Assembly: GCF_900155435.1 (NCBI RefSeq)
Contig: NZ_LT700212.1
Coordinates: 2,479,626 to 2,543,625 of the forward strand
Source of the DNA: Actinomyces provencensis
Lineage (GTDB): Bacteria > Actinomycetota > Actinomycetes > Actinomycetales > Actinomycetaceae
Length of the DNA stretch: 64,000 bases
Direction: 5' to 3'
Shown: one piece after another, positions 1 through 64,000 of the stretch
Numbering within the stretch: the stretch's first letter is position 1
Layout of the letters: each line of letters opens with the position of its first letter
Position numbers and translations under genes: made by a program
Notes under the pieces: model-generated
Databases searched by the model: none
What the model saw: the letters and a program-made list of their open reading frames with translations, nothing else
Told to the model about the DNA's origin: nothing

Positions 1-641
1 TCCGCGAGGAGTTCGGACGCGGCCCGGAGGTCCAACTGCAGGCGCATGCCCCCCGTCGGGTCCCCACCCCCTCCCGCTGCGCCGGTCCCGGCCCCGTTGT
101 CGCCCATGCCCCGCACCTGTGCGAACGCGGCCAGGCCACCCCCGAGCAGGAAGGGGAGGGTCGGGGCGAGCGTCCAGTCCAGGAGTTGGTCCGGCACGTG
201 TGCGTCGAGCAGTCCCGGAAGCACGCCGCGCACCACCCCACGGGAGTGCACCGAACCCGGGCCCGTCGCCCAGGAGTGGTCCGCACCGGGGGTGAGCAGC
301 ACCCAGGCGTCATGGAATGCGGCGGCGCGCCCCTCCGCCCCCAGGTAGACGAGGGCCGCGAAGGAGAGGGACTCGGCCAGGGACTCCAGACGCTCACCCA
401 GTTCGAGGGCGCCCGCCCTGGCACCGTCGAGCACCGTGAGCGCCGCGCTGGCCTCCACCGGTGCCAGCCCGAGGTGGCTGCGGCAGCGGTCGGCGGCCGC
501 ATCGAGCATGGCCAGCACGCCGGGCACCTCGCCGGCAGCCAGACGCAGACCGAGGGCCGCTGACACCAGGGCCCCGGTGTCGACACGGGTGGCGGAGGAG
601 GTGACGAGGACCCGGTCCCCGAATGAGGGGTCGGCGGCCAT
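1..641 (-). CDS. Partial protein of unknown function, partner of a WXG100-like gene
   Basis: The frame opens with ATG at 641 and runs without a stop off the left edge (about 213 codons seen). The start overlaps the stop of the upstream gene as TGATG, so the two are translationally coupled. The visible protein is Ala/Leu-rich and mostly helical for about 150 residues, with a hydrophobic Gly-rich stretch near residues 165-180 and then a Gly-rich linker. I do not recognise a domain. The position directly after a WXG100-like gene suggests the long partner in a type VII secretion-style pair; that is inference from arrangement only. Confidence 0.55.
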   Translation of the reverse strand, partial: MAADPSFGDRVLVTSSATRVDTGALVSAALGLRLAAGEVPGVLAMLDAAADRCRSHLGLAPVEASAALTVLDGARAGALELGERLESLAESLSFAALVYLGAEGRAAAFHDAWVLLTPGADHSWATGPGSVHSRGVVRGVLPGLLDAHVPDQLLDWTLAPTLPFLLGGGLAAFAQVRGMGDNGAGTGAAGGGGDPTGGMRLQLDLRAASELLA

Positions 642-982
642 CAGGCTCCCCCGGCGGCGTGCAGGAGCGCCTCGCGCACGGCCTCGTCCAGGGCGCGCGT
701 GGCCAGCGCGGCAGCAGCGAGCTGCTCCTCCACGAGCCCTGCCCGCTCCTGCACGCCCACCCACGCCTCCCCGGCCGCACGCGAGGCGGGTCCCTCCCAA
801 CCCGACAGGTCCACGCCCGCGATGCCCTCCGAGATGCGCGACATCCGTGCCAGGGCACCACCTGCCGACCCCTCCGCACCGTGCGGTGCCCACGGACCCC
901 ACCACTGGACCGCGCCGCGACCGGCGAAGTCGATGTCCGCGCGCACCAGGTCCCCGGGGTCCCAGTCCCTCTCCCACGCCAT
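641..982 (-). CDS. WXG100-like small helical protein
   Basis: This encodes 113 residues starting MAWERDWDPGDL. Two predicted helices flank a Trp-Glu-Gly turn at about residue 65 (SGWEGPAS), the layout of WXG100/ESX proteins, which form helical hairpins and are exported by type VII secretion. Length is close to the 100-residue family norm. ATG at 982 is the only methionine before the conserved part. The stop overlaps the next start by one base. No type VII ATPase or membrane components are visible here, so the secretion link is inference; the fold assignment rests on the WxG turn and helix pattern. Confidence 0.6.
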   Translation of the reverse strand: MAWERDWDPGDLVRADIDFAGRGAVQWWGPWAPHGAEGSAGGALARMSRISEGIAGVDLSGWEGPASRAAGEAWVGVQERAGLVEEQLAAAALATRALDEAVREALLHAAGGA

Positions 983-1243
983 GCCGTCCCCTCCTCCACA
1001 CACCCCGCGACACCGCCACCAACCCACAGGCCGCGCCCTCGCGGCCGACGCTAGGTCCGGTGACCAACAGCCTCCCAAGGGGCCGCCCCGTTCCTGTGGA
1101 CAGGTCCGCCCGGACCGGGGCGCCTGTGGAGAACCCGCGCGACCACTGCCCGCCCGGTGCGCAGGTGTGACCGGGTCGCCCTCCCTGTGGAGAACCGCCC
1201 GGTGCGGATGGTGCGCAGGCGTGTGCGTACCTACGGTGGGGAC
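983..1243. promoter_or_regulatory. Divergent intergenic region with three CCTGTGGA words
   Basis: This 261-bp gap separates divergent genes and must hold both promoters, although I cannot pick a convincing -35/-10 pair. The word CCTGTGGA occurs three times in the same orientation (1093, 1123, 1184), twice followed by GAACC, and CGCCCGGTGCG occurs twice. They may be regulator sites. They resemble DnaA boxes only loosely. Confidence 0.35.
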
Positions 1244-2026
1244 ATGGACACCTTCCGCAAGTCCGACCACCGCCGCGGTCGCATCCTCTACGAGGTGGCG
1301 GGCCTCGCCTGGCTCGCCGACACCCCGTCCACGGCGGCTCCCGTCGTCCCCGTGCTCGACCACGGCGCGGACTGGCTGGAGGAACCCCGCCTGGTTGAGG
1401 TCCGGCCGACCCCGGCCGCCGCCGAGGACTTCGGTCGCGCCCTGGCCCACACCCATGCCTCCGGTGCCACACACCTGGGAGCACCCCCGCCCCACAACGC
1501 CGGGCAGGGGTGGATGGGTCTGGCCCACCTGCCCCTCCCCGCCACCCCCGAGGAGTCGAGCACCTCCTGGGGCGACTTCTACGCCCGGTTCCGCCTGGCC
1601 CCCTACCTGGATGCCCCGGCCTTCACCGCCTCCGACCGGCAGGTGCTCGACCGGCTCTGCGAGCGGCTCTCCTCCGGGGAGTTCGACCACGAACAACCCG
1701 CCCTCGTGCGTGCCTCCGGGCACGGGGCCGCGCGCACCCACGGGGACCTGTGGAACGGCAACGTCCTGTGGACCCGCGACGGCGCCACCCTCATCGACCC
1801 GGCGGCCCAGGGCGGGCACGCCGAGGAGGACCTCGCCGCCCTGGCCGTCTTCGGCGCCCCGCAGCTGGAACGCATCTGGGCGGCCTACGACGAGGAGTCC
1901 CCCCTGGCGGACGGCTGGCGGGAGCGCATCGGGTTGCACCAGCTCCACATGCTCATGGTCCACTGCCAGCTCTTCGGGCGCGGCTACGTCCCCGAGACGC
2001 TCGCCATCGCACGCCAGTGGGCCTGA
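1244..2026 (+). CDS. Fructosamine/ketosamine-3-kinase family protein
   Basis: The 260-residue product has the kinase-fold signature of fructosamine-3-kinases: an N-terminal FRKSD strand followed by a helix starting YEVAGLAWLA, a catalytic-loop motif HGDLWNGNVLW at about residues 166-176, and the metal-binding IDPAAQGGHAEEDLA segment. Family members use ATP to phosphorylate sugar amines on glycated proteins, promoting deglycation in the cytosol. The N lobe is short and lacks a long Gly-rich loop, which is usual for actinobacterial members. ATG at 1244 is chosen because GGTGGGG lies just upstream; in-frame codons before it look non-coding. An inverted repeat follows the stop. Confidence 0.85.
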   Translation: MDTFRKSDHRRGRILYEVAGLAWLADTPSTAAPVVPVLDHGADWLEEPRLVEVRPTPAAAEDFGRALAHTHASGATHLGAPPPHNAGQGWMGLAHLPLPATPEESSTSWGDFYARFRLAPYLDAPAFTASDRQVLDRLCERLSSGEFDHEQPALVRASGHGAARTHGDLWNGNVLWTRDGATLIDPAAQGGHAEEDLAALAVFGAPQLERIWAAYDEESPLADGWRERIGLHQLHMLMVHCQLFGRGYVPETLAIARQWA

Positions 2027-2059
2027 ACGCGCCCGCACCCCGCAGGACCGGGAGAGCGC

Positions 2060-2081
2060 ACGAGGGCGGGGCCGCCCTCGT
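2060..2081 (+). terminator. Inverted pair of the ACGAGGGCG word, likely terminator
   Basis: ACGAGGGCG (2060-2068) and its exact complement CGCCCTCGT (2073-2081) face each other across a GGGC loop, 33 bases after the fructosamine kinase stop codon. The 9-bp all-paired stem could act as a terminator. No T tract follows, which is common in high-GC actinobacteria. Inverted pairs of uptake-sequence words serve as terminators in Neisseria and Haemophilus, which makes this arrangement notable. Confidence 0.5.
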
Positions 2082-2266
2082 CGGCCGGGTGCCCGCGTCG
2101 AGGGGTGGCACCGGGTGGACGCACGCCGGCCGGACCGGACGCGAACGGGTCGGACCGGGAACAGGCAGGTCGGACCGGACGCCGGCCGGACGGCGCACAG
2201 GGGAGCGTGCAGGGGAGCGTGCAGGGGAGCGGACGCCGGGCCCCGCGGGTGGGGCCTTCTGGAACA
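2082..2266. repeat. purB upstream region with short tandem repeats
   Basis: GGTCGGACCGG occurs twice between about 2145 and 2185 with GGACC-rich sequence around it, and GTGCAGGGGAGC is repeated three times head to tail between about 2204 and 2232, just before purB. No open frame here looks coding. The repeats could be regulatory or simple slippage products. Confidence 0.5.
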
Positions 2267-3736
2267 ATGGACGCCATGAGCGAAGACTGGTCGGGCCTCT
2301 TCTCCACCGCTGACGGCTACACGGACCTGGCGGCCCGGGGCGAGCCACTGTCCCCCCTCGACGGTCGCTACCGCCCCGTCGTCGCGCACCTGGCGGACTT
2401 CCTCTCCGAGGCCGCGCTGAACCGCGCACGTGTCCACGTCGAGGTCGAATGGCTCATCCACCTCCTGGACCACCGCGTGCTGCCGGGTGCCCCGAGCCTG
2501 TCCGAGGCGGATCGCACGTACCTGCGCCGCATCCCCGTGGAGTTCGGCGACGCCGACATCGAGCGCCTGGCGGGCATCGAGGCCCGCACGCGCCACGACG
2601 TCAAGGCCGTGGAGTACCTGCTCAAGGAGTACCTGGACGCCGCCCCCGATGCGCTGGGCCCCGACACGGTCCTGCCGCAGGTGCACGAGGTCGTCCACAT
2701 CTTCTGCACATCGGAGGACATCAACAACCTCTCCTACGCCCTCACCGTGAAGGCCGCCGTGGAGCAGGTGTGGCTGCCTGCGGCCGACGCGCTGGTCGAC
2801 CACCTGGCCGACATGGCCAGGGCGGGGGCGAAGGTCCCCATGCTCGCCCACACCCACGGCCAGCCCGCCACCCCGGTGACCATGGGCAAGGAGCTGGCGG
2901 TCTTCGTCCACCGGCTGCGCCGCCAGTTGGCGCGCGTGGCGGGCACCGAGTACCTGGGCAAGGTCAACGGTGCCACCGGCACCTGGGCCGCCCATGTCGT
3001 CTCCGTGCCCGGGGCCGACTGGCCGGAGGTGACGCGGGAGTTCGTGGAGTCCCTGGGGCTCGTGTGGAACCCGATCACCACCCAGATCGAGTCCCACGAC
3101 TGGCAGTCGGAGCTCTACGGGGACATCGCGCGCTTCAACCGCATCGCCCACAACCTGGCCACCGACTGCTGGACCTACATCTCCATGGGGTACTTCCACC
3201 AGAACCTCGCGGCCCAGGGCTCGACCGGGTCCTCCACGATGCCCCACAAGGTCAACCCGATCCGCTTCGAGAACGCGGAGGCGAACCTGGAGGTCTCCTC
3301 CGCGCTGCTGGACTCCCTGGCAGCGACCCTGGTGACCTCACGCATGCAGCGCGACCTCACCGACTCCACCACCCAGCGCAACATCGGGGTGGCCCTGGGG
3401 CACTCGCTGCTGGCCATCGACAACCTCTCGCGCGGGCTGGCGGGCGTCGACATGGACGAGGCCCGCATGGCCGCGGACCTGGACGCGAACTGGGCGGTGC
3501 TGGGTGAGGCCGTGCAGCAGGCCATGCGCGCGGCCTCCATCGCGGGGGCGACCGGCATGGCGAACCCCTATGAGCGCCTCAAGGAGCTCACCCGCGGGCA
3601 CACCGTGTCGGGGGAGGACATGCGGGCCTTCATCGCGGACCTCGGACTGCCCGCCGACGTGGAGGAACGCCTGCTGGCTCTCACCCCCGCGAGCTACACG
3701 GGCCTGGCGGACCGCGTGGTGGACTTCCTGGACTGA
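2267..3736 (+). CDS. purB: Adenylosuccinate lyase
   Basis: PurB catalyses two steps of purine synthesis: cleavage of SAICAR to AICAR, and of adenylosuccinate to AMP, releasing fumarate each time. The protein (489 residues) has the fumarase/aspartase-superfamily motifs in order: SPLDGRY near the N terminus, TSEDINN at about 150, the HTHGQPATP loop at about 205, and the signature GSSTMPHKVNPI at about 325. It is the form with an extended N terminus, close to the usual 460-490 residues. Two ATGs compete: 2267 and 2276; neither has a clear Shine-Dalgarno site, so the message may be leaderless or weakly initiated. It stands alone, with a convergent gene downstream. Confidence 0.95.
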   Translation: MDAMSEDWSGLFSTADGYTDLAARGEPLSPLDGRYRPVVAHLADFLSEAALNRARVHVEVEWLIHLLDHRVLPGAPSLSEADRTYLRRIPVEFGDADIERLAGIEARTRHDVKAVEYLLKEYLDAAPDALGPDTVLPQVHEVVHIFCTSEDINNLSYALTVKAAVEQVWLPAADALVDHLADMARAGAKVPMLAHTHGQPATPVTMGKELAVFVHRLRRQLARVAGTEYLGKVNGATGTWAAHVVSVPGADWPEVTREFVESLGLVWNPITTQIESHDWQSELYGDIARFNRIAHNLATDCWTYISMGYFHQNLAAQGSTGSSTMPHKVNPIRFENAEANLEVSSALLDSLAATLVTSRMQRDLTDSTTQRNIGVALGHSLLAIDNLSRGLAGVDMDEARMAADLDANWAVLGEAVQQAMRAASIAGATGMANPYERLKELTRGHTVSGEDMRAFIADLGLPADVEERLLALTPASYTGLADRVVDFLD

Positions 3737-3932
3737 GGACCGGGGCGGGCCGGGATGCACGCGCCCGACATGGCCACTGCTGTGCCGTGCGCAGGGCTGG
3801 CCTCCCGTACGCGCCGGTCCCGCGACCGGGGCACTTGCGGTGGTGCCGGCCGGTCCGGAGGTCGAAGTGGCCGATCCCGCTGACCTGTCTGCGTGCCGTC
3901 GTCGGCCGTCAGGATCGCGCTTGCCCGGTTCC

Positions 3933-4079
3933 GTGTGCAGAAATGCACCCAGTTTCCCGACGCGGGAACCCCAGACGGACGGTCCACGCGACGCTGCTCG
4001 GCTCTGACCTGCGTCGACACCCAGACCCTGATCCGGGGTGCATGGATCCGACAGGGAAACTGGGTGCATTCCTGCACAC
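3933..4079. repeat. 147-bp element with 26-bp terminal inverted repeats (copy A)
   Basis: The ends, 3933-3958 and 4054-4079, are inverted copies with one mismatch in 26. The left end begins GTGTGCAGAAATGCACCC and itself contains a mini-hairpin, GTGCA-GAAA-TGCAC, with a GNRA-type loop. A second copy lies at 59589-59734 with nearly the same length and shared interior words (CCACGCG, TGACCTGC.TCGA, CGGGG). Both copies sit between convergent genes. It contains no reading frame of note. It could be a miniature inverted-repeat element, a REP-type element or a bidirectional terminator. Confidence 0.85.
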
Positions 4080-4331
4080 CTTGCGGTGACACCACGAGCG
4101 CTGACCCCTCCGAGGGGTACTGCGGGAACCTCCTGCCACCGACACCGCCGACTCCTGGACGAGGAGCAGGAACGGGACCGGGACCGGGACCGGGACCGGG
4201 ACCGGGACCGGGACGAGGATCGGCATCAGGACCTCGACCAGCACCACCAGGACCCGGTCCAGGGCCACGAACTCCGGCAGCCGAGCCCTCCGGTGCCGGT
4301 GCGCGCAGGCGACGCGGGACGACGGAGCAGG
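4080..4331. repeat. Gap with GGGACC hexanucleotide tandem repeat
   Basis: Between the inverted-repeat element and the end of the next minus-strand gene there is no credible gene. From about 4174 to 4215 the hexamer GGGACC is repeated six to seven times. Such repeats can vary in number by slippage; here it lies in the 3' region of the minus-strand gene. Confidence 0.7.
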
Positions 4332-5168
4332 TCAGGGACGCCAGTTCGGGTCGGAGGCGGGGGAGCCGTAGCGGGCGTAGAGGTCTGCCGGGCGCGCGGT
4401 CTCGTCCTCGCAACCCAGTGACGTCATGTCCACCAGCACCTTCGCTGACGGGTCACGATCCCTGCGCACGGGCAGTACGAGTCGGTTCCTGCGCGCACGG
4501 GAGATCTCCGCGTTGTCGGCACGTGTGTCGCTGACCGAGCCACCGTCCGCGCCTGGAAGGGCCTCGTCGTCGCGCTCCACGCGCCGTGTCGTGTCCTCCC
4601 CCGCGTGCACGTCCCGGTCGCCGTCCACGCCGGCACCGGCACCGGCACCGGCATCTGCGGGAACCACGTTCTCCCGATCGGGGCCCGCGGAGCCCCCCTG
4701 CCCGACGAGCAGCACACGGGCGCGCACCGCGACCGGGGCCAACTCGGGGTTGTCCCATGCCGCACGCGCTGCCCGGTCGAGGAGGTCCTGCGCCGCCTCC
4801 TGGTCCGGGGTCCTCTCCATCCGCACGTCGATGCTGACCAGTGGCGGTTTGCCGAAGGCCTCGTGGACCTGGACGTCCACCGAGGCGGGCTCCGCCTCCG
4901 GACCGTGGATCTCCACCCCCTGCTGCACGGCGTCGGAGACGAGCATCCGGATCCGCTCGGAGCGCCCGGCGCGGTGCGTGGGCCTCAGGGAGCGCAGGGC
5001 CAGTCCTGCGCCCAACGCGCCCAGACCCGCGACCCCGATGAGCACCGGGTTGTCGATCTGCGGCAGTCGCCTGGAGGCGCCCCGCGACCCCTTGTTCACC
5101 GGGACGGAACCGCGCCCCGATCCGAACACGGCCCGCAGCCCTCTCGCCCAATCGTCAGTGCTCGCCAT
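4332..5168 (-). CDS. Single-helix membrane-anchored protein of unknown function
   Basis: The 278-residue product starts MASTDDWARGL. Residues about 37-60 form a hydrophobic segment (PVLIGVAGLGALGAGLAL) followed by Arg-rich sequence, fitting one transmembrane helix. A folded-looking domain follows (about 75-170), with alternating beta-like strands such as VSIDVRMER and AVRARVLLVG that loosely recall Asp23-type proteins; I would not assign it. The rest is acidic and low in complexity, with an Ala-Gly repeat. The start at 5168 has GAGGGGAG five bases upstream and lies 14 bp inside the end of the upstream hydrolase gene, so the two are coupled. Confidence 0.65.
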   Translation of the reverse strand: MASTDDWARGLRAVFGSGRGSVPVNKGSRGASRRLPQIDNPVLIGVAGLGALGAGLALRSLRPTHRAGRSERIRMLVSDAVQQGVEIHGPEAEPASVDVQVHEAFGKPPLVSIDVRMERTPDQEAAQDLLDRAARAAWDNPELAPVAVRARVLLVGQGGSAGPDRENVVPADAGAGAGAGVDGDRDVHAGEDTTRRVERDDEALPGADGGSVSDTRADNAEISRARRNRLVLPVRRDRDPSAKVLVDMTSLGCEDETARPADLYARYGSPASDPNWRP

Positions 5169-7170
5169 CGCCACTCCCCTCATCCGCGGCGACGTCGCCG
5201 CCACCGTCCCGTCCGTGGTCCTGCTCTCCCGGCATGCGGTCCGCCGGATCCCGGTGCCCGGCGTGCTCGTCCGCCGCCCCCTCGTCCACCGCGGCACCAT
5301 CCACTCCACCGCGGTCCACCGCGACGTCACCCACCGCGTGGCCATCCGTCGGTCCCACGTCCGCCGCGCGGGCCCCTGCCGCTCCACCCGCCGCACCGGG
5401 GGCACCGGACACACCCGTCACGCCGGTCCCGTCCTGGGGACCAGTCTCCCCCGGACCGCCGGTGGGCGCCGGGTGGGCGGCTGCGTCCCCGGCGGTGCCC
5501 CTGTCGCGCCCACCGGCCCCACCTCCGTCACCGTTGCGGCGCAGGACGGAGTCGACCACGCCGCGCAGCTCCTCCGCCGCCGAGGCCAGGGACCGCCCGA
5601 CCTCCTCGGCCCGCTCGTTCGCGCGCTCCTGGAGGACGGAGAGATCCGGGAGCTCGGCGAGCTCCGCGCGCCACTCCCCACGCAACCTGTCGATGGCCTC
5701 GGTGCCGTTGGGCACGACCTGGGAGAGATCGGGCAGGACCTGGTTGAGGTCGAGCAGCGTGATCTCGGGCAACGTGAGCAGCGGATTGGGCTCCCACTCC
5801 TCGGCGTAGTCGACCGGTTCCCAGTCGGGTCGGTCGATCTCGACGTAGGTGTTCCAGGTGTCGCGCGTGGTCGGCTCCAACAGGTCCTGCCAGACGTCGA
5901 AGATCAGGACGCGCACGGGTTCGCCCTCACGCGGCAGGAACTCGCGCAGCTTCGCGACGGTCTCGGCTGCCCGCCCCCACGGGGCCACCGTCGCCTTGCG
6001 CTCGGCCTGGCGGACGGTCTCGGTGTAGGTGGCCGAGGAGTGCGCGTAGTAGAGGGGTCCCCGACGAGGGCGCACCAGGCGCCGTCCGATGGTGACCCTC
6101 TGGTCCGGGGCCCTCTGGGGCGTGCCGTCGATGGAGGGGACGACGTCCTGGTCGTGGGCGACGGCGAGCATGGTGACGTCGGGACGGATCCGCAGTCGGC
6201 GACTCGGCGTCCCCAGCGACAGGACCGCCGTCACGTCCACGCCCACCGTCCCCGGGTCGCCGGCCGCCAGGGCGGTCGCCACCATCCCCCCCTGGGAGTG
6301 GCCGCAGATGAGGACCGGTTCCCGACTCCACCGGTCCTTCGGGACCCCGTCGGCACGCATGGCGGCGTGGAGTGCCTGGACGGTGCCGATGCGCATCGCG
6401 GAGGGCACGTTGAGGACCTCACGGATGTTCGTCTCCGTGTCGGCCGGGTTCGGGGTGGAGGGCCCGGTCATGTGGTCGGTCCCGGGCAGGGAGACCAACC
6501 AGCGCCGTGCCTCGCCGTGGCCGACCCGCGTGATCTTCACCGCCTGCCCGTAGGCCATGACCCAGTAGAGGTCGTCGATGTCGGCGGCCATGTCACCCAG
6601 GGAGGTGGGGGCTTCGAAACGGCGCACGGCCGGGGTGGGGTGCCCCTCGGGGAGGGGCAGGTGCGGCCCGTCGGGTGCGGGCACACCGGAGTCGAAGAAG
6701 GCCCGCGCATGGACCTCGCCGCCGCGGAACTGCCCCAGGGCGGTTCCCACCGCCAGCATCGAGGTCATCAGGGAGTCGTAGCCCCGGCGCGGGACCAGGG
6801 GGAGCATGGTGGCCGCACGACCGTCCCGGTCGGCGTGCAGGCGGATCCGGGCGCGTAGGTAGGCGCGTCCGATGCTGGTGACCTTCCGGGCCGACGCCGC
6901 CACGGAACGCACCAGCAGGGTGTCCAGACCGGGTGCGTCGAAGAACATGCGCTGGGAGCGCTCGAGGATCTCGGCCCCGTCCTCCTCGACCCGCGTGCGC
7001 AGGGCCGCACGCATCCGGGCGGGCAGGACACCCAGCTCCACCACGCCGGCCAGGACGGCATTGGCCGCGAGCGCGGGGACGAGGGGCGCCAGGCGCGTGT
7101 AGAGGTACGAGGGCGGGAAGGCCTGGGGCACACGTCGTGAGGGGTAGAACGACGGCCTCGACCCTGGCAT
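5155..7170 (-). CDS. Alpha/beta-hydrolase-fold protein with long acidic tail
   Basis: The 671-residue product has an alpha-helical first 190 residues, then an alpha/beta-hydrolase core with the nucleophile elbow GHSQGG at about residue 292 (Ser as nucleophile). LVSLPGTDHM earlier may supply the oxyanion strand. The D and H of the triad probably lie in AVAHDQDVVPS and YYAHSSATY. The last 140 residues are a Gly/Ala/Asp-rich disordered tail. Such proteins are lipases or esterases; the substrate is unknown. ATG at 7170 is preceded by AGGAAGGAGG. Together with the WXG100-like pair at the left edge it might belong to a secreted-effector neighbourhood, but that is speculative. Confidence 0.7.
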   Translation of the reverse strand: MPGSRPSFYPSRRVPQAFPPSYLYTRLAPLVPALAANAVLAGVVELGVLPARMRAALRTRVEEDGAEILERSQRMFFDAPGLDTLLVRSVAASARKVTSIGRAYLRARIRLHADRDGRAATMLPLVPRRGYDSLMTSMLAVGTALGQFRGGEVHARAFFDSGVPAPDGPHLPLPEGHPTPAVRRFEAPTSLGDMAADIDDLYWVMAYGQAVKITRVGHGEARRWLVSLPGTDHMTGPSTPNPADTETNIREVLNVPSAMRIGTVQALHAAMRADGVPKDRWSREPVLICGHSQGGMVATALAAGDPGTVGVDVTAVLSLGTPSRRLRIRPDVTMLAVAHDQDVVPSIDGTPQRAPDQRVTIGRRLVRPRRGPLYYAHSSATYTETVRQAERKATVAPWGRAAETVAKLREFLPREGEPVRVLIFDVWQDLLEPTTRDTWNTYVEIDRPDWEPVDYAEEWEPNPLLTLPEITLLDLNQVLPDLSQVVPNGTEAIDRLRGEWRAELAELPDLSVLQERANERAEEVGRSLASAAEELRGVVDSVLRRNGDGGGAGGRDRGTAGDAAAHPAPTGGPGETGPQDGTGVTGVSGAPGAAGGAAGARAADVGPTDGHAVGDVAVDRGGVDGAAVDEGAADEHAGHRDPADRMPGEQDHGRDGGGDVAADEGSGDGEH

Positions 7171-7380
7171 GCACCCCCTCCTTCCTGCCCGCCGGTCCCG
7201 GGGACCGCTGTCCCTGCCGGCACCCGGGCACCCGTGCCGGACCCGGTGTCCAGCGTAACCACAGCGCGTCCTCCCGGCGGCCCGGGCCCCCGGTGCACCC
7301 CCGTCGGTGCACCCCCGGTCGGAGCCCGCCGGACACCGAGGCGGCGTCGCCCTCGTACGGCCACGGCCGGGATCCACCTG

Positions 7381-7409
7381 TTGACCGCGATACCCCATAG
7401 GGGTATGGT
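7381..7409 (+). promoter_or_regulatory. Copper-operon promoter with CsoR operator
   Basis: TTGACC (7381-7386) and TATGGT (7404-7409) are separated by exactly 17 bases, a good sigma-70-class promoter. The 17-bp palindrome ATACCCC-ATA-GGGGTAT (7390-7406) fills the spacer and enters the -10 box. GC-tract palindromes of this kind are the known CsoR operator type, so apo-CsoR should block this promoter until Cu(I) binds. Confidence 0.85.
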
Positions 7410-7435
7410 CGGAACACCGGTCACGGAGGAGGGTC

Positions 7436-7720
7436 ATGATGCCTGGGTACTCGAGCTCGACGGAGCAGTACCTCACGCGCCTGCGGCGCATCGAGGGACA
7501 GGTCCGCGGTGTCCAGCGCATGGTCTCCGAGGACTCCTACTGCATCGATGTCCTCACCCAGATCTCCGCGGTCCAGAGCGCGCTCGACTCCGTGGCCCTG
7601 GGTCTGCTCCAGGACCACATGAACCACTGCGTGGTGCACGCGGCCAAACGGTCCGACGAGGAGGGGCGCGAGAAGGTCGAGGAGGCCACCCGCGCCATCG
7701 CCCGCCTCGTGAAGTCCTGA
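7436..7720 (+). CDS. csoR: Copper-sensing transcriptional repressor CsoR
   Basis: The 94-residue protein is an all-helical CsoR/RcnR-family repressor. The Cu(I)-binding residues fit the C-H-C pattern: Cys in DSYCIDVL (about 37), His in DHMNHCVVH (about 62) and Cys (about 66). The N-terminal YLTRLRRIEGQVRG helix carries the basic DNA-contact residues. CsoR leaves its operator when it binds Cu(I). It is the first gene of the copper operon, under a promoter overlapped by a palindromic operator, so it is autoregulated. GGAGGAGGG lies two to ten bases before the ATG at 7436; a second ATG follows at 7439. Confidence 0.93.
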   Translation: MMPGYSSSTEQYLTRLRRIEGQVRGVQRMVSEDSYCIDVLTQISAVQSALDSVALGLLQDHMNHCVVHAAKRSDEEGREKVEEATRAIARLVKS

Positions 7721-7776
7721 GGCCGACAACCCGCACACCCGTCCGCGAGCGCACCGCCCGCCACCGTTCCCATCCT

Positions 7777-7791
7777 GCGGGCAGCGCCCGC
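7777..7791 (+). terminator. Small hairpin between csoR and the copZ-like gene
   Basis: GCGGGC (7777-7782) pairs with GCCCGC (7786-7791) across an AGC loop in the 123-bp gap after csoR. It may weaken readthrough or set the ratio of repressor to chaperone. Confidence 0.4.
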
Positions 7792-7843
7792 ACCCGACCC
7801 CACACCCCACCCACGGCCCCCGGGCCACCAGGAGGAAGACACC

Positions 7844-8098
7844 ATGGCCACCACTGAGCACCCCATCGACCGCACCGTCGAGCTCTCCGTCAACGGGATG
7901 ACCTGCTCCCACTGCGTCGCATCCGTCACCGAGGAACTCCGCGAGGTCCCCGGTGTGAAGAACATCGACGTGATCCTCAAGTCGGGGGGCACCTCGAAGG
8001 TCACCGTCGTCACCGACACCGGCGTGGACGACACCCTGCTGAAGAAGGCCGTGGACGAGGCCGGGTTCGAGCTGGTCGGGGTCGCCCGGGACTTCTGA
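7844..8098 (+). CDS. copZ: Copper chaperone, heavy-metal-associated domain (CopZ-like)
   Basis: The 84-residue protein is a single HMA domain. It carries the Cu(I)-binding motif GMTCSHCVASV at about residues 18-28 and the beta-alpha-beta-beta-alpha-beta pattern through KKAVDEAGFELVGV. CopZ proteins carry Cu(I) in the cytosol and pass it to CopA or CsoR. An AGGAGGAAG site precedes the ATG. It lies between csoR and copA and should be induced by copper with them. Confidence 0.9.
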   Translation: MATTEHPIDRTVELSVNGMTCSHCVASVTEELREVPGVKNIDVILKSGGTSKVTVVTDTGVDDTLLKKAVDEAGFELVGVARDF

Positions 8099-8321
8099 GC
8101 CCGACCGCCGCTCCGCACCGGCTCCCCCGTCCGACCACCGCACGCGGGCGCACGCGTGTCCCCACCGGGACACGTCCACCCCCGCTGACGCACCCCTGAA
8201 ACCGGCCGGGGCGCGGTCGCGCGCGCACCTGCGCGCCACGGCGCCACACGACCACCACCCCGTGCTCCCGGGCGCACCCCAGAGGATGCCGCCCCGGACA
8301 CCCACGCCCCCAGAAGGCGTC
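8099..8321. other. Gap before copA, no gene seen
   Basis: This 223-bp stretch is C-rich on the plus strand and has no credible frame of its own. In-frame codons upstream of the chosen copA ATG extend back to 8262, so part of it could be N-terminal coding sequence if the upstream start is used. Confidence 0.5.
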
Positions 8322-11111
8322 ATGACGAATCCCCTCACCCAGCAGCTCCCGGCCGACACCCACCCGGCGAGCGCCAGCGCATCCGACACCCACCCCGCAC
8401 CAGCCGCGGACCACACCACCGCGACCACCACCCCCCACATCGGGGAGGGCGCCCGCCGTCATGCCCAGGCCCTGCGCCGCCGCGTGATCGTCTGCGCCCC
8501 GCCCACCGTGGTCGTCGTGGCCGTCTCCATGGTCCCCGCCTGGCAGTTCACCGGGTGGCAGTGGGTGGCGGCCCTCCTGTCCCTGCCGGTGGTCACCTGG
8601 GGGGCCTGGCCCTTCCACTCCGCCGCCTGGCGCGCGGGACGCCACGGTTCCACCACCATGGACACCCTGGTCAGCCTGGGTGTCATCGCCTCCACCCTGT
8701 GGAGCTGGTGGGCCCTGCTCTTCGGTGGTGCGGGCATGCTGGGCATGCGCATGCAGATGTCCCTGCTCCCCCGGGCGTCGGGCCACCACGCCGAGATCTA
8801 CTTCGAGGGTGCCTGCGTCATCACCCTCTTCCTCCTCATCGGCCGCTGGGCGGAGGCACGCACCCGCTACCGCGCCGGTGACGCCCTGCGCTCCCTGCTG
8901 GAGCTCGGTGCCAAGGAGGCCACCCGGCTGCGCACCGAGGCCGACGGCACCCGTCACGAGGAGCGCATCCCCGCCGCGGACCTCGCCGTGGGGGACCTGT
9001 TCCTGGTGCGTCCCGGTGAGAAGGTCGCCACCGACGGCCGCGTCGTGGAGGGCTCCTCCGCCCTGGACACCTCCCTGCTCACCGGTGAGTCCGTGCCCGT
9101 GGACGTCTCCGCGGGTGACGACGTCACCGGGGCGACGGTCAACACCTGGGGCGCGCTCGTGGTGCGCGCGACCCGCGTCGGCTCCGAGACCACCCTGGCC
9201 CAGATCGGGCGCATGGTCACCGAGGCACAGGCCGGCAAGGCCCCCGTCCAGCGCCTGGCGGACCGGATCTCCTCCGTCTTCGTCCCCGTCGTCATCGCGA
9301 TCTCCCTGGTGACCCTGGCGGGCTGGCTCCTGGCGGGAGGCTCGGTGCAGGCCGCCTTCACCGCGGCCGTCGCCGTGCTGGTGGTCGCCTGCCCCTGCGC
9401 GCTGGGACTGGCCACACCCACCGCGCTGCTGGTCGGGTCCGGCCGCGCCTCGCAGCTGGGCATCGTCATCAAGTCCGCCGAGATCCTCGAGCAGACCCGC
9501 ACCATCGACACGATGGTCCTCGACAAGACGGGCACCATCACCACCGGCCGCATGAGCCTGGAGTCCGTCGTTCTGCCGGGCGGGACCACATGGGCGTCCG
9601 ACGCCGTGCCCACCAGCGCACCCGCCGGCGCACCCGTCGCCACGCACGAGGGCGGCGCCGCGAGGGACGGTGGGCACGCGGGCCAGGCGTCGACCGACAC
9701 GCACGAGGGCGGCGCGGTGTCGCTCAGCGTGCCGGACGAGGGCGGCGCGGTGTCGCCCGCCGAACCGGCCGCCCGGGCACTCGCCCTCGCCGCCGGGGCC
9801 GAGTCCGGCTCCGAGCACCCCCTGGCCCGTGCCGTCGTCGCCGGCGCCACCGCAGCGGGCCTGACGCCCGAGGCGACCACGGCATTCACCAACCACCCCG
9901 GCCTCGGTGTCTCCGCCCTGGTCCCGGGCGCGGGCGGGACGAGTGACCTCGTCCTCGTGGGACGACCGACGTGGCTGCACGACCTCGGCATCGAGGCGCC
10001 TGCCGACCTCGCCTCGGCCGTCGACGACGCCCAGGACACCGGTGCCTCGGTGGTCCTCCTCGCGACCGTTCCGGACTGGCAGGACGCCCTCGGGACCACC
10101 CGACCGTCGGCGGGCGCCGACGCCGTTCACAGCGGTGCCGCACCCACAGGGCCACTCCCCGCCGGGTCCGCCGGAGGCGGGACCGACGCAGCTGCCACCG
10201 ACGCGCGGACGGACGGACCCGCCCTCGTCCACGTCGACATGGACGTCCAGGGCATGACCTGCGCCTCCTGCGTGCGCCGGGTGGAGCGCAAGCTGCAGAA
10301 GCTGCCCGGCGTGACGGCAGCCGTCAACCTCGCCACGGAGTCCGCCGCGATCACCCTGGACCGTGACTACTCCGACGCCGAGCTGGAGAAGGTCGTCGAC
10401 GACGCCGGGTACCACGCCACCGTGCGCGGGCGCTCCGCCGCCTCCCCGGACGGGGCGGGCACCTCCCCCGACGCCCCGGAGGACGGCGCCACCGTGACCG
10501 GCCCGACCTCCGCCCGGGTGCTGCCCGCCCGGATCAGCGGTGGCAGCGTCCGGGCCGTCCTCGTCGTGCGCGACACCCTCAAGCCGACCTCGGTCGAGGC
10601 GGTCGCCCAACTGCGCGACCTCGGCATCGAGCCGGTGCTCCTGACCGGTGACAACGAGGCCTCCGCACGCCACGTCGCCGACGAGGTCGGCATCTCCCGG
10701 GTCATCGCCCAGGTCATGCCCGACCAGAAGCGTGACGTGGTCCGCGACCTGCAGGAGCAGGGCCGTGTCGTCGCCATGGTCGGGGACGGTGTCAACGACG
10801 CGGCGGCGCTCGCCCAGGCCGGTGTGCGGGGACTCGGCATCGCGATGGGGTCCGGCACCGACGTGGCGATCCAGGTCGCCGACATCACGCTGGTCAACTC
10901 CGAGCCGACCGCTGCCGCGACCGCCATCCGCGTCTCGCGGCGCACCCTGCGGGTCATCAAGCAGAACCTGTTCTGGGCCTTCGCCTACAACGTGGCGATG
11001 ATCCCGCTGGCGGTGGCCGGGCTGCTCAACCCGATGATCGCGGCCGCCGCCATGGCCTTCTCCTCGGTGTTCGTGGTGGTCAACTCCCTGCGCCTGCGCC
11101 GGGCGTCCTGA
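8322..11111 (+). CDS. copA: Copper-translocating P1B-type ATPase with internal HMA domain
   Basis: CopA pumps Cu(I) out of the cytosol. From the ATG at 8322 (929 residues) the order is: a disordered Thr/Ala-rich leader with no HMA domain; membrane helices; TGES of the actuator domain at 254; the CPC metal site at 357-359; DKTGT (phosphorylated Asp) at 401; the SEHPL motif at 497-501; TGDN at 775; GDGVND at 821; and the last two helices. A complete HMA domain with GMTCASC (about 644) lies at roughly 633-702, between the HP motif and TGDN, flanked by Gly/Ala/Pro linkers. The usual place is the N terminus. Linkers at 430-480 hold repeated (T/D)xEGGA peptides encoded by ACGAGGGCG words. A start at 8262 is possible. 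Confidence 0.92.
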   Translation: MTNPLTQQLPADTHPASASASDTHPAPAADHTTATTTPHIGEGARRHAQALRRRVIVCAPPTVVVVAVSMVPAWQFTGWQWVAALLSLPVVTWGAWPFHSAAWRAGRHGSTTMDTLVSLGVIASTLWSWWALLFGGAGMLGMRMQMSLLPRASGHHAEIYFEGACVITLFLLIGRWAEARTRYRAGDALRSLLELGAKEATRLRTEADGTRHEERIPAADLAVGDLFLVRPGEKVATDGRVVEGSSALDTSLLTGESVPVDVSAGDDVTGATVNTWGALVVRATRVGSETTLAQIGRMVTEAQAGKAPVQRLADRISSVFVPVVIAISLVTLAGWLLAGGSVQAAFTAAVAVLVVACPCALGLATPTALLVGSGRASQLGIVIKSAEILEQTRTIDTMVLDKTGTITTGRMSLESVVLPGGTTWASDAVPTSAPAGAPVATHEGGAARDGGHAGQASTDTHEGGAVSLSVPDEGGAVSPAEPAARALALAAGAESGSEHPLARAVVAGATAAGLTPEATTAFTNHPGLGVSALVPGAGGTSDLVLVGRPTWLHDLGIEAPADLASAVDDAQDTGASVVLLATVPDWQDALGTTRPSAGADAVHSGAAPTGPLPAGSAGGGTDAAATDARTDGPALVHVDMDVQGMTCASCVRRVERKLQKLPGVTAAVNLATESAAITLDRDYSDAELEKVVDDAGYHATVRGRSAASPDGAGTSPDAPEDGATVTGPTSARVLPARISGGSVRAVLVVRDTLKPTSVEAVAQLRDLGIEPVLLTGDNEASARHVADEVGISRVIAQVMPDQKRDVVRDLQEQGRVVAMVGDGVNDAAALAQAGVRGLGIAMGSGTDVAIQVADITLVNSEPTAAATAIRVSRRTLRVIKQNLFWAFAYNVAMIPLAVAGLLNPMIAAAAMAFSSVFVVVNSLRLRRAS

Positions 11112-11152
11112 AGCGCGAGGGCGGTGGGCGACTCCCGTCGAGATGTGGTTCT

Positions 11153-11190
11153 CCCACCGAGACATGGCCGCGTACCCACCTCTCGGTGGG
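11153..11190. terminator. Bidirectional terminator-like hairpin between convergent genes
   Basis: CCCACCGAGA (11153-11162) is perfectly complementary to TCTCGGTGGG (11181-11190) with an 18-base loop. It lies in the 197-bp gap between the 3' ends of copA and the defence operon, where a two-way terminator would be expected. Confidence 0.6.
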
Positions 11191-11308
11191 CACCCACGCT
11201 TCGGTGCAGCGACATCGCACGAGCACGACGACCCCGACAAGGGCCGGCACAGTCACGTCCGCGCCGAACCGTGAAGGAACTCGGACCGGCGGACCGATGA
11301 GCAGGTCC

Positions 11309-13615
11309 TCAACGTCTCCCGACTGTCAGTAGTCTCTCCCGCGCCCTGGTCCCCGCCACGTAGAACAGGTTCCGCAACTTCCGCTTCTCCGTGTCGACCG
11401 CGGCCTCCCCCTCGGGCGGCAGCTGATCCCCGTCCCGGATGACGACCGCCTTGTACTCCAGACCCTTCGCCCGGTACATCGTCATCACACGCACTGCGTC
11501 GTCCAGGCGTTCCTCGTCGGTGTTGCCCTTCACCTCGACAGCATCGATGCCGGCGTCCGAGAGCACTCCGACCGTGTCCGCCACGCCGCGGTTGTCCCGG
11601 CGGACGACGGCGATGTCGCGCGGCCAGTACTTGCGCTCACCCATGTCATCCACCTCGTCGAACAGTGCACGGATCCACTGCACCATCGCCCCATCAGGAT
11701 CGGCGCCCAGGTCCGCGAACGTCCCCTCTCCGTTGACATCCACCGCCGGTCCCGAGAACACCGAACGCTCCCCGGTCAACGGGTCGATCTCCTCATCCAG
11801 GTCATCGGCCCCGGCGTCAGCCACTCCGAGCGACCACCGCAGGATCTCCCGCGACGTCCGGTAGTTCACCGTCAGCCGCCGCGAACGCCCCCGCGTTTCG
11901 ATCCCGAACCGGGACAGCGGCACCGGCCGACCATAGATCCGCTGGTGGGCATCCCCCGCGATGAACAAATCGTCGGGCCCGGCAGGCACCAACGCCCGCA
12001 GCATCCGCCAGTGCGACGCCGTGAGGTCCTGTGCCTCGTCGACGACCAGGTGGCGCACCCCGGTTCGCGCCCGCAGCCCTGACGCCGACCCCACCGCCGA
12101 CGCCGCACCGCCCTCCCGCTCATCGGCCTCCAACGCCCGCGCCACCAGGTCCCGCAACTGCTCCCACGTGTACCGGTTCATCACGGACAGCTCGGTGGTC
12201 AACCGCTCCACGCACCTCCAGACCTCGACGCGCTGGGCGCGCGACAGGCGCCGCCCCCGTCCCGACCGTGGGACGACCAGGTACTGGTCCCGGGAGGTGA
12301 GACCTCCCCCGAGAACCACCTGCTCCCACTCCTCGGCCAGGAACCCCGGCTCCACCGACGTGCCGATCACGGCGTCCGCGCACGCACGCCCCAGCTCGGT
12401 GGCCGTCGCCGGCCGCCCCTTCCCCACCAGTTCCGCCAGCGCCGGGTCCAGGTCCGCGATCCGTCGCGCCAACGCGTCGGTGTTGATCACCTCGATGTTG
12501 TGCGCGACGCGGTCCTGCTCCTTCTTCGCCGCCTCGTCCCCGGTGACATCGCCGGACCGGATGACGGCGCGTACCTGCGACTCGATCGCCGTGGCCAGGT
12601 TCCGTGTGAACGTCACGAACACGACCGGCGCGAACCGCGCCCCCGGCGTCCGCACCAGACCCGGTTGCCGGGCCAGGTGGACGGCGCGGTGCACCGCCGT
12701 CACCGTCTTGCCCGTCCCGGCACCGCCCGTCACGCGGAAGGATCCCTTCCAGGGCCCGTGATCGACCAACGCCCGCTGGGCAGGATGCAGCCACACCCGC
12801 CACGCCTCAAGGCTGCCGCTCATCGCCGCCTGGACAGCCTGCGCGTCCTCCATGTCGACGAAGGTCATCTGCGACACCGGTCGCTTGAGCGCTGCCTGGA
12901 CGTCATGGGTGTCCACGGGTTCCGGCGCCATGTAGTCCGCCTGGATCTCGGCGATCGAGCGTCCCGCGAGCACGTCGAGCAGCGCCGCGCCCTGCGCCGT
13001 CGGCAGGTTCTCCGCCACGTCCTCGGCCTGTCTCCGGTTGGCCGACCCGGCCAGCGAATGCGCCGTCGCCGGGTCCAGCCCGACGGACAGGAGCTCGTCC
13101 TCGTCCAGCTCCACCACCTCGGACTCGGCCGCCCCCTCCGCTCCCGGATCCGGGCGGGACCCGCGCGACCCGGCCCAGGAGTCGCCCTCGTCGGTCCCGC
13201 GTGCCGGGGGCGTCCCGACGGGAGCGCCCGAGGTCCCGGCCACCCGCACCGTCCCCACTGCCAGCGCCCGCGCCTTGGCCAGAGCCCTCTCGTCGATGAT
13301 GTCGAACCCGCCGGTCCTGGGGTTGACCTCGATCCGCAGCGTCCCGGCGAACGTGTACGCGTCGTCGTGGGGACGCACGCTGATGAGCGCCCATGCGTCA
13401 CCCCCGACATCGGCCAGGACCGCCCGGTAGTTGTCGTTGACGCGGGCAGTGAACACCGACCTGCTCCGCGCGCCCTTCGGCTGCTTGAGGTCCAGTCCTC
13501 CGTCGACGCCTCGCTGGAACTTCCCCATGAAGGTGAGCACCCTCTGCTTGAGGGTCCCGTCCATCTTCGCCGTCTCGTCGGCGAACTGCTTCGACATGAC
13601 GATCGACCGAGTCAT
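11309..13615 (-). CDS. UvrD-like superfamily 1 helicase with RelE/ParE-like N-terminal domain
   Basis: The 768-residue protein has two parts. Residues 1-100 resemble RelE/ParE toxins: KQRVLTFMGKFQ, then GARSRSVFTARVNDNYRAVLAD and WALISVRPHDDAY, a compact beta-rich fold. After an acidic linker, an SF1 helicase core shows Walker A GGAGTGKT (about 296), VVDEAQDLT (about 521), NYRTS, VMTMYRAKGLEYKAV and YVAGTRARE. It is the last gene of the operon; its ATG overlaps the upstream stop by four bases (ATGA), with GGAAGGAG seven bases before. In DISARM the last gene would encode the phospholipase D protein DrmC, which is missing here. The toxin-like domain may only bind nucleic acid or ribosomes. The defence role is inferred from the operon. 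Confidence 0.8.
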   Translation of the reverse strand: MTRSIVMSKQFADETAKMDGTLKQRVLTFMGKFQRGVDGGLDLKQPKGARSRSVFTARVNDNYRAVLADVGGDAWALISVRPHDDAYTFAGTLRIEVNPRTGGFDIIDERALAKARALAVGTVRVAGTSGAPVGTPPARGTDEGDSWAGSRGSRPDPGAEGAAESEVVELDEDELLSVGLDPATAHSLAGSANRRQAEDVAENLPTAQGAALLDVLAGRSIAEIQADYMAPEPVDTHDVQAALKRPVSQMTFVDMEDAQAVQAAMSGSLEAWRVWLHPAQRALVDHGPWKGSFRVTGGAGTGKTVTAVHRAVHLARQPGLVRTPGARFAPVVFVTFTRNLATAIESQVRAVIRSGDVTGDEAAKKEQDRVAHNIEVINTDALARRIADLDPALAELVGKGRPATATELGRACADAVIGTSVEPGFLAEEWEQVVLGGGLTSRDQYLVVPRSGRGRRLSRAQRVEVWRCVERLTTELSVMNRYTWEQLRDLVARALEADEREGGAASAVGSASGLRARTGVRHLVVDEAQDLTASHWRMLRALVPAGPDDLFIAGDAHQRIYGRPVPLSRFGIETRGRSRRLTVNYRTSREILRWSLGVADAGADDLDEEIDPLTGERSVFSGPAVDVNGEGTFADLGADPDGAMVQWIRALFDEVDDMGERKYWPRDIAVVRRDNRGVADTVGVLSDAGIDAVEVKGNTDEERLDDAVRVMTMYRAKGLEYKAVVIRDGDQLPPEGEAAVDTEKRKLRNLFYVAGTRARERLLTVGRR

Positions 13616-16600
13616 TGCCCAGCTCCTTCCTGCTGGAGCGCAGCGATCGCGCGCTCCACGCCCATCCCGAGGTCCAGGACGGTGAATCCCGCGGCCACGA
13701 GGGCCTCGTCCCGCTGCGTGTCCGGTTCAGGACTGAGCGCGACCAGGACTCCGCCCACGTCCCACTGTGCCTCGATGGGGAAGAAGGTCTCCCCCGACTC
13801 CAGTTCCTCGCCGACGACCGGTGCGGGCAGACCGGCCGCCCGGAGGTCCTCGAGGAAGGGCCTCATGACGGGCACGCACAACTCCAGCGCCTCGTCCCAT
13901 GCAGGGTCGGGTCCCACCATCGACGAGGACGGCCCGGCTCCGCCGGGCGCCGCCTTCGCAGGCTGCGCAGGGAACGGGGCGGGCGCGGGCACCGGCTCCA
14001 CGGCGTCCTCACGTCCGGGGTGTCCCACGCCGGCAAGCGCGACCACCGGTTGCTCACCCAGGTGGGTGAGCGGCAGGTCCTGGCTCTCGAAGTCCGCCAG
14101 ACTCTCCGCGGTCCACGCCCCGAAGTAGCGTCCGGTGTGCCCGCCTCCGTCCGGGGTGACGACCAGCATCTGGAGGATGTTCGACAGGCGCAGCCAGTCC
14201 TGCCACTGGGCCAGGTGGTGCTCGCCCCCGCTCACCCCGTCCCGGTCATCCAGCACGGTGAGGATCCCCAGGTGCTCGTCGATCTCCGCGGGCACCACCC
14301 CGGAGAGCACCCACACGGGCAGCCCGGTCGGCCCCTGTGTCGGGGCGACCATCGAGTCCGCGACCGTTCCACGCGGGACGGGGACGGCATCGAACCCCAG
14401 CGTCTCCCTCACCATCGCATCGACCATCGCCTGGACGCGGGAGTGGGCGACAGGGACCGGGCGCACGGCATTCGTGCCCCTGCCCGTCATCATGAGGACC
14501 TTCGCCAGTGCCAGGGCACTGCGTCCCCAGAACGAGGAGTCCGGGTCCGCGAGGATCGTCGTCAGGAGTTCCAGGGAGCCGCCCGCGAGGGCGCTCACCT
14601 TGCCGGCGTCGTCGGGGAGGGCGGCCGCGACCTTCGCGCGGGTCGTCGCCGGTAGCCAGACGCCGTCCTCGGCCTTGGCAGGGTTCGTCAACCGCGTGAG
14701 CGCCGAGTCGACGTCGTCCCAGCTCAGGGACCACACGAGTTTGCGATCGGCCCTGAGACCGGCACGCTTGCGCGCATCGTCAGCCGTCCGGTTCGTGTCA
14801 CCGATGTCCGCGTGGTACCGCTGGCCGTCCAGGTAGACCTCGATCGTGGGCGAACCCGGGACGTCCGGGCGGGACAGCCGGTAGTCCGGCACCGTCCGCA
14901 GTGAACCCGACCCCGCGTGTCCTTGGGCGCGGACGTCCCACTTGCGCACCTTCCCGTCGACCTCGATCGTGAGATGCCCGTTGCGGAACCCTCCGGCTCC
15001 CCGCGCCCGGGTGAACCGACCGCGGTGCGCCTCCGTCCACTGCTGGAGGTAGTCCATGAAGTGCGCCTCCAGGACGGACTCCGGGTGCTGCTCGATGTCG
15101 ATGTCCTCCAGGGAGTCGATGTCCTCCGTCTCCCAGTCGTCCAGCAGGGCCTCGATGGCCGACAGGCTGCGGTCCCGGGAGGCGGAGCCCAGGTCGGCGT
15201 CCCCGACGACCCCGAGCACGCAGTGGTGGCACCCGTCCTGTCCGGTCTCGTTGCAGGTGCAGTTCTCCAGGACCGTGCGGGCCTTCTCCAGGATCTCGCG
15301 CAGGGCGGCCGGATCGGCGTACCGGTCCAGGTAGCCGGTGCCGCCGGGCACGGTGTCGGCCAGCACCAGGTAGGCGCGTGGCCCCTCCTCACGGCTCTCC
15401 ACCGTCGAGTGGACCGTCAGGTGGTGCGGGTCCCCGCCGAAGTCCTCCCGCACGCCCAACTGCAGGGCGGCCTGGAAGGCGATCCGCTCCCCTTCGTCGA
15501 CGGCGGCCAACTCAGGCAGGAGGATCCGCACGGCCTGGGTCTGCAGGGCATGGGTGAAGTACATCGTGTCGTAGTCGGTCTCCACCCCCCTGCGCGAGGG
15601 GCAGTACCCGCGGTGACGGACGCGGTCCTCGGCCTCCTCCCGCTCGCGCACGACCCCGCATCCGGCGCAGACCTCGAACCCGGGGGCCGAGTACTCCGCA
15701 CCCGCGATCCTCACGCGCCGCCCCCCGGACGCCGGCCTCCCCAGGTTGTACCGGCGGATCGTCGCCCGAGCGAGCATCTCCGCCCCGAACGTCGTGCGGG
15801 TCGATCGCCAGGCGCGGGTCACATCCTCTGCCACGACGGAGGTGGCGGTGAGGTAGCGGGTCCGAACGCGTTCGTCCTGCTGGTCGGAGATCGTGGTGTC
15901 GTCCAGGTTCGCCTGGGAGCTCACCGCCTTCAGTGGCATCGTGACGGCGTGTTGGCCGACCTCGGCCACGCCGACGGACCCGCAGTGGGGGCAGGCATCC
16001 GTGAGGTCGCCCAGCCACCCGCACTCCGGGCAGATGGCGCGCATCGTCGGGGCGTCGTCCCCGATGATGCCGCGTTCGACGGCATCGACCTGGAGCCGGC
16101 GCCCACCGGCGTAGAACCAGGATCCGGGGGCCAGCTCGGTGAGCGCGGTCTCCGCCGGGCGTGAGTAGGTGAGATCGAGGGCCTCCGGTTTTGCCGTCGT
16201 CGAGTCGTCCTCCGCCCGCCACCACAGGTGGGCCTCCAGGTCGGTCCCGTCATCGACCAGGTTGTAGGTCGGGAGCAGTCCCTCCCGTGCCATCGAGGTG
16301 AACAGCTCCTCGGGGTCCTGGCTGCGACTGGTCCCGTTGTGCCTCTCGCTCTGCAGGACGAGCCCACGGACCTCTCCCCGGCACCGGTCCAGGTCGTTCT
16401 TCTCCGAGTCGTCCAGGTGCCCGCGATCCTCCAGGTCCTTCACGGTCCGGGAGACCTCGTCGATGCGCGCACGCAGCGTCCGACGCTTCGCCTGCCACCG
16501 GTCGATGAGGTCCTGGCACTGTCCCTCCAGCTCGTCGCTCGCGTACGTGAGCAGGGATGCGCGGGAGTCGCGCGCCTCGGGCGGGAACGCGGACAGGAAC

Positions 16601-19600
16601 CCGTCGACGAGGGCGGGCCCGTCGGCCCGCACCAGGTCGACGAGCCGCCTCATCCAGGTTCCCTCCTCCAGTCCCTGGCGCATGAGCTCCGGGTACAGGC
16701 CGGGCGCGGTGCCGAGCTCCCCGGTACGGGAGGCGCGGTCCAGGACACTGGCCAGGAACTGGCGGCGCACCAGCTCGGTGGCTCGCAGATAGGCGGCGGG
16801 TGGGCGGACCGGTCCGTCGATGAGGTCCAGCGGGTTCTCGAAACGTTGTTCTGTGGAGGGCCTCACGTGCACTGCGGTCAGGACGAAGGCGTTGCCGTCG
16901 GAGCGCCCGGCGCGGCCCACGCGCTGGAGGTAGTTCGCCGACGTCCGCGGGAGCGATGCCAGTGCGACGGTGGACAGGTCACCGATGTCGACGCCCAGCT
17001 CCAGAGTGGGCGTGCAGGCCAGCACGTTCGGGTCGACGGGCGAGGTGTGCTGGATGAAGGAGCGTTCCAGGTCCTCCCGCTCCTCGCGTTCCAGCAGGGC
17101 CGTGTGCTCCCGGGCGATGATCCGGCGAATCCCCTGCCGGTAGAGCTGGCGGTAGAACCTGCCTTCCGGTCGCGCCTCCGTGGCGATGGACAGGGTTCCC
17201 TCGCACCGCATCCGCGGGCACGGGGCCCCCTCCCACAGCGCGACGCGTCCCGGTGCCGCGATCTCGACGTGATCACAGTCCGAACACGCCAGCCGGACGG
17301 GTTCCTCCAGGGACACGACGATCCGGTCGGGCAGCAGTCCGAAGTTGACGCCGCCGTTGCGCATCGAGACGCGGTCCAGGAGCCCCCGACGGGTGCATGC
17401 CTCCGCCAGATCGCCCAGCAGGCGTCCCACGCCCGCGCCCGTGTCCGCCAGGCACTTCCGGGTCCAGTCCCCCAGCCACGTGCGCGCGGTCCCGCTCAGC
17501 GGGATCTCGTCGGTCTCACGTCCCCCGTCCTGGGCCACGCGTCCGGCGGAGAGGAATCCGGGGGCGGGTCGGCCGGGCCCGAAGCGGCGCATGTCCGTCC
17601 CGCGGGCACCACCGCCCACGTGCCAGCGGGCCAGGTTTCCCTGCCGCAGCCGCGTGAGGTAGCCGTGGGAGATGCCGCCGGCCTCGCGCAGGTGGGAGAG
17701 CACCCCGTAGATCCACACGGCATAGGCCCGGGTCCCGGTCCGTTCCCCGGTGTTCGAGTCCGGGAGGAAGCCCTGGGAGTTCCGGTGGGCCTCGGCCATC
17801 TCCTCGGCCAGTTCCCGGACGTCGACGTCGAGGTCCAGGGACCACGTGCCCGTCATCAGCAGGGTCCGGCCGATCCGGGAGTTGAGCCCGGCTTCGAGGT
17901 GGGCTTCCTGGACCAGGCGTTCGGCCAGCTTCTTGTGCCGGGACCCGCCACGGTCCCTCGCCAGCCACTCCCCGTCCCAGTTGCGTCGCCGGATGAAGTC
18001 CGGGGGCGTCACCAGGTAGAGGTCCTCATCGGGCAGGCGGCCCTTGTCGGCCTCGCCACGGCCCAGGGAGTCCGCCAGGTCCGTCAGTGTCGCGGCCCCG
18101 CCCAGCTCCCCGAGCTTCCTGACCAGCGCCCCGCGCAGGTTGAACGTGAAGGCACGCGCCTCGATGAAGGCAGCGCGGTGCGCGGCGTCCTGGACGGAGT
18201 CGGTGAACACCAGGGTCTTCTTCTCGCCCCGGGGCAGGTGGGTGGATCCGAACTCCTGGGTGAGGCACACGGACAGCAGCGTCGCGGCGGAGGTCCCGAC
18301 GAACCGCACGGAGTCCCGGGACCCACAGGCCGGGCAGGTCTCCCGCTTCGCGTCGTCACCGGTCACGGGCACGTGCACCCGGACGAGGTGCTTCTCCTCG
18401 CGTTCCCGGGCGGGCGTGGAGGGGCCGAACAACTCCAGGGTGTCGGCGTCCAGGTACCGGCAGTCCGAGGTCTCCCCACCCGTCATGAGCACGCGGATGC
18501 GCGAGCGTCCACGCGGATCCAGCGCGGACCTCCAGATCTCCCCTGCACCGGCCTCCAGCGAGTCGGAGGCCTCCTGGACCATCGACATCCATCCCGAGGC
18601 CCCGCAGGCCCGGCAGTACGCCGCAGGCAGGAAGTGCGTCTCCGGCTCCCGGGCCGCCCCGACCTCCCAGCTGAACTGCGGGGACTCATCGACAGCGCGC
18701 AGCAGGTGCGAGACGTCGCGGACCCACAGCTGGACCTGGACCTCCAGGAAGGAGCGCAGGCCCCGCGGGGTCTGGACACGTGCGAACGAGTACAGCGCGA
18801 GCAGGCGGTCCAGGGCTTGGATGTTGCGTGCCTGAGCCGCCGGATCGTCCGAGTACCAGGGGAACAGGTTGAGGGTGCGCACCTGGAGTGTCCGCAGGAC
18901 GGTGTCCGGGGCCGCGGGGTGCGTGCCGATGGCTTCCAGGAGCAGACGCGTCATCGGGTGCTTGGCGAGCAGGCGGCCAACGAGAACCGGATCGGGGCGA
19001 CCGTCGGTCATCGCCTCCGGGGCCCGCCCACCGAACACGCACTGGACCAGCGGCACCCAGGACTCGGGCACCTCTGACTCCGGGGCCGGCAGGTCGGCCA
19101 GCGCCTCCGGCCGGGGTGGGACGAGGTCGTGCGAGCCCTCGTCGTCGGGGGGCAGGAACTCCTCCGGTGTCCGTCGCCTCTCCGTGATCACGCAGTCCGG
19201 CGGGAAGTCGCACCCGAACACGGTCCGCGCGAGCTCCCGCATCGGCGCGGTGTCCCCGGCGTCGCCGAGGGTGGCGGACGTCGCCACCGGCGTGATGCGT
19301 CCCAGGGGGCGCCCCTCCTCCGCGATCCCGAGCGCCAGCCCGAGACGCCGCAGCAGCATGGCGACGTCGCTGCCCTGCGCGCCGTCGTAGGTGTGGAACT
19401 CGTCGAGGACCAGGTACTGCAGGGACTCCGCCGCGCCCGCCCACAGCCCGCGGTGGCGTGGGTCCAGCAGCAGCAGGTCCAGCATCTTGTAGTTCGTCAG
19501 CAGGATCTGCGGTGGGTGGGACCGGAGCTCCTCCCTGTGATCGATGACGTGGTCCGCGCTCATGGCGCGGTTGCGACCATTGCCACCGATGTAGAGCCCG

Positions 19601-20169
19601 ACGCGGATGTCCGACAGTTCGGGGCTGGATGCGACGTACTGGGCAATGCGTCGCGCCTGGTCGGTGACCAGTGCGTTCATCGGGTACATGACCAGCGCCG
19701 TGATCCCGGGAGCTCCTTCGGCCGCGGCGCGCCGCGCGTGGTCCAGCAGGGGCAGCAGGAACGACTCGGTCTTGCCGGACCCGGTGCCCGTGGTGACCAG
19801 GGTGGGCTGAGGTTCGTGTCCGAGTGAGGTCAGCCGCTCGAAGGCCGCCGCCTGGTGGGCGTGGGGCACGAATCCGTCGGGCAGCCAGCCCAGCGGGTTC
19901 CGCCATTCCGCGGGAGCCGCTCGGAACGGCAGACGCAGCCGGTAGTAGGGCCCGCGGAAGATCCCCGTCTCCGGGTCGCGCAGGAAGCGGCCGAGCTGCT
20001 CCCGTGTGTCCTGGTCCCCCAGCGCGTAGGTGGTCGTCAGGTACTCCGTGAGGGCGTCCTGGACCTCCTCCGCCAGCAGGCTGGGCAGGGTCGGGGTGAA
20101 CGGCAGTGTCGGCATGGACAGCGTCGTCGGGACGAACTCTGACGAGGGCGGCTCCGTGGGCTGGGTCAT
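13612..20169 (-). CDS. Giant DEAD-type helicase with DUF1998 region, DrmA/DrmB-like fusion
   Basis: The 2,185-residue protein begins with a superfamily 2 helicase: Q-motif-like segment, Walker A GTGSGKTE (about 130), DEFH box (about 255), and motif VI YLQRVGRAGR (about 1086). A coiled segment follows, then a cysteine-rich DUF1998/MZB-type region (about 1480-1655) with CGVV, CPSR and the CTCN...CHHC cluster. The last 500 residues include PDYRL...EVYLDG at about 1760-1780, reminiscent of a PD-(D/E)xK or Vsr-like core, not proven. DISARM splits such a protein into DrmA (helicase) and DrmB (DUF1998); Druantia DruE is another long helicase with DUF1998. ATG 20169 (GTG at 20172) follows AGGGGG and overlaps the methyltransferase stop. 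Confidence 0.82.
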   Translation of the reverse strand: MTQPTEPPSSEFVPTTLSMPTLPFTPTLPSLLAEEVQDALTEYLTTTYALGDQDTREQLGRFLRDPETGIFRGPYYRLRLPFRAAPAEWRNPLGWLPDGFVPHAHQAAAFERLTSLGHEPQPTLVTTGTGSGKTESFLLPLLDHARRAAAEGAPGITALVMYPMNALVTDQARRIAQYVASSPELSDIRVGLYIGGNGRNRAMSADHVIDHREELRSHPPQILLTNYKMLDLLLLDPRHRGLWAGAAESLQYLVLDEFHTYDGAQGSDVAMLLRRLGLALGIAEEGRPLGRITPVATSATLGDAGDTAPMRELARTVFGCDFPPDCVITERRRTPEEFLPPDDEGSHDLVPPRPEALADLPAPESEVPESWVPLVQCVFGGRAPEAMTDGRPDPVLVGRLLAKHPMTRLLLEAIGTHPAAPDTVLRTLQVRTLNLFPWYSDDPAAQARNIQALDRLLALYSFARVQTPRGLRSFLEVQVQLWVRDVSHLLRAVDESPQFSWEVGAAREPETHFLPAAYCRACGASGWMSMVQEASDSLEAGAGEIWRSALDPRGRSRIRVLMTGGETSDCRYLDADTLELFGPSTPAREREEKHLVRVHVPVTGDDAKRETCPACGSRDSVRFVGTSAATLLSVCLTQEFGSTHLPRGEKKTLVFTDSVQDAAHRAAFIEARAFTFNLRGALVRKLGELGGAATLTDLADSLGRGEADKGRLPDEDLYLVTPPDFIRRRNWDGEWLARDRGGSRHKKLAERLVQEAHLEAGLNSRIGRTLLMTGTWSLDLDVDVRELAEEMAEAHRNSQGFLPDSNTGERTGTRAYAVWIYGVLSHLREAGGISHGYLTRLRQGNLARWHVGGGARGTDMRRFGPGRPAPGFLSAGRVAQDGGRETDEIPLSGTARTWLGDWTRKCLADTGAGVGRLLGDLAEACTRRGLLDRVSMRNGGVNFGLLPDRIVVSLEEPVRLACSDCDHVEIAAPGRVALWEGAPCPRMRCEGTLSIATEARPEGRFYRQLYRQGIRRIIAREHTALLEREEREDLERSFIQHTSPVDPNVLACTPTLELGVDIGDLSTVALASLPRTSANYLQRVGRAGRSDGNAFVLTAVHVRPSTEQRFENPLDLIDGPVRPPAAYLRATELVRRQFLASVLDRASRTGELGTAPGLYPELMRQGLEEGTWMRRLVDLVRADGPALVDGFLSAFPPEARDSRASLLTYASDELEGQCQDLIDRWQAKRRTLRARIDEVSRTVKDLEDRGHLDDSEKNDLDRCRGEVRGLVLQSERHNGTSRSQDPEELFTSMAREGLLPTYNLVDDGTDLEAHLWWRAEDDSTTAKPEALDLTYSRPAETALTELAPGSWFYAGGRRLQVDAVERGIIGDDAPTMRAICPECGWLGDLTDACPHCGSVGVAEVGQHAVTMPLKAVSSQANLDDTTISDQQDERVRTRYLTATSVVAEDVTRAWRSTRTTFGAEMLARATIRRYNLGRPASGGRRVRIAGAEYSAPGFEVCAGCGVVREREEAEDRVRHRGYCPSRRGVETDYDTMYFTHALQTQAVRILLPELAAVDEGERIAFQAALQLGVREDFGGDPHHLTVHSTVESREEGPRAYLVLADTVPGGTGYLDRYADPAALREILEKARTVLENCTCNETGQDGCHHCVLGVVGDADLGSASRDRSLSAIEALLDDWETEDIDSLEDIDIEQHPESVLEAHFMDYLQQWTEAHRGRFTRARGAGGFRNGHLTIEVDGKVRKWDVRAQGHAGSGSLRTVPDYRLSRPDVPGSPTIEVYLDGQRYHADIGDTNRTADDARKRAGLRADRKLVWSLSWDDVDSALTRLTNPAKAEDGVWLPATTRAKVAAALPDDAGKVSALAGGSLELLTTILADPDSSFWGRSALALAKVLMMTGRGTNAVRPVPVAHSRVQAMVDAMVRETLGFDAVPVPRGTVADSMVAPTQGPTGLPVWVLSGVVPAEIDEHLGILTVLDDRDGVSGGEHHLAQWQDWLRLSNILQMLVVTPDGGGHTGRYFGAWTAESLADFESQDLPLTHLGEQPVVALAGVGHPGREDAVEPVPAPAPFPAQPAKAAPGGAGPSSSMVGPDPAWDEALELCVPVMRPFLEDLRAAGLPAPVVGEELESGETFFPIEAQWDVGGVLVALSPEPDTQRDEALVAAGFTVLDLGMGVERAIAALQQEGAGQ

Positions 20170-23100
20170 CACACACGCCCCCCTGTGGTCGTGGAGGTAC
20201 CGGCTCCGGACCCGTCAGGGGCTCCCTGGGCGTCCGCGGCGGCCGTGGTCGGCCCCGAGTACTCACAGGGAGTGCCCGGCGTCGGCACGAACGTCAGGCG
20301 GCCTTCCAGAACCGCCTGGGCGTCGACGTCCTCGGCCCCCGGAGCCTCGGAACCGTCGGCCCGGAGCAGCCCGACGGCTTGGAGCCGCCGTGTGAACTCC
20401 TCGTGGGCCAGCATCATCTCGCGTTCGCGGTCGGCCTTGTGGAACGGCGCCTCATAGTGCTCGAGGAACGCTGAGAACCTGACGTCCGTGCGGATCGCGT
20501 CGCTCGGCTGGTCGCGCTGCGCATCGAGCCCCGCGTCCTCCATGGCGGCCACGTAGTCCATGAGGCTCGGGAAGTCAGTCTTCTCCTGGTGGACACCATG
20601 GGCCTGGTGGTCCTTCGCGATCTGGTGACCCGCGCAGTCGAACCACATGTTGTGCTCGTACTTGCGCAGGACCCCGAACTGGACGCGGTAGATCAGGCAC
20701 AGTTGCTCGGCGGTCAGCCCCAGCATGATCGCGCCCAGGGCATCGGTCTCGACCAGGGCCGCCCGCCGCTCGAAGTCGGAGCGCAGCGGGGTGTCCCATG
20801 TCCACTCGCCCGTCGGCACGGTGAGCTGTGGCCAGGCGGAGAACGCGGGAGTCCATGCGTCGTCGACGACGGTCAGAGGGGCAAGGGAGTTCCAGAGGTC
20901 CTCGTAGTCCCGGGTCAGGCAGTTGAGGCGCAACGTGCGCAGGAGCAGATAGGGCCAGGCTGGGTGCTTTGTTGGGCTGGGGAGTTTCTGGATGAACTCG
21001 GGATGGACGTGCGTCTGTCCCGAGACCTTCGTGAGAAAGTCATAAGGGAGGGACGACCACAACCCGCACGTGAGGACAGTCGCCAATGGATCCGGACTGC
21101 CGGTTGGGGCGTTCCGAAAATCTCCGTCAGGAGATTTTCGCGCATGGACATGTGCTGCACCTCGTGGGATCAGGGCCGGAATCAGGGTGCGCTCCATGTT
21201 GGCATCGCACATACTCCGAACCGCCACACGCCAATAGTCCCAGCTTGGCCGCCCGCCCCACTGATCCATTCCCGCGTCATAGCGTGCACGACCACAAGCT
21301 CGTCTGTAGTTCGTGCGAGGAATCGACTCAGAAGGAAGAGTTTCAAGATTCCATCGAATGTAGTCATCCTTCCCGAAGCCACTTGGTCCCGCCGTCTGAA
21401 ACAACGGTGTCGCAAGCCAGAAGTTCGGACCCTTCAAGATCACGTCGAACCATGAAGCTGGCTCGCACTTATCTTGGACGATGTAGCCAGATTCTTTGGA
21501 AGTCTTCTCGTTCCATCCCGCCGAGACCTGCACCTCGAGTTCTCCGAACTGGACTTTCGAAAGGGCAAACTGTTCGAGAATCCGCTGATGCTCACTCAAG
21601 TATGGACGCACCATTCGCGCTTGGACCGCTTGCGTTCTCGGCGGATCGAACAGTAGTGACCACGTCTTTAGAACCGCCACATCGACTCTCAGAATCCGCG
21701 ACGGGTGCGGGCGCGTGTCCCAATTTCCCTCTCCATCCTTGATTGCCGGGACCGCGCCTTCGTTTTCCATTGAAATCGAGTCGTCTATCGTTTGTGGAAT
21801 ATGAATTCCCGCGGCTTGGATGAATTGAGGTTGGTGCGGAGTTCCATAAACATTGACGCCGAAAACTCTCGTCCCACCAATCTCTAGGAAGAGCCCCAAT
21901 TGATTGTCAAACTGCCAATGCCGCCGCAACCTCCGATACGTGTTCTCCCGCAGCACACCGCCCTTCGGGTCCAAGAAGTGTCCCTCAGGATGGATCAGCC
22001 CGACGATGCCCGTGGGAGACATAGACCGCCAGGTCCGCTCCATGAAGTTCACGTAGAGATTGGTCCGCAGTCCCTTGAGAATCGCGTGCTCGGCGGAGTC
22101 ACTCAGGACGGCGACGGTTCCCATCCCTGACGTCAGATCCATCAAGTACCGCTTGCGCACTGCCGGATCCTCAAGCACTTCTGCGCGTCTGTTCCGGAAC
22201 GTTTCCACCGAGATCCGGTCCTCCAGCATGAACCATGGATCACTCTCGGCGAGGGTGGCATCATCCTTCCAGTCAGGCCTTACCCACGGCGGGTTCCCCA
22301 CCTGCAGGTCGAAACCCCCGCGTTGGAACACCTGGGCGAAGTCGAGCTCCCAGTGGAAGAAGCCCTCGCGAGCGGCGATCTCCTGGACGACGCTCAGCCA
22401 CTGGTGTGCACCCTGGACCTCGAACATCGTCGGCATCCGGTGGAACGACCGCTCGAACTTCTCAATCTCCCCAAGTTCATCGAAGTCGTTCCCCAATGTC
22501 AGGAAGTCCTCGTTGAGCCCCTTGTCCTTGACCTCGATCCCGAGCAGGTCCGTGCATGTCGCCAGCCACTCCTCCCAGGTCGGCAAGAGGTCAACCTGGT
22601 CCAACGGCCAAAAGCTCAACGCACACCATGCGTCCATGACCAGCCGCAGGCGCTGGTACATCGAGTCCGGATCCGCCAGCGCGCTCTCGATCTGCTCGCG
22701 CGTCACGGTCGAGTGAGTGGGTTCAGCTGCGCGCCCCCACACGTCGATGTCACGCGAGGCCTCAGTCTCACTGATCTCCAGACGCTTGGCAGCGATCTCC
22801 CACAGGCGCTCGACCCGTCGCGCCAACGATGCCAATGTCTTGAGCTGCGTGGCAGTCGGCTGCCGGAGCATCCCCCGCTTCCAGGTCTTCATGGTGGCGA
22901 CCTGGTCGGGAGCCAGCTCCTTCGCCTGCTTCGCCCCGGCCACGGCTCCCCACGTGTCACTGGGCAGCAGGAAGTGGTGGATGTCGCCCTTCTCGAGACC
23001 TCCGAGAGGCAGGTCGGCCAGCCCGTGATCCTCGGGCGGCGTCTTCCACCACTTGGACTTCGACCTCCTCAGGGCCGACAGGTCATAGGTGGCCCGACGG

Positions 23101-25073
23101 GCTCCGATCAGGGAGTTGCCCCGCTTGAGGTGCAGGCCGAACCAGGGGGCAGCGAGCTTCGGCTGCATGACGTTCAGCCACATCGACACCTCGGCCAGCT
23201 CCACGGCCGTGTCGTTGAGGTCGACACCGTGGACCCGGTGCAATGCGATCCAGGCCTTGACCCGGCGGCGTTCCTCAGGCAACTCGTCGGCGGGGATCCG
23301 CTGGTCCAACTCGTCCTGGCGACGCTCCAGGTAGGCCTCCGCCAACTGGTTGACGGCCTCGTTCGCGAATGCACCCGACCCCAGGGCGGGCTCGCAGACG
23401 CGGAACTCCAGGATGTCCTGGGCGCTGGTCCCGTCGTTCAGCAGTTCGGCCAGTGAATGCTCGACGACGCAGTGGGTGAGGACCTCAGGCGTGTAGAAGG
23501 ACGCAGAACGTTCCCGGTCACGGCCCGACAGGCGGAAGGCGAACTCCCCCGCCCCGTAGCTGCGGACCTTCTCCTCCCCCGTCACGGGGTCGGACCACCG
23601 CACCAGGTCCTCGTCACGGTAGTTCGCGATCTCCCGCGTGGGTACCAGCCACGAGCCCTTCGAAGGGTCGCCCTTCTTGGCGACCTCCACCATCGGTTCG
23701 GTGGTGAGGATGCCGGTGTAGGACATCAGGCCCTCATAGACGGCGCCGAGCTGGTTGATGCCGAGGTTCGCGTACGAGATGTACCCGCGGCGCTTGCCTC
23801 TCTTCGGCTTCGACAGCAGGAGCAGCGTCAGCACCTGCTGCAGGGCGGCGTTGCCCAGCCGGACCGGGTCGGGATCCGTGGGATCACCGTCGATGAGCGT
23901 CGTCCGGCGGCGGTCGAACAGGTCCGCGCGCAGGTCCTCGACCGGCATGACGTCGACGGACGGCAGGTCGCCGGCGACCATGCGGAACAGGATGTCCAAG
24001 GAGTCGTGCAGGTGCGCTCCGTGGCGTTCCTCGTCCGTCGTCAGCGGTTGTCCGATGAGGTCGCGCAGGCGGTCCAGCCCGTATCCCGCGGCGTACTCGG
24101 GAGCTCCCACCGGGACGATACCCAGCTCGGGACGTGCCTCGGCGTAGAGCAGGAAGAGGATGCGGTAGAGGAACCGGAGGGACTCGCGCGCCAGACGCTG
24201 GGGAAGATCCGGATCCGTCAGGTCCAGGTGACGCTCCCCTGCCGTCCGCACGACGTCGCCCGCCAGGATCTCGATGGACTGGCGCAGACCGTCGCGCAGG
24301 TCGTCGGAGACCCCGACGGCGTGGGACGTCGAGTCCTTCGTCAGCTCGTCCATGCCGATCGAGCCGTCGTCGCCCGGCAGCAGGACATCGGCACCGACCA
24401 GTGCGCACAGCGTGGCCAGCCCACCGACAGACGTCAACTCGCGGCGTTCGAACACCGCCAGCAGGTCCACTCCCAGGTACCGGCCCTCGCTCCAGCGTTC
24501 CGCGTCGGTCAGCAACACCCACCGACCGGCCAGGACGACGACGTAGCGCGGCGCGTCCTCGGCGACCAGGATCTCCGACAGTGCTTTCGCCACCTCCGGG
24601 ACGTCCCGCATCACGCCACTCTGATCGGCGACCCGGACGGGCTCCACGAGCCGGGCACCGTCGGACAGCAGGTCCTCCACGGTGTCGACCGGACGGGCGT
24701 CCAGGACGATGAGCGCTGTTCCTGATGGGCCGCTCACGCCCAGCAGCGCCGGGACTTCCATGTCCCGGTCACCCTGGAGCAGGGCGAGATCCTGATCGCG
24801 CTCGATCGTGAGGTCTGCCCGGTCGGTGGGCGCCAGGCCGAGCGCCGTCACCAGTGCGCGGTGCGCGTGGGTGGTCCCGTGGTCATCCCGGTCGCTGCCC
24901 AGGGCCGCCAGGTAGTCATTGATGGTCGAGGCGACCGCGTGCAAGGGGTCGAAACGCCCCTCCTTGTGGGCTGCTTGCCATTCCTTGTACAGGGCGCTGC
25001 GGCGGGTGGGGAACCCCTCCTCCAGCCAGTGGGCGGAGAGGAACTCGGTGTCGTTGCGGATTTCGTCGCCCAT
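20169..25073 (-). CDS. Adenine-specific DNA methyltransferase, DrmMI/PglX-like
   Basis: The 1,634-residue protein has the motifs of a gamma-class N6-adenine methyltransferase: an X-motif-like SASFYTPEVLTH (about 523), the AdoMet site CEPALGSGAF (about 560), GVDLNDTAVELAEVSMWL, and the catalytic NPPW (about 926). The N-terminal 480 residues hold an Eco57I-type variable region. Downstream of NPPW lies the likely target-recognition segment; there GC falls sharply (about 21.0-22.2 kb), pointing to recombination of the specificity region. In DISARM and BREX such enzymes mark host DNA so that unmodified phage DNA is attacked. GGAAGGAG lies six bases before ATG 25073, which overlaps the SNF2 gene stop. 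Self versus non-self marking is inferred. Confidence 0.88.
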   Translation of the reverse strand: MGDEIRNDTEFLSAHWLEEGFPTRRSALYKEWQAAHKEGRFDPLHAVASTINDYLAALGSDRDDHGTTHAHRALVTALGLAPTDRADLTIERDQDLALLQGDRDMEVPALLGVSGPSGTALIVLDARPVDTVEDLLSDGARLVEPVRVADQSGVMRDVPEVAKALSEILVAEDAPRYVVVLAGRWVLLTDAERWSEGRYLGVDLLAVFERRELTSVGGLATLCALVGADVLLPGDDGSIGMDELTKDSTSHAVGVSDDLRDGLRQSIEILAGDVVRTAGERHLDLTDPDLPQRLARESLRFLYRILFLLYAEARPELGIVPVGAPEYAAGYGLDRLRDLIGQPLTTDEERHGAHLHDSLDILFRMVAGDLPSVDVMPVEDLRADLFDRRRTTLIDGDPTDPDPVRLGNAALQQVLTLLLLSKPKRGKRRGYISYANLGINQLGAVYEGLMSYTGILTTEPMVEVAKKGDPSKGSWLVPTREIANYRDEDLVRWSDPVTGEEKVRSYGAGEFAFRLSGRDRERSASFYTPEVLTHCVVEHSLAELLNDGTSAQDILEFRVCEPALGSGAFANEAVNQLAEAYLERRQDELDQRIPADELPEERRRVKAWIALHRVHGVDLNDTAVELAEVSMWLNVMQPKLAAPWFGLHLKRGNSLIGARRATYDLSALRRSKSKWWKTPPEDHGLADLPLGGLEKGDIHHFLLPSDTWGAVAGAKQAKELAPDQVATMKTWKRGMLRQPTATQLKTLASLARRVERLWEIAAKRLEISETEASRDIDVWGRAAEPTHSTVTREQIESALADPDSMYQRLRLVMDAWCALSFWPLDQVDLLPTWEEWLATCTDLLGIEVKDKGLNEDFLTLGNDFDELGEIEKFERSFHRMPTMFEVQGAHQWLSVVQEIAAREGFFHWELDFAQVFQRGGFDLQVGNPPWVRPDWKDDATLAESDPWFMLEDRISVETFRNRRAEVLEDPAVRKRYLMDLTSGMGTVAVLSDSAEHAILKGLRTNLYVNFMERTWRSMSPTGIVGLIHPEGHFLDPKGGVLRENTYRRLRRHWQFDNQLGLFLEIGGTRVFGVNVYGTPHQPQFIQAAGIHIPQTIDDSISMENEGAVPAIKDGEGNWDTRPHPSRILRVDVAVLKTWSLLFDPPRTQAVQARMVRPYLSEHQRILEQFALSKVQFGELEVQVSAGWNEKTSKESGYIVQDKCEPASWFDVILKGPNFWLATPLFQTAGPSGFGKDDYIRWNLETLPSESIPRTNYRRACGRARYDAGMDQWGGRPSWDYWRVAVRSMCDANMERTLIPALIPRGAAHVHARKSPDGDFRNAPTGSPDPLATVLTCGLWSSLPYDFLTKVSGQTHVHPEFIQKLPSPTKHPAWPYLLLRTLRLNCLTRDYEDLWNSLAPLTVVDDAWTPAFSAWPQLTVPTGEWTWDTPLRSDFERRAALVETDALGAIMLGLTAEQLCLIYRVQFGVLRKYEHNMWFDCAGHQIAKDHQAHGVHQEKTDFPSLMDYVAAMEDAGLDAQRDQPSDAIRTDVRFSAFLEHYEAPFHKADREREMMLAHEEFTRRLQAVGLLRADGSEAPGAEDVDAQAVLEGRLTFVPTPGTPCEYSGPTTAAADAQGAPDGSGAGTSTTTGGRV
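21000..22260. other. Low-GC segment inside the methyltransferase gene
   Basis: This stretch contains many A/T-rich codons and, by eye, has GC near 50%, against about 65-70% on either side. Its edges fall inside one uninterrupted reading frame. It begins just after the NPPW motif in the direction of translation and covers the presumed target-recognition domain, so it looks like a swapped specificity cassette. Confidence 0.7.
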
Positions 25074-27988
25074 CACAGGCTCCTTCCGGGGACGATGACC
25101 CCGAGCAGTCGGACATGGGGTTCCCCGGATGCCGCCGATGACTGGATGAGTCGCTCCAGGCGCATGGACTCCTGGGCCACCCTCTGTTCCCGCTTGGACC
25201 GATGACCACTCGCAGGCATCTGCCCGAGCAGGTCCAGGGATCGCTGGCGCCAGGTGTACAGCCGCTCCTGGTCGCTCTGGATGCGCTCGAGCAGATCACC
25301 CTCGAACTCGTCGCGCCGACGTGTGAGCTCTTTGCGGGTGGCCGCAAGCGCAGGCTCGACGCCGCGCGCCAGTGCCTCCACGCTCCAGTCTCCGACGCGT
25401 CCGTCATTGACGCTGTTCGCATCCAGGTGCGCATCGGCCAGGACATGCACCAGGTCGAGGACGGCCGTGTCGGAGCCGTCCTCGCGCAGATGTCCGTCGG
25501 GATCCAGCACGCCCTCGACGGCCCCCGACTGGGCGATGACGACCTGTCCGGCATCGTTGGCCCACGTGGCCTGTGTGAGGAAGACCGGCGCCTCGACAGT
25601 TCCCGCCATGACGGGGACTGTCTGCCGATCCAGCAGTGACATTCCCCGGTCCCCGGCCCACGCGATGACGGGGTGGACGGCGGTGAGGTACTGCGTGTCG
25701 GGCCACGGGTTCGTGGACTGCTGGGCGGAGCGCAGGCGGTCCTCCGCCAACGACTTCGACCCGGTCAACTGGATGCGCCCGATGACCGAGTCCTCCCCCC
25801 GCACCAACTCACGGGGAAGTTGCCGCAGGCGGATCTCCAGGTCCGCGGGGGGTTCGAAGGACACGAGGTCGCGGTCGGGTTCGCGCTCGACGTGCATCGA
25901 CCGGCGCGTGCCCTCCGGCAGGGCGTCGATGATCGCAGCGAGGAAGTCGTCCTGGTCGGGGAAGAGGAGATGCCGTTCGCGCAACGGCACCGGCGCCTCG
26001 ATGTCGACGCTGGTGTCCTCACCGAACAGCGCGGCCAGGAACTGGTCATTGAGCGCCTGCTCCGGCGTCTGGGTGACGTCCTCGACCTGCTGGCCCCGGG
26101 CCAAGGCCTGGGTGATGTCCTTCTCCTCCACGTCGGGGCTGTACTGCGTCTGGCCGACGTCCATGAGGACACCGGCATCGCCCAACGCCTTGTTGGCCTC
26201 GTGCTCCTTGTTGAGCAGGGCAGTGACCACGCGGACCTCGCTGGTGTGCTCCTCGTCCGCCAGGGCCAGGGCGTGGATGGTCGGGGTCCGGAGCTGGCCG
26301 TAGCGATCGATGCGGCCGTTGCGTTGCTGGATGCGGATGAACGACCAGGGAATGTCGTAGTGGATGAGGAGGTGGCACTCCTTGTGGAGGTTCAAGCCCT
26401 CCGAGGCCATGTCGGAAGCGAGCAGGACGCGCAACGGCGAACCCTTCTGCCCGAAGGACTCCACCGTCTCCTGGATCGCGTCGTCGCTCTGCTGGGCATG
26501 GAGCAGACCGATCGCACCATCGGGCAGACCGAGCAGTTCGGGCAGGGACTTCTTCAGGAAGTTCAGGGTGTCGACACGTTCGGAGAACACGACGACGCGT
26601 TCGGGAGAACGCGGTCCGATTCCCATCTCCGTCACCAGGTCGACCAGGGCACGGAGCTTCGCCGGGGTCCCCACCTGCCGCGTGAGGTCCTCCAGGTGAC
26701 CCAGTGCCTCCAGCTCCGCACCCGACCCGCGAACTGCGGCAGCGTCGCCCTCGTCAATGGTTGACGAACTCCCGGACAGGACGCGACGGCGGTTCCCGAT
26801 CGTCGCGAGGAGGGCGGCGGGTGAGGACAGGAAACCCTTGAACAGGGTCCACGGGAACAGGGTCCGGCCGTTGCCGGTCACGGGCGCGACGCCGGATGCC
26901 GGGTGGAGCCACGTCGCGTCGAGTTCCTCCAGGACGGCGCTTTCGGCAGGGGTGGGGGTGACGGGACGGACCTGCGGCTGGGCGCGCTCGCGCCAGCGGT
27001 CCCCGATCTGGGCGGCGACCTCGGGACTGCCTCGGTGGCGGCGGACGTAGAGGTGCTCGATGTCGCTGGCGCTGTAGTGCCTGTTGTCCGCGATGGCGGT
27101 CGGGTCCAGGAGCCCGACCAGCTCGGCGAACGACTCCGGGTTGCCGTTGTGGGGTGTGGCGGAGGACAGGACCAGGGCATCGGAGTTCCGCGCCAGTGTG
27201 CGGGCGAGCTGGTTGTTCTGGGTGCCGCGGTTGATGAGGTTGTGGCACTCGTCGATGACGACCGCGTCCCAGTGGTGCTTCTCGAGGTAGGTCCGGTACC
27301 GGTGAGGATTCTTCAGGGTGTCGATGGAGACGATGACCCGCTTGTAGTAGGAGAACGGGTTGCGCCCGGCTGGCAGCTCGCGCTGGACGCGTTGGATGCC
27401 CTGGGAGTCCAGGCGGACCAAGGGAATGCCGAAGCGGGTCCACAGCTCGGTCTGGAACTGCTTGAGGACGGCGCGCGGAGTGACGACGAGGATGCGCTCG
27501 CCACGGCCACGGGCGATGAGCTCGGACAGGATTATCCCGATCTCCAGCGTCTTGCCCAGTCCCACGGCGTCCCCGATGAGGATGCGGGGACGCAGGTTCT
27601 CCAGGGCCTTCTGTGCGGGGCGGAGCTGGTAGTCGAGCTTGTCGAAGAGACCGCGATGGCCAGCCGCGATGCGCGTGTCATTGAGGGGGACCGCGGAGCG
27701 ACGGATGACGGAGTCCAGCCACAGGCGCGAGGTGAGGTAGTGGGAAGAGGCGTCGGGGACCAGACGGACGTCGGCGGGGTCGAACCGGCGGACTCGGTCG
27801 ATCGCCGTGAAGAACGTCGCGTCCCGGTCGCGGACCAGGGGCGAGATGCCGACGACGTCGAGCTGGAAGCCCTGGGCGGAATCGTGTCGGGACGCCGGAG
27901 AAACCGTGCGGACCAACCATTGCTCGTCGCGGACCATGATGCGCTCGCCGGGAGCGAAGGTCTGGGCCTGGGGGCTCATGTCCGACAA
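25073..27988 (-). CDS. SNF2-family helicase, DrmD-like
   Basis: The product (971 residues from TTG, 968 from the ATG at 27979) is a superfamily 2 SNF2/RapA-type ATPase: Walker A GDAVGLGKTLE (about 137), DECHN (about 244), SSATPHNG, then the C-terminal half with GLLHAQQSDD, LLASDMASEGLNLHKECHLLIHYD and the arginine-finger motif RIQQRNGRIDRYGQ. DrmD of class 1 DISARM is a protein of this kind and is likewise first in its operon, followed by the adenine methyltransferase. I prefer the TTG at 27988, because AAGGGAGA lies eight bases upstream, while it is 17 from the ATG. Upstream codons in the same frame look non-coding. Confidence 0.85.
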   Translation of the reverse strand: MSDMSPQAQTFAPGERIMVRDEQWLVRTVSPASRHDSAQGFQLDVVGISPLVRDRDATFFTAIDRVRRFDPADVRLVPDASSHYLTSRLWLDSVIRRSAVPLNDTRIAAGHRGLFDKLDYQLRPAQKALENLRPRILIGDAVGLGKTLEIGIILSELIARGRGERILVVTPRAVLKQFQTELWTRFGIPLVRLDSQGIQRVQRELPAGRNPFSYYKRVIVSIDTLKNPHRYRTYLEKHHWDAVVIDECHNLINRGTQNNQLARTLARNSDALVLSSATPHNGNPESFAELVGLLDPTAIADNRHYSASDIEHLYVRRHRGSPEVAAQIGDRWRERAQPQVRPVTPTPAESAVLEELDATWLHPASGVAPVTGNGRTLFPWTLFKGFLSSPAALLATIGNRRRVLSGSSSTIDEGDAAAVRGSGAELEALGHLEDLTRQVGTPAKLRALVDLVTEMGIGPRSPERVVVFSERVDTLNFLKKSLPELLGLPDGAIGLLHAQQSDDAIQETVESFGQKGSPLRVLLASDMASEGLNLHKECHLLIHYDIPWSFIRIQQRNGRIDRYGQLRTPTIHALALADEEHTSEVRVVTALLNKEHEANKALGDAGVLMDVGQTQYSPDVEEKDITQALARGQQVEDVTQTPEQALNDQFLAALFGEDTSVDIEAPVPLRERHLLFPDQDDFLAAIIDALPEGTRRSMHVEREPDRDLVSFEPPADLEIRLRQLPRELVRGEDSVIGRIQLTGSKSLAEDRLRSAQQSTNPWPDTQYLTAVHPVIAWAGDRGMSLLDRQTVPVMAGTVEAPVFLTQATWANDAGQVVIAQSGAVEGVLDPDGHLREDGSDTAVLDLVHVLADAHLDANSVNDGRVGDWSVEALARGVEPALAATRKELTRRRDEFEGDLLERIQSDQERLYTWRQRSLDLLGQMPASGHRSKREQRVAQESMRLERLIQSSAASGEPHVRLLGVIVPGRSL

Positions 27989-28409
27989 TGCACATTCTCC
28001 CTTGATGATGTCCTCGTGGCGGCACCAGTGTGTGTTCGGCGTACTTGGCCCGACCGAGGCGGTGCGGTGCGGCTGGCACGCTGGGAGGGTACCGAGATTC
28101 ATCGTAGACGGGAGCGTGCCCATTAAGGGCAAACGTCGCTTGATCGGCCAGAAGACCGATTGCCCGTGCAGGATCGGACCAGTGCCGGGAGATGGATGGC
28201 ACACCGACTGAGCCCAGCGGGCCTCCAAGACCTTGACACGCCCTTCGACGAGTTCGACCTGTCCAACACACGAGGGATTCGAACGATTTTCGCACCGTCC
28301 CCAGGACACTCGATCACTTGGCGACACACTCAAAGTTTTTCATAGTCATCTCAACATCCCCGTGCTACTCTCGAACGGAGCCCTAAACGACAAGATTGGG
28401 AGTACAGCC
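27989..28409. promoter_or_regulatory. Divergent promoter region of the defence island
   Basis: This 421-bp gap lies between the divergent SNF2 helicase and the small plus-strand gene. It is clearly richer in A/T than the host background, especially 28320-28400 (CAAAGTTTTTCATAG). Both promoters must be here. TTGACA occurs at 28232 but no good -10 follows at 16-18 bases; TACTCT near 28365 could be a -10 for the plus-strand gene. Confidence 0.4.
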
Positions 28410-28826
28410 GTGGCATTCGAGCTGTTTCAAAAGGGGAGCGCACCGCTTCCCTCAGTGCCGAGCGTGACCATCCAGAAGAGGGGGCTGTTCTCCCTGAACG
28501 ACGCAGCCCAGAACCTCATCGGGACTCCCGAGGCGATCCAGTTCCTCTGGGACTCTGAACGCCGACTCATCGGGTTGAAGGCAGTACCCATCGACACTCC
28601 CAACGCCTACCCTGCGCGACGCATGTCCTCGTCGAAGAGATCCTCAAATCACGGACCCGTCATTGTTGCGGGGACGATGTTCACCAAGTTCATCAAACTC
28701 GACACCTCGAAGGCTCACCGATGGGTACCCCGACTCGAGGACGGGCTCCTCATCATCGATCTGAACGATCCCGGAACCCCCGTTTCATCAAACAGGGGCC
28801 GTAAGTCCGACTCCAACGAGAGCTAG
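28410..28826 (+). CDS. Small hypothetical protein at the island edge
   Basis: This 138-residue product starts at GTG 28410 (MAFELFQKGSAPLPS), chosen because GGGAG lies about eight bases upstream and the codons before it look random. I do not recognise the family. The sequence is mixed alpha/beta with a QKRGLFSLNDAAQNLIG segment that could be a small DNA- or nucleotide-binding fold, and a Ser/Lys-rich C-terminal tail. Codon usage is less GC-biased than in the host. It is 11 bases ahead of the DUF3800-like gene and likely in one transcript with it, divergent from the defence operon; it may be an accessory or regulatory gene. Confidence 0.65.
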   Translation: MAFELFQKGSAPLPSVPSVTIQKRGLFSLNDAAQNLIGTPEAIQFLWDSERRLIGLKAVPIDTPNAYPARRMSSSKRSSNHGPVIVAGTMFTKFIKLDTSKAHRWVPRLEDGLLIIDLNDPGTPVSSNRGRKSDSNES

Positions 28827-28837
28827 GACGACTCAGC

Positions 28838-29395
28838 ATGCAGAAGGGAAGTGACTGGCCGACGGGAGGACACGCATTCATTGACGAGTCCAAGCGACAT
28901 TCGTATCTCCTCGTCGCATCGGTCATCGTTCCGAACGATCTCGAAATGACGCGTCGTGCCGTTCGAGCACTCAAGCACAGCGGAGCACGTAGGATCCACA
29001 TGAAGGCCGAGGGTGACTCGAGCCGCAAGAAGATCATCAGCGGACTCTCAAAGCTCGAGATCAGTTGCCATATCGTTGGGATAGCTTCATATTCTTCCGA
29101 ACTTGAGGCACGGGCCGCTTGTCTCAAACAAGTCCTGGATGGCTGCGAGCTCCACCACGCAGCCTCGTTGACCATCGAGCGCGACGAATCTCTCCAACGA
29201 TGGGAGCGACAGTTTCTTCTCACCCAACAGCGTGACCGCAGTCTCGCCGCGGAGTTCACCTACGACTGGAAGAACCCAACTGAAGAGCCTCTACTGTGGA
29301 TCCCGGACGTCGTTGCGTGGGCATACGCCAAGGGCGGCGATTGGCGCAGACGGATCTCCGACGCCGGTCTCGTTACTTCCGTGACATCGCTGTGA
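28838..29395 (+). CDS. DUF3800-like protein (RNase H-type fold suspected)
   Basis: The 185-residue protein has the signature of DUF3800-type proteins: an early strand with acidic residues, AFIDESKR (residues 13-20), then SYLLVASVIVP, a HMKAEGDSSRKK segment and a late EEPLLWIPDVVAWAYAKGGDWRRRI motif with a conserved Asp. Similar actinobacterial proteins are common but uncharacterised; the fold resembles RNase H, suggesting nuclease activity, which is inference. Lower GC than the host. The TGA at 29393 is followed in the same frame by 42 more codons of coding-like sequence before the next stop, which could be a decayed downstream gene or an extended ancestral protein. Confidence 0.7.
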   Translation: MQKGSDWPTGGHAFIDESKRHSYLLVASVIVPNDLEMTRRAVRALKHSGARRIHMKAEGDSSRKKIISGLSKLEISCHIVGIASYSSELEARAACLKQVLDGCELHHAASLTIERDESLQRWERQFLLTQQRDRSLAAEFTYDWKNPTEEPLLWIPDVVAWAYAKGGDWRRRISDAGLVTSVTSL

Positions 29396-30885
29396 CAGCG
29401 CGAAGCCCGGCTCACCAACCTCCGGATGGCTGCCGGGCTCACTTCTGTACAGCTCAACGCTGTAAGCGCCTCCATTGTCGCATCGGGTGCGCCTACCCGT
29501 CAATACTTCGACGACGTCTGACCGGGGCTACCCGTCAGTCCCCCTCGGTAGTTCAACAGAGCTTGTCAGTACCCTCCGCGAGGAACCGGACCGCACCCGC
29601 GACCCACTCTCCCCGCGCCCTCCCTCTTCGACTCCGGTTCGCACCTGGATCCTCGAACGGCCGGGAGAGGAGTGGTCAACGCGACCCATCGTCGGCTGCC
29701 TCAGCGAGTTGGCCGCGATGCACGAACGGCATTCGGTGCCTGACGGTCTCACGACCGCCAACACCGGGCACGGGCGGGCAAGAGTTGAGGGCTTGACCGG
29801 ACGACACTCCGGGGCTGGAGGTCGCGGCGGCGGGGCTGTCGATGGTGACACTCTGATCCTCGAGGTCGCGCTCGGGTTCTCCGAACCCGGACAGTGGGCC
29901 TCGTACTCCGGTCTTGGCGCCCGAGCCCGATGGTGGCGCCCCGCACTCAGGAAGGTACGCACCCCTTCTCGGCACACCCGAAGCGATGGTCAATATCGCT
30001 GCGGACACATCGCCCGCAGCTCAATCGGTTCTGGTCGGTTCGTCCGCCCAGAGCGAGTTCACGGAGCAACTTCCCAGCTCAGCGTCCGGCCGTGGAGGAG
30101 ACGTCATGAGTCTGAACAGCTCCGAACACGCTTTCATGCCTCCACAACCCGAGGAAGACCCGGCTGCTGACGCGCAGCCCGGGGCGATTCCGACCCTGTT
30201 CGTCTCGCGTGCCTGCGGCGCGCGAGCCATACGCCATTGAGCCTGGACGACGTCATCACCGCTCCAGGGACACAGACAAGTCCACCTGGCAGGACATCAT
30301 CGTGAACGAGGGCATCCTCGATCTCACCGAGCTCGCGGAGCACTGAACCGCACAAGCGGGTGCGCTGGCCAACGCACGGGGTCAACTCCAAGACCGGGCC
30401 GACATCGCCGGAGGAGTTGCTTCGACGCCGAGAAGCAACTCCGAACGACTCCAGGTACAACCCGGGGCGGCGACAGTTCATGTCCCCGCGGCGCCCCATC
30501 CCATGCGCCCATCCGGGTTCCCGCAAGACGGGGACGCCCTCGCGAGCCACCACCCTGACATTGTGGCCGTCCAGTCCCAGACGGTGGCACGGAGCGATCT
30601 GGACGCTGCCGAACGCCAGATCGTCCAGAACTGGCGCGACGCAGGACGCCACCTGCGGAACACCGACCTGGTGTCACGCTCCTGGGGGCGACTCCGTGCC
30701 CGACGCGGTCATCGACCAGGAAACCCAGGTCGGCTGGGCCGGGCCTCCTCAAAAGGGTGCCCTCGACCCCACCAGACAAGGCACGCAAGACCCTCACCTT
30801 GGTTGATGAGTATGAACCACGGTGCCCACGCTGCTCCGTACCATGGGCGCGGGGCGCCACCGGACTCGGAGGAAGGTATCGACGG
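29396..30885. other. 1.5 kb gene-poor, degenerate stretch
   Basis: No frame here has convincing codon use throughout. Protein-like pieces appear in different frames: LTNLRMAAGLTSVQL (about 29405-29455), which recalls the start of an XRE helix-turn-helix; AMVNIAADTSPAAQSV (about 29985); DIIVNEGILDLTELAEH ending near 30346; and DLDAAERQIVQNWRDAG (about 30597-30650). The pattern fits remnants of several genes at the edge of an acquired island. I see no tRNA, integrase or clear insertion-sequence ends. Confidence 0.5.
30106..30240 (+). CDS. Possible 44-residue open frame or gene remnant
   Basis: ATG 30106 has a strong GGAGGAG site seven bases before it and opens a 44-codon frame (MSLNSSEHAFMPPQPEEDP...). 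Just after its stop another frame continues with coding-like sequence to about 30346, so this may be a frameshifted gene rather than a true small protein. No family is recognised. Confidence 0.25.
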   Translation: MSLNSSEHAFMPPQPEEDPAADAQPGAIPTLFVSRACGARAIRH

Positions 30886-31260
30886 ATGATCGACTTCACG
30901 AACGCCAGTTACGCCAAGCTCGGGCCATGGGATCCGCGGGCAGCGCAGGACGAGCTCGCCGACGTCTTGGGCCAAGGTGAACAGATCCTGCTCGCATTCA
31001 AGGGCATTCGTGACTCCGTGACATTCACGAGCAAGCGGATCATCGCCCTCAACGTCCAAGGCATGACCGGTAAGAAGAAGGACTACACCTCATTGCCCTA
31101 CAAGCGCGTCCAGGCGTTCTCCACCGAGACGGCCGGTTCGTTCGACCTGGACTCTGAGCTGGACCTGTGGTTCAGCGGCTTGGGCAAGGTGCGCCTGGAG
31201 TTCAACCGCGGCGTCGACATCCGCGGGCTCGGGAGGCTCCTGGCCGACTACTGCCTGTGA
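30886..31260 (+). CDS. Bacterial PH-domain protein
   Basis: The 124-residue product matches small bacterial pleckstrin-homology-like proteins (bPH/DUF1696 type): repeated beta strands EQILLAFKGIRDSVTFTS, KRIIALNVQGMTGKKKDY, SLPYKRVQAFSTETAG, then FDLDSELDLWFSG and a C-terminal helix. These proteins form small soluble oligomers; their cellular role is mostly unknown. GGAGGAAGG precedes ATG 30886. GC is lower than in the neighbouring transporter gene, suggesting it also belongs to the acquired region. Confidence 0.8.
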   Translation: MIDFTNASYAKLGPWDPRAAQDELADVLGQGEQILLAFKGIRDSVTFTSKRIIALNVQGMTGKKKDYTSLPYKRVQAFSTETAGSFDLDSELDLWFSGLGKVRLEFNRGVDIRGLGRLLADYCL

Positions 31261-31432
31261 GTGACTGACAGCACCTCTCGGATCCAGGATCGTCGCCCAG
31301 CAACGGCAGGGGCGCCGCCCTCGTCGACCGGGGTGACCTCCCCGACGGGGGCACGGCCGCCTACGGGACGCCCCGGCCCCCGCCGCGCCGCCCCGTACCC
31401 TGTACCTATTCCCTACCCCGGAAGGCGCCCGC
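31261..31432 (+). promoter_or_regulatory. Upstream region of the fused ABC transporter
   Basis: This 172-bp gap contains an inverse copy of the ACGAGGGCG word at 31316 and a pyrimidine-rich segment with TACCCT/TACCTATTCC just before the ribosome site GGAAGG. TACCCT or TACCTA could be a -10 box. No clear operator. Confidence 0.35.
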
Positions 31433-34400
31433 ATGCTCCAGCTCCGCAACGTCCGCAAGTCCTACACGGTCGCGGACTTCACGCAGGTGGCGCTGGACGA
31501 CGTGTCGATCTCCTTCCGCGACTGCGAGTTCGTCGCGGTCCTGGGGCCCTCCGGTTCGGGCAAGACCACCCTGCTCAACGTCGTCGGCGGGCTCGACCAC
31601 TACGACGCCGGTGACCTGGTCATCGACGGTGTCTCGACCAGGCAGTTCCGGGACGGGGACTGGGACACCTACCGCAACAACCGCATCGGCTTCGTCTTCC
31701 AGAGCTACAACCTCATCCCCCACCAGAGTGTGCTGGCCAATGTGGAGCTGGCCCTCACCCTCTCCGGGGTGGGGCGTGCGGAACGCCGCGAGCGCGCCAC
31801 CCGGGCCTTGGAGGACGTGGGCCTGGGGGAGCACGTCCACAAGCTGCCCAGCCAGCTCTCGGGTGGGCAGATGCAGCGCGTGGCCATCGCCCGTGCCCTC
31901 ATCAACGATCCCGAGATCGTGCTGGCCGACGAGCCCACGGGCGCGCTGGACTCGACGACGAGCGTGCAGGTCATGGACCTGCTCTCGGGGATCGCCCGCG
32001 ACCGCCTGGTCGTCATGGTCACCCACAACCCCGAGCTCGCCGAGCAGTACGCGACCCGCACCGTCACCCTGCGGGACGGTGAGGTCGTCGACGACACGCG
32101 TCCCTTCGACCCCACGGCCGGGGCCGGGGACGCGAGGGACGCGAAGCCTGTGCGCCGCACGTCCATGTCCTTCCCCACCGCGCTGTCCCTGTCGTTCCGC
32201 AATCTCATGACGAAGCGGGGCCGCACGCTCATGACGGCCTTCGCGGGCAGCATCGGGATCATCGGCATCGCGACGATTCTCTCCCTGGCCAACGGCGTCA
32301 ACGGCTACATCAAGAGCGTGGAGGAGGAGACCCTCAGCGTCTACCCCCTGACGATCCAGAGCCAGGGCCTGGACATGACCTCCCTCCTGGCGGGATCCGC
32401 GGGGAGCGGGGGTGGCGGGGAGGACGGCAACGGGGACGAGGGCGACGCGGGCGGTCCGGCCGACGGGGACGAGGGCGACCAGCCCTCCTCCGGGGCCGGG
32501 GAGATCCCCGAGGTGTCCACGATCGGCACGATGTTCGCCGGAGTGGGGACCAATGACCTCGCCTCCCTCAAGCGGTTCCTCGACGGTGACGGCGGGGGCA
32601 TCGAGGAGTTCGCGAACTCGATCGAGTACACCTACGACGTCACGCCCCAGATCTTCCAGTCCGACACCTCCTCCGGAGTGCGACAGGTGAACCCGGACGC
32701 CACCTTCGCGCCCCTGGGTCTCGGTTCCGCCGGGTCCCAGAGCTCGCTGCTCTCCTCCTACATGAGCACCAGCGTCTTCCACCAGCTCATGAGCGACCGA
32801 TCGCTGGTCGAGGGTCAGTACGACGTCGTCGCCGGGCACTGGCCCGACAGTGCTGACGAGACCCTGGTGGTGCTCCTGCCCGACGGCGGGATCTCGGACT
32901 TCATGCTCTACGCGATGGGGCTGCGCGACGCCTCCGAGCTGGACCGGATGGTCGCCGAGGTGGCGGAGGGCAAGGACGTGTCGACCCCGGTCGCCTCCGG
33001 CACCCTCACGGCCCGACAGATCCTGGACACGACCTTCAGGGTGGTCGACGCCACCGACTACTACGTCCACGACGACACCTACGACGTGTGGATGGACAGG
33101 AGCGGGAACCAGGACCACCTCCGGAGCCTCGTCGAGGACGGCGAGCCCCTGCGCATCTCCGGGATCGTGCGCCAGAAGCCCGAGGTCCGGGCCGCAGCGC
33201 TGCAACCGGGCATCTACTACACACCCGCACTGACCGAGCGCATCAGTGAGCGTGCTTCCCGCAGTGGGATCGTGCGGGACCAGCTCGCACATCCATCGGT
33301 GGACGTCTTCACGGGCCGGACGTTCGCGGAGGAGAACGCGGGGACGGGGGCGGGATCGGGCGAGGACGTCGACCTGGGCTCCCTCATCACCGTGGACCAG
33401 GAGGCCCTGGCGAGGGCCTTCACCTTCGACGGGTCCGCCCTCGCCCTCGATGCCTCCGCCCTGGACCTCTCCGGGCTCGACCTCAGCGGGCTGGTGGGGG
33501 CCGGGGACCTGGCCGGCGTGGACCTGTCGGGGCTGGACCTGTCCCACATCAGCATCGACGCCACGCAATTGCCGGAGCTCGACCTGGGGCAGGTGGCCGC
33601 GGGCGTGGACGTCGAGGACCTGCTCTCCGGGATCGACCTCGGGGAGGTCCTCGCCGGGGTGGACTACGACGCCGTCCTGGGGGACCTGGGCGAGCAGGTG
33701 ACCAGCGAGCAGGCACAGGAGTTGGCCGCGAACCTCGCCCGGGGGTTCGCCGAGTACTGCGCGCAGGGTGTGGCGGAACCCGACTCGGGCATCGACTGCG
33801 CCGCGGACCCGCGCGCCGCCTTCCAGGAGTTCCTGGACTCCCCCGCCGGCCGGGACATCCAGGAGCAGAACCGGCAGGCGATCGAGGAACTGACCTCGGC
33901 ACTCGAGGGCGCCGGCCAGGAGCTCAGTGACCAGGTGCTCGCCCGTCTGGGACAGGCGATCCAGGAGCAGGTCGCAGCCTCGGGCGACCAGCTGCAGGCT
34001 CAGCTCACCGCCGCCATGCAGGACTACATGCAGCGCGCCACGCAGGCCTACATGACTCAGCTCTCGACACAGCTGTCCACCCAGATCGGCTCCCAGCTGC
34101 GCCAGCAACTGGGAGCGCAGGTGGACCAGATGTCCTCACGGCTCCAGGGGACCCTGCAGGCGCAACTGGGGTCCGCGATGACCTCTGCGGCCACCCGCAT
34201 CGCCGAGAACATGTCGGGTGCGATGGGGATCGACGAGGACGCACTGCGCGGGGCGTTCCGCTTCGACATGGACCAGGAGGAACTCTCCGAGTTGCTCGTC
34301 TCCCTGATCTCCTCACGCCAGGCGTCCCTGGAGGGCAACCTCGCCACGCTCGGCCACGCCGACCCCGACAAGCCCTTCGCGATCGCCCTCTACCCCAAGG

Positions 34401-34945
34401 ACTTCGAGTCCAAGGGTGCCATCATCGACATCCTCGACACCTACAACGCCGACATGGAGGCCGCGGGTCAGGAGGACAAGGCCATCACGTACACCGACAT
34501 CGTCGGGACGCTGATGTCATCGGTGACCACCATCATCGATGTCGTGACCTATGTGCTGACCGCGTTCGTGGCGATCTCCCTGGTGGTCTCCTCGATCATG
34601 ATCGGCGTCATCACCTACATCTCGGTGCTGGAGCGCAAGAAGGAGATCGGGATCCTCCGCTCGATCGGGGCCAGCAAGCGGGACATCCGACGGGTGTTCA
34701 ACGCGGAGACGGTCATCGTGGGGCTGGTGGCCGGTCTCATGGGGATCGGTGTCACCCTCCTGCTCACCATCCCCGCCAATGCCGTCGTCGATGCGAGGTA
34801 CCACATCGCCAATGTCGCCCAATTGCCGTGGGTGGCCGGTGTCGCCCTCGTGGGGATCTCCATGGGTCTGACGTTCCTCGCCGGCCTCCTCCCCTCCTCG
34901 GCGGCCTCACGCAGTGACCCCGTCGAAGCCCTCCGCAGCGAGTGA
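31433..34945 (+). CDS. Fused ABC transporter ATPase-permease (MacB/FtsX type)
   Basis: The 1,170-residue protein joins a LolD/MacB-type ATPase (Walker A GPSGSGKTT near 39, LSGGQMQR near 142, Walker B VLADEPTG) to an FtsX-family permease. A first membrane helix lies near 275-295 and three more at about 1025-1160, with KKEIGILRSIGASKRDI between them. The extracellular part is very long (about 300-1020): an acidic linker, a mixed domain, a stretch of repeated D/A-x-L-S-G-L units (about 665-745) resembling pentapeptide-type turns, and a Gln-rich coiled coil (about 790-920). MacB-like proteins drive mechanical work across the membrane; the substrate is unknown. GGAAGG precedes the ATG. Confidence 0.88.
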   Translation: MLQLRNVRKSYTVADFTQVALDDVSISFRDCEFVAVLGPSGSGKTTLLNVVGGLDHYDAGDLVIDGVSTRQFRDGDWDTYRNNRIGFVFQSYNLIPHQSVLANVELALTLSGVGRAERRERATRALEDVGLGEHVHKLPSQLSGGQMQRVAIARALINDPEIVLADEPTGALDSTTSVQVMDLLSGIARDRLVVMVTHNPELAEQYATRTVTLRDGEVVDDTRPFDPTAGAGDARDAKPVRRTSMSFPTALSLSFRNLMTKRGRTLMTAFAGSIGIIGIATILSLANGVNGYIKSVEEETLSVYPLTIQSQGLDMTSLLAGSAGSGGGGEDGNGDEGDAGGPADGDEGDQPSSGAGEIPEVSTIGTMFAGVGTNDLASLKRFLDGDGGGIEEFANSIEYTYDVTPQIFQSDTSSGVRQVNPDATFAPLGLGSAGSQSSLLSSYMSTSVFHQLMSDRSLVEGQYDVVAGHWPDSADETLVVLLPDGGISDFMLYAMGLRDASELDRMVAEVAEGKDVSTPVASGTLTARQILDTTFRVVDATDYYVHDDTYDVWMDRSGNQDHLRSLVEDGEPLRISGIVRQKPEVRAAALQPGIYYTPALTERISERASRSGIVRDQLAHPSVDVFTGRTFAEENAGTGAGSGEDVDLGSLITVDQEALARAFTFDGSALALDASALDLSGLDLSGLVGAGDLAGVDLSGLDLSHISIDATQLPELDLGQVAAGVDVEDLLSGIDLGEVLAGVDYDAVLGDLGEQVTSEQAQELAANLARGFAEYCAQGVAEPDSGIDCAADPRAAFQEFLDSPAGRDIQEQNRQAIEELTSALEGAGQELSDQVLARLGQAIQEQVAASGDQLQAQLTAAMQDYMQRATQAYMTQLSTQLSTQIGSQLRQQLGAQVDQMSSRLQGTLQAQLGSAMTSAATRIAENMSGAMGIDEDALRGAFRFDMDQEELSELLVSLISSRQASLEGNLATLGHADPDKPFAIALYPKDFESKGAIIDILDTYNADMEAAGQEDKAITYTDIVGTLMSSVTTIIDVVTYVLTAFVAISLVVSSIMIGVITYISVLERKKEIGILRSIGASKRDIRRVFNAETVIVGLVAGLMGIGVTLLLTIPANAVVDARYHIANVAQLPWVAGVALVGISMGLTFLAGLLPSSAASRSDPVEALRSE

Positions 34946-34960
34946 CCCTCCCGCCTCGGC

Positions 34961-35133
34961 GAAGTCCGCTCTGTTCCGGGCACGAAGTCCGCTCTGTTCC
35001 GGGCACGAAGTCCGCTCTGTTCCGGGCACGAAGTCCGTCCTGTTCCGGGCTCGAAGTCCGTCCTGTTCCGGGCACGAAGTCCGTCCTGTTCCGGGCACGA
35101 AGTCCGTCCTGTTCCGGGCACGAAGTCCGTCCT
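34961..35133 (+). repeat. 23-bp tandem array 1
   Basis: Seven full 23-bp units start at 34961, 34984, 35007, 35030, 35053, 35076 and 35099, with a broken eighth at 35122. Each is a 16-base core plus a 7-base CGGGC(A/T)C linker. The core is GAAGTCCGCTCTGTTC in the first three and GAAGTCCGTCCTGTTC in the rest. The array begins 15 bases after the transporter stop codon. Unit length is not a multiple of three, so it is not coding. Confidence 0.95.
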
Positions 35134-35369
35134 CAGAGGCGTGAGGTCCGTACCCACGCAGCCGGTCCTCGGGCCTTCCACCAACCAGAGATCACCTGCG
35201 GGGTCAACACCGTGGGCACCCGACAGCGCTCCTCGTATCGACCGCTCCGACCACGCGCAACTGAGGCATACCCTGAGGGCAGTGACCGAGGGGAACACTT
35301 CGGCCGTCGCACGCGTTGGCCGACAACTGCGTGCCCGTGATCCATCCACCGCGAACACAGGGACACACG
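35134..35369. other. Gap before the CMD-family gene
   Basis: After the array, 236 bp carry no gene I can support. The sequence is less GC-rich than the host genes and probably contains the promoter of the small operon that follows; a TTGGCC...TACCCT-like pair is not clear enough to assign. Confidence 0.4.
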
Positions 35370-35693
35370 ATGAAGGTCAGTGCCGGGTTCATGCAGTTCA
35401 GTCAGCGGTTTCCCCAGACAGCCGAAGCGCACATGGCATTCGTCAGGGCCAAGGCCATCGAGTCGGCGCTGGATTCCAAGACGAACCACCTTGCCTATGT
35501 GGCTGTGCTCTGCGCAGCCGGAATGTCCGGAGGTCTGGAGTTCCACGTCGGCCTGGCAAGACAGGCCGGTGCCTCTGACGACGAGATCCGATCCGCCGCG
35601 TTGGTGGGGATGCAAGCAGTCGGTCTGGGAGTCCTCGATGGATTTGCCTCCGTCTGCGCAGCCCTGGAGGCAGACGTTGAGCAGCCTCACTGA
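35370..35693 (+). CDS. Carboxymuconolactone decarboxylase/AhpD-family protein
   Basis: The 107-residue all-helical protein has the CMD-family pattern HLAYVAVLCAAGMSGGLEFHVGLARQAGASDDEI. AhpD-like members use a CxxC pair and a His as a redox centre; here only one Cys (about 51) stands in that region with Ala-Gly-Met following, while the His (about 60) is kept. A canonical disulfide reductase activity is therefore unlikely, and it may be a decarboxylase-like or orphan member. ATG 35370 starts at the first sensible residue. It overlaps the next gene by 17 bases. Confidence 0.75.
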   Translation: MKVSAGFMQFSQRFPQTAEAHMAFVRAKAIESALDSKTNHLAYVAVLCAAGMSGGLEFHVGLARQAGASDDEIRSAALVGMQAVGLGVLDGFASVCAALEADVEQPH

Positions 35694-35943
35694 CCTGCCG
35701 GAGATCGGCGCTGTGACCGCGAGCCAGCTGGTCGCGGTCGGCATTGAGGACGCCGATGCCCTACGTGAGGTGGGAGCGCTGGAGGCGTTTGTCCGGATCC
35801 GGGAGCAGCTCGATCCCGGCGCATGCCTCCAGCTGTTCACAGGTCTGGAATGCGCGGTACGCGGCATCAGAGCGAAGCAACTCTCGCCGGATGACAGAGC
35901 AGATCTGCGCGCGCGTTTCCGTGCCCTGCCGCCTCTTCCCTAG
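35677..35943 (+). CDS. TfoX C-terminal domain protein
   Basis: The 88-residue product is a stand-alone TfoX C-terminal domain: LPEIGAVTASQLVAVGIEDADALREVGALEAFVRI, then LQLFTGLECAVRGIRAKQLSPDDRADLRARF, a helix-hairpin-helix-like fold. TfoX/Sxy regulates competence in Gammaproteobacteria, but the isolated C-terminal domain is widespread with no set role. TTG at 35677 is chosen because GGAGG lies six bases upstream inside the CMD gene; coupling is likely. A competence link is tempting given the abundant short word in this genome but is unproven. Confidence 0.7.
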   Translation: MSSLTDLPEIGAVTASQLVAVGIEDADALREVGALEAFVRIREQLDPGACLQLFTGLECAVRGIRAKQLSPDDRADLRARFRALPPLP

Positions 35944-36115
35944 GACCGAGCACACCGGCAACTCACGACGCCCCCTCCTCGTCGCGCAGCACGATACTGA
36001 CGCGCCTTCGGAACGGACCTCGGCGGGAGAGGTCGGACGGACCTCTGCCGGAGTGGCAGGTGGCTTCGGTGAGGGACAGGAGATGCCAGACGGATCTGGA
36101 CAGACCTCAAGCCCT

Positions 36116-36230
36116 GATCAGGACGGACTTCAGGGTCCGAACAGAGCGGACTTCGACCTCCGAACAGAGCGGACTTCGACCTCCGAACAGAGCGGACTTC
36201 GAGGTCCGAACAGAGCGGACTTCGGCAAGG
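36116..36230 (-). repeat. 23-bp tandem array 2, inverse of array 1
   Basis: Five 23-bp units start at 36116, 36139, 36162, 36185 and 36208. The core on the plus strand is GAACAGAGCGGACTTC (GATCAGGACGGACTTC in the first unit), the exact complement of both core variants of array 1, with different 7-base linkers (GACCTCC, GAGGTCC). Read on the minus strand it begins 19 bases after the tag stop codon, so both arrays have the same orientation relative to the gene they follow. Confidence 0.95.
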
Positions 36231-36242
36231 GGGGGAGGAGGG

Positions 36243-36869
36243 TCAGGAGGGCCAGATGCCGGAGGTGGCGCGGCGGTGGGACCCGACCAGGTGCGTGTCG
36301 ACGATCCCGATGGCCTCCATCAGGGCGAACGCCGTCGTCGGCCCCACGAACCGGAATCCGTGGGCCTTGAGGTCACGCGCCAGGGCCACCGACTCCGGGG
36401 ACCGCGTGGGCACCTCCGCCAGCGTCCGCGGCCGGGGTGTCCCCTCCGGGCGGTGGGACCACACCAGGTCCACCAGGCCACCCTCCTCCCGCAACGCCAC
36501 CGTCGCCCGCGCGTTCACGAGGGTCGCGGTGATCTTCGCGCGGTTGCGCACGATGCGCGCATCCGACATGAGGCGCTCGACATCGGCCTCCCCGAAGGCA
36601 GCGACACTCTCGGCGTCGAAGTCGGCGAAGGCCTCCCGGAAGGCAGGTCTCTTGCGCAGGATCGTCACCCAGGACAGACCCGACTGGAATGCCTCCAGAC
36701 TCAGGCGTTCGAACACCCCGCGCTCGTCGCGCACCGGCATGCCCCACTCGGTGTCGTAGTACTCCCGCAGCAGGGGGTCACTCGCCGCCCACACGGGCCG
36801 CGCCAGGCCGTCACTGCCCACGACCAGGCCGGACGCCGCCGTGTCCGGGTCCCCCTGTCCGGGCGTCAT
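36243..36869 (-). CDS. tag: DNA-3-methyladenine glycosylase I
   Basis: Tag removes 3-methyladenine from alkylated DNA, starting base excision repair. The 208-residue protein shows the family features: a Trp-Ala...YYDTEWGMPVRDERGVFERLSLEAFQSGLSW block with the conserved Tyr, Glu and Trp of the base pocket, RNRAKI, then GFRFVGPTTAFALMEAIGIVDTHLVGSHRR, where the late Cys/His zinc site of E. coli Tag is only partly kept (D-x-H...H). It is coupled by an ATGA overlap to the glycosyltransferase gene upstream. It ends just before repeat array 2. Confidence 0.9.
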   Translation of the reverse strand: MTPGQGDPDTAASGLVVGSDGLARPVWAASDPLLREYYDTEWGMPVRDERGVFERLSLEAFQSGLSWVTILRKRPAFREAFADFDAESVAAFGEADVERLMSDARIVRNRAKITATLVNARATVALREEGGLVDLVWSHRPEGTPRPRTLAEVPTRSPESVALARDLKAHGFRFVGPTTAFALMEAIGIVDTHLVGSHRRATSGIWPS

Positions 36870-37747
36870 GACCTCGCCGGAGTCGACCCGCCCTCGTCCG
36901 CGACACCCACCCCACTGGATCCCGCGCCGCGGGCGCCCGGCCCGGGATAGGGACTGCCGACCCTCTGGTGGCGTGCGGCCTCCCGGCGCACGGCTGCGGG
37001 CAGGCGGACCCGGCGCAGGCGCCGGTGCAGGATCGCCAGGGCGGTGTCGCGGTACTGGGCGGTGCGGTTGAGGGAGCCGAGCGTGCGGTCGGAGCCGAGG
37101 TGGACGAAGGTGCAGGGGACCTCCACCAAGGTGAAGCCGTCCACCAGGAGGTCGATGGTCATGCCGACCTCGATGCCGTACCCGGTGGAGAAGGGGATCG
37201 CGGCGTTGAGCGCCTCCCGCGTCAGGCAGCGTTCCTCCGACAGGGGCGCCTGGGGCTCCCACCCGGTCGCCGACCGGATCGAGGAGCGCGCGAAGTTCTC
37301 CGCCAGGCTGCGGCCCACGGAGGGATCGGTGGCGGGGGGTGCGGCACAGGCGCAGTCCGCCATGCCCGTCATCACGGCCTCGACCAGGGCTGAGGCCTCC
37401 ACCGCGGACTCGCCGAGGTCGGCGGAGAGGAGCAGGAGCAGGCGGGGCGGCCAGTCGGCGCGGTCGCGCATGGCGACCACCTTGACCCCGGTCTCCAGCG
37501 CGGATGCCCGACCGCGCGGCACGGAGTGACGCACCACGACGGCTCCGGCGAGGCGCGCGTTGCGTCCGGTGTCGTCGTCCGAGCCGTCGTCGACGACCAC
37601 CAGCAGGTCGACCCCGGGGATGGCGCGGCAGGACCGCACGGTCGAGGCGATGTCGAGGCCGGCATTGTGGGCACAGATGATGGCTGCCACCCTTTGGGGG
37701 GCCGACGTGCTGCCGCGACGCACGCCCTCGACGCCGGACGGATTCAC
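36866..37747 (-). CDS. Family 2-type glycosyltransferase
   Basis: From GTG 37747 the protein has 293 residues with a GT-A fold: VAAIICAHNAGLDIASTVRSC, VDLLVVVDDGSDDDT (nucleotide-sugar and metal site) and a later STGYGIEVGMTIDLL segment typical of GT2 enzymes such as glucosyl-3-phosphoglycerate synthase-like proteins. C-terminal basic residues may contact the membrane. The start is uncertain: GAGG lies only two bases before this GTG, and the frame stays open to 37834, where it would overlap the upstream gene. It precedes tag with a four-base overlap. Confidence 0.75.
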   Translation of the reverse strand: MNPSGVEGVRRGSTSAPQRVAAIICAHNAGLDIASTVRSCRAIPGVDLLVVVDDGSDDDTGRNARLAGAVVVRHSVPRGRASALETGVKVVAMRDRADWPPRLLLLLSADLGESAVEASALVEAVMTGMADCACAAPPATDPSVGRSLAENFARSSIRSATGWEPQAPLSEERCLTREALNAAIPFSTGYGIEVGMTIDLLVDGFTLVEVPCTFVHLGSDRTLGSLNRTAQYRDTALAILHRRLRRVRLPAAVRREAARHQRVGSPYPGPGARGAGSSGVGVADEGGSTPARS

Positions 37748-37790
37748 GCCCTCAAGATTACCCGCTCTTTGCCCGTGCCGCGGGCCCGTC

Positions 37791-38672
37791 TCAACGAATG
37801 GTGACCTGCCGTGACACCAGGCCCTCGCGGGCACGACGCTCCTCCGGGGTCAGCGCCGTGGTGACCGCGAGCGCCTCCGTCAGGGCCGCAGCCAGGGCGG
37901 CCGCATCGTCGGCGACCTCCTCAGGGCCCACACCGTCGGGGATCTCGAAGACGGGGATCGCGATGCCGCAGGCACGGAAGGCCCCCACGAAACGCGACCC
38001 CTCCCCCATGCGCGCAGCGCCCGCGGCCTGGAGGCGGGCCAGGGCCGTGAACAGCTTCGACTCGTCCACGTCGGTGACGTAGCGGACGAAGGTGCGGTTC
38101 ATCTCGCACCAGTACATGCCGGGGACCCCGGGGACGGCGGCCGTGGGCACCACGTCGGCACGGTTCTGCTCCAGGGCCTGCTCCATCTCGCGGGTGAGCT
38201 CGGAGGTCGGGTCGAACCAGTAGCCGAAGTCCTCCCGGATCTCCATCTCCGGGACGACCGTGTCGTCGAGGACGTCTTGGAGGCGGGGAGCGGGGTCGCG
38301 GACGTCGAAGGTGACGGTGCCCTCCCCGCCCTCGTCGGCGCGTACGAGGGCGGCCAGCAGCGCGCCGGCCGCGTCGTGGGAGAGGTCCCCGGAGTGGAAG
38401 CGCGTCTGGAGTGCCACGAGGATGCGCCCGTCGGGACGCACCATCGCGGGATGCCCGTCGGGGAGCAGGGTGACGAAGTCGAACTCGCGCCCGCCGTGGT
38501 CGGCGTCAGTGCGCGCCGTCATCACCGCGCAGGGGATGATCTCCCGCATGGCGACGAGCTCGACCTCGGCGGCGAGACCCTGGTAGGGGCGGTCCACGAA
38601 GGGGATCGGGGCGCGGTACGCGGGACGGGTGGCGGCGTTGGTGACCTTCTTGCGGCGACTGGCTTTTCCCAT
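37791..38672 (-). CDS. DUF5926 family protein
   Basis: The 293-residue protein starts MGKASRRKKVTNAA, a basic N terminus typical of the actinobacterial DUF5926 family, continuing RPAYRAPIPFVDRPYQGLAAEVELVAMREIIPCAVM. The family is conserved across Actinobacteria and of unknown function; older annotation tied the short basic leader to SecA-like proteins, which is not supported by the rest of the sequence. It lies 43 bases upstream of the glycosyltransferase gene and probably shares its transcript. Confidence 0.85.
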   Translation of the reverse strand: MGKASRRKKVTNAATRPAYRAPIPFVDRPYQGLAAEVELVAMREIIPCAVMTARTDADHGGREFDFVTLLPDGHPAMVRPDGRILVALQTRFHSGDLSHDAAGALLAALVRADEGGEGTVTFDVRDPAPRLQDVLDDTVVPEMEIREDFGYWFDPTSELTREMEQALEQNRADVVPTAAVPGVPGMYWCEMNRTFVRYVTDVDESKLFTALARLQAAGAARMGEGSRFVGAFRACGIAIPVFEIPDGVGPEEVADDAAALAAALTEALAVTTALTPEERRAREGLVSRQVTIR

Positions 38673-38846
38673 GGCCGCCAGACTACCGCGAAGGCATGGC
38701 TGCCGAGGTGACGGCGGCCCGTGCGACGTCGCCGACCCGGGGACGAGGGCGGACCAGCACCACCACCAGCTCAGATGCACAGTCGGACACGTGGTCGGGC
38801 GGGACCGGGCGGGACACTGTCCGTCGACCTCCCCGACTTCGCTCGC

Positions 38847-38869
38847 CGTAGTACGTCAGACGTAGTACG
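38847..38869 (+). promoter_or_regulatory. Operator-like palindrome upstream of padR-type gene
   Basis: CGTAGTACG occurs as a direct repeat at 38847 and 38861; within it lies the perfect palindrome TACGTC-A-GACGTA (38852-38864). This symmetric site, about 170 bp before the PadR gene, fits a PadR-family operator and suggests autoregulation. TTGCCGTATC just downstream is A/T-richer and may be part of the promoter. Confidence 0.55.
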
Positions 38870-39032
38870 CTTGCCGTATCCGTTCCGGTGGGAACTCGCG
38901 ACCGGAACAGGACCACGAGGATCCGGACACCAGGATCCCGACACCGCGGCCCGGTCACCCGGACCGGACACCGTGACCGCCCGCCCGGGCCACACCGGAC
39001 GACCCGGTCGGGCCACACCGCAGGAGGGGCCG

Positions 39033-39362
39033 ATGATCAGCGCCGACGCCATCCGTGGCTACGTGGACATCATGATCCTCTCCGTCCTGCGCACTGCCCC
39101 CTCCTACGCCTACGAACTCGCCCACACCATCTCCGAGGTCTCCGAGGGCGAGTACACGATCAAGCAGACCACCCTCTACTCAGCCGTCAAGCGCCTCGAG
39201 GCCTCCGGCCTGGTCGAGTCCTATCCGGGTCTCTCGCCCTCGGGCAAGCCGCGCACCTACTACCGCCTCACCCCAGCGGGCTCGTCCGCCCTCGTCGAGA
39301 AGTGCGAGGAGTGGGCGGCGACGAAGTCCGTCGTCGACCGCTTCGTGAAAGGAATCCTCTGA
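39033..39362 (+). CDS. PadR-family transcriptional regulator
   Basis: The 109-residue protein has the PadR winged-helix pattern: GYVDIMILSVLRTAPSYAYELAHTI, the recognition region YTIKQTTLYSAVKRLEASGLVESY and the wing PSGKPRTYYRLTPAG. PadR repressors respond to small hydrophobic ligands or cell-envelope stress. GGAGGGG lies just before ATG 39033. Its stop overlaps the start of the next gene as TGATG, so the pair forms the common actinobacterial PadR plus HAAS-type membrane protein module. Confidence 0.9.
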   Translation: MISADAIRGYVDIMILSVLRTAPSYAYELAHTISEVSEGEYTIKQTTLYSAVKRLEASGLVESYPGLSPSGKPRTYYRLTPAGSSALVEKCEEWAATKSVVDRFVKGIL

Positions 39363-40540
39363 TGGACGTCATCGTCGCCTACCTCGAGACCATGTTCTCC
39401 CCCTACCCGGCCACGCCCCGCCTGGAGGAGGCCAAGGCGGAACTGCGCGCCATGATGGAGGACAAGTACTCCGAGCTGCTCGCCCAGGGCCGTTCCCACA
39501 ACGAGGCCGTGGGTCAGGTGATCACCGAGTTCGGCAACCTCGACGAGCTCGCCCCCGTCCTCGGGATCTCCTCGGACCTGCGCGCAGGTCCCACGCCGGG
39601 CGCCACCGGGGTCCCGGACGGCTCGGGACCCGTCGGCACCCCCCACCGCCCGGACTCCCCGGCAGCGCCGTACCGGACCGACTCCACGGCCCCGGGGGGA
39701 ACGGGCACGCCGACGGGAGCGACACCCGGCACGCCCGCCGGCCCGCAGGCCCCGGCATCCCCTCCCACACCCGTCCACCCCGTCGTCACCCTGGAGGAGG
39801 CACAGGCCTTCGCCGACGCCCGCCACCGCACCCGCTGGTCGCTGGCCTGCGCCGTCGCCCTCTTCGTCATCAGCCCCGTCGTCCTGGTCGTGCTGTCCAC
39901 GATGTCGGGGAGTCCCCTGCTCCGCATGGACGACACCCTGGTGACGGGGACCGGGATCGGGGTGCTCCTGCTCCTCGTCGTCGCCGGCGTGTCCCTGCTG
40001 ATCCGACGCAACCAGGAGCTGGCCCCCTTCGAACGCCTCAGTGAGGGCGAGTTCACCCGCGACCCAGCGGTCTCGGCGTGGGCGCAGCAGCTGCGCGCAG
40101 CGTCGGAGCCCCGACGCACCACCGCCCTCATGGTTGCCGTGGCCCTGTGGATCCTCTGCGCGGTCCCGACCATCGCGGGAGGGCTCATCTCCGACCACAG
40201 TGCGGCATGGGCGGACGCGGCACCCGGGATCGGGGTGGGCCTCACCCTCGTCATGGTGGCGCTCGGCCTGCTGGTCCTGCTGCCCGCGTCGTGGGCGCAC
40301 TCGGTCGCCGAGGTCCTCACCGACGAGGGCGACCTCCCCTCCGGTCAGCCCGAACAGCGCGGATCCCGCCTGGTCGGCGCCTTCGCCGCCGCCTACTGGC
40401 CACTGCTGACGGCGGTCTTCCTGGCGTGGAGCTTCCTCGGGAATGCGTGGGACCGCTCCTGGCTGATCTGGCCCCTGGGTGCCCTCGTCTTCGCCGCGAT
40501 CGCGGGTGGCATCGGGGCGTGGCAGTCACGGCGCAACTGA
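39362..40540 (+). CDS. PadR-linked membrane protein with HAAS-like N terminus
   Basis: The 392-residue protein begins with about 65 residues typical of HAAS/permease-prefix domains (YLETMFSPYPATPRLEEAKAELRAMMEDKYSELLAQG). A Pro/Gly/Thr-rich linker (about 75-135) leads to five predicted membrane helices: about 152-175, 195-218, 253-275, 285-310 and 335-385. HAAS domains usually act with a PadR regulator as signal-transducing partners. No enzymatic domain is visible. Coupled by one base to the PadR gene. Confidence 0.8.
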   Translation: MDVIVAYLETMFSPYPATPRLEEAKAELRAMMEDKYSELLAQGRSHNEAVGQVITEFGNLDELAPVLGISSDLRAGPTPGATGVPDGSGPVGTPHRPDSPAAPYRTDSTAPGGTGTPTGATPGTPAGPQAPASPPTPVHPVVTLEEAQAFADARHRTRWSLACAVALFVISPVVLVVLSTMSGSPLLRMDDTLVTGTGIGVLLLLVVAGVSLLIRRNQELAPFERLSEGEFTRDPAVSAWAQQLRAASEPRRTTALMVAVALWILCAVPTIAGGLISDHSAAWADAAPGIGVGLTLVMVALGLLVLLPASWAHSVAEVLTDEGDLPSGQPEQRGSRLVGAFAAAYWPLLTAVFLAWSFLGNAWDRSWLIWPLGALVFAAIAGGIGAWQSRRN

Positions 40541-40597
40541 GGGGGAGGGGTCGGCATATGCTCGTCCCCGTCACCCCCGTGCACGGAAGGACCCGCG

Positions 40598-41593
40598 GTG
40601 CAGCGCTACGACCTCGACCCCGACGAGCTGGAGACCTACGCCCCCGACATCCCCGAGCCCGTCGACCTCGACGGGTTCTGGTCCCGGACCCTGGCGGAGC
40701 ACCCCTTCGACCCCGCGGCCATGCGGTGGCAGCGCCTCGACTCCCCCTTCACGACGGTGGAGGTCCATGACCTCGCCTTCCCCGGGTACGGGGGCGACCC
40801 GGTGCGCGCCTGGGTGACCCTGCCGGCGGGTGCCAGCGGCCCACTGCCGGCCGTCGTGGAGTTCCTCGGGTACGGCGGGGGCCGGGGACTTCCCGGGGAC
40901 CACCTGCAGTGGGCCAGCGCGGGATTCGTCCATCTGCTCATGGACACCCGCGGTCAGGGAGCCTCCTGGGGGGACGGTGGGGCGACCGCAGACCCCCACG
41001 GCACCGGCACCTCCACGCCCGGGTTCATGACCCGAGGCATCGAGTCCCCCGAGACCTACTACTACCGCCGTGTCTACGTCGACGCCCACCACGCGGTCGA
41101 GGCGGCCGCCGCCCTGCCCTGGGTGGACCCCACACGCATCGCCGTCCAGGGCATCAGCCAGGGCGGCGGGCTCACGATCGCCGCCGCCGCCCTCAACCAC
41201 CGCGTGGTCGCGGCCATGCCGGACGTGCCCTTCCTCTGCCACTTCCGCCGCGCCGTGGGCCTGACCGGCGGCGACCCCTACGGGGAGATCGCCCGCTACC
41301 TGTCGGTGATGCGGGGGAGGGAGTCGGCGGTCTTCTCGACGCTGTCCTACTTCGACGGGGCCCTCCTCGCCGCGCGGGCGACGGCCCCCGCCCTCTTCTC
41401 CACCGCGCTCATGGACTCCACCTGCCCGCCCTCCACCGTCTTCGCCGCGCGCAACCGCTGGGGAGGGGAGGCGGAGATCGTCGTCTACCCCTTCAACGAC
41501 CACGAGGGCGGCCAGGGTCACCAGTGGCTGAGGCAGGTGGGGTGGCTGAGGGAGCGCCTGGAGGACGCGGACACCGCGGCGGACCACGCCTGA
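40598..41593 (+). CDS. Acetyl-xylan-esterase-family carbohydrate esterase
   Basis: The 331-residue protein is an alpha/beta hydrolase of the AXE1/CE7 type: PAVVEFLGYGGGRGLP (oxyanion region), HLLMDTRGQGASWGDGG, the nucleophile elbow GISQGGGLT (Ser about 185), a D in STALMDSTCPPST and the catalytic His in NDHEGGQGHQ. CE7 enzymes deacetylate xylo-oligosaccharides and cephalosporin C. GTG 40598 is preceded by GGAAGG at seven bases. It stands 57 bases after the membrane protein gene, in the same direction. Substrate is inferred from the family. Confidence 0.88.
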   Translation: MQRYDLDPDELETYAPDIPEPVDLDGFWSRTLAEHPFDPAAMRWQRLDSPFTTVEVHDLAFPGYGGDPVRAWVTLPAGASGPLPAVVEFLGYGGGRGLPGDHLQWASAGFVHLLMDTRGQGASWGDGGATADPHGTGTSTPGFMTRGIESPETYYYRRVYVDAHHAVEAAAALPWVDPTRIAVQGISQGGGLTIAAAALNHRVVAAMPDVPFLCHFRRAVGLTGGDPYGEIARYLSVMRGRESAVFSTLSYFDGALLAARATAPALFSTALMDSTCPPSTVFAARNRWGGEAEIVVYPFNDHEGGQGHQWLRQVGWLRERLEDADTAADHA

Positions 41594-41653
41594 GGGGCTT
41601 CAGGCGACGCGGTGGAGCTGGGCCCCACCGGCTGCGTCGCCGGTGCAGTGCCG

Positions 41654-42781
41654 CTACCGGCCACCCGGGCGGTCGCCACGGCTGCGGGCGATGAGGGAAC
41701 GGTAGACGCCCTCGTAGCCGCGTGCCATCACGGGCAGGTCGAAGTGCTCGCGGACCCACGCGCGGCACGCACGGGGGTCGAGATCCTCCGCGCGGGCGAT
41801 GGCGGCGGGCAGGTCGGAGACCTCGTCGACGATGATCCCGGTGCGCCCGTCGTCGACCACCTCGGGCACGGAGCCGCGGCGCGTGGCCACGACGGGCGTC
41901 CCGCACGCCATGGCCTCGGCCATGACCATGCCGAAGGGCTCCTCCCACTGGATGGGGAAGAGGAGGCAGGCGGCGTGCTCGTAGAGGCGGCGCTTGAGCA
42001 CCGCGTCCGCCTCGCCCACGTAGTCGACGTCCTCACCGAGGCGGGGCCGGATCTCCCGGTCGAAGTACTCACGCTCGGCGGGCTCGTTGAGCTTGCCCGC
42101 CAGGACGATCCTGCGCCCCGCGGCGCGGGCCGCGTCGATGGCGAGGTGGGGTGCCTTGTCCTCGCAGAAGCGACCGATCCACACCACGTCGCGCCCCTTG
42201 TCGGCGCTGAAGGGGAAGGACGTGACGTCGACGGCGTTGTGGACCGTGCCCACCCAGTTCAGGTGCGGGTTCGCCCGGCGCTGGGCATCGGAGATCGCCA
42301 CGACGCCGACACTGGACCCGAGCCTGCCGTAGTAGTCCCCGTTCTCACCGTCCACCGGCCCGTGCATGGTCACCACGGTCGGGACGGAACGTCCGCGGGC
42401 GAGCAGTGGACCCGCCAGGCTGTGGTCGTGGACGATGTCGAGGTCGAGGTCCTCCAGGGCCTCGGCGGCCTGCGCGGCGTCGATGACCTCCGGCATGGCG
42501 GAGCTCCCCAGCTCCTGGGAGGGCGGGGTGGCGTACACCTGGACGAAGTGGGAGGCACGGGTCCGGGCCGGCCCGGAGGCGACGAGGGTGACCTCGTGGC
42601 CGAGGTCGACGAGCTGGTCCACGAGGGCGCCCACGACGGCCTCGGTGCCGCCGTACCCCTGCGGGGGGACCTCGAACCACGGTGGGGCGACGATCCCGAT
42701 GCGCAGGGGCCCGTCCTCCCCCGACCCCGCCTGACCGTCCAGCCTGTGCATCCCCGTCACGGACTCTGCCCCGGACACCAT
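41654..42781 (-). CDS. Family 4 glycosyltransferase
   Basis: From ATG 42781 the 375-residue protein is a GT-B retaining glycosyltransferase: N-terminal IGIVAPPWFEVPPQGYGGTEAVV (acceptor side), IVHDHSLAGPL, then VVWIGRFCEDKAPHLAIDAA and the E-x7-E donor motif EEPFGMVMAEAMACGTPVVAT. Such proteins transfer sugars from UDP- or ADP-sugars, for example in glycogen, trehalose or exopolysaccharide synthesis. GGAGGAGGA lies directly upstream of the ATG. It is divergent from the glycogen-debranching-type gene, which hints at a role in alpha-glucan metabolism. Confidence 0.88.
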   Translation of the reverse strand: MVSGAESVTGMHRLDGQAGSGEDGPLRIGIVAPPWFEVPPQGYGGTEAVVGALVDQLVDLGHEVTLVASGPARTRASHFVQVYATPPSQELGSSAMPEVIDAAQAAEALEDLDLDIVHDHSLAGPLLARGRSVPTVVTMHGPVDGENGDYYGRLGSSVGVVAISDAQRRANPHLNWVGTVHNAVDVTSFPFSADKGRDVVWIGRFCEDKAPHLAIDAARAAGRRIVLAGKLNEPAEREYFDREIRPRLGEDVDYVGEADAVLKRRLYEHAACLLFPIQWEEPFGMVMAEAMACGTPVVATRRGSVPEVVDDGRTGIIVDEVSDLPAAIARAEDLDPRACRAWVREHFDLPVMARGYEGVYRSLIARSRGDRPGGR

Positions 42782-42929
42782 TCCTCCTCCGTCTGGTCCA
42801 TCGCAGGAGGGGCGCGGGGCACCGTGTCCCGGCAGTCCACCCACCTGCTCGGTGCCTGTGCATCGTAACGCCGATATCCTGTACCATCAAAGACAGGTTT
42901 TCTCCAGTGGGCTGTGAAGGTCTTGATGC
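42782..42929. promoter_or_regulatory. Divergent promoter region, GT4 gene and debranching gene
   Basis: The 148-bp gap holds an A/T-richer core (GATATCCTGTACCATCAAAGACAGGTTTTC, split here by the CCTGT...ACAGG inverted repeat at about 42879-42899) that probably contains both promoters. The inverted repeat could be an operator. Confidence 0.4.
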
Positions 42930-45170
42930 GTGATGTCCGATCAGGGAACTGCCGGTGCTGCGGGAGCCGCCTCCCGTCCGGAGGAACCGTCCCCCGGCCC
43001 GGACGACGTCGGGGGGGCCACGGGGACGGCGGACGACCCGGGGTCGCCCTCGTCCCCCATCGACTCCGACGAGACGCGCCCGCGGGGTCTGCGCTCGACG
43101 GACTCCGCGCAGTCGACGCTGGTGGGAGGGTCCTCGTTCTGCGTGTCCGGCCAGCGCGGGGACATCGGCGACGCCCCTGCCGAGGGGTTCTTCGTCCGTG
43201 ACACCCGGGTCCTGTCCCGGTGGCAGCTCCTGGTCGACGGCTCCCCCCTGGAGGCCCTGGCCACGCTGCCCCAGGAACCCTACGAGTGCCTCTTCGTGGG
43301 CCGGGCCCCCACGCGCCCCGGCCGTCTGGAGCCCACCGTGGTCGTCGAACGCCACCGCCTGGTGGCCAGCGGCATGCGCGAGGACCTCACCGTGCACAAC
43401 TTCGGGCCCGAGGCGGTCGGACTCGACCTCACCCTCTCGGTGGACTCCGACTTCGCCGACCTCTTCGAGGTCAAGGAGAACCGCGCACCCGCGAGCGCGC
43501 GCCGGGTGGAGCGCCGGGTGGAGGGGTCCTCCCTGGTGCTCTGGTACGACAACGGCATGACCCAGCGCGGTGTGCGCGTGACGGCCCGGGGCGCCCACGC
43601 CGTCCCCGGGGCCCTCGTCATGCGCGCGGTCGTCGCCCCCCAGTCCTCCTGGTCCACCACGGTGGAGGCGCTGACCTCGGTGCAGGGCCACGAGCAGGAG
43701 CCCGACTTCCCCATCGACCGACCGCTCGAGGCCGCCCCGCCCGCCCGGAAGATGCGGGGCTGGCGGGAGGACACCGCCACCTTCTCCGTGGAGAACACCG
43801 TCCTGGCCCACGCGCTGGACGTGTCCCGGCGTGACCTGGGGGCACTGCGGATCACCTATCCGGACCACCCCGAGGACGAGGTCGTCGCGGCCGGGGCCCC
43901 CTGGTTCATGACCCTCTTCGGGCGTGACTCCCTGCTGACCAGCTGGATGACCCTGCCCTTCGCCCCACGTCTGGCCATGGGGACGCTGCGGACCCTCGCC
44001 CGGCTGCAGGGACGCAGCGTGGACCCCATGAGCGAGGAGCAGCCCGGCAAGATCCTCCACGAGCTCCGGCTCGGCACCGACCCGTCCCAGGCCCTGGGTG
44101 GGGCGAGCGTCTACTACGGCTCCATCGACTCCACCCCGCTGTTCGTGATGGTGGCCGGTCGGCTCCTGCGCTGGGGCATCCCCGCTGCGGAGCTGTCCTC
44201 CCTGCGCGGGCCCGTCGAGGCGGCCCTGCGGTGGATCGACGAGTACGGGGACCGCGACGGCGACGGGTTCGTGGAGTACCAGCGTTCCACCGACCGGGGG
44301 CTCCTCAACCAGGGGTGGAAGGACAGCGGGGACTCAGTGGTCATGCCCGACGGGCGCCTCGCCAGGGCCCCCATCGCCCTGGCGGAGGTCCAGGGGTACT
44401 GCCACGCCGCGTTCCTCGCGGGGGCGGACCTCGAGGAGGCGTGGGGTGACGCGGACGCAGCCGCACGTCTGCGGGTCCGGGCCGCGCGCCTGCGGGCCGA
44501 CTTCCACCGCGCCTTCTGGGACGAGTCCACGGGGTTCCTCGCCATGGCCCTGGACGGGGACAAGAACCGCGTCGCCTCGGTGACCTCCAACATCGGCCAC
44601 TGCCTGTGGACGGGCATCGTCGACGACTCGCTGGTCGACCGGGTCGTCGGACGGCTCATGGCACCCGACATGTTCTCCGGCTTCGGGATCCGGACCCTCT
44701 CTGCGGACTCCTGCGCCTTCAACCCCGCGAGCTACCACTGCGGGTCCGTGTGGCCCCACGACACCGTGATCTGCGCGGCGGGGATGGCGGCCTGCGGCCA
44801 CCGCGAGGAGGCCCTCAGCGTCGTGCGCGGCCTCCTCGACGCCGTGGAGGCCTTCGACGGCCGGCTCCCGGAGCTCTTCTGCGGTTTCGCGCGCTCCGAG
44901 CTGGCCACCCCGGTCCCCTACCCGACCTCCTGCTCGCCGCAGGCCTGGGCGGCGGCGACACCCTACGAGATGCTGCGGCTGGCCATCGGGTTGGACGTCG
45001 ACGTCCCGCGCGGGTTCGTCGACGTGGCACCGACGCCACGTTCGGTCGGGGACGTCCTCGTGCGCAGACTGCCCGTCGACGGGGGCCAGGTCCGGATCGA
45101 GGCGGGGCCCGCACGTGCGGAGGTGCACGGACTGGGCTCCGGGCTGAGGGTGCGGGGGCACGAGGCATGA
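42930..45170 (+). CDS. Glycogen debranching enzyme N-terminal domain / (alpha/alpha)6 glycosidase
   Basis: The 746-residue protein has a disordered Pro/Gly/Asp leader (1-60), a beta-rich glycogen-debranching N-terminal domain (about 65-280: GFFVRDTRVLSRWQLLVDG is its signature), and an (alpha/alpha)6-barrel (about 290-700) with APWFMTLFGRDSLLTSWM, GWKDSGDSV and GIRTLS. Proteins of this type act as amylo-alpha-1,6-glucosidase-like enzymes on glycogen or related glucans; exact specificity is not visible. Start: GTG 42930 and ATG 42933 are adjacent; GAAGG lies nine bases before the GTG. Its stop overlaps the MerR gene start as ATGA. Confidence 0.85.
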   Translation: MMSDQGTAGAAGAASRPEEPSPGPDDVGGATGTADDPGSPSSPIDSDETRPRGLRSTDSAQSTLVGGSSFCVSGQRGDIGDAPAEGFFVRDTRVLSRWQLLVDGSPLEALATLPQEPYECLFVGRAPTRPGRLEPTVVVERHRLVASGMREDLTVHNFGPEAVGLDLTLSVDSDFADLFEVKENRAPASARRVERRVEGSSLVLWYDNGMTQRGVRVTARGAHAVPGALVMRAVVAPQSSWSTTVEALTSVQGHEQEPDFPIDRPLEAAPPARKMRGWREDTATFSVENTVLAHALDVSRRDLGALRITYPDHPEDEVVAAGAPWFMTLFGRDSLLTSWMTLPFAPRLAMGTLRTLARLQGRSVDPMSEEQPGKILHELRLGTDPSQALGGASVYYGSIDSTPLFVMVAGRLLRWGIPAAELSSLRGPVEAALRWIDEYGDRDGDGFVEYQRSTDRGLLNQGWKDSGDSVVMPDGRLARAPIALAEVQGYCHAAFLAGADLEEAWGDADAAARLRVRAARLRADFHRAFWDESTGFLAMALDGDKNRVASVTSNIGHCLWTGIVDDSLVDRVVGRLMAPDMFSGFGIRTLSADSCAFNPASYHCGSVWPHDTVICAAGMAACGHREEALSVVRGLLDAVEAFDGRLPELFCGFARSELATPVPYPTSCSPQAWAAATPYEMLRLAIGLDVDVPRGFVDVAPTPRSVGDVLVRRLPVDGGQVRIEAGPARAEVHGLGSGLRVRGHEA

Positions 45171-45538
45171 CCGGGCACGAGTCCCCCTCCGAGGCGCTCG
45201 AGGACCGTCGGCGTCCCCTCTACACCATCGGACAGGTGGCCGAACTGCTGGGCACCGGGCAGCCGGCCGTACGCCGGCTCGAGGACCTGCACTTCGTCTC
45301 ACCGGTGCGCTCACAGGGCGGCCACCGCCGCTACTCCCGTGAGGACCTCGAGACCCTCCACGAGGTCACCGAGCTCTCCCGGGAGGGGATCACCCCCGCG
45401 GGCATCCACCGAATCCTCGAGCTGCGCGCCCGGGTGCGCGAGCTCGAGGAGGAACTGCGGACCACCCGGGGTGGGACACCCGCACTCACCGGCACCGGCG
45501 CGGGCACGGGCACGGGCACGGGGGACCATCACCCCTGA
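45167..45538 (+). CDS. MerR-family regulator (HspR-like)
   Basis: The 123-residue protein has the MerR winged helix: PLYTIGQVAELLGTGQPAVRRLEDLHFVSPVRSQGGHRRYSREDLE, then a dimerisation coiled coil LRARVRELEEELR. The wing and the GITPAGIHRILEL helix resemble HspR, the heat-shock repressor. It has no Cys for metal or redox sensing and no ligand-binding domain. The C terminus is a Gly-Thr repeat encoded by GGCACG triplets of codons, probably slippage. Translational coupling to a glycan-debranching enzyme is unusual for HspR, so it likely controls local carbohydrate genes. Confidence 0.8.
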   Translation: MTGHESPSEALEDRRRPLYTIGQVAELLGTGQPAVRRLEDLHFVSPVRSQGGHRRYSREDLETLHEVTELSREGITPAGIHRILELRARVRELEEELRTTRGGTPALTGTGAGTGTGTGDHHP

Positions 45539-45597
45539 GGTGGTGGGACCGCCCGTGGAGGACAATGGCTCCACGACGACCTGATGTGGAGGACGAC

Positions 45598-46542
45598 ATG
45601 AAGATCCTGGTCACCGAGATGACCCGACTCGGGCCCCTGAACCTGCCCGAGGGTGTCGTGGCGGTCCCCTTCGACGAGCGCCAGCGCGTCCCCGCCGAGC
45701 ACCGCGATGCCGAGGCGGTCGTCCTGTGGGGGCAGTACCCCGACCTCCGCGTCTTCTTCGCCGACCTGCCGCACCTGCGCTGGATCCAGACTCTTGCCGC
45801 CGGCCCCGACAGGATCCTGGCCCTGGACCTCCCCCGTGACATCGTCATCACCAACGGGGAGCACTTCCACGACGACACGGTCGCCGAACACGCCCTCGCC
45901 CTCGCCCTCGCGAACCTGCGGCGGATCCCCGACTGCCTCACCGCCCAGGCCGCGCACCGCTGGGACTCCACCCTCGGCGGGATCCAGCCGCTGCACCCCG
46001 CCGACAGGGTCACCACCCTGTGGGAGTCGAACGTGGTCGTGTGGGGCTTCGGGGCGATCGGCCAGGTGGCGGCTCAGCGCTTCGCGGCGCTCGGCGCCCA
46101 CGTCACCGGCATCGCCCACTCCTCCGGCGAGCGCGCCGGGTTCCCCGTCGTGGCGGTGGACGAGGCCGACGCCGCGCTGCGCGCGGCGGACGTCCTCGTC
46201 ATGGTCCTCCCCTCGCACCCCGACACCCACCACGCCCTGGACGCCCGGGTGCTGGACCTCCTGCCCGACCACACCCAGGTCGTCAACGTCGGCCGTGGCA
46301 GCACGGTCGACGAGGTGGCCCTGGTCGAGGCGCTGCGTGAGGGAAGGATCGGTGCGGCGGCACTCGACGTCACCGAGGTCGAACCACTCCCGGCGGACTC
46401 GCCCCTGTGGGACGCCCCGCACCTGCTCATCACCCCTCACGCGGCGGGTGGGCGGCCGGTGGGCGTCGAGGAGAGGATCGCCCACAACGTGCGCGCCCTG
46501 CTGGGTCTCGGCGGGGACATGATCGGTGTGGTGGCGCGGTGA
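45598..46542 (+). CDS. D-isomer-specific 2-hydroxyacid dehydrogenase
   Basis: The 314-residue protein has the family order: N-terminal flavodoxin-like half, LAAGPDRI, then the NAD-binding domain with VWGFGAIGQVAAQRF (Gly-x-Gly-x2-Gly form), VVNVGRGSTVDEVALVEAL and the catalytic Arg-Glu-His set in NVGRGS, DVTEVEPLP and ITPHAAGG. These enzymes reduce 2-keto acids with NAD(P)H; substrate unknown. ATG 45598 is chosen over 45565 because GGAGG lies six bases before it and MKILVTEM begins the first beta strand. Confidence 0.9.
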   Translation: MKILVTEMTRLGPLNLPEGVVAVPFDERQRVPAEHRDAEAVVLWGQYPDLRVFFADLPHLRWIQTLAAGPDRILALDLPRDIVITNGEHFHDDTVAEHALALALANLRRIPDCLTAQAAHRWDSTLGGIQPLHPADRVTTLWESNVVVWGFGAIGQVAAQRFAALGAHVTGIAHSSGERAGFPVVAVDEADAALRAADVLVMVLPSHPDTHHALDARVLDLLPDHTQVVNVGRGSTVDEVALVEALREGRIGAAALDVTEVEPLPADSPLWDAPHLLITPHAAGGRPVGVEERIAHNVRALLGLGGDMIGVVAR

Positions 46543-46549
46543 CGTCGCG

Positions 46550-47179
46550 GTGAGGTCACCGTCCGGCGGAGGTCACCACCCCGACCGGCACGCGACGGAG
46601 GACCGGTCCGGGAGAGCGGGCGCCCGCTTCCTCGGGCCCCTCGACCCCGTGGACTGGCATCCCCGGCGCGTGACGGTCGCCGGGACCTCGGGCACCGGCA
46701 AGACGACCCTCTCCCGTTCGATCGGGGCACGCCTGGGCCTCCCGATGACGGAGATCGACGCCCTCTTCCACGGGCCGGGCTGGCAGCCCCGTCCGAGCTT
46801 CGTGGCGGACGTGGAGGCGGTGGTCTCCGGCCCGGAGTGGGTCATCGAGTGGCAGTACCGGGTGGTACGGGAGCGCATCGCGGACCGGGCAGACACGCTG
46901 GTGTGGCTCGACCTGCCGGTGCGCGTCACCATGTGGCGCGTCGTGCGCCGGACGGTGGTCAGGCGCCTGCGCCGCACGGAGTTGTGGAACGGCAACACCG
47001 AGCCGCCCCTGTGGACCTTCCTCACCGACCGCGACCACATCGTGCGCTGGGCCTGGGCGCACCGCCACACCCTGCGCGGTCGCATCCCGGAGGTGGCGAC
47101 GGTCCGTCCGGACCTGCACGTCATCAGGCTGCGGTCGCAGCGGGAGGTGGACCGGTGGATGGCGGGGCTCCGCCCCTGA
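46550..47179 (+). CDS. P-loop kinase-like protein (topology-modulation/adenylate-kinase type)
   Basis: The conserved part begins RVTVAGTSGTGKTTLSRSIGARLGLPMTEIDALFHGPGW, a Walker A followed by the shikimate-kinase-like D, then WVIEWQYRVVRERIADRADTLVWLDLPVRVTMWRVVRR (Arg-rich lid) and TELWNGNTEP. Proteins of this type are annotated as topology modulation or FlaR-like proteins, probably nucleotide or small-molecule kinases. The start is uncertain: GTG 46550 lies seven bases after the dehydrogenase stop, but the first 35 residues look unstructured, and a GTG at 46650 would give the usual family length. Confidence 0.7.
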   Translation: MRSPSGGGHHPDRHATEDRSGRAGARFLGPLDPVDWHPRRVTVAGTSGTGKTTLSRSIGARLGLPMTEIDALFHGPGWQPRPSFVADVEAVVSGPEWVIEWQYRVVRERIADRADTLVWLDLPVRVTMWRVVRRTVVRRLRRTELWNGNTEPPLWTFLTDRDHIVRWAWAHRHTLRGRIPEVATVRPDLHVIRLRSQREVDRWMAGLRP

Positions 47180-47232
47180 ACCTGCGGGGTCTCGGACCTG
47201 CGGGGTGCCGGCGCGATGCCTGCGGGATGCCT

Positions 47233-47270
47233 CCGGGGTGGGACCGACACCGTCGTCGACCCCACCCCGG
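47233..47270. terminator. Bidirectional terminator hairpin
   Basis: CCGGGGTGGG (47233-47242) is complementary to CCCACCCCGG (47261-47270) with an 18-base loop, in the gap between the convergent kinase-like and alcohol dehydrogenase genes. Confidence 0.6.
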
Positions 47271-47293
47271 TGGCACCCGACCGGACCGGGATC

Positions 47294-48343
47294 TCAGGCC
47301 CAGGGGTCCACGAGGATGCGGATCGGGTTGCCGACCTTCTTCTCCAGGTGCTCGATCCCGGTGGCGATGTCGGTGAGGGGCACGACCTCCGTGACCGACT
47401 CGTGCAGGTCGAGACGCCCGTACTTCAGCATCTCGGCGAGCATCCCAATGTCCTGGTTCTGGTAGCCGATGTGGCCGAGCACCTGCTTGGACTTCAGGTT
47501 GAACTCCAGGAAGGTCCCCAGGTTCATGTCCTGGACCGACATGCCGACCGTGACGACCTTGCCGTGGTTGTCGAGGACGGACACGGCCTGGCGCAGCGTG
47601 GGCTGGATGCCGACGGCGTCGAAGGCGACGTCGATCATGCGACCGCCCGTGGCCCTGGTGACCTCGTCGACCAGGTTCGGGTCGTCGCTGCGGAAGACGT
47701 GGTCCGCCCCGAGTCTCAGGGCCCGCTCCAGGGCGTAGTCGTCGATGTCGAACCCGATCAGGGGGACGGCACCGGCCAGCCGCGCGAGCTGGATGATGTG
47801 GGTGCCGACACCGCCCAGGCCCCACACGCCGACCGCATTGCCGGGATGGACCTTCCCCGTGCGGACCACGGCGCCGAAGGGGGTGGACACGGCGTCGGCG
47901 AGGATCGCGGCCTGCTTCATGTCGACCTCGTCGGGGATCCGCGTCAGGCCCATCGCCTGGGCGATGGTGTACTGCGCCCAGGCCCCGTCGTAGGCGAAGG
48001 CCATGAGGTGGAGGTCCAGACAGTTCGTGAAGTCCCCCCGCCGGCAGCGGCGGCACACCAGGCAGGGTCGGCCGGCCGAGGGGATGACCCGGTCGCCGAC
48101 CTCCCACCCCGACACCCCGGCACCGAGGGCGTCGATCACCCCGGCGGCCTCGTGGCCCTGCGTCACCACCGGCAGCTGTGCCGGGAAATGGCCGCTGATC
48201 AGCGACAGGTCGGAGTGGCAGATCCCGCAGTACGCCACCTTGATCCGCACCTGTCCGGGCCCGGGCTCGGGGACGGGGACCTCCTCGACGGTCACCTCCC
48301 CCGTGTCCGAGTGGAACCGTTCAGCGAGCATCGTGTCGGCCAT
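47294..48343 (-). CDS. Zinc-dependent alcohol dehydrogenase (AdhP type)
   Basis: The 349-residue protein is a medium-chain dehydrogenase: catalytic zinc ligands in CGICHSD (Cys about 39) and GHEAAGVI (His about 62), structural zinc Cys cluster CLVCRRCRRGDFTNC, and an NAD-binding GVWGLGGVGTHIIQ with an Asp after the second strand (FDIDD). The C terminus is KKVGNPIRILVDPW. Family members oxidise primary alcohols or reduce aldehydes. ATG 48343 has AAGGAAGTG upstream. A palindrome lies 50-60 bases before the start. Confidence 0.9.
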   Translation of the reverse strand: MADTMLAERFHSDTGEVTVEEVPVPEPGPGQVRIKVAYCGICHSDLSLISGHFPAQLPVVTQGHEAAGVIDALGAGVSGWEVGDRVIPSAGRPCLVCRRCRRGDFTNCLDLHLMAFAYDGAWAQYTIAQAMGLTRIPDEVDMKQAAILADAVSTPFGAVVRTGKVHPGNAVGVWGLGGVGTHIIQLARLAGAVPLIGFDIDDYALERALRLGADHVFRSDDPNLVDEVTRATGGRMIDVAFDAVGIQPTLRQAVSVLDNHGKVVTVGMSVQDMNLGTFLEFNLKSKQVLGHIGYQNQDIGMLAEMLKYGRLDLHESVTEVVPLTDIATGIEHLEKKVGNPIRILVDPWA

Positions 48344-48391
48344 ACGATCACTTCCTTGTCATCATGGGACGGCCGTTGCCCACCGATACTA

Positions 48392-48403
48392 GGACTCAAG
48401 TCC
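48392..48403. promoter_or_regulatory. Palindrome GGACTCAAGTCC upstream of the alcohol dehydrogenase
   Basis: GGACT-CA-AGTCC is a perfect short palindrome; on the minus strand it reads GGACTTGAGTCC followed directly by TAGTAT, a good -10 box. A CTTGAG-type palindrome just before a -10 is typical of MerR-family targets, so an activator site is plausible. Confidence 0.5.
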
Positions 48404-48543
48404 CACTTCCCGTGACGGCATCGGACACCGGTGACTGTGACCCGCGCCACGCCCCGTCGTCGGCGCCCCGCCCGGACGGTGACTTCCGGACCGGCGGTGG
48501 CACCCGGACCGGCGGTGACCTCTCGGTCCGGAGGTCGGCGTCC
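48404..48543. repeat. Gap with short GGACCGGCGGTG repeats
   Basis: The region between the alcohol dehydrogenase promoter and the end of the NUDIX gene has no gene. CGGACCGGCGGTG occurs twice 18 bases apart near 48487 and 48505, followed by an inverse CGGTCCGG; this could act as a terminator for the NUDIX gene. Confidence 0.45.
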
Positions 48544-49104
48544 TCAGTCCGACAGCCGCTCCGGGTCCTCCAGGCTGAAGGAGTCCGCGGGCAGCGCCAC
48601 CGCGACCGGGAGGAGCTGCTCGACCACTGCGGTGTAGAACTCCGCGACATCGGCCAGCGCGCCACCGGGCCCCACCTCGGCCCACAGCTCCTCGAGGGTG
48701 GGCCAGGACAGCTCCCGGCTCTCACCCTCGCCGGTCGCGTGGCGGGGAGCCTGGTCCGTGACGAAGGCGTAGCCCAGGTCGGTGTGGAGGTGGTCCCCGG
48801 GCAGTCTGTGCGTGTTGACCTGGAACGGCGTGGGGTGGCGGACCGCGCCGTGGGCCTCGATGTCCAGGGGCACCACCTGGAGCACGGCGAGCTGGTCGAG
48901 GTCGTAACCCGACTCCTCCACCACCTCGTGGGCCAGGGCCGACCACGGTGTCTCGGCGAGCTCGACGTGCCCCCCGACCTGCATGAGGCGCCCCAGTTTC
49001 CTGTGCCGGTGCACGAGGACCCGGGGAGCACCCAGGTCCGTGCGGACGATGTAGGCGCTGCAGGTGAGGTCGTGCTGACCGGGGGAGGTGTGGATGTGGG
49101 GCAC
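48544..49104 (-). CDS. NUDIX hydrolase
   Basis: The 186-residue protein has a NUDIX box, GGHVELAETPWSALAHEVVEESGYD (about residues 43-67), with the two-Glu metal site in HEVVEE. NUDIX enzymes cleave nucleoside diphosphates linked to other groups. The first part, DLTCSAYIVRTDLGAPRVLVHRHRKLGRLMQVGG, is typical of sugar-nucleotide or (d)NTP-cleaning members. The start is GTG 49104. Substrate cannot be read from sequence. Confidence 0.88.
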   Translation of the reverse strand: MPHIHTSPGQHDLTCSAYIVRTDLGAPRVLVHRHRKLGRLMQVGGHVELAETPWSALAHEVVEESGYDLDQLAVLQVVPLDIEAHGAVRHPTPFQVNTHRLPGDHLHTDLGYAFVTDQAPRHATGEGESRELSWPTLEELWAEVGPGGALADVAEFYTAVVEQLLPVAVALPADSFSLEDPERLSD

Positions 49105-49171
49105 GAGCGCGAGGCTACCCGGACCGGCGTCCGTCCCGCACGCCGACGGGCGGGACCTGACGGCGCAGGCG

Positions 49172-49208
49172 CCGGGTGGGGGCGCGCACGCCCCGCGCCC
49201 CCACCCGG
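49172..49208 (-). terminator. Strong terminator of the alpha-glucoside operon
   Basis: CCGGGTGGGGGCGCG (49172-49186) and CGCGCCCCCACCCGG (49194-49208) form a perfect 15-bp stem with a 7-base loop, 20 bases after the GH13 stop codon. Confidence 0.75.
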
Positions 49209-49227
49209 CCGACCCCTGCGGGATCCC

Positions 49228-50994
49228 TCAGGACCGCTCCGCGGCCCCGCCCTCGTCGACGACGATCCACGCGGCCCGGTTCGGTTCGAGGTCGAACTCA
49301 CCCCGCGCCGCGGCCTCCACCACGGATGCGGGTGCCTCCACGGTCCCCGACAGGAGCGCGACCCTTCCCCGGACCGGCACCCGCAGCGGCGTGACACCGG
49401 TGTTGAGCGCGACCACGACGTCACCGTTGCGGGCGACGACGAGGTCCTGGTGGGCATCGACCCAGGTCAACGTGCCCGCCGGGAGCTCGAGCTCCCTCCT
49501 GAGGGCGATGGTGCGGCGGTACTCGTGCAGCGGCGACCCGGGATCGGCCAGCTCCGTGTCGACGGCGAAGCGTCCCCAGTCGGCAGGCTGGGGCAGCCAC
49601 GGCTCCTCACCCGCGCCGAAGCCGAAGTGGGGGGCGTCCGCCACCCAGGGCAGGGGGACGCGGCACCCGTCGCGTCCCCGCACCCGGTGCCCGGAGCGCA
49701 ACCAGGTCGGGTCCTTGCGTGCCTCGTCGGGCAGCCGGGTCGCCTCGGGCAGGCCCAGCTCCTCACCGTTGTAGACGTACATCGACCCCGGCAGTCCCAT
49801 GAGGAAGCTGGTCAGCGCCAGTGCGCGGCGCAGGCCGATCTCCTCGTCAGGCTGGGGGTCCGTGACGCCGATACCGGTGGCGGTTGAGGACCCGTAGGGG
49901 TAGCCGAGCCGCGTCGCGTGGCGGACCACGTCATGGTTGGAGAGCACCCAGGTGTTGACCGCCCCCACCGAGGCGTTGGAGGCCAACGTGCGGGCGATGG
50001 TCCAGCGCAGCTCGATGGCGTCCCACCCGCACTTGAGGACGTCGAAGTTGAAGGCCTGGCTCATCTCGTCGGATCGGACGTAGGCCGCGATGCGATCCGG
50101 GTCGTCCACCCAGGCCTCGGCGACGAGCATCCGGTCCCGGCCGTACTCGTCGAAGACGCGGCGCCACTCCCGGTAGATCTCGTGGACGCCGTCCTGGTCG
50201 AAGTACGGACCGGCATCGGGAGCCTTCTCCACGCGTCCCTTCCCGCCGGCAGCCACGTAGGAGAACCGGTCGGGACCGATCTGGTCATCGGGCAGGCCCT
50301 GGGCCTTGACCAGGCCGTGAGCGACGTCGACACGGAAGCCGTCGACCCCCCGGTCCAGCCAGAAACGGAAGTAGCGCTGGAACTCCTCGTGGACGTCCTG
50401 GTTGTCCCAGTTGAGGTCGGGCTGGTGGACGTCGAAGAGGTGCAGGTACCACCATCCCCTGTCCTCCTCGTGGCCCGTCACCTCCTCGACGCGGGTCCAG
50501 GCCGACCCACCGAACATCGACCCCCAGTTGTTGGGAGGGACGTCCCCACTCTCGCGGAACATGTAGCGATCGCGTTCGGGGGAGCCGGGTGCGGCTGCCA
50601 GGGCCTCCTGGAACCACACGTGGTCGGAGGAGGTGTGGTTGGGGACCACGTCGATGATGATCCGCATCCCCAGTCCGTGTGCGCGTCGGAGGACCTCGTC
50701 GAACTCCTCCAACGTCCCGTACTCGGGGTTGATGTCGAAGTAGTCGGAGACGTCGTAGCCGTTGTCCCACTGGGGGGAGGGGTAGAAGGGGGAGAACCAG
50801 ATCGCGTCGACACCCAGGTCGTGGAGGTGGTCGAGGCGGTCCAGGACACCGCGGAGGTCCCCGATGCCGTCACCGTTGCCGTCGGCGAAGGAACGCGGGT
50901 AGATCTGGTAGATCAGCGCGGTCCGCCACCAGTCGGACGCCGCATTGGGTCCGGTGACGGGTTCCGTGGTGGGGATGCCTGGGGTTTCGCTCAT
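49228..50994 (-). CDS. GH13 alpha-glucosidase (oligo-1,6-glucosidase type)
   Basis: The 588-residue protein has all GH13 regions: IDVVPNHTS, DGFRVDVAHGL with the nucleophile Asp (about 224), MLVAEAWVD with the acid/base Glu (about 290) and LSNHDVVRH with the third Asp (about 353). WWRTALIYQIYPRSFADGNGDGIGDLRG at the N terminus and QPDLNWDN are typical of the oligo-1,6-glucosidase/alpha-glucosidase group. It hydrolyses short alpha-glucosides in the cytosol (no signal peptide), fitting its place downstream of the importer genes. ATG 50994 has no strong ribosome site. Confidence 0.93.
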   Translation of the reverse strand: MSETPGIPTTEPVTGPNAASDWWRTALIYQIYPRSFADGNGDGIGDLRGVLDRLDHLHDLGVDAIWFSPFYPSPQWDNGYDVSDYFDINPEYGTLEEFDEVLRRAHGLGMRIIIDVVPNHTSSDHVWFQEALAAAPGSPERDRYMFRESGDVPPNNWGSMFGGSAWTRVEEVTGHEEDRGWWYLHLFDVHQPDLNWDNQDVHEEFQRYFRFWLDRGVDGFRVDVAHGLVKAQGLPDDQIGPDRFSYVAAGGKGRVEKAPDAGPYFDQDGVHEIYREWRRVFDEYGRDRMLVAEAWVDDPDRIAAYVRSDEMSQAFNFDVLKCGWDAIELRWTIARTLASNASVGAVNTWVLSNHDVVRHATRLGYPYGSSTATGIGVTDPQPDEEIGLRRALALTSFLMGLPGSMYVYNGEELGLPEATRLPDEARKDPTWLRSGHRVRGRDGCRVPLPWVADAPHFGFGAGEEPWLPQPADWGRFAVDTELADPGSPLHEYRRTIALRRELELPAGTLTWVDAHQDLVVARNGDVVVALNTGVTPLRVPVRGRVALLSGTVEAPASVVEAAARGEFDLEPNRAAWIVVDEGGAAERS

Positions 50995-51256
50995 GGGTGG
51001 GTGACGCGCCTTCCGTGATCGGGATCGGGTGTGGTGGGTTTGGGTGTCCCCGGCGACCGGGGGTGGGGGCCGGCCCCGGGAGGGGATGTCGAGCCCGGCC
51101 AGGCGTCGGGACCCGGCGGGGCCGCGTCCGGGGACCGACGAGGGCGGGCACCGTCCTCCCGGTGTCGGGGCGGACGAGGGCGCCCCCGTCCCCGCGGACA
51201 CCGGGGCCGGGTCGCCGGACCCGGCCCCGGACCCGCGGGTGCAGGTCCCCGGGACC
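50995..51256 (-). promoter_or_regulatory. Intercistronic region with 13-bp hairpin in the sugar operon
   Basis: The 262-bp gap between the permease and GH13 genes contains CCGGGGCCGGGTC (51201-51213) and GACCCGGCCCCGG (51218-51230), a perfect 13-bp stem with a GCCG loop, 26 bases after the permease stop. Two ACGAGGGCG words lie at 51138 and 51174. It may stop most transcripts after the permeases or protect the 5' part from decay. Confidence 0.6.
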
Positions 51257-52111
51257 TCAGGACTTGACGCCGCCGGCGGCCAGGCCGGCGACGATGCGCC
51301 TCTGGAAGAAGAGCACGAGGAGGATCAGTGGGATCGTGACGACGATGCCCGCCGCCATCTGGGACCCGTAGGGGGTCTCGAACTGCGAGGCCCCACCGAA
51401 CTTCGACAGTGCCACGGGCGCGGTCTGCATCCTCGGGTTGTTGACCATGGTGGACGCGATGAGGAACTCGTTCCACGCGTTGATGAACACGATGATCGCC
51501 GTGGTGAAGATGCCCGGTGCCGCCAGGGGCAGGATGATCTTGCGGAACGCCTGCCACGGTGTGCACCCGTCGACCATCGCCGCCTGCTCGAGTTCGCGGG
51601 GCATCTGGCGGAAGAAGGTGTTGAGGTTCCACACCGCCAGCGGCAGGGCGAAGGACAGGTAGGGGACGATGAGCGCCTGGTAGGTGTTGATCCAGTTCCA
51701 GTCGGTGAACAACCGCAGCAGCGGGACGATGATCGCCACCAGGGGGAACATCGAGGTCGCCACGACCAGCGTGAGCAGGACCCCCTTGCCGGGGAACTCG
51801 AGGCGGGCCAGGGCGTAGGCGGCGAAGGTCGCCACGATCAGGGAGATCACGGTGGTCACCAGTGACACGATCGCGGAGTTGATGAGCGCCTGGCCGAACT
51901 GGCGGCCCGGGTCGAACACCGACGCGAAGTTCTCGAAGGAGACGACCGTCGGCCACCAACTGGTCTGGAAGATGTCCTGGGGACGTCTCAGGGAGGAGAC
52001 GAGCATCCAGTAGAACGGGGCCAGGCAGTAGACGAGGATGAGGCCGATGCCGAGCACCGAGCCCACATTGCCCAGGATGATGCGCTTGGGGGACTCCGCC
52101 TTCGTGCTCAT
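51257..52111 (-). CDS. Sugar ABC transporter permease, MalG type
   Basis: The 284-residue protein has six predicted helices and the inner-membrane EAA loop MPRELEQAAMVDGCTPWQAFRKIILPLAAPGI that contacts the ATPase. N-terminal LGIGLILVYCLAPFYWMLVSSLR is the first helix. It is the second permease of an alpha-glucoside importer. Its ATG overlaps the stop of the MalF-type gene by four bases. No ATPase gene is present, so a shared MsiK-like ATPase elsewhere is expected. Confidence 0.93.
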   Translation of the reverse strand: MSTKAESPKRIILGNVGSVLGIGLILVYCLAPFYWMLVSSLRRPQDIFQTSWWPTVVSFENFASVFDPGRQFGQALINSAIVSLVTTVISLIVATFAAYALARLEFPGKGVLLTLVVATSMFPLVAIIVPLLRLFTDWNWINTYQALIVPYLSFALPLAVWNLNTFFRQMPRELEQAAMVDGCTPWQAFRKIILPLAAPGIFTTAIIVFINAWNEFLIASTMVNNPRMQTAPVALSKFGGASQFETPYGSQMAAGIVVTIPLILLVLFFQRRIVAGLAAGGVKS

Positions 52112-53202
52112 GACCGCGCTCCTTCACTGCCGGCGATGTCCTGCGCCAGTGCCTTCTCCGCTGCTAGGACCTCTCCGGGTGAGGCCGGACCGTCCTCGCC
52201 CTCGTGCCCGGTGGGGCGCTTCCTGCGCCGTCGGAAGATCCTCAGCTTCCTGTTCCCTCCGTCGTCCCCCGAGCCGATGACATCGGCGCCGAGGAGCCTG
52301 ATGAAGGCGAAGGCGATGATGAAGATGTAGAGGAAGAGGATGATCGCGTAGGCCGCCGCCGACCCGTACCTGACGTTCGAGGCCTCGTCCTGGACGAGCA
52401 TCGAGAGCGTCTCCACCGAGGGCTTGCGGGCGCCGATGAGGATGTAGGGCAGGTCGTACATCCTCAGCGCGTCCAGGGCGCGGAAGAGGACGGCGACGAC
52501 CAGGGCGGGCTTGACCAGGGGGAGGGTGATGCGGGTGAAGCGCTGCCACACCCCGGCCCCGTCGATCTTGGCCGCCTCGTAGACCTCGTCGGGGATCACC
52601 TGGAGGCCCGCCAGGGTGAGGAGCCCGATGAAGGGCGCCGTCTTCCAGACGTCGGCGATGATGACGGCGAACTTCGCGGACCAGTCGCCGGTGGACCAGA
52701 GGATCTGCGTGCCGAGCAGCGCGTTGGCGGCGCCGTGGGCGTCGAAGATCCACTTCCACAGGACTGCGGACACCGCGGTGGGCACGGCCCAGGGAATGAG
52801 GATGGCGGCACGCACGATGCCACGCCCACGCATGGCCTTGTGCATGATCAACGCCATGATCACGCCCAGGAACGTCTCCAGGACCACCGTCACCACTCCG
52901 AAGAGGGTCGTGTTCCAGGCGGCATTCCAGAACCGGGCGCCGTTGGCGGTGAAGATGGTCGCATAGTTGGCCAGTCCGACGAACGGCGCGGTGTCGGAGT
53001 AGAAGCCCTCCTCGTCCATGCCGGCGACCCCGAAGAAGGAGTCCCTGACCGCCATGATGATGGGAAAGACGATGACGACCACGATCACCAGGACCGTGGG
53101 GAGGACCAGGAGCACGCCGGTCCGGCGTTCCTGGCTCACACGTTTGGAGAACCCGTGCCGTTCGTGCGGCTTCAGGGCCGCCACGGCAGGTGCGGTTGAC
53201 AC
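52108..53202 (-). CDS. Sugar ABC transporter permease, MalF type
   Basis: The 364-residue protein has a first helix VLLVLPTVLVIVVVIVFPIIM and the EAA loop VIPDEVYEAAKIDGAGVWQRFTRITLPLVKPAL. Compared with usual family members of about 300 residues it has an extra basic/acidic C-terminal tail of about 55 residues (RIFRRRRKRPTGHEGEDG...), which is unusual and cytoplasmic. GTG 53202 is preceded by AAAGGAAG. It pairs with the MalG-type permease. Together they resemble LpqY-SugABC/Agl-type importers for trehalose, maltose or other alpha-glucosides. Confidence 0.92.
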   Translation of the reverse strand: MSTAPAVAALKPHERHGFSKRVSQERRTGVLLVLPTVLVIVVVIVFPIIMAVRDSFFGVAGMDEEGFYSDTAPFVGLANYATIFTANGARFWNAAWNTTLFGVVTVVLETFLGVIMALIMHKAMRGRGIVRAAILIPWAVPTAVSAVLWKWIFDAHGAANALLGTQILWSTGDWSAKFAVIIADVWKTAPFIGLLTLAGLQVIPDEVYEAAKIDGAGVWQRFTRITLPLVKPALVVAVLFRALDALRMYDLPYILIGARKPSVETLSMLVQDEASNVRYGSAAAYAIILFLYIFIIAFAFIRLLGADVIGSGDDGGNRKLRIFRRRRKRPTGHEGEDGPASPGEVLAAEKALAQDIAGSEGARS

Positions 53203-53234
53203 GACACTCGCTTCCTTTCAGTCGCCTGGAGGGC

Positions 53235-53273
53235 GGGGTCCCGGTCCGGGTGCTGCGCCCGGACCGGGACCCC
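53235..53273 (-). terminator. Very stable hairpin between binding-protein and permease genes
   Basis: GGGGTCCCGGTCCGGG (53235-53250) and CCCGGACCGGGACCCC (53258-53273) form a perfect 16-bp stem with a 7-base loop, 30 bases after the binding-protein stop. In enteric mal operons similar structures raise the yield of binding protein over the permeases; the same role is likely here. Confidence 0.75.
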
Positions 53274-53303
53274 CTCCCACTGAGGATCCTCGGGCCGACG
53301 GCC

Positions 53304-54620
53304 TCAGCTGCCGCTGCCCAGGGCTGCGAGCTTCTCGTCCAGGTCCTTCAGGGCATCCGCAGGCGTGACCTGCCCCTGGAGGGTCGGCCACAGCGAGTCC
53401 TGGATGGCCGCGGTCGTGTCGCCGTACTGAACGGCCCGCGGACGCGGGACCGCGTTCTTGATGGACCCCTCCAGCGCCGGCAGGTACGGGAAGTCCTTGA
53501 TGTTCGTCTCGTCCTCGTAGAGCTCGGTCCACACGGGAGCGAGGGAGGCCTCCTTCAGCTGGGTCTGCTGCTGCTCTCCGTCCGTGTACCACTTGACGAA
53601 CTCCAGGGCGCTAGCCTTGTTCTTGCAGTAGCTGGAGATACCCAGGTTGTGACCACCCAGGGAGGACACGCCGGGCTTGCCGTCCACAGAGGGGAGGGAG
53701 GTGAAGCCGAAGGCGTCGTCACCGATGGCCTTCTGGGTCAGGGAGTACTGGTAGGGCCAGTTGCGGTAGAAGATGATGCGCCCCGCCTCGAAGGCGGCAC
53801 GCCCCTCCTCCTCCTTGTAGGTCAGGGCCTCCTGGGGGATGAACCCGGACTTGAAGCCGTCGACCAGGCGCTGGAGCCCGGCCTCGGACTCGGCGGAGGC
53901 GGCCGCGGGCTTGAGGTCACTGTCGAGGATCACGCCGCCGCTGGTGTTGATCGCCTCGGCGACGTTGACCGTGAAGCCCTCGTACTTGTAGAACTGGCCC
54001 GCGTACCCGCCGATGCTGGAGTACTCGGGGAGCGCCTTGACCTTCTCCCAGTCCGCCTCCATGTCCTCCCAGCTGGTCGGTGCCTCGGTGATGCCGGCCT
54101 TGGCGAGGATGTCCTTGCGGTAATAGAGCAGACCGCCGTCGGAGGAGGCCGGGATCGCGAAGACCTTGTCCCGGTAGGTGCCGGTCTCCCAGACCGCCTC
54201 GAGGAACTTGTCCTTCGGGAACTCCGAGGCGGGGAGCTCGTCGATCCAACCGCGCGCGGCGAACTCGGGCACCCAGATGTTGTCGACCGACATCACGCAG
54301 TAGGCGTCGGACTTCGTCTGGGCGTTGTTGATCATCGACTGACGCTGCTGGTCGGCCTCGGACGAGAGCTCGATCATGGTGACCTTCTCGTCCGGGTGGG
54401 CCTCGTTCCACTTGTCGAGCATCGGCTGGATCGTGCCGCCGTTGTCCTTGCCCTGGACGTAGGTGAAGGGACCCGTTCCCTCGAAGGAACTCGTGGCAGC
54501 TCCGCCATCGGAGCCGCTCGCCCCGGACTGGTCACCACCCCCACCGCACGCCGTCAGGACCATGGCCGCTGCCGCGAGGGTCGCCGTGGTTGCGGCGACT
54601 GTGCGCTTGGACGTTCGCAT
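53304..54620 (-). CDS. Sugar-binding lipoprotein of an alpha-glucoside ABC importer
   Basis: The 438-residue protein has a lipoprotein signal peptide: MRTSKR, a hydrophobic core and the lipobox VLTAC-G with Cys at about residue 25, followed by a Gly/Ser linker. The mature part is a family 1 solute-binding protein (YVQGKDNGGTIQPMLDKWNEAHPDEKVTMIELS..., GGLLYYRKDIL, NWPYQYSL, ALEFVKWYTD). It captures the sugar outside the membrane and delivers it to the two permeases. First gene of the operon; promoter and operator are visible upstream. Confidence 0.93.
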   Translation of the reverse strand: MRTSKRTVAATTATLAAAAMVLTACGGGGDQSGASGSDGGAATSSFEGTGPFTYVQGKDNGGTIQPMLDKWNEAHPDEKVTMIELSSEADQQRQSMINNAQTKSDAYCVMSVDNIWVPEFAARGWIDELPASEFPKDKFLEAVWETGTYRDKVFAIPASSDGGLLYYRKDILAKAGITEAPTSWEDMEADWEKVKALPEYSSIGGYAGQFYKYEGFTVNVAEAINTSGGVILDSDLKPAAASAESEAGLQRLVDGFKSGFIPQEALTYKEEEGRAAFEAGRIIFYRNWPYQYSLTQKAIGDDAFGFTSLPSVDGKPGVSSLGGHNLGISSYCKNKASALEFVKWYTDGEQQQTQLKEASLAPVWTELYEDETNIKDFPYLPALEGSIKNAVPRPRAVQYGDTTAAIQDSLWPTLQGQVTPADALKDLDEKLAALGSGS

Positions 54621-54682
54621 TATGCCTCCATCACTTCATCGTGCTGGTCTCGTCACGCGGGATCACGTGACGTGCACCACCG

Positions 54683-54711
54683 AATGTAAGCGTTTGCAGG
54701 GAGTGGGTCAA
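54683..54711 (-). promoter_or_regulatory. Promoter with LacI-type operator for the alpha-glucoside operon
   Basis: On the minus strand TTGACC (54711-54706) and TACATT (54688-54683) are separated by 17 bases. The LacI-family site TGCAAACGCTTACA (54698-54685; central CG, near palindromic) overlaps the -10 box. The adjacent LacI regulator would block this promoter without inducer. Confidence 0.85.
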
Positions 54712-54829
54712 GCGGGACGGGTTTCGATTGGGTAACGCAGTGCGGGCCACCGCCGGTGGGGCACCGGGTCGGTCCCGCCCCCACCGTGCAGGACCGTGGT
54801 ACCCGGTCAGGCCGGGGAGACCACGGTTC

Positions 54830-55834
54830 TCAGCGCGGGACGGAGGTCGTGTGGCCGGGACGCAGCATCCCGTGGACCCTCTGCGTCCCCGACACCGCCC
54901 CACCCGCGATCATCCTCAACAGGGAGTCCGCACCCATGCGGCCCTGGAGACCGGGATCCTGGACCACGGTCGTCAGCGGCAGGAGCTCCCGTGGGTACTC
55001 CCCGTCGACACCGATGACCGACATGTCGCCGGGCACCCCCAGACCCCTCTCCTCCAGGGCCTGCATCGCCCCGACGGCGATGCAGTCGGCGGCGGCGAAC
55101 ACGGCGGTGATGTCGGGGCGCCTGTCCAGGAGCTCCATCATGGCGTCGTGGCCCCCGGAGATGTCGAAGTAGGAGTTCTCGACCAGGTCGGCCTCGGGGT
55201 CGACACCGGCTCCGAACATCGCCTGTCTCCAGCCCTCCATGCGCGCCCCCGCCGGCATGTTGGGGCTGATCTCGTCCAGTGCGCCCGTGATGTGGCCGAT
55301 CGCGGTGTGGCCGAGTTCGAGGAGGTGCTGGGTGGCCATCACCCCCACCTCCACGTCGTCGAGGGTCACGGACGCCAGTGGCGGGTTCGCGTTGCCGACC
55401 ACCACGACGGGCACCCCCAGGGTCTCCACGTCCTCGATCTCCTCACCCACCAGGGGAAGGGAGATGACGAGGACGCCGTCCACGCGACGGCGCAGGGGGT
55501 CGATGTCGATGGAGAAGTGCGGCTTCCCGCGCACGTACTCCACCGAGTGGACCATCGTGGCGACACCCTTGGCCTGGAGTCGGCGCTGCGCCCCCTCCAG
55601 GACGCTGGAGGGGAACCACTCGTCGAAGTCGGGCACCACGAGCGCAACCATGCCGGTGCGCCCGGTCGCCAACGCCTGCGCGGAGGGGGAGACGACGTAG
55701 CCGAGTTCCTCGGCGGCGGCGAGGACCTTCCGACGGGACTGGTCCGACACGTTGGAGAGCCCGCGCAGCGCGCGCGACACGGTCGCGGTGGACACCCCTG
55801 CCCTGGCGGCGACGTCATCGATCGTCGATCCCAT
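54830..55834 (-). CDS. LacI-family repressor of the alpha-glucoside operon
   Basis: The 334-residue protein starts MGSTIDDVAARAGVSTATVSRALRG, the LacI helix-turn-helix, with the hinge helix segment VSPSAQALATGRTG, then a periplasmic-binding-protein-like sensor domain (VALVVPDFDEWFPSSVLEGA... to ...IGVDGEYPRELLPLTTVVQDP). It probably binds the TGCAAACGCTTACA site upstream of the binding-protein gene and leaves it when an alpha-glucoside or its product binds. ATG 55834. Confidence 0.92.
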   Translation of the reverse strand: MGSTIDDVAARAGVSTATVSRALRGLSNVSDQSRRKVLAAAEELGYVVSPSAQALATGRTGMVALVVPDFDEWFPSSVLEGAQRRLQAKGVATMVHSVEYVRGKPHFSIDIDPLRRRVDGVLVISLPLVGEEIEDVETLGVPVVVVGNANPPLASVTLDDVEVGVMATQHLLELGHTAIGHITGALDEISPNMPAGARMEGWRQAMFGAGVDPEADLVENSYFDISGGHDAMMELLDRRPDITAVFAAADCIAVGAMQALEERGLGVPGDMSVIGVDGEYPRELLPLTTVVQDPGLQGRMGADSLLRMIAGGAVSGTQRVHGMLRPGHTTSVPR

Positions 55835-55917
55835 GGCGCGAGCGTATCGCGGGAGCCGGCCGTGGAGGAACGCGCGTCGGAGCAGGTGCCCCGCACCGAC
55901 GCGAGGGACGTGGGGTC

Positions 55918-56823
55918 TCAGCGCTCCAGGATCGCCCGCATGAGGGCGGCGGCACCGTCGTGTTCCACCGGTCCTGTCACCGCATCGGCGTGGGCGCGGA
56001 CCTCCTCGGTGGCACCCCCCATGGCGACCCCGTGGTGGGCCCAGCGCAACATGGCGATGTCGTTCGTGCCGTCACCCACGGAGACGGTCCCCTCCCGGGG
56101 AATGCCCAACTCGGCGGCCAGCTCCGCCAGGCCGGTCGCCTTCGTCGTGCCCTCGGGGCCGACGTCCACCCAGGACGTCCACCCCACGGCGTACTCGTGC
56201 CGGACACCGAGGTCCGAGCCCTCCACCCGCTCCGCGAACTCGTCGCGATCCATCCAGGGTGCACGCCCGATGAGCTTCGGGGTGGGGGTGGCGCTCAGGT
56301 CGCGCACCGGGGAGACGATGCCGGCCTCGGCGAGTTCCCCGACGGGGAAGGGCTGGGAGACGAGGTACCCCCGGTGCGTGACCTCCACGCCCAGGAGAAT
56401 TCCCGGGACGCTGGACTCCAGGGACCTGATCGCCGCCGCGGGGTCGAAGCGGTGCTCGGCGAGGACCTCCACGTCGGTCCCCCCGCGGGGCTCCCAGTGG
56501 GCCAGGACCGCGCCGTTGGAGCACACCGACCACCCACGGTCCGAGTGCAGGTACCCGAGCACGGGACGCACGGCATTGACGCCGCGACCCGTGGCGATGA
56601 CCACGGTCGCCCCCGCGTCGACCAGGTCGTGGTAGGCCTCCCGCACGCGCGGTGAGGCACCGTCGGGGCGCAGCAGGGTGCCGTCCACGTCCACGGCCAC
56701 CATCACCCGCCGCAGGTCACCGGGGAGGTCGGGGGGCAGGGACTGCTTCGCGGTCTCGACCATCTCCGCGAAGGGGACGAAGGGCACACCCGAGGGCGGG
56801 GGTGTGAGGAGGGGTTGGCTCAC
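55918..56823 (-). CDS. HAD-superfamily Cof-type phosphatase
   Basis: From GTG 56823 the product has 301 residues; the HAD core begins at about 40 with MVAVDVDGTLL (nucleophile Asp, acid Asp), VVIATGRG (motif II), a C2B-type cap, Lys in PEGTTKATGL (motif III) and SVGDGTNDIAMLRWAHHGVAMGGA (motif IV). Cof-type enzymes dephosphorylate sugar phosphates or cofactors. The N-terminal 35 residues are extra; starts at ATG 56763 or 56703 are possible. AGGTGA before the GTG comes from the duplicated end of serS. Confidence 0.82.
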   Translation of the reverse strand: MSQPLLTPPPSGVPFVPFAEMVETAKQSLPPDLPGDLRRVMVAVDVDGTLLRPDGASPRVREAYHDLVDAGATVVIATGRGVNAVRPVLGYLHSDRGWSVCSNGAVLAHWEPRGGTDVEVLAEHRFDPAAAIRSLESSVPGILLGVEVTHRGYLVSQPFPVGELAEAGIVSPVRDLSATPTPKLIGRAPWMDRDEFAERVEGSDLGVRHEYAVGWTSWVDVGPEGTTKATGLAELAAELGIPREGTVSVGDGTNDIAMLRWAHHGVAMGGATEEVRAHADAVTGPVEHDGAAALMRAILER

Positions 56824-56827
56824 CTGG

Positions 56828-56878
56828 TCACCTGAGGGGTTCCATCACGTCTATTCACCTGAGGGGTTCCATCACGTC
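56828..56878 (-). repeat. 28-bp tandem duplication of the serS stop region
   Basis: A 23-bp segment that on the plus strand reads TCACCTGAGGGGTTCCATCA plus CGT occurs at 56828-56850 and again at 56856-56878, a period of 28. The copy within serS encodes its last codons and TGA; the second copy lies directly downstream and provides AGGTGA next to the start of the HAD gene. Confidence 0.85.
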
Positions 56879-58132
56879 GAGTCCCCCTAGGTAGGGACGC
56901 ATGGCCTCGGGCACCCGCACCGAGCCGTCGGCCTGCTGGTGGTTCTCCAGCAGGGCGACGATCCAGCGGGTGGTGGCCAGGGTGCCGTTGAGCGTGGCCA
57001 CGGGGTGCATCTGACCGTCCTCCCGGCGCTCCCGGATCCCGAGGCGGCGCGCCTGGAACGTCGTGCAGTTCGAGGTCGAGGTGACCTCCATGTAACGCTC
57101 CTGCGTCGGCAACCACGCCTCGCAGTCGAACTTGCGGGCGGCCGAGGTGCCCAGGTCGCCCGCGGCGGTGTGGATCACCCGGTAGGGGAGCTCGACCTTG
57201 GCGAGCATCTCCTCCTCCCAGGCGAGGAAACGTCGGTGTTCGTCCTCGGCGTCCTCGGGCCGGCAGTAGCTGAACATCTCGACCTTGTTGAACTGGTGCA
57301 CGCGGATGATGCCGCGCGTGTCCTTGCCCGCGGCCCCCGCCTCACGGCGGTAGCAGGTGGACCAACCCAGGTAGTGCCGGGGTCCGGCCGACAGGTCGAG
57401 GATCTCCCCCATGTGGTACCCGGCGAGCGCCACCTCGGAGGTGCCCGTCAGGTAGAGGTCGTCGGCGGGCAGGTAGTAGATCTCGTCGGAGTGCTCGTTG
57501 AGGAAGCCCGTGCCGCCCATGACCTCGGGCGTGACCAGGGTCGGGGTGATCATCGGGGTGAAGCCGGCGGCCACGGCCTGGTCCAGCGCCATGGTCAGCA
57601 GCGCCAGCTCGAGGCGCGCACCGATACCCGTCAGGTAGTAGAAGCGCGACCCGGAGACCTTCGCCCCGCGCTTGACGTCGATGGCGCCCAGGCCCTCGCC
57701 CAGGGCCAGGTGGTCCAGGGGCGTGAAACCCTCGGCCGCGAAGTCACGGCGCTCGGGACCCTCGTGGCGCAGCACCACGAAGTCGTCCTCACCACCCACG
57801 GGCACGCCCGGCGCGACGATGTTGGGCAGCGAGCGGGCCAGGCGGTCGGCCTCGGCGTCGAGCTCGCCGGCCCGCGAGTCCGCGGCCTTGACCTCCTCGG
57901 CCAGCTCCCTGGCCTGCGCCAGGACGGCGGGACGCTCCTCCGGCGAGGCCTTCCCGACGGAGCGGGACACCTCCTTCTGCGTGGCCCGCAGGGACTCGAA
58001 GGTCTGGAGGGCCTCACGACGTGCGGCATCAGCCTCGATGATGCGGTCGACCAGCTCCGGGTCGGCGCCCCGGGCCTTCTGTGAGGCACGGGCAGTTTCG
58101 GGGTCGTCTCGCAGGGCGCGCACATCAATCAT
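56855..58132 (-). CDS. serS: Seryl-tRNA synthetase
   Basis: SerS charges tRNA-Ser and tRNA-Sec with serine. The 425-residue protein starts [12 protein letters not shown], has the N-terminal long coiled-coil arm (about 30-105) that grips the tRNA, then class II motifs: motif 1 around [13 protein letters not shown], motif 2 with [29 protein letters not shown], and motif 3 [18 protein letters not shown]. Length is standard. ATG 58132 gives the normal family start. Next gene (HAD) follows after 31 bases. Confidence 0.97.
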
Positions 58133-58288
58133 GTGCCCATGGTAGGACAGCGCCCCCACCCGCCACCGCTTCCGCCCGACCGCACCGACTCTCCCCCGGG
58201 CCCCGCGCCGGGTCCACCCGGACCTCCTCCCCACCGTGTGTCTCCCCTCCGGGACGCCCCGGGGCACCGGTCCCGATAGGCTCCTCCC
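58133..58288. promoter_or_regulatory. Divergent promoter region serS / diacylglycerol kinase
   Basis: The 156-bp gap lies between two divergent genes and must contain both promoters. GATAGGCTCC just before the plus-strand gene may be a -10 (GATAGG). No operator is obvious. Confidence 0.4.
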
Positions 58289-59551
58289 ATGACTGGAGTC
58301 GCCCTCATCTGGCTGGCCACCGCCCTCCTGCTCGCCGTGGGTTCCGCGGCACTGTCGAGGTGGCTGACCTTCCGGGACACCCGCAACGCGGCGCGCAACG
58401 GCGCCCTGTTGGACCCCGCCACCGCGGACGCCGTGGACCGTGACCGCCCCCGGCCCTGGGTGGTGTTCAACCCCTCGAAGTTCGCCGACCCCGACGACTT
58501 CCGCGCCAAGGTCGACGACCTGGCCCTCCAGCACGGCATCTCCCACGTCCACTGGCGCGGGACCACGCCCGAGGACCCGGGCACCGGCCAGACCGTGCGC
58601 GCCCTCGCCGAAGGAGCCTCCGTCGTCATCGCCGCAGGTGGGGACGGGACGGTGCGTGCGGTGGCCGCCGGCCTCGCCCACTCGGGGGTCCGCATGGGGA
58701 TCATCCCGGTGGGCACCGGGAACCTCCTCGCCCGCAACCTCGGACTGCCCATCGACGACCTGCCCCGCGCCGTCGCCGTGGCGCTGGGCCCCGACCACCG
58801 CGGCGTCGACCTCGCCTGGCTGCGGATGGAGGATGTCGAGGAGGCCTCCGGGATCCCCGCGGAAGGTGGTCTGCTGGCCGCTGCGGACGCCCCCTCGGTG
58901 CGTTCCCTGCCCGAGGGCGTCCGGGAACCACAGCGCGACGAGTACGCCTACGCCATCATCGCGGGCCTCGGTTTCGACGGGGAGACCATGGCGAACACCA
59001 ACCCGAAGCTCAAGAAGAGCGTGGGGTGGCCCGCCTACGTGCTCTCAGCACTCACGGCCCTGCGGACGCGCCGCATGCGCTGCCGCCTCACCCTGCACGA
59101 TCCCGCCGGGCCCGCAGGACCCGCCGAGCAGGGGGTCGCCGCGTCGGGGCCCGCCACCGTCGACGACGGCGCACCCGGTGACTCCGCCGACGAGACCACG
59201 GAGTTCACCGCCCGCACCGTCCTCTTCGCCAACTGCGGGGAGCTGCCCTACATCGTGCTCGCACCCGATGCGGACCCCGATGACGGACTGCTCGACATCA
59301 TCGCCGTGGACACCCAGGCGGGTCTGCTCGGCTGGGCCGACCTGGCCGCGAAGGTCCTGGTCCAGGGGGTGGGCCTGCGTCCACTCGACATGCCCACCTC
59401 CACCGGCCAGATCGCCTTCCGGCAGGCGCCCTCCGCCTCCGTGCACGTCGACCGCCCCCAGGTGGTCCAGGTCGACGGCGATGCCCTAGGTCGGGCGCGC
59501 ACCGCCCATGTGCGTGTGGACGCGGGAGCACTGGACATCGCCGTCGCCTGA
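58289..59551 (+). CDS. Diacylglycerol/sphingosine kinase-family protein
   Basis: The 420-residue protein begins with one hydrophobic helix ([19 protein letters not shown]), then the DAGK catalytic domain: [29 protein letters not shown] (nucleotide site), [18 protein letters not shown], and in the second domain [14 protein letters not shown] and GLLDIIAVD. Compared with DgkB it has a 60-residue insert between the two strands of the second domain, rich in Gly/Ala/Pro. These enzymes phosphorylate diacylglycerol or related lipids; membrane attachment by the N-terminal helix fits. Confidence 0.9.
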
Positions 59552-59588
59552 CCCCGGCAGCGCTCTGTCCGCACAGTCTCCCGGGTCG

Positions 59589-59734
59589 GTGTGCAGGAAT
59601 GCACCCAGTTTCCCCGAGCCCGGAGCCGGAGGCAGTGCCACGCGTCCCGCTGTCAGCCCCTGACCTGCATCGATGCTCCCGCCCTCATTCGGGGCCTCCT
59701 CGTCGAGGAGGAAACTGGGTGCATTTCAGCACAC
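59589..59734. repeat. 146-bp element with terminal inverted repeats (copy B)
   Basis: Ends 59589-59613 and 59710-59734 are inverted copies with two mismatches in 25; the left end begins GTGTGCAGGAATGCACCC, again holding a GTGCA-GGAA-TGCAC mini-hairpin. Interior words match copy A at 3933-4079. It fills almost the whole gap between the convergent diacylglycerol kinase and pheA genes; its right end is 7 bases from the pheA stop. Confidence 0.85.
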
Positions 59735-59741
59735 TCGGGGG

Positions 59742-60776
59742 TCAGTGCCCCGTGTGTCCTCCCAGTGGCCAGCTGGCATCACCCTCGTAGAGGGTGGTCC
59801 CGTCGCCGCCGTGGAGGATCCCGGCCACCCAGGCACGCCCCACGCGGAAGTCCTCGTCCGAGGTGCCCTCCAGGATCCTGGCGCGGACCCCGTCCACGCG
59901 TGGGTAGGAGCCCATGAAACGCACGTCGGGGGAGAAGCGGTGCAGCCCGACCAGGGCCGCCTGCACGCGTTCCTCGGCGATGTGGCCGACGATGTCGATG
60001 GAGAAGGTGTAGGAACCGAGGTGGTCCCCCGAGGGGCGTGACTCGATGCGCGAGAGGTCCACGCCGCGGGCGCTGAACTGCTCGAGCATGCCGAGCAGCG
60101 AACCGGCCTCGTTGTGGGGCAGGGCGACCTGGATCGTCGTCTTGTCCGCACCGGTGGGCGGGGGCAGTGCGCCCGGGGGGGAGACCATGACGAAGCGGGT
60201 GACGGCGCCCGGGTTGTCGGCGACGTCGGAGTACAGCGCCTCCAGGCCGTAGCGCTCCACGGAGGTCGCGTTGCACAGGGCGGCGTCGAAGCCGGCGTCC
60301 CCCTGCGCGAGCAGCTCCGCGGCGGCCGCGGTCGATGTGGCGGGCAGGTGCAGGGCGCCGGGGAACGTCTCCTCCGCCCAGTGGCGGCACTGGGCCCAGG
60401 CATGGGGGTGGGTGCCGATGCGGTGGATGTCCTGCGCCCGGGTCCCGGGGCGCACCGCCAGCTGGAAGGTCACCGAGACGACCATCTCGGAGACGATGAC
60501 CAGGGGCTCACCGCGGGAGAGCGCGTCCAGGGTGGCGTTGACCCCACCCTCGATCGAGTTCTCGATGGGGACGACCGCCCGGTCCGCCTCGCCGCGGCGC
60601 ACCAGTTCCATGGCAGCGGGGGCGGAGGGGACGGGGAGCAGTTCCGCCCCGGCGGGCGCCACCTGCCACACGGCCTGCTCGGTGAAGGTCCCGAAGGGTC
60701 CGAGGAAGGCGATGCGGACGTGGTCGCCCGCAGGGTGCGGGCCGGGCATGTTCGTGGCGGCCGTGGGTTCGTGCAT
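59742..60776 (-). CDS. pheA: Prephenate dehydratase
   Basis: PheA converts prephenate to phenylpyruvate in phenylalanine synthesis. The 344-residue protein has the dehydratase domain (FLGPFGTFTEQAV; PIENSIEGGVNATLDAL; the substrate motif ATSVERYGL) and a C-terminal ACT regulatory domain with NEAGSLLGMLEQFSARGVDLSRIESRP, where ESRP binds phenylalanine. It is the separate (non-fused) form, as usual in Actinobacteria. A 15-residue N-terminal extension precedes the core. Confidence 0.95.
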   Translation of the reverse strand: MHEPTAATNMPGPHPAGDHVRIAFLGPFGTFTEQAVWQVAPAGAELLPVPSAPAAMELVRRGEADRAVVPIENSIEGGVNATLDALSRGEPLVIVSEMVVSVTFQLAVRPGTRAQDIHRIGTHPHAWAQCRHWAEETFPGALHLPATSTAAAAELLAQGDAGFDAALCNATSVERYGLEALYSDVADNPGAVTRFVMVSPPGALPPPTGADKTTIQVALPHNEAGSLLGMLEQFSARGVDLSRIESRPSGDHLGSYTFSIDIVGHIAEERVQAALVGLHRFSPDVRFMGSYPRVDGVRARILEGTSDEDFRVGRAWVAGILHGGDGTTLYEGDASWPLGGHTGH

Positions 60777-60889
60777 CCCACCAGCGTAACGAGGGCGACG
60801 CGGGGTCGTGGGCGCGACCCGTCACCCGGACGACCGTCCCCGGGGCGGCACCGCCGGTCCGGTCGTGATCCGGGCCGATGCACACTCTT
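60777..60889. promoter_or_regulatory. Upstream region of pheA
   Basis: This 113-bp gap has an ACGAGGGCG word at 60789 starting 13 bases from the pheA start and several GGTCG/CGACC short inverted repeats. CACTCTTTCAGGACACAGG near 60885 is A/T-richer. No promoter can be assigned firmly. Confidence 0.35.
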
Positions 60890-61108
60890 TCAGGACACAG
60901 GAGTGTGGCGGCTCCAGGTCCCCGGCCCCGGGGTCCCGGTGGGCACCTCGTCCCGTACGTACTCCTGGCACCCGCCCGTCCCGAGTGTCCTGCAGGCGCT
61001 GCCGTCGACGTGGGCGAAGAGCGTTGTCGGGTCCGGACCTGCATCGACGGGACCGCCGAGCCCCGGGTGCTTGTCATTGTCGAGTTGCTCGACGGATCGG
61101 GTCTCCAT
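60890..61108 (-). CDS. Possible 72-residue peptide gene downstream of a LuxR regulator
   Basis: ATG 61108 has AAGAGGA six bases upstream and opens a frame of 72 codons (METRSVEQLDNDKHPGLGG...). The first 35 residues are charged and hydrophilic; the second half has two Cys and many Ser/Thr/Gly (DGSACRTLGTGGCQEY), a layout seen in ribosomally made modified peptides. No modification enzyme or exporter is in the window, so this may also be an ordinary small protein or chance frame. It lies 205 bases downstream of the LuxR-type gene on the same strand. Confidence 0.4.
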   Translation of the reverse strand: METRSVEQLDNDKHPGLGGPVDAGPDPTTLFAHVDGSACRTLGTGGCQEYVRDEVPTGTPGPGTWSRHTPVS

Positions 61109-61313
61109 GTCGGTTCCTCTTCCCCCTCGTCCCCCGCGCTGCGGGCCGGTCCACCAGGACCTCCCGCTCCACATCCGGCGGAACCGGGCACTGCCCTCTC
61201 GAGAAGGTACGGACTTCACCCGTCGCCCGGTACACCCCTGGGGGTGGGGAGCGCTGAACGGGTCCACGCGACGGGTCGCACCGTCCTCCTGCACCGGGGG
61301 CGCAGGACAGCGC
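61109..61313. other. Gap between LuxR-type gene and the peptide frame
   Basis: 205 bp with no gene. GCGCTGAACGGG...CAGCGCTCAGCC near the LuxR stop forms a partial inverted repeat (AGCGCTGA / TCAGCGCT at about 61249 and 61311) that may terminate that transcript. Confidence 0.35.
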
Positions 61314-61970
61314 TCAGCCTGAGCGCTCCTCCTCCCGCAACGGCTCGGGGAGCATGCCGTGGCGGACCCCCCACACCACCGCCTGGCTGCGTCTGAGCAC
61401 ACCCATCTTCCGGTAGGCCGTGCGGATGTAGGACTTGACGGAGTTGATGCTCAGGCCGCACGCCTCGGCAATGACCTCATTCGTGATGCCCTGGGTGATC
61501 AGTGCGACGACCTGGGCCTCCCGCGCCGTCAGTCCGGCGTCGCGGCCCGGCCAGTCGGGCATCTGGACCTCCCGGTCGCCCACCGCGGGGAGCACCACGC
61601 AGTCGCCGCCGGCGACCCGCACCAAGGCGCTGCCCAACTGGGATCCCGTCAGCTTCTTCGACACGTAACCGTGGACGCCCAACGCCAGGTACCGTCCGAT
61701 CTCCTGGTCGGACTCGTGCCAGGAGTAGATGACGACCTTGTCGAAGCGCGGGTTCACGAGGAGTCGGGAGACATCCGTCTCCGGATCCCGTGCCGCGAAG
61801 CAGTCGAAGAGCACCACGTCGACACGCCGCACCGGTTGGACGCCGGCGGCGAACTCGACGACACGGAGGCGGGAGTCCCCCTCCAGCAGCTGCGCGACCC
61901 CACGGACGATCACCGGGTAGTCATTGACGACGGACACTGAGACCTGCTCGCGAACCGGCACTCCGCCCAT
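61314..61970 (-). CDS. NarL/FixJ-family response regulator (LuxR type)
   Basis: The 218-residue protein has a receiver domain (VSVVNDYPVIVRGVAQLLE; phospho-acceptor Asp in VDVVLFDCFAARD at about 55; Lys in GYVSKKLTG at about 105) and a C-terminal LuxR helix-turn-helix GLTAREAQVVALITQGITNEVIAEACGLSINSVKSYIRTAYRKMGV. One of the usual two acidic residues of the first loop is replaced (ND instead of DD), so phosphorylation may be altered. No histidine kinase gene is adjacent. Similar orphan regulators are frequent in Actinomycetaceae-like genomes. Confidence 0.88.
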   Translation of the reverse strand: MGGVPVREQVSVSVVNDYPVIVRGVAQLLEGDSRLRVVEFAAGVQPVRRVDVVLFDCFAARDPETDVSRLLVNPRFDKVVIYSWHESDQEIGRYLALGVHGYVSKKLTGSQLGSALVRVAGGDCVVLPAVGDREVQMPDWPGRDAGLTAREAQVVALITQGITNEVIAEACGLSINSVKSYIRTAYRKMGVLRRSQAVVWGVRHGMLPEPLREEERSG

Positions 61971-62175
61971 GCCCTCCCTCTCCGACGCACCGGACGGTCA
62001 CCACCAGCGGGGCCGGGGCCACGGGCCGGACCCAGGGACCGCGGGCCCGGACGGGATGACCGGACCGGGTGGAACTCCTTCGTGCCTCAGAGGAAATCAC
62101 CGTCTCCCCCGCCCCGCAACAGGTGGGGACGTGATCGCCCCGGGAGACCGGGTCGACCGGAGCGGTCCCGGGCCC
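61971..62175. other. Gap between LuxR-type and DUF6541 genes
   Basis: 205 bp with no gene. GGGGCCGGGGCCACGGGCCGG repeats lie near 62010 and CCGGGTCGACCGGAGCGGTCCCGG near 62148 could form the terminator of the membrane-protein gene; both are written here only as positions of GC-rich inverted repeats. Confidence 0.35.
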
Positions 62176-64000
62176 TCAGCCGCAGGCGGTGATCCTGAAG
62201 AGCTTCGCCGTCCCACCGTCGTCCACCAGCTCGAACCCGTGGGTCACGTCCACGTCGTACAGACCCGGGAACCGCTCGGAGCGCTTGAACTGGTAGTACC
62301 AACCGTCGGCGTCCATGTAGAAGTGCGTGATGCCCAGCTCCCGCACGACCTCGCACACCTCGGGATCGGTGTGGATCTGGTTGAAGCGCTGCACCAGGAC
62401 CTCCTGGGCGTGGGAGTCCCCCAGCGTCTGGTACAGCTGCGGGAAGACGGCGCGTCGCTGCCCGATGACCTCGGTGTAGGCGGCCCCCGCGATCGGGTCG
62501 CCGAGCACCAGGGCATCAGCGGGCAGGGTCCGGGGCATGCGGCGCAGCATGTCGAGCTCGGCGGAGGTGGCCATCCCGGCCTTTCCCAGGTGATCGGCGT
62601 CGTAGACGACGGTGACCGCCCGGATGCGGGCGTCCATGGCGCCCCCGAGACTCAGTGCCAGCAACCACGCACCCAGGATCGCCCCGATGCGCCAGAGGGA
62701 TCCCGCCGAGTGGTGCTCGTCCTCGCTGCGCACCCTCTGGGACCGGACCCAGTTGACGACGAACTCGAAGCCCAGCGCCGCCAGGGGAACCATCGTCAGG
62801 TTCTGGGGAGCCATGATGCGACGCGGGTCCATGTACCAGGGGGCGAGCAGGAAGGTGCGCAGCGCACTGTCCGGTGCGTACGCCAGGAACGTCATCGCCG
62901 CCAGGACCAGGAAGGAGGCGATGGGCCACAGCAGGGGTCGCGACCCCAGGGTCGCCCGGACCTCCCCGCGGCGCTCCTCCCAGATCCGCACCCGCTCGGC
63001 GCGCGGGGCGTCGGGGGACAGGCCACCGGCACCCTCCGGTGTGAGGAGCGCTCCCTGACCGGTCCCGGAACCGGCGGCCCCATCGGCGGCCCAGCCGGCG
63101 ACCGCACCCTCCGACGCAGCGTCATCGCCGTCATCCCCCACCACACGCACGAGGGCGTCGCCCTCGTCGGCGGGTCGGGCACCGGTGGACGGCAGCGGTC
63201 CACCGGGGAGACGCCAGTCCGGGAAGGAGGCCGCGGCGAGCTGGTCCCAGGTGCGCACCGCCGAGACCGTCGCCCACACACCGGCGGCCATGAGCAGGGC
63301 GAACACCGTCACCGTCGTCGCGAGCCCCGGGGTGGAGTCGAAGGGCGGGAACGGGGTGAGGAAGTGGGAGAAGGCCGCCGCCCACCCCTGCCCGTGGCGC
63401 GGGTAGGAGCCCATGGCGCGCAACTGTTCGGTGGTGAGCACCCACAGGGGGAGTGCGACCACTCCGACCCCGATGGCTGCGAGCACGACGACCAGGACCC
63501 TGTCGCGCAGCCACAGGGAGCGTCGCAGCAGACGCCAGAGGCCCACCAGCAGGGGGGCGAGCAGCACCGCGTACAGGCTGAACACCGCGGAGGGGTGCGC
63601 CGCTGCCGCACCCACCACCGCCAGGACCCACATCCCCAGGAGTGGCAGGTGACCGACCACGCCCCGCAGTCCCGCCAGGGTCGAGCGGGTGAGGCGCCGC
63701 CCGAGGACGACGGCGAGGGCGGCCACCCCGGGCAGCACGGCCACACCGGTGGCGTTGGGCCACTGGCTGTACATGGTCAGCGCGTCGGCCGGCATGCTCA
63801 GCGTGCACCCCGCCAGGACGGGTGCGGCGAGCACCGCGACCCGCGAGGTGGACACGACCGCCGTGAAGGCCGTGCACCCCACCACCCAGATGCCCATGAG
63901 CAGCAGGTTGGTCACATTGGCCACCTGGACAACGGTGGTCGGCACCGCGAAGAGCGCGGTGAAGGCGTGCCAGGCGATCGGGTAGGTGACGGCCCGACCT
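62176..64000 (-). CDS. DUF6541-type multi-pass membrane protein, partial
   Basis: The frame is open from the right edge to the stop at 62176 (608 codons seen; the N terminus lies outside). It has at least nine hydrophobic segments (for example LLLMGIWVVGCTAFTAVV, LPLLGMWVLAVVGAAAA, VLVVVLAAIGVGVVALPL), a hydrophilic loop of about 85 residues in the middle, two further helices, and a soluble C-terminal domain of about 150 residues ending GTAKLFRITACG. This layout matches the actinobacterial DUF6541 family, resembling lipid-linked-sugar glycosyltransferases or O-antigen-type membrane enzymes. The real function is unknown. An inverted pair of ACGAGGGCG words lies at 63149-63167 within it. Confidence 0.82.
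   Translation of the reverse strand, partial: GRAVTYPIAWHAFTALFAVPTTVVQVANVTNLLLMGIWVVGCTAFTAVVSTSRVAVLAAPVLAGCTLSMPADALTMYSQWPNATGVAVLPGVAALAVVLGRRLTRSTLAGLRGVVGHLPLLGMWVLAVVGAAAAHPSAVFSLYAVLLAPLLVGLWRLLRRSLWLRDRVLVVVLAAIGVGVVALPLWVLTTEQLRAMGSYPRHGQGWAAAFSHFLTPFPPFDSTPGLATTVTVFALLMAAGVWATVSAVRTWDQLAAASFPDWRLPGGPLPSTGARPADEGDALVRVVGDDGDDAASEGAVAGWAADGAAGSGTGQGALLTPEGAGGLSPDAPRAERVRIWEERRGEVRATLGSRPLLWPIASFLVLAAMTFLAYAPDSALRTFLLAPWYMDPRRIMAPQNLTMVPLAALGFEFVVNWVRSQRVRSEDEHHSAGSLWRIGAILGAWLLALSLGGAMDARIRAVTVVYDADHLGKAGMATSAELDMLRRMPRTLPADALVLGDPIAGAAYTEVIGQRRAVFPQLYQTLGDSHAQEVLVQRFNQIHTDPEVCEVVRELGITHFYMDADGWYYQFKRSERFPGLYDVDVTHGFELVDDGGTAKLFRITACG

Follow-up and report, generated by a model that had tools for sequence, protein, structure and literature searches.

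Predicted Cu+-ATPases of Actinomyces provencensis and other Actinomycetaceae carry their HMA domain inside the N domain

The window analysed here is a 64-kb stretch of Actinomyces provencensis DNA, and all nucleotide coordinates are positions within it. Judged from the sequence, copA follows csoR and copZ as the third gene of an operon preceded by a candidate CsoR-type operator (Table 1). The promoter-like site is the sole match of its kind within 7150-11500 (50 shuffles gave a mean of 0.0, sd 0.2). The sequence TACCCCNNNNGGGTA, which we take to be the exact CsoR operator pattern, occurs with up to one mismatch at a single place in the 64 kb, the palindrome at 7391-7405, where it has zero mismatches; this place matches on both strands and is hence counted twice, and shuffled sequences gave a mean of 0.35 matches, with two or more in 11 of 100. 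CsoR operators have been described as G-tract pseudopalindromes (PMC3902906, available in part). The product of the first gene is assigned to the CsoR family by its PF02583 score together with the operator palindrome upstream, and it scores 131.9 bits against the NCBIfam RicR model, below the cut-off of 175. It contains Cys36, His61 and Cys65, presumably its ligands. The CopZ-like protein scores 57.6 bits against the best NCBIfam CopZ model, below the cut-off of 85.

Table 1. Features of the copA locus (window positions; residue numbers refer to CopA).
Feature	Positions	Strand	Basis
Promoter-like site of the operon (TTGACC, 17 nt, TATGGT)	7381..7409	+	pattern match
Perfect palindrome TACCCCATAGGGGTA, predicted CsoR-type operator, overlapping promoter spacer and -10	7391..7405	.	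pattern match
csoR-like repressor, 94 aa	7436..7720	+	Pfam PF02583, 111.1 bits (cut-off 22.8)
copZ-like gene for a copper chaperone of 84 aa with a single HMA (GMTCSHC)	7844..8098	+	Pfam HMA, 47.2 bits (cut-off 24.8)
copA, P1B-1 Cu+-ATPase with internal HMA, 929 aa, intact	8322..11111	+	TIGR01511, motifs
CPC, transport site, 357-359	9390..9398	+	sequence; C357/C359 invariant 21/21
DKTGT, phosphorylation motif, 401-405	9522..9536	+	sequence, alignment
Copy-specific disordered loop before SEHPL, THEGG repeats, 418-481	9573..9764	+	alignment, model
SEHPL, nucleotide-binding motif, 497-501	9810..9824	+	sequence, alignment
N-domain strand 5' of insert, 576-583	10047..10070	+	AlphaFold model, LpCopA alignment
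N-side linker, mostly disordered, 584-634	10071..10223	+	model, alignment
Internal HMA, 635-707 (CxxC 647-650 at 10260-10271)	10224..10442	+	Pfam, fold
C-side linker, 708-741	10443..10544	+	model, alignment
N-domain strand 3' of insert, continuing into P domain, 742-753	10545..10580	+	model, LpCopA alignment
TGDN, P domain, 775-778	10644..10655	+	sequence

By its motifs the copA product is a CPC-type (P1B-1, Cu+) ATPase, and it scores 496.7 bits with TIGR01511, a copper-ATPase model whose curated cut-off is 397. The P1B-1 motifs TGE (254), CPC (357), DKTGT (401), SEHPL (497), TGDN (775) and GDGVNDAA (821) are all present, and the protein also has GRP at 547 and GMTCASC at 644-650. The last two helices of P1B-1 pumps bear the signatures YN and MxxSS, found here as YN 889 and MAFSS 911. 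In an alignment of 21 proteins C357, C359, H499, Y889, N890, M911, S914 and S915 are invariant, and S497 and P500 are present in at least 90%. Pfam finds an E1-E2_ATPase domain at 198-377 and its best Hydrolase stretch at 742-834, and the structural model has the P1B fold (Z 31.4, rmsd 6.7, 637 residues aligned to 7r0g_A), the N and P domains matching 3a1e_A with Z 24.7 and rmsd 4.8 (263 of 268 residues aligned across model residues 379-873). From these motifs and the csoR-copZ operon we infer that CopA is the operon's ATP-driven Cu(I) exporter.

The original prediction, made from this sequence alone, held that the leader before the membrane domain lacks an HMA domain and that a complete one with GMTCASC lies at about residues 633-702, between SEHPL and TGDN. 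Both statements are borne out: Pfam finds a single HMA in the protein, at 641-698 (E 1.6e-13, 51.2 bits, cut-off 24.8), and none in the leader, the motif order 497, 644-650, 775 places it between SEHPL and TGDN, and in the AlphaFold model (pTM 0.65) residues 635-707 form a strand-helix-strand-strand-helix-strand fold. CopA thus departs from the terminal metal-binding domains (MBDs) that are typical of P1B-1 pumps, though not strictly defining of them, MBD number varying from zero. In the model, strands 576-583 and 742-753 make up the last β-hairpin of the N domain and the HMA sits between them; the alignment to solved LpCopA (3rfu) stops after LpCopA residue ∼540 and picks up at the following strand. 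The insertion point is the β5-β6 hairpin, outside the nucleotide-pocket loops; the loops that close on nucleotide in P1B N domains are reported to be α1-α2 and β2-β3 (PMC5089723, available in part). The likely pocket residues E494, H499, G527, G529 and G547, according to our own mapping to HMA6 residues, are invariant in all 21 aligned proteins.

The long flexible linkers predicted on both sides of the HMA stand for the A. provencensis copy, where they measure 51 and 34 residues with pLDDT below 50 at 593-632 and 708-731, but not as a trait of the layout, since across the 21 aligned proteins the N-side linker measures between 18 and 79 residues and the C-side linker between 16 and 78. The same copy is also longer between aligned positions 417 and 482, with 64 residues where the other 20 proteins have 0 to 24, and residues 428-477 of this loop likewise have pLDDT below 50.

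Homologues were collected with one profile spanning the HMA and the P domain, and the internal layout was found in 62 of the 213 Actinomycetaceae genomes searched, representing 9 of 36 genera. Two wider samples of 396 genomes each, one across the order and one across the phylum, gave full-span matches that, among those listed, all fall within the Actinomycetaceae. Six phylum-sample matches that start inside or just past the HMA half (G151, G411, G237, G282, G518 and G269) proved on reading not to be internal: five have an N-terminal CxxC, and the one cut by a contig end shows no CxxC. A scan of contigs, of which the best 80 of at least 585 related stretches (at least 590 candidate stretches) were considered, gave a P1B ORF at 76 loci, with 73 ORFs N-terminal, three internal (L056, L057 and L065) and one motif-less; none was recovered at L055, L078, L090 and L108. 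The Rhizobiaceae MAG locus L078 and, by its joined match, L094 looked internal at first, but neither is: in L078, which was read by hand, as was L055, a shortened core is fused behind an N-terminal HMA, and L094 has its HMA at the N-terminus. Of 64 matching plasmid records none has a single place covering 80% of the query; among the 20 records listed, the two whose matches begin in the HMA (H11 and H18) have them at the starts of their genes and are N-terminal.

All 20 fully read relatives have their sole CxxC between DKTGT and GDGxND in a continuous single frame, and Pfam scores an HMA in all 21 aligned proteins, in which G644, M645, C647 and C650 are invariant. Both HMA cysteines are present at 88 of 88 loci, which overlap one another and represent 47 genomes, all retaining the pair; at two loci of one genome (L051 and L173, G019) the motif reads GMTCGSC. 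A DKTGT precedes the motif in frame by no more than 300 residues at 85 of these loci; the exceptions are L055 and L206, which both show the one copy interrupted by a string of N, and L194, which lies close to the end of its contig. The HMA dN/dS is 0.05-0.29 for the five of six pairs in which it could be computed. Among 12 genomes of the genus, A. provencensis included, with at most 18 candidates scored in each, matches with E≤1e-10 comprise one ORF per genome, and therefore no second HMA-bearing CopA was seen that could take over.

An artefact, with two genes joined or a mis-assembly, was considered; in one relative, Pauljensenia hongkongensis (L055), a string of N close to the junction means that this copy cannot be judged there. 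The A. provencensis copy itself lends this explanation no support, and we give it practically no weight: assembly error is excluded because the same layout recurs in the 62 genomes, and the continuous frames of all 20 relatives and the low HMA dN/dS rule out a frameshift as well. The internal placement is a real, conserved rearrangement. The original prediction that the MBDs of known P1B ATPases are terminal agrees with PMC11970713, PMC10973460 and PMC5089723, each available in part, and we found no description of a CopA with an internal HMA or MBD in the open-licence literature searched; the available parts of a paper on Schaalia genomes (PMC11131293) do not mention copper.

As to its origin, a tree of the pump core does not reject the internal-HMA pumps as one clade (p-AU 0.652), and the tree in which they are held together is better by 9.2 log units; on the free tree they require two changes and not one. 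The clade is nested with N-terminal-HMA CopAs of Actinomycetaceae (32 rows, SH-aLRT 99), and the trees fit one origin among these. In a tree of the HMA domains, built on 67 columns only, 37 CopZ proteins are set apart from all 72 CopA HMAs (24 internal and 48 N-terminal, SH-aLRT 99), and on this tree we reject the capture of a copZ into copA. Because the internal HMAs group with those of CopA and not with CopZ, the internal HMA looks like the former N-terminal domain, relocated, and we infer that it probably moved once. Where cores are 60-70% identical the internal HMAs are 67% alike, against 63% for N-terminal HMAs, whereas at 35-60% core identity they are 50-53% alike, against 60-62% for the N-terminal HMAs of Actinomycetaceae, and therefore constraint may be partly relaxed.

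Our main reading, to which we assign a probability of about 0.45 and which is accordingly tentative, is that the relocated MBD acts as a copper sensor tethered to the N domain and, in its copper-free state, holds turnover back. In an ancestor within the Actinomycetaceae a single N-terminal MBD would have shifted into the last N-domain β-hairpin, with loss of the N-terminal copy, and by analogy the internal HMA may retain the role proposed for the MBDs of LpCopA and ATP7B. The copper-free HMA would lie against the head on its A-/N-domain side and slow turnover, and Cu(I) handed over by CopZ, encoded next door, would release it; because the HMA is tethered to the moving N domain and not to the membrane-side N-terminus, it could report directly to the ATP-handling head. 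For LpCopA, autoinhibition at the A-/N-domain interface, lifted by copper, has been proposed (PMC11970713, in the parts available), but there it is ascribed to the tail before the MBD, of which no counterpart was identified in A. provencensis CopA. The same source reports that the activity of AfCopA is unchanged after loss of its MBDs, so MBDs can be dispensable. We are rather doubtful of a reading in which the N domain itself is the copper sensor, the MBD on its last hairpin coupling copper occupancy to closure on the P domain; the pump would therefore gate ATP use from within the head, and no P1B ATPase is so described in the literature searched.

The tethered HMA might instead ferry Cu(I) from CopZ to the membrane entry, with the N domain a mere post and regulation secondary. 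A copZ homologue adjoins copA in 19 of 20 internal-HMA loci, the A. provencensis linkers are long enough in principle, and for other pumps a delivery role of the MBDs has been suggested (PMC10973460, in part). Yet copZ adjacency is no marker of the internal layout, because 18 of 20 loci with an N-terminal-HMA copA likewise have a copZ homologue next to it; the relative with linkers of just 18 and 16 residues would have an HMA of limited reach, and the CopZ of A. fulgidus is reported to pass copper straight to the membrane site (PMC11970713, in part), so we consider such a courier unlikely. We would likewise give only a small chance to a neutral move, by which the domain landed by accident in an insert-tolerant hairpin and persists as a dispensable copper-binding module uncoupled from ATP. 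Linker length and sequence vary freely, the internal HMA is somewhat more divergent at 35-60% core identity, and inserts also occur in loops of the N domain in plant HMA6 and HMA8 (PMC5089723, in part); against this, the cysteine pair is retained in every genome read, even though 57 of 253 core pairs in the internal-HMA group are only 35-50% identical, and no second HMA-bearing CopA appeared in the 12 genomes of the genus.

The original prediction also suggested that copper binding could directly control ATP binding or phosphorylation, which is only a possibility. In its most explicit form, an apo- or Cu-HMA covering the ATP pocket or blocking N-P closure, it seems quite improbable: the HMA belongs covalently to the N domain, and even the shortest linkers might allow it to reach the pocket, but the insertion hairpin is not among the reported pocket loops (PMC5089723) and the likely pocket residues are unchanged.

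The role of MBDs in copper pumps is disputed between delivery, sensing and inhibition (PMC11970713, in part), and the rearrangement amounts to a natural test of MBD function, in which the domain has been cut from the membrane-side N-terminus and yet kept on the N domain, with its cysteines wherever they were read. If the domain still matters here, mechanisms that require an N-terminal position are hardly tenable, and the question is directly testable because close relatives with the ordinary layout provide matched controls. The last hairpin of a P1B N domain is moreover shown to accept a folded domain.

The nearest core relatives are the N-terminal-HMA CopAs of other Actinomycetaceae and related Actinomycetota, whose HMAs are of the same CopA type; all 20 that were read have a CxxC at residues 10-130 and none between DKTGT and GDG, and Actinomyces denticolens CopA (L075), with its CxxC at residue 13, has this ordinary layout. 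The P1B-1 pumps human ATP7B and rice HMA4 share the HMA fold and CxxC, and their outer MBDs are proposed to be inhibitory and freed by copper, but their MBDs are N-terminal, and ATP7B has six, all before the membrane domain, where A. provencensis CopA has one, internal (PMC10973460, in part). Arabidopsis HMA6 and HMA8 have N-domain inserts in loops β1-α1 and α4-β5 (PMC5089723, in part), and the extra loop 418-481 of A. provencensis CopA appears to be located like the first of these; the plant inserts, however, are disordered and not a folded metal-binding domain, and lie outside the β5-β6 hairpin. LpCopA of Legionella pneumophila (3rfu, 4bbj) and AfCopA (3j09, 7r0g) rank first or close to first among the sequence and fold matches and have the core, motifs and N-/P-domain fold in common with A. 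provencensis CopA. Their MBDs lie before the membrane domain, as do the HMAs of the two solved chains with HMA matches in the sequence alignment, and the hairpin that is a short turn in LpCopA carries the HMA in A. provencensis CopA.

The 929-residue CopA of the window contains one HMA domain, at residues 641-698 (Pfam), and its alignment to the solved Legionella pneumophila CopA (LpCopA, 3rfu) is continuous to about residue 581, is interrupted by about 160 extra residues, and picks up again with the strand that runs on into the P domain. Because this break falls within the LpCopA N domain, taken as E433-D553 in PMC11970713, we place the insert in the last hairpin of the N domain, in agreement with the original prediction that the HMA domain sits inside the ATP-binding region. 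An AlphaFold model (mean pLDDT 78.2, pTM 0.65) has a full HMA fold at 635-707 and strands at 576-583 and 742-753 flanking the insert. The strand that follows the insert spans some 12 residues and stops close to the N/P hinge, and this geometry suggests that the insert-bearing hairpin is on the N-domain face opposite that hinge. Ahead of SEHPL there is also a 64-residue loop (window 9573-9764), mostly disordered and with THEGG repeats, which is long in the window's copy alone; its apparent place is the beta1-alpha1 loop, where plant HMA6 likewise has an insert according to PMC5089723.

The gene lies in a copper operon whose features are listed below. With at most one mismatch allowed, the CsoR-type pattern matches the window at the palindrome alone, shuffled sequences giving a mean of 0.35 matches and at least two in 11 of 100 cases; no terminator-like site was found in 7150-11500 (shuffles mean 0.4). 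Antisense to copA is a 1076-aa open frame (8010-11240, minus strand), which we do not count as a gene; long antisense open frames are frequent in G+C-rich DNA.

Features of the copper operon in the window
Feature	Position	Strand	Basis and remarks
promoter-like site	7381-7409	+	sole such site in 7150-11500; shuffles mean 0.0
perfect palindrome TACCCCATAGGGGTA	7391-7405		CsoR-type pattern; overlapped by the promoter-like site
csoR	7436-7720	+	Pfam; NCBIfam model match below cut-off
copZ	7844-8098	+	Pfam; NCBIfam model match below cut-off
copA	8322-11111	+	Pfam; third gene, behind csoR and copZ

The original prediction left the spread of this placement to a collection of homologues, and the layout proves common to all 20 relatives read whole (20 loci), the sole CxxC in each lying between DKTGT and GDGxND. 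In a search of 151 genomes, a 240-residue query bridging the insert and the P domain matched contiguously in many members of the Actinomycetaceae. A profile (A2) built from 21 sequences, all from this family, so that very different internal cases could escape it, has full-span matches in 62 of 213 Actinomycetaceae genomes and 9 of 36 genera: 33 of 35 genomes of the window's genus, the two exceptions being 84% and 88% complete, and 11, 5, 4, 3, 2, 2, 1 and 1 genomes of the other eight. Among the matches listed by E-value, an order-wide sample of 396 genomes has full-span matches in ten, all Actinomycetaceae and separated from the first HMA-only match by a gap in E from 5e-57 to 5e-33, and a phylum-wide sample of 396 has them in the window's own genome alone; six matches from the latter that start in the HMA half of the profile or shortly beyond it were read at their loci, and none has the internal layout.

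Named records with the internal layout, among the matches listed, are Pauljensenia hongkongensis, 'Actinomyces marseillensis' and two Actinomycetaceae MAGs; the P. hongkongensis copy (L055) carries a stretch of Ns at the linker/junction just before 5016, where the frame is not readable. The CopA of Actinomyces denticolens, unlike that of the window, has an N-terminal HMA domain. Equal-score matches near both ends of one contig (G942:C1:16285-16776 and 2616563-2617054) may reflect overlapping contig ends. In a Rhizobiaceae MAG (L078, 4725-5831, plus strand) an N-terminal HMA domain is joined to the last part of the N domain, followed by the P domain, with the preceding membrane part missing, which looks like a deletion or misassembly. 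A P1B ATPase of a Treponema MAG (L118, 3318-5849, plus strand) has a CxxC near residue 9 and a second at 786, after the core, possibly a C-terminal metal-binding domain (MBD).

A copZ homologue adjoins copA in 19 of the 20 internal-layout loci, with csoR in 7. Because a copZ homologue, in one case without the CxxC motif, is also found within the flanking ~1 kb at 18 of 20 N-terminal-HMA loci, this adjacency is not specific to the internal layout. The window's genome has nine E1-E2 ATPase family matches, including the window's CopA; a pattern scan of the other eight found CPC in none, CPG in two and CPH in one. The CPH-type (CopB-like) pump (L228, 1328-3751, minus strand) has a leader very rich in histidine and methionine. 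The CPG-type pumps (L226, 1366-3366; L227, 1877-4165; both minus strand) lack CxxC and are preceded by separate open frames (3458-3736 and 4041-4337, both minus strand) for small HMA proteins of 92 and 98 aa with the motif GFSCPSC, so that this genome carries the HMA domain inside one pump and as a separate protein for two.

Trees of cores and of HMA domains bear on how the layout arose. The first holds 72 cores with the HMA domain removed, 24 internal (L054 and L065 being identical) and 48 N-terminal. In a quick version the internal pumps need two changes; constraining them to one group improves the tree by 9.2 log units and is not rejected (p-AU 0.652), so a single origin is allowed, not proven. 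The internal pumps and eight family N-terminal CopAs form a set of 32 (SH-aLRT 99). In the same tree a Sporosarcina (Bacillota) record contributes a CopA (L077, 4950-7349, plus strand) that groups with those of Arthrobacter and Pseudarthrobacter (SH-aLRT 98), a case of transfer or contamination. The HMA tree (109 domains, 67 columns, one motif-less CopZ-like match dropped) splits 37 CopZ from 72 CopA domains (SH-aLRT 99), with all 24 internal domains on the CopA side; its inner forks are weak and the internal domains are not one resolved group. No pump with both an N-terminal and an internal HMA domain was found among the 20 read and the window's. The simplest reading of these sequences would be that an N-terminal MBD shifted into the N domain and the former copy was lost.

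The CxxC pair is present in 88 of 88 loci (47 genomes). Across six pairs of relatives (three being combinations of the same three sequences), dN/dS values are rough, the stretches being short: 0.13, 0.23, 0.29, 0.28 and 0.05 for the HMA domain (sixth pair not computable); 0.05, 0.12, 0.16, 0.23, 0.07 and 0.03 for the first core stretch; 0.18, 0.16, 0.17, 0.60, 0.19 and 0.18 for the N domain ahead of the insert; 0.69, 0.16, 0.53 and 1.46 for the N-side linker (two pairs not computable); and 0.20, 0.23, 1.00, 0.51, 0.28 and 0.16 for the C-side linker. At core identities of 35-50%, HMA identity is 50% for internal against 60% for family N-terminal domains (57 and 20 pairs); at 50-60% it is 53% against 62% (156 and 54 pairs), and at 60-70%, 67% against 63% (34 pairs each). 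Given the CxxC pair in every locus examined and the rather low HMA dN/dS, the internal domain is kept, yet its lower identity at 35-60% core identity suggests that it is perhaps held less strictly than an N-terminal one.

What the domain does there is more tentative. We favor copper sensing with release of inhibition, at a probability of roughly 45%, because an MBD carried on the N domain would be well sited for copper-released inhibition and badly sited for a role that needs a membrane-side N-terminus. For LpCopA, PMC11970713 proposes that the N-terminal part inhibits at the A-/N-domain interface until copper releases it. Similar inhibition by the outer MBDs of ATP7B-type pumps is proposed in PMC10973460, which describes MBDs as typically N-terminal. 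Delivery of copper by the tethered HMA domain, and a neutral relocation of the kept domain, are both rather unlikely and stand level with each other. Least probable is the original prediction's own version, direct gating of nucleotide binding: the hairpin lies outside the loops, alpha1-alpha2 and beta2-beta3, that close on ATP according to PMC5089723, and the residues that by our own mapping probably contact nucleotide (E494, H499, G527, G529 and G547) are invariant across the 21 aligned proteins.

In the open-licence papers searched we found no description of an internal MBD in a P1B ATPase. The sequences themselves are already public, and the architecture may be listed in automated domain databases. 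That known P1B MBDs are terminal, as had been claimed, agrees with three papers, PMC11970713 and PMC10973460 placing them at the termini and PMC5089723 'at one of the termini'.
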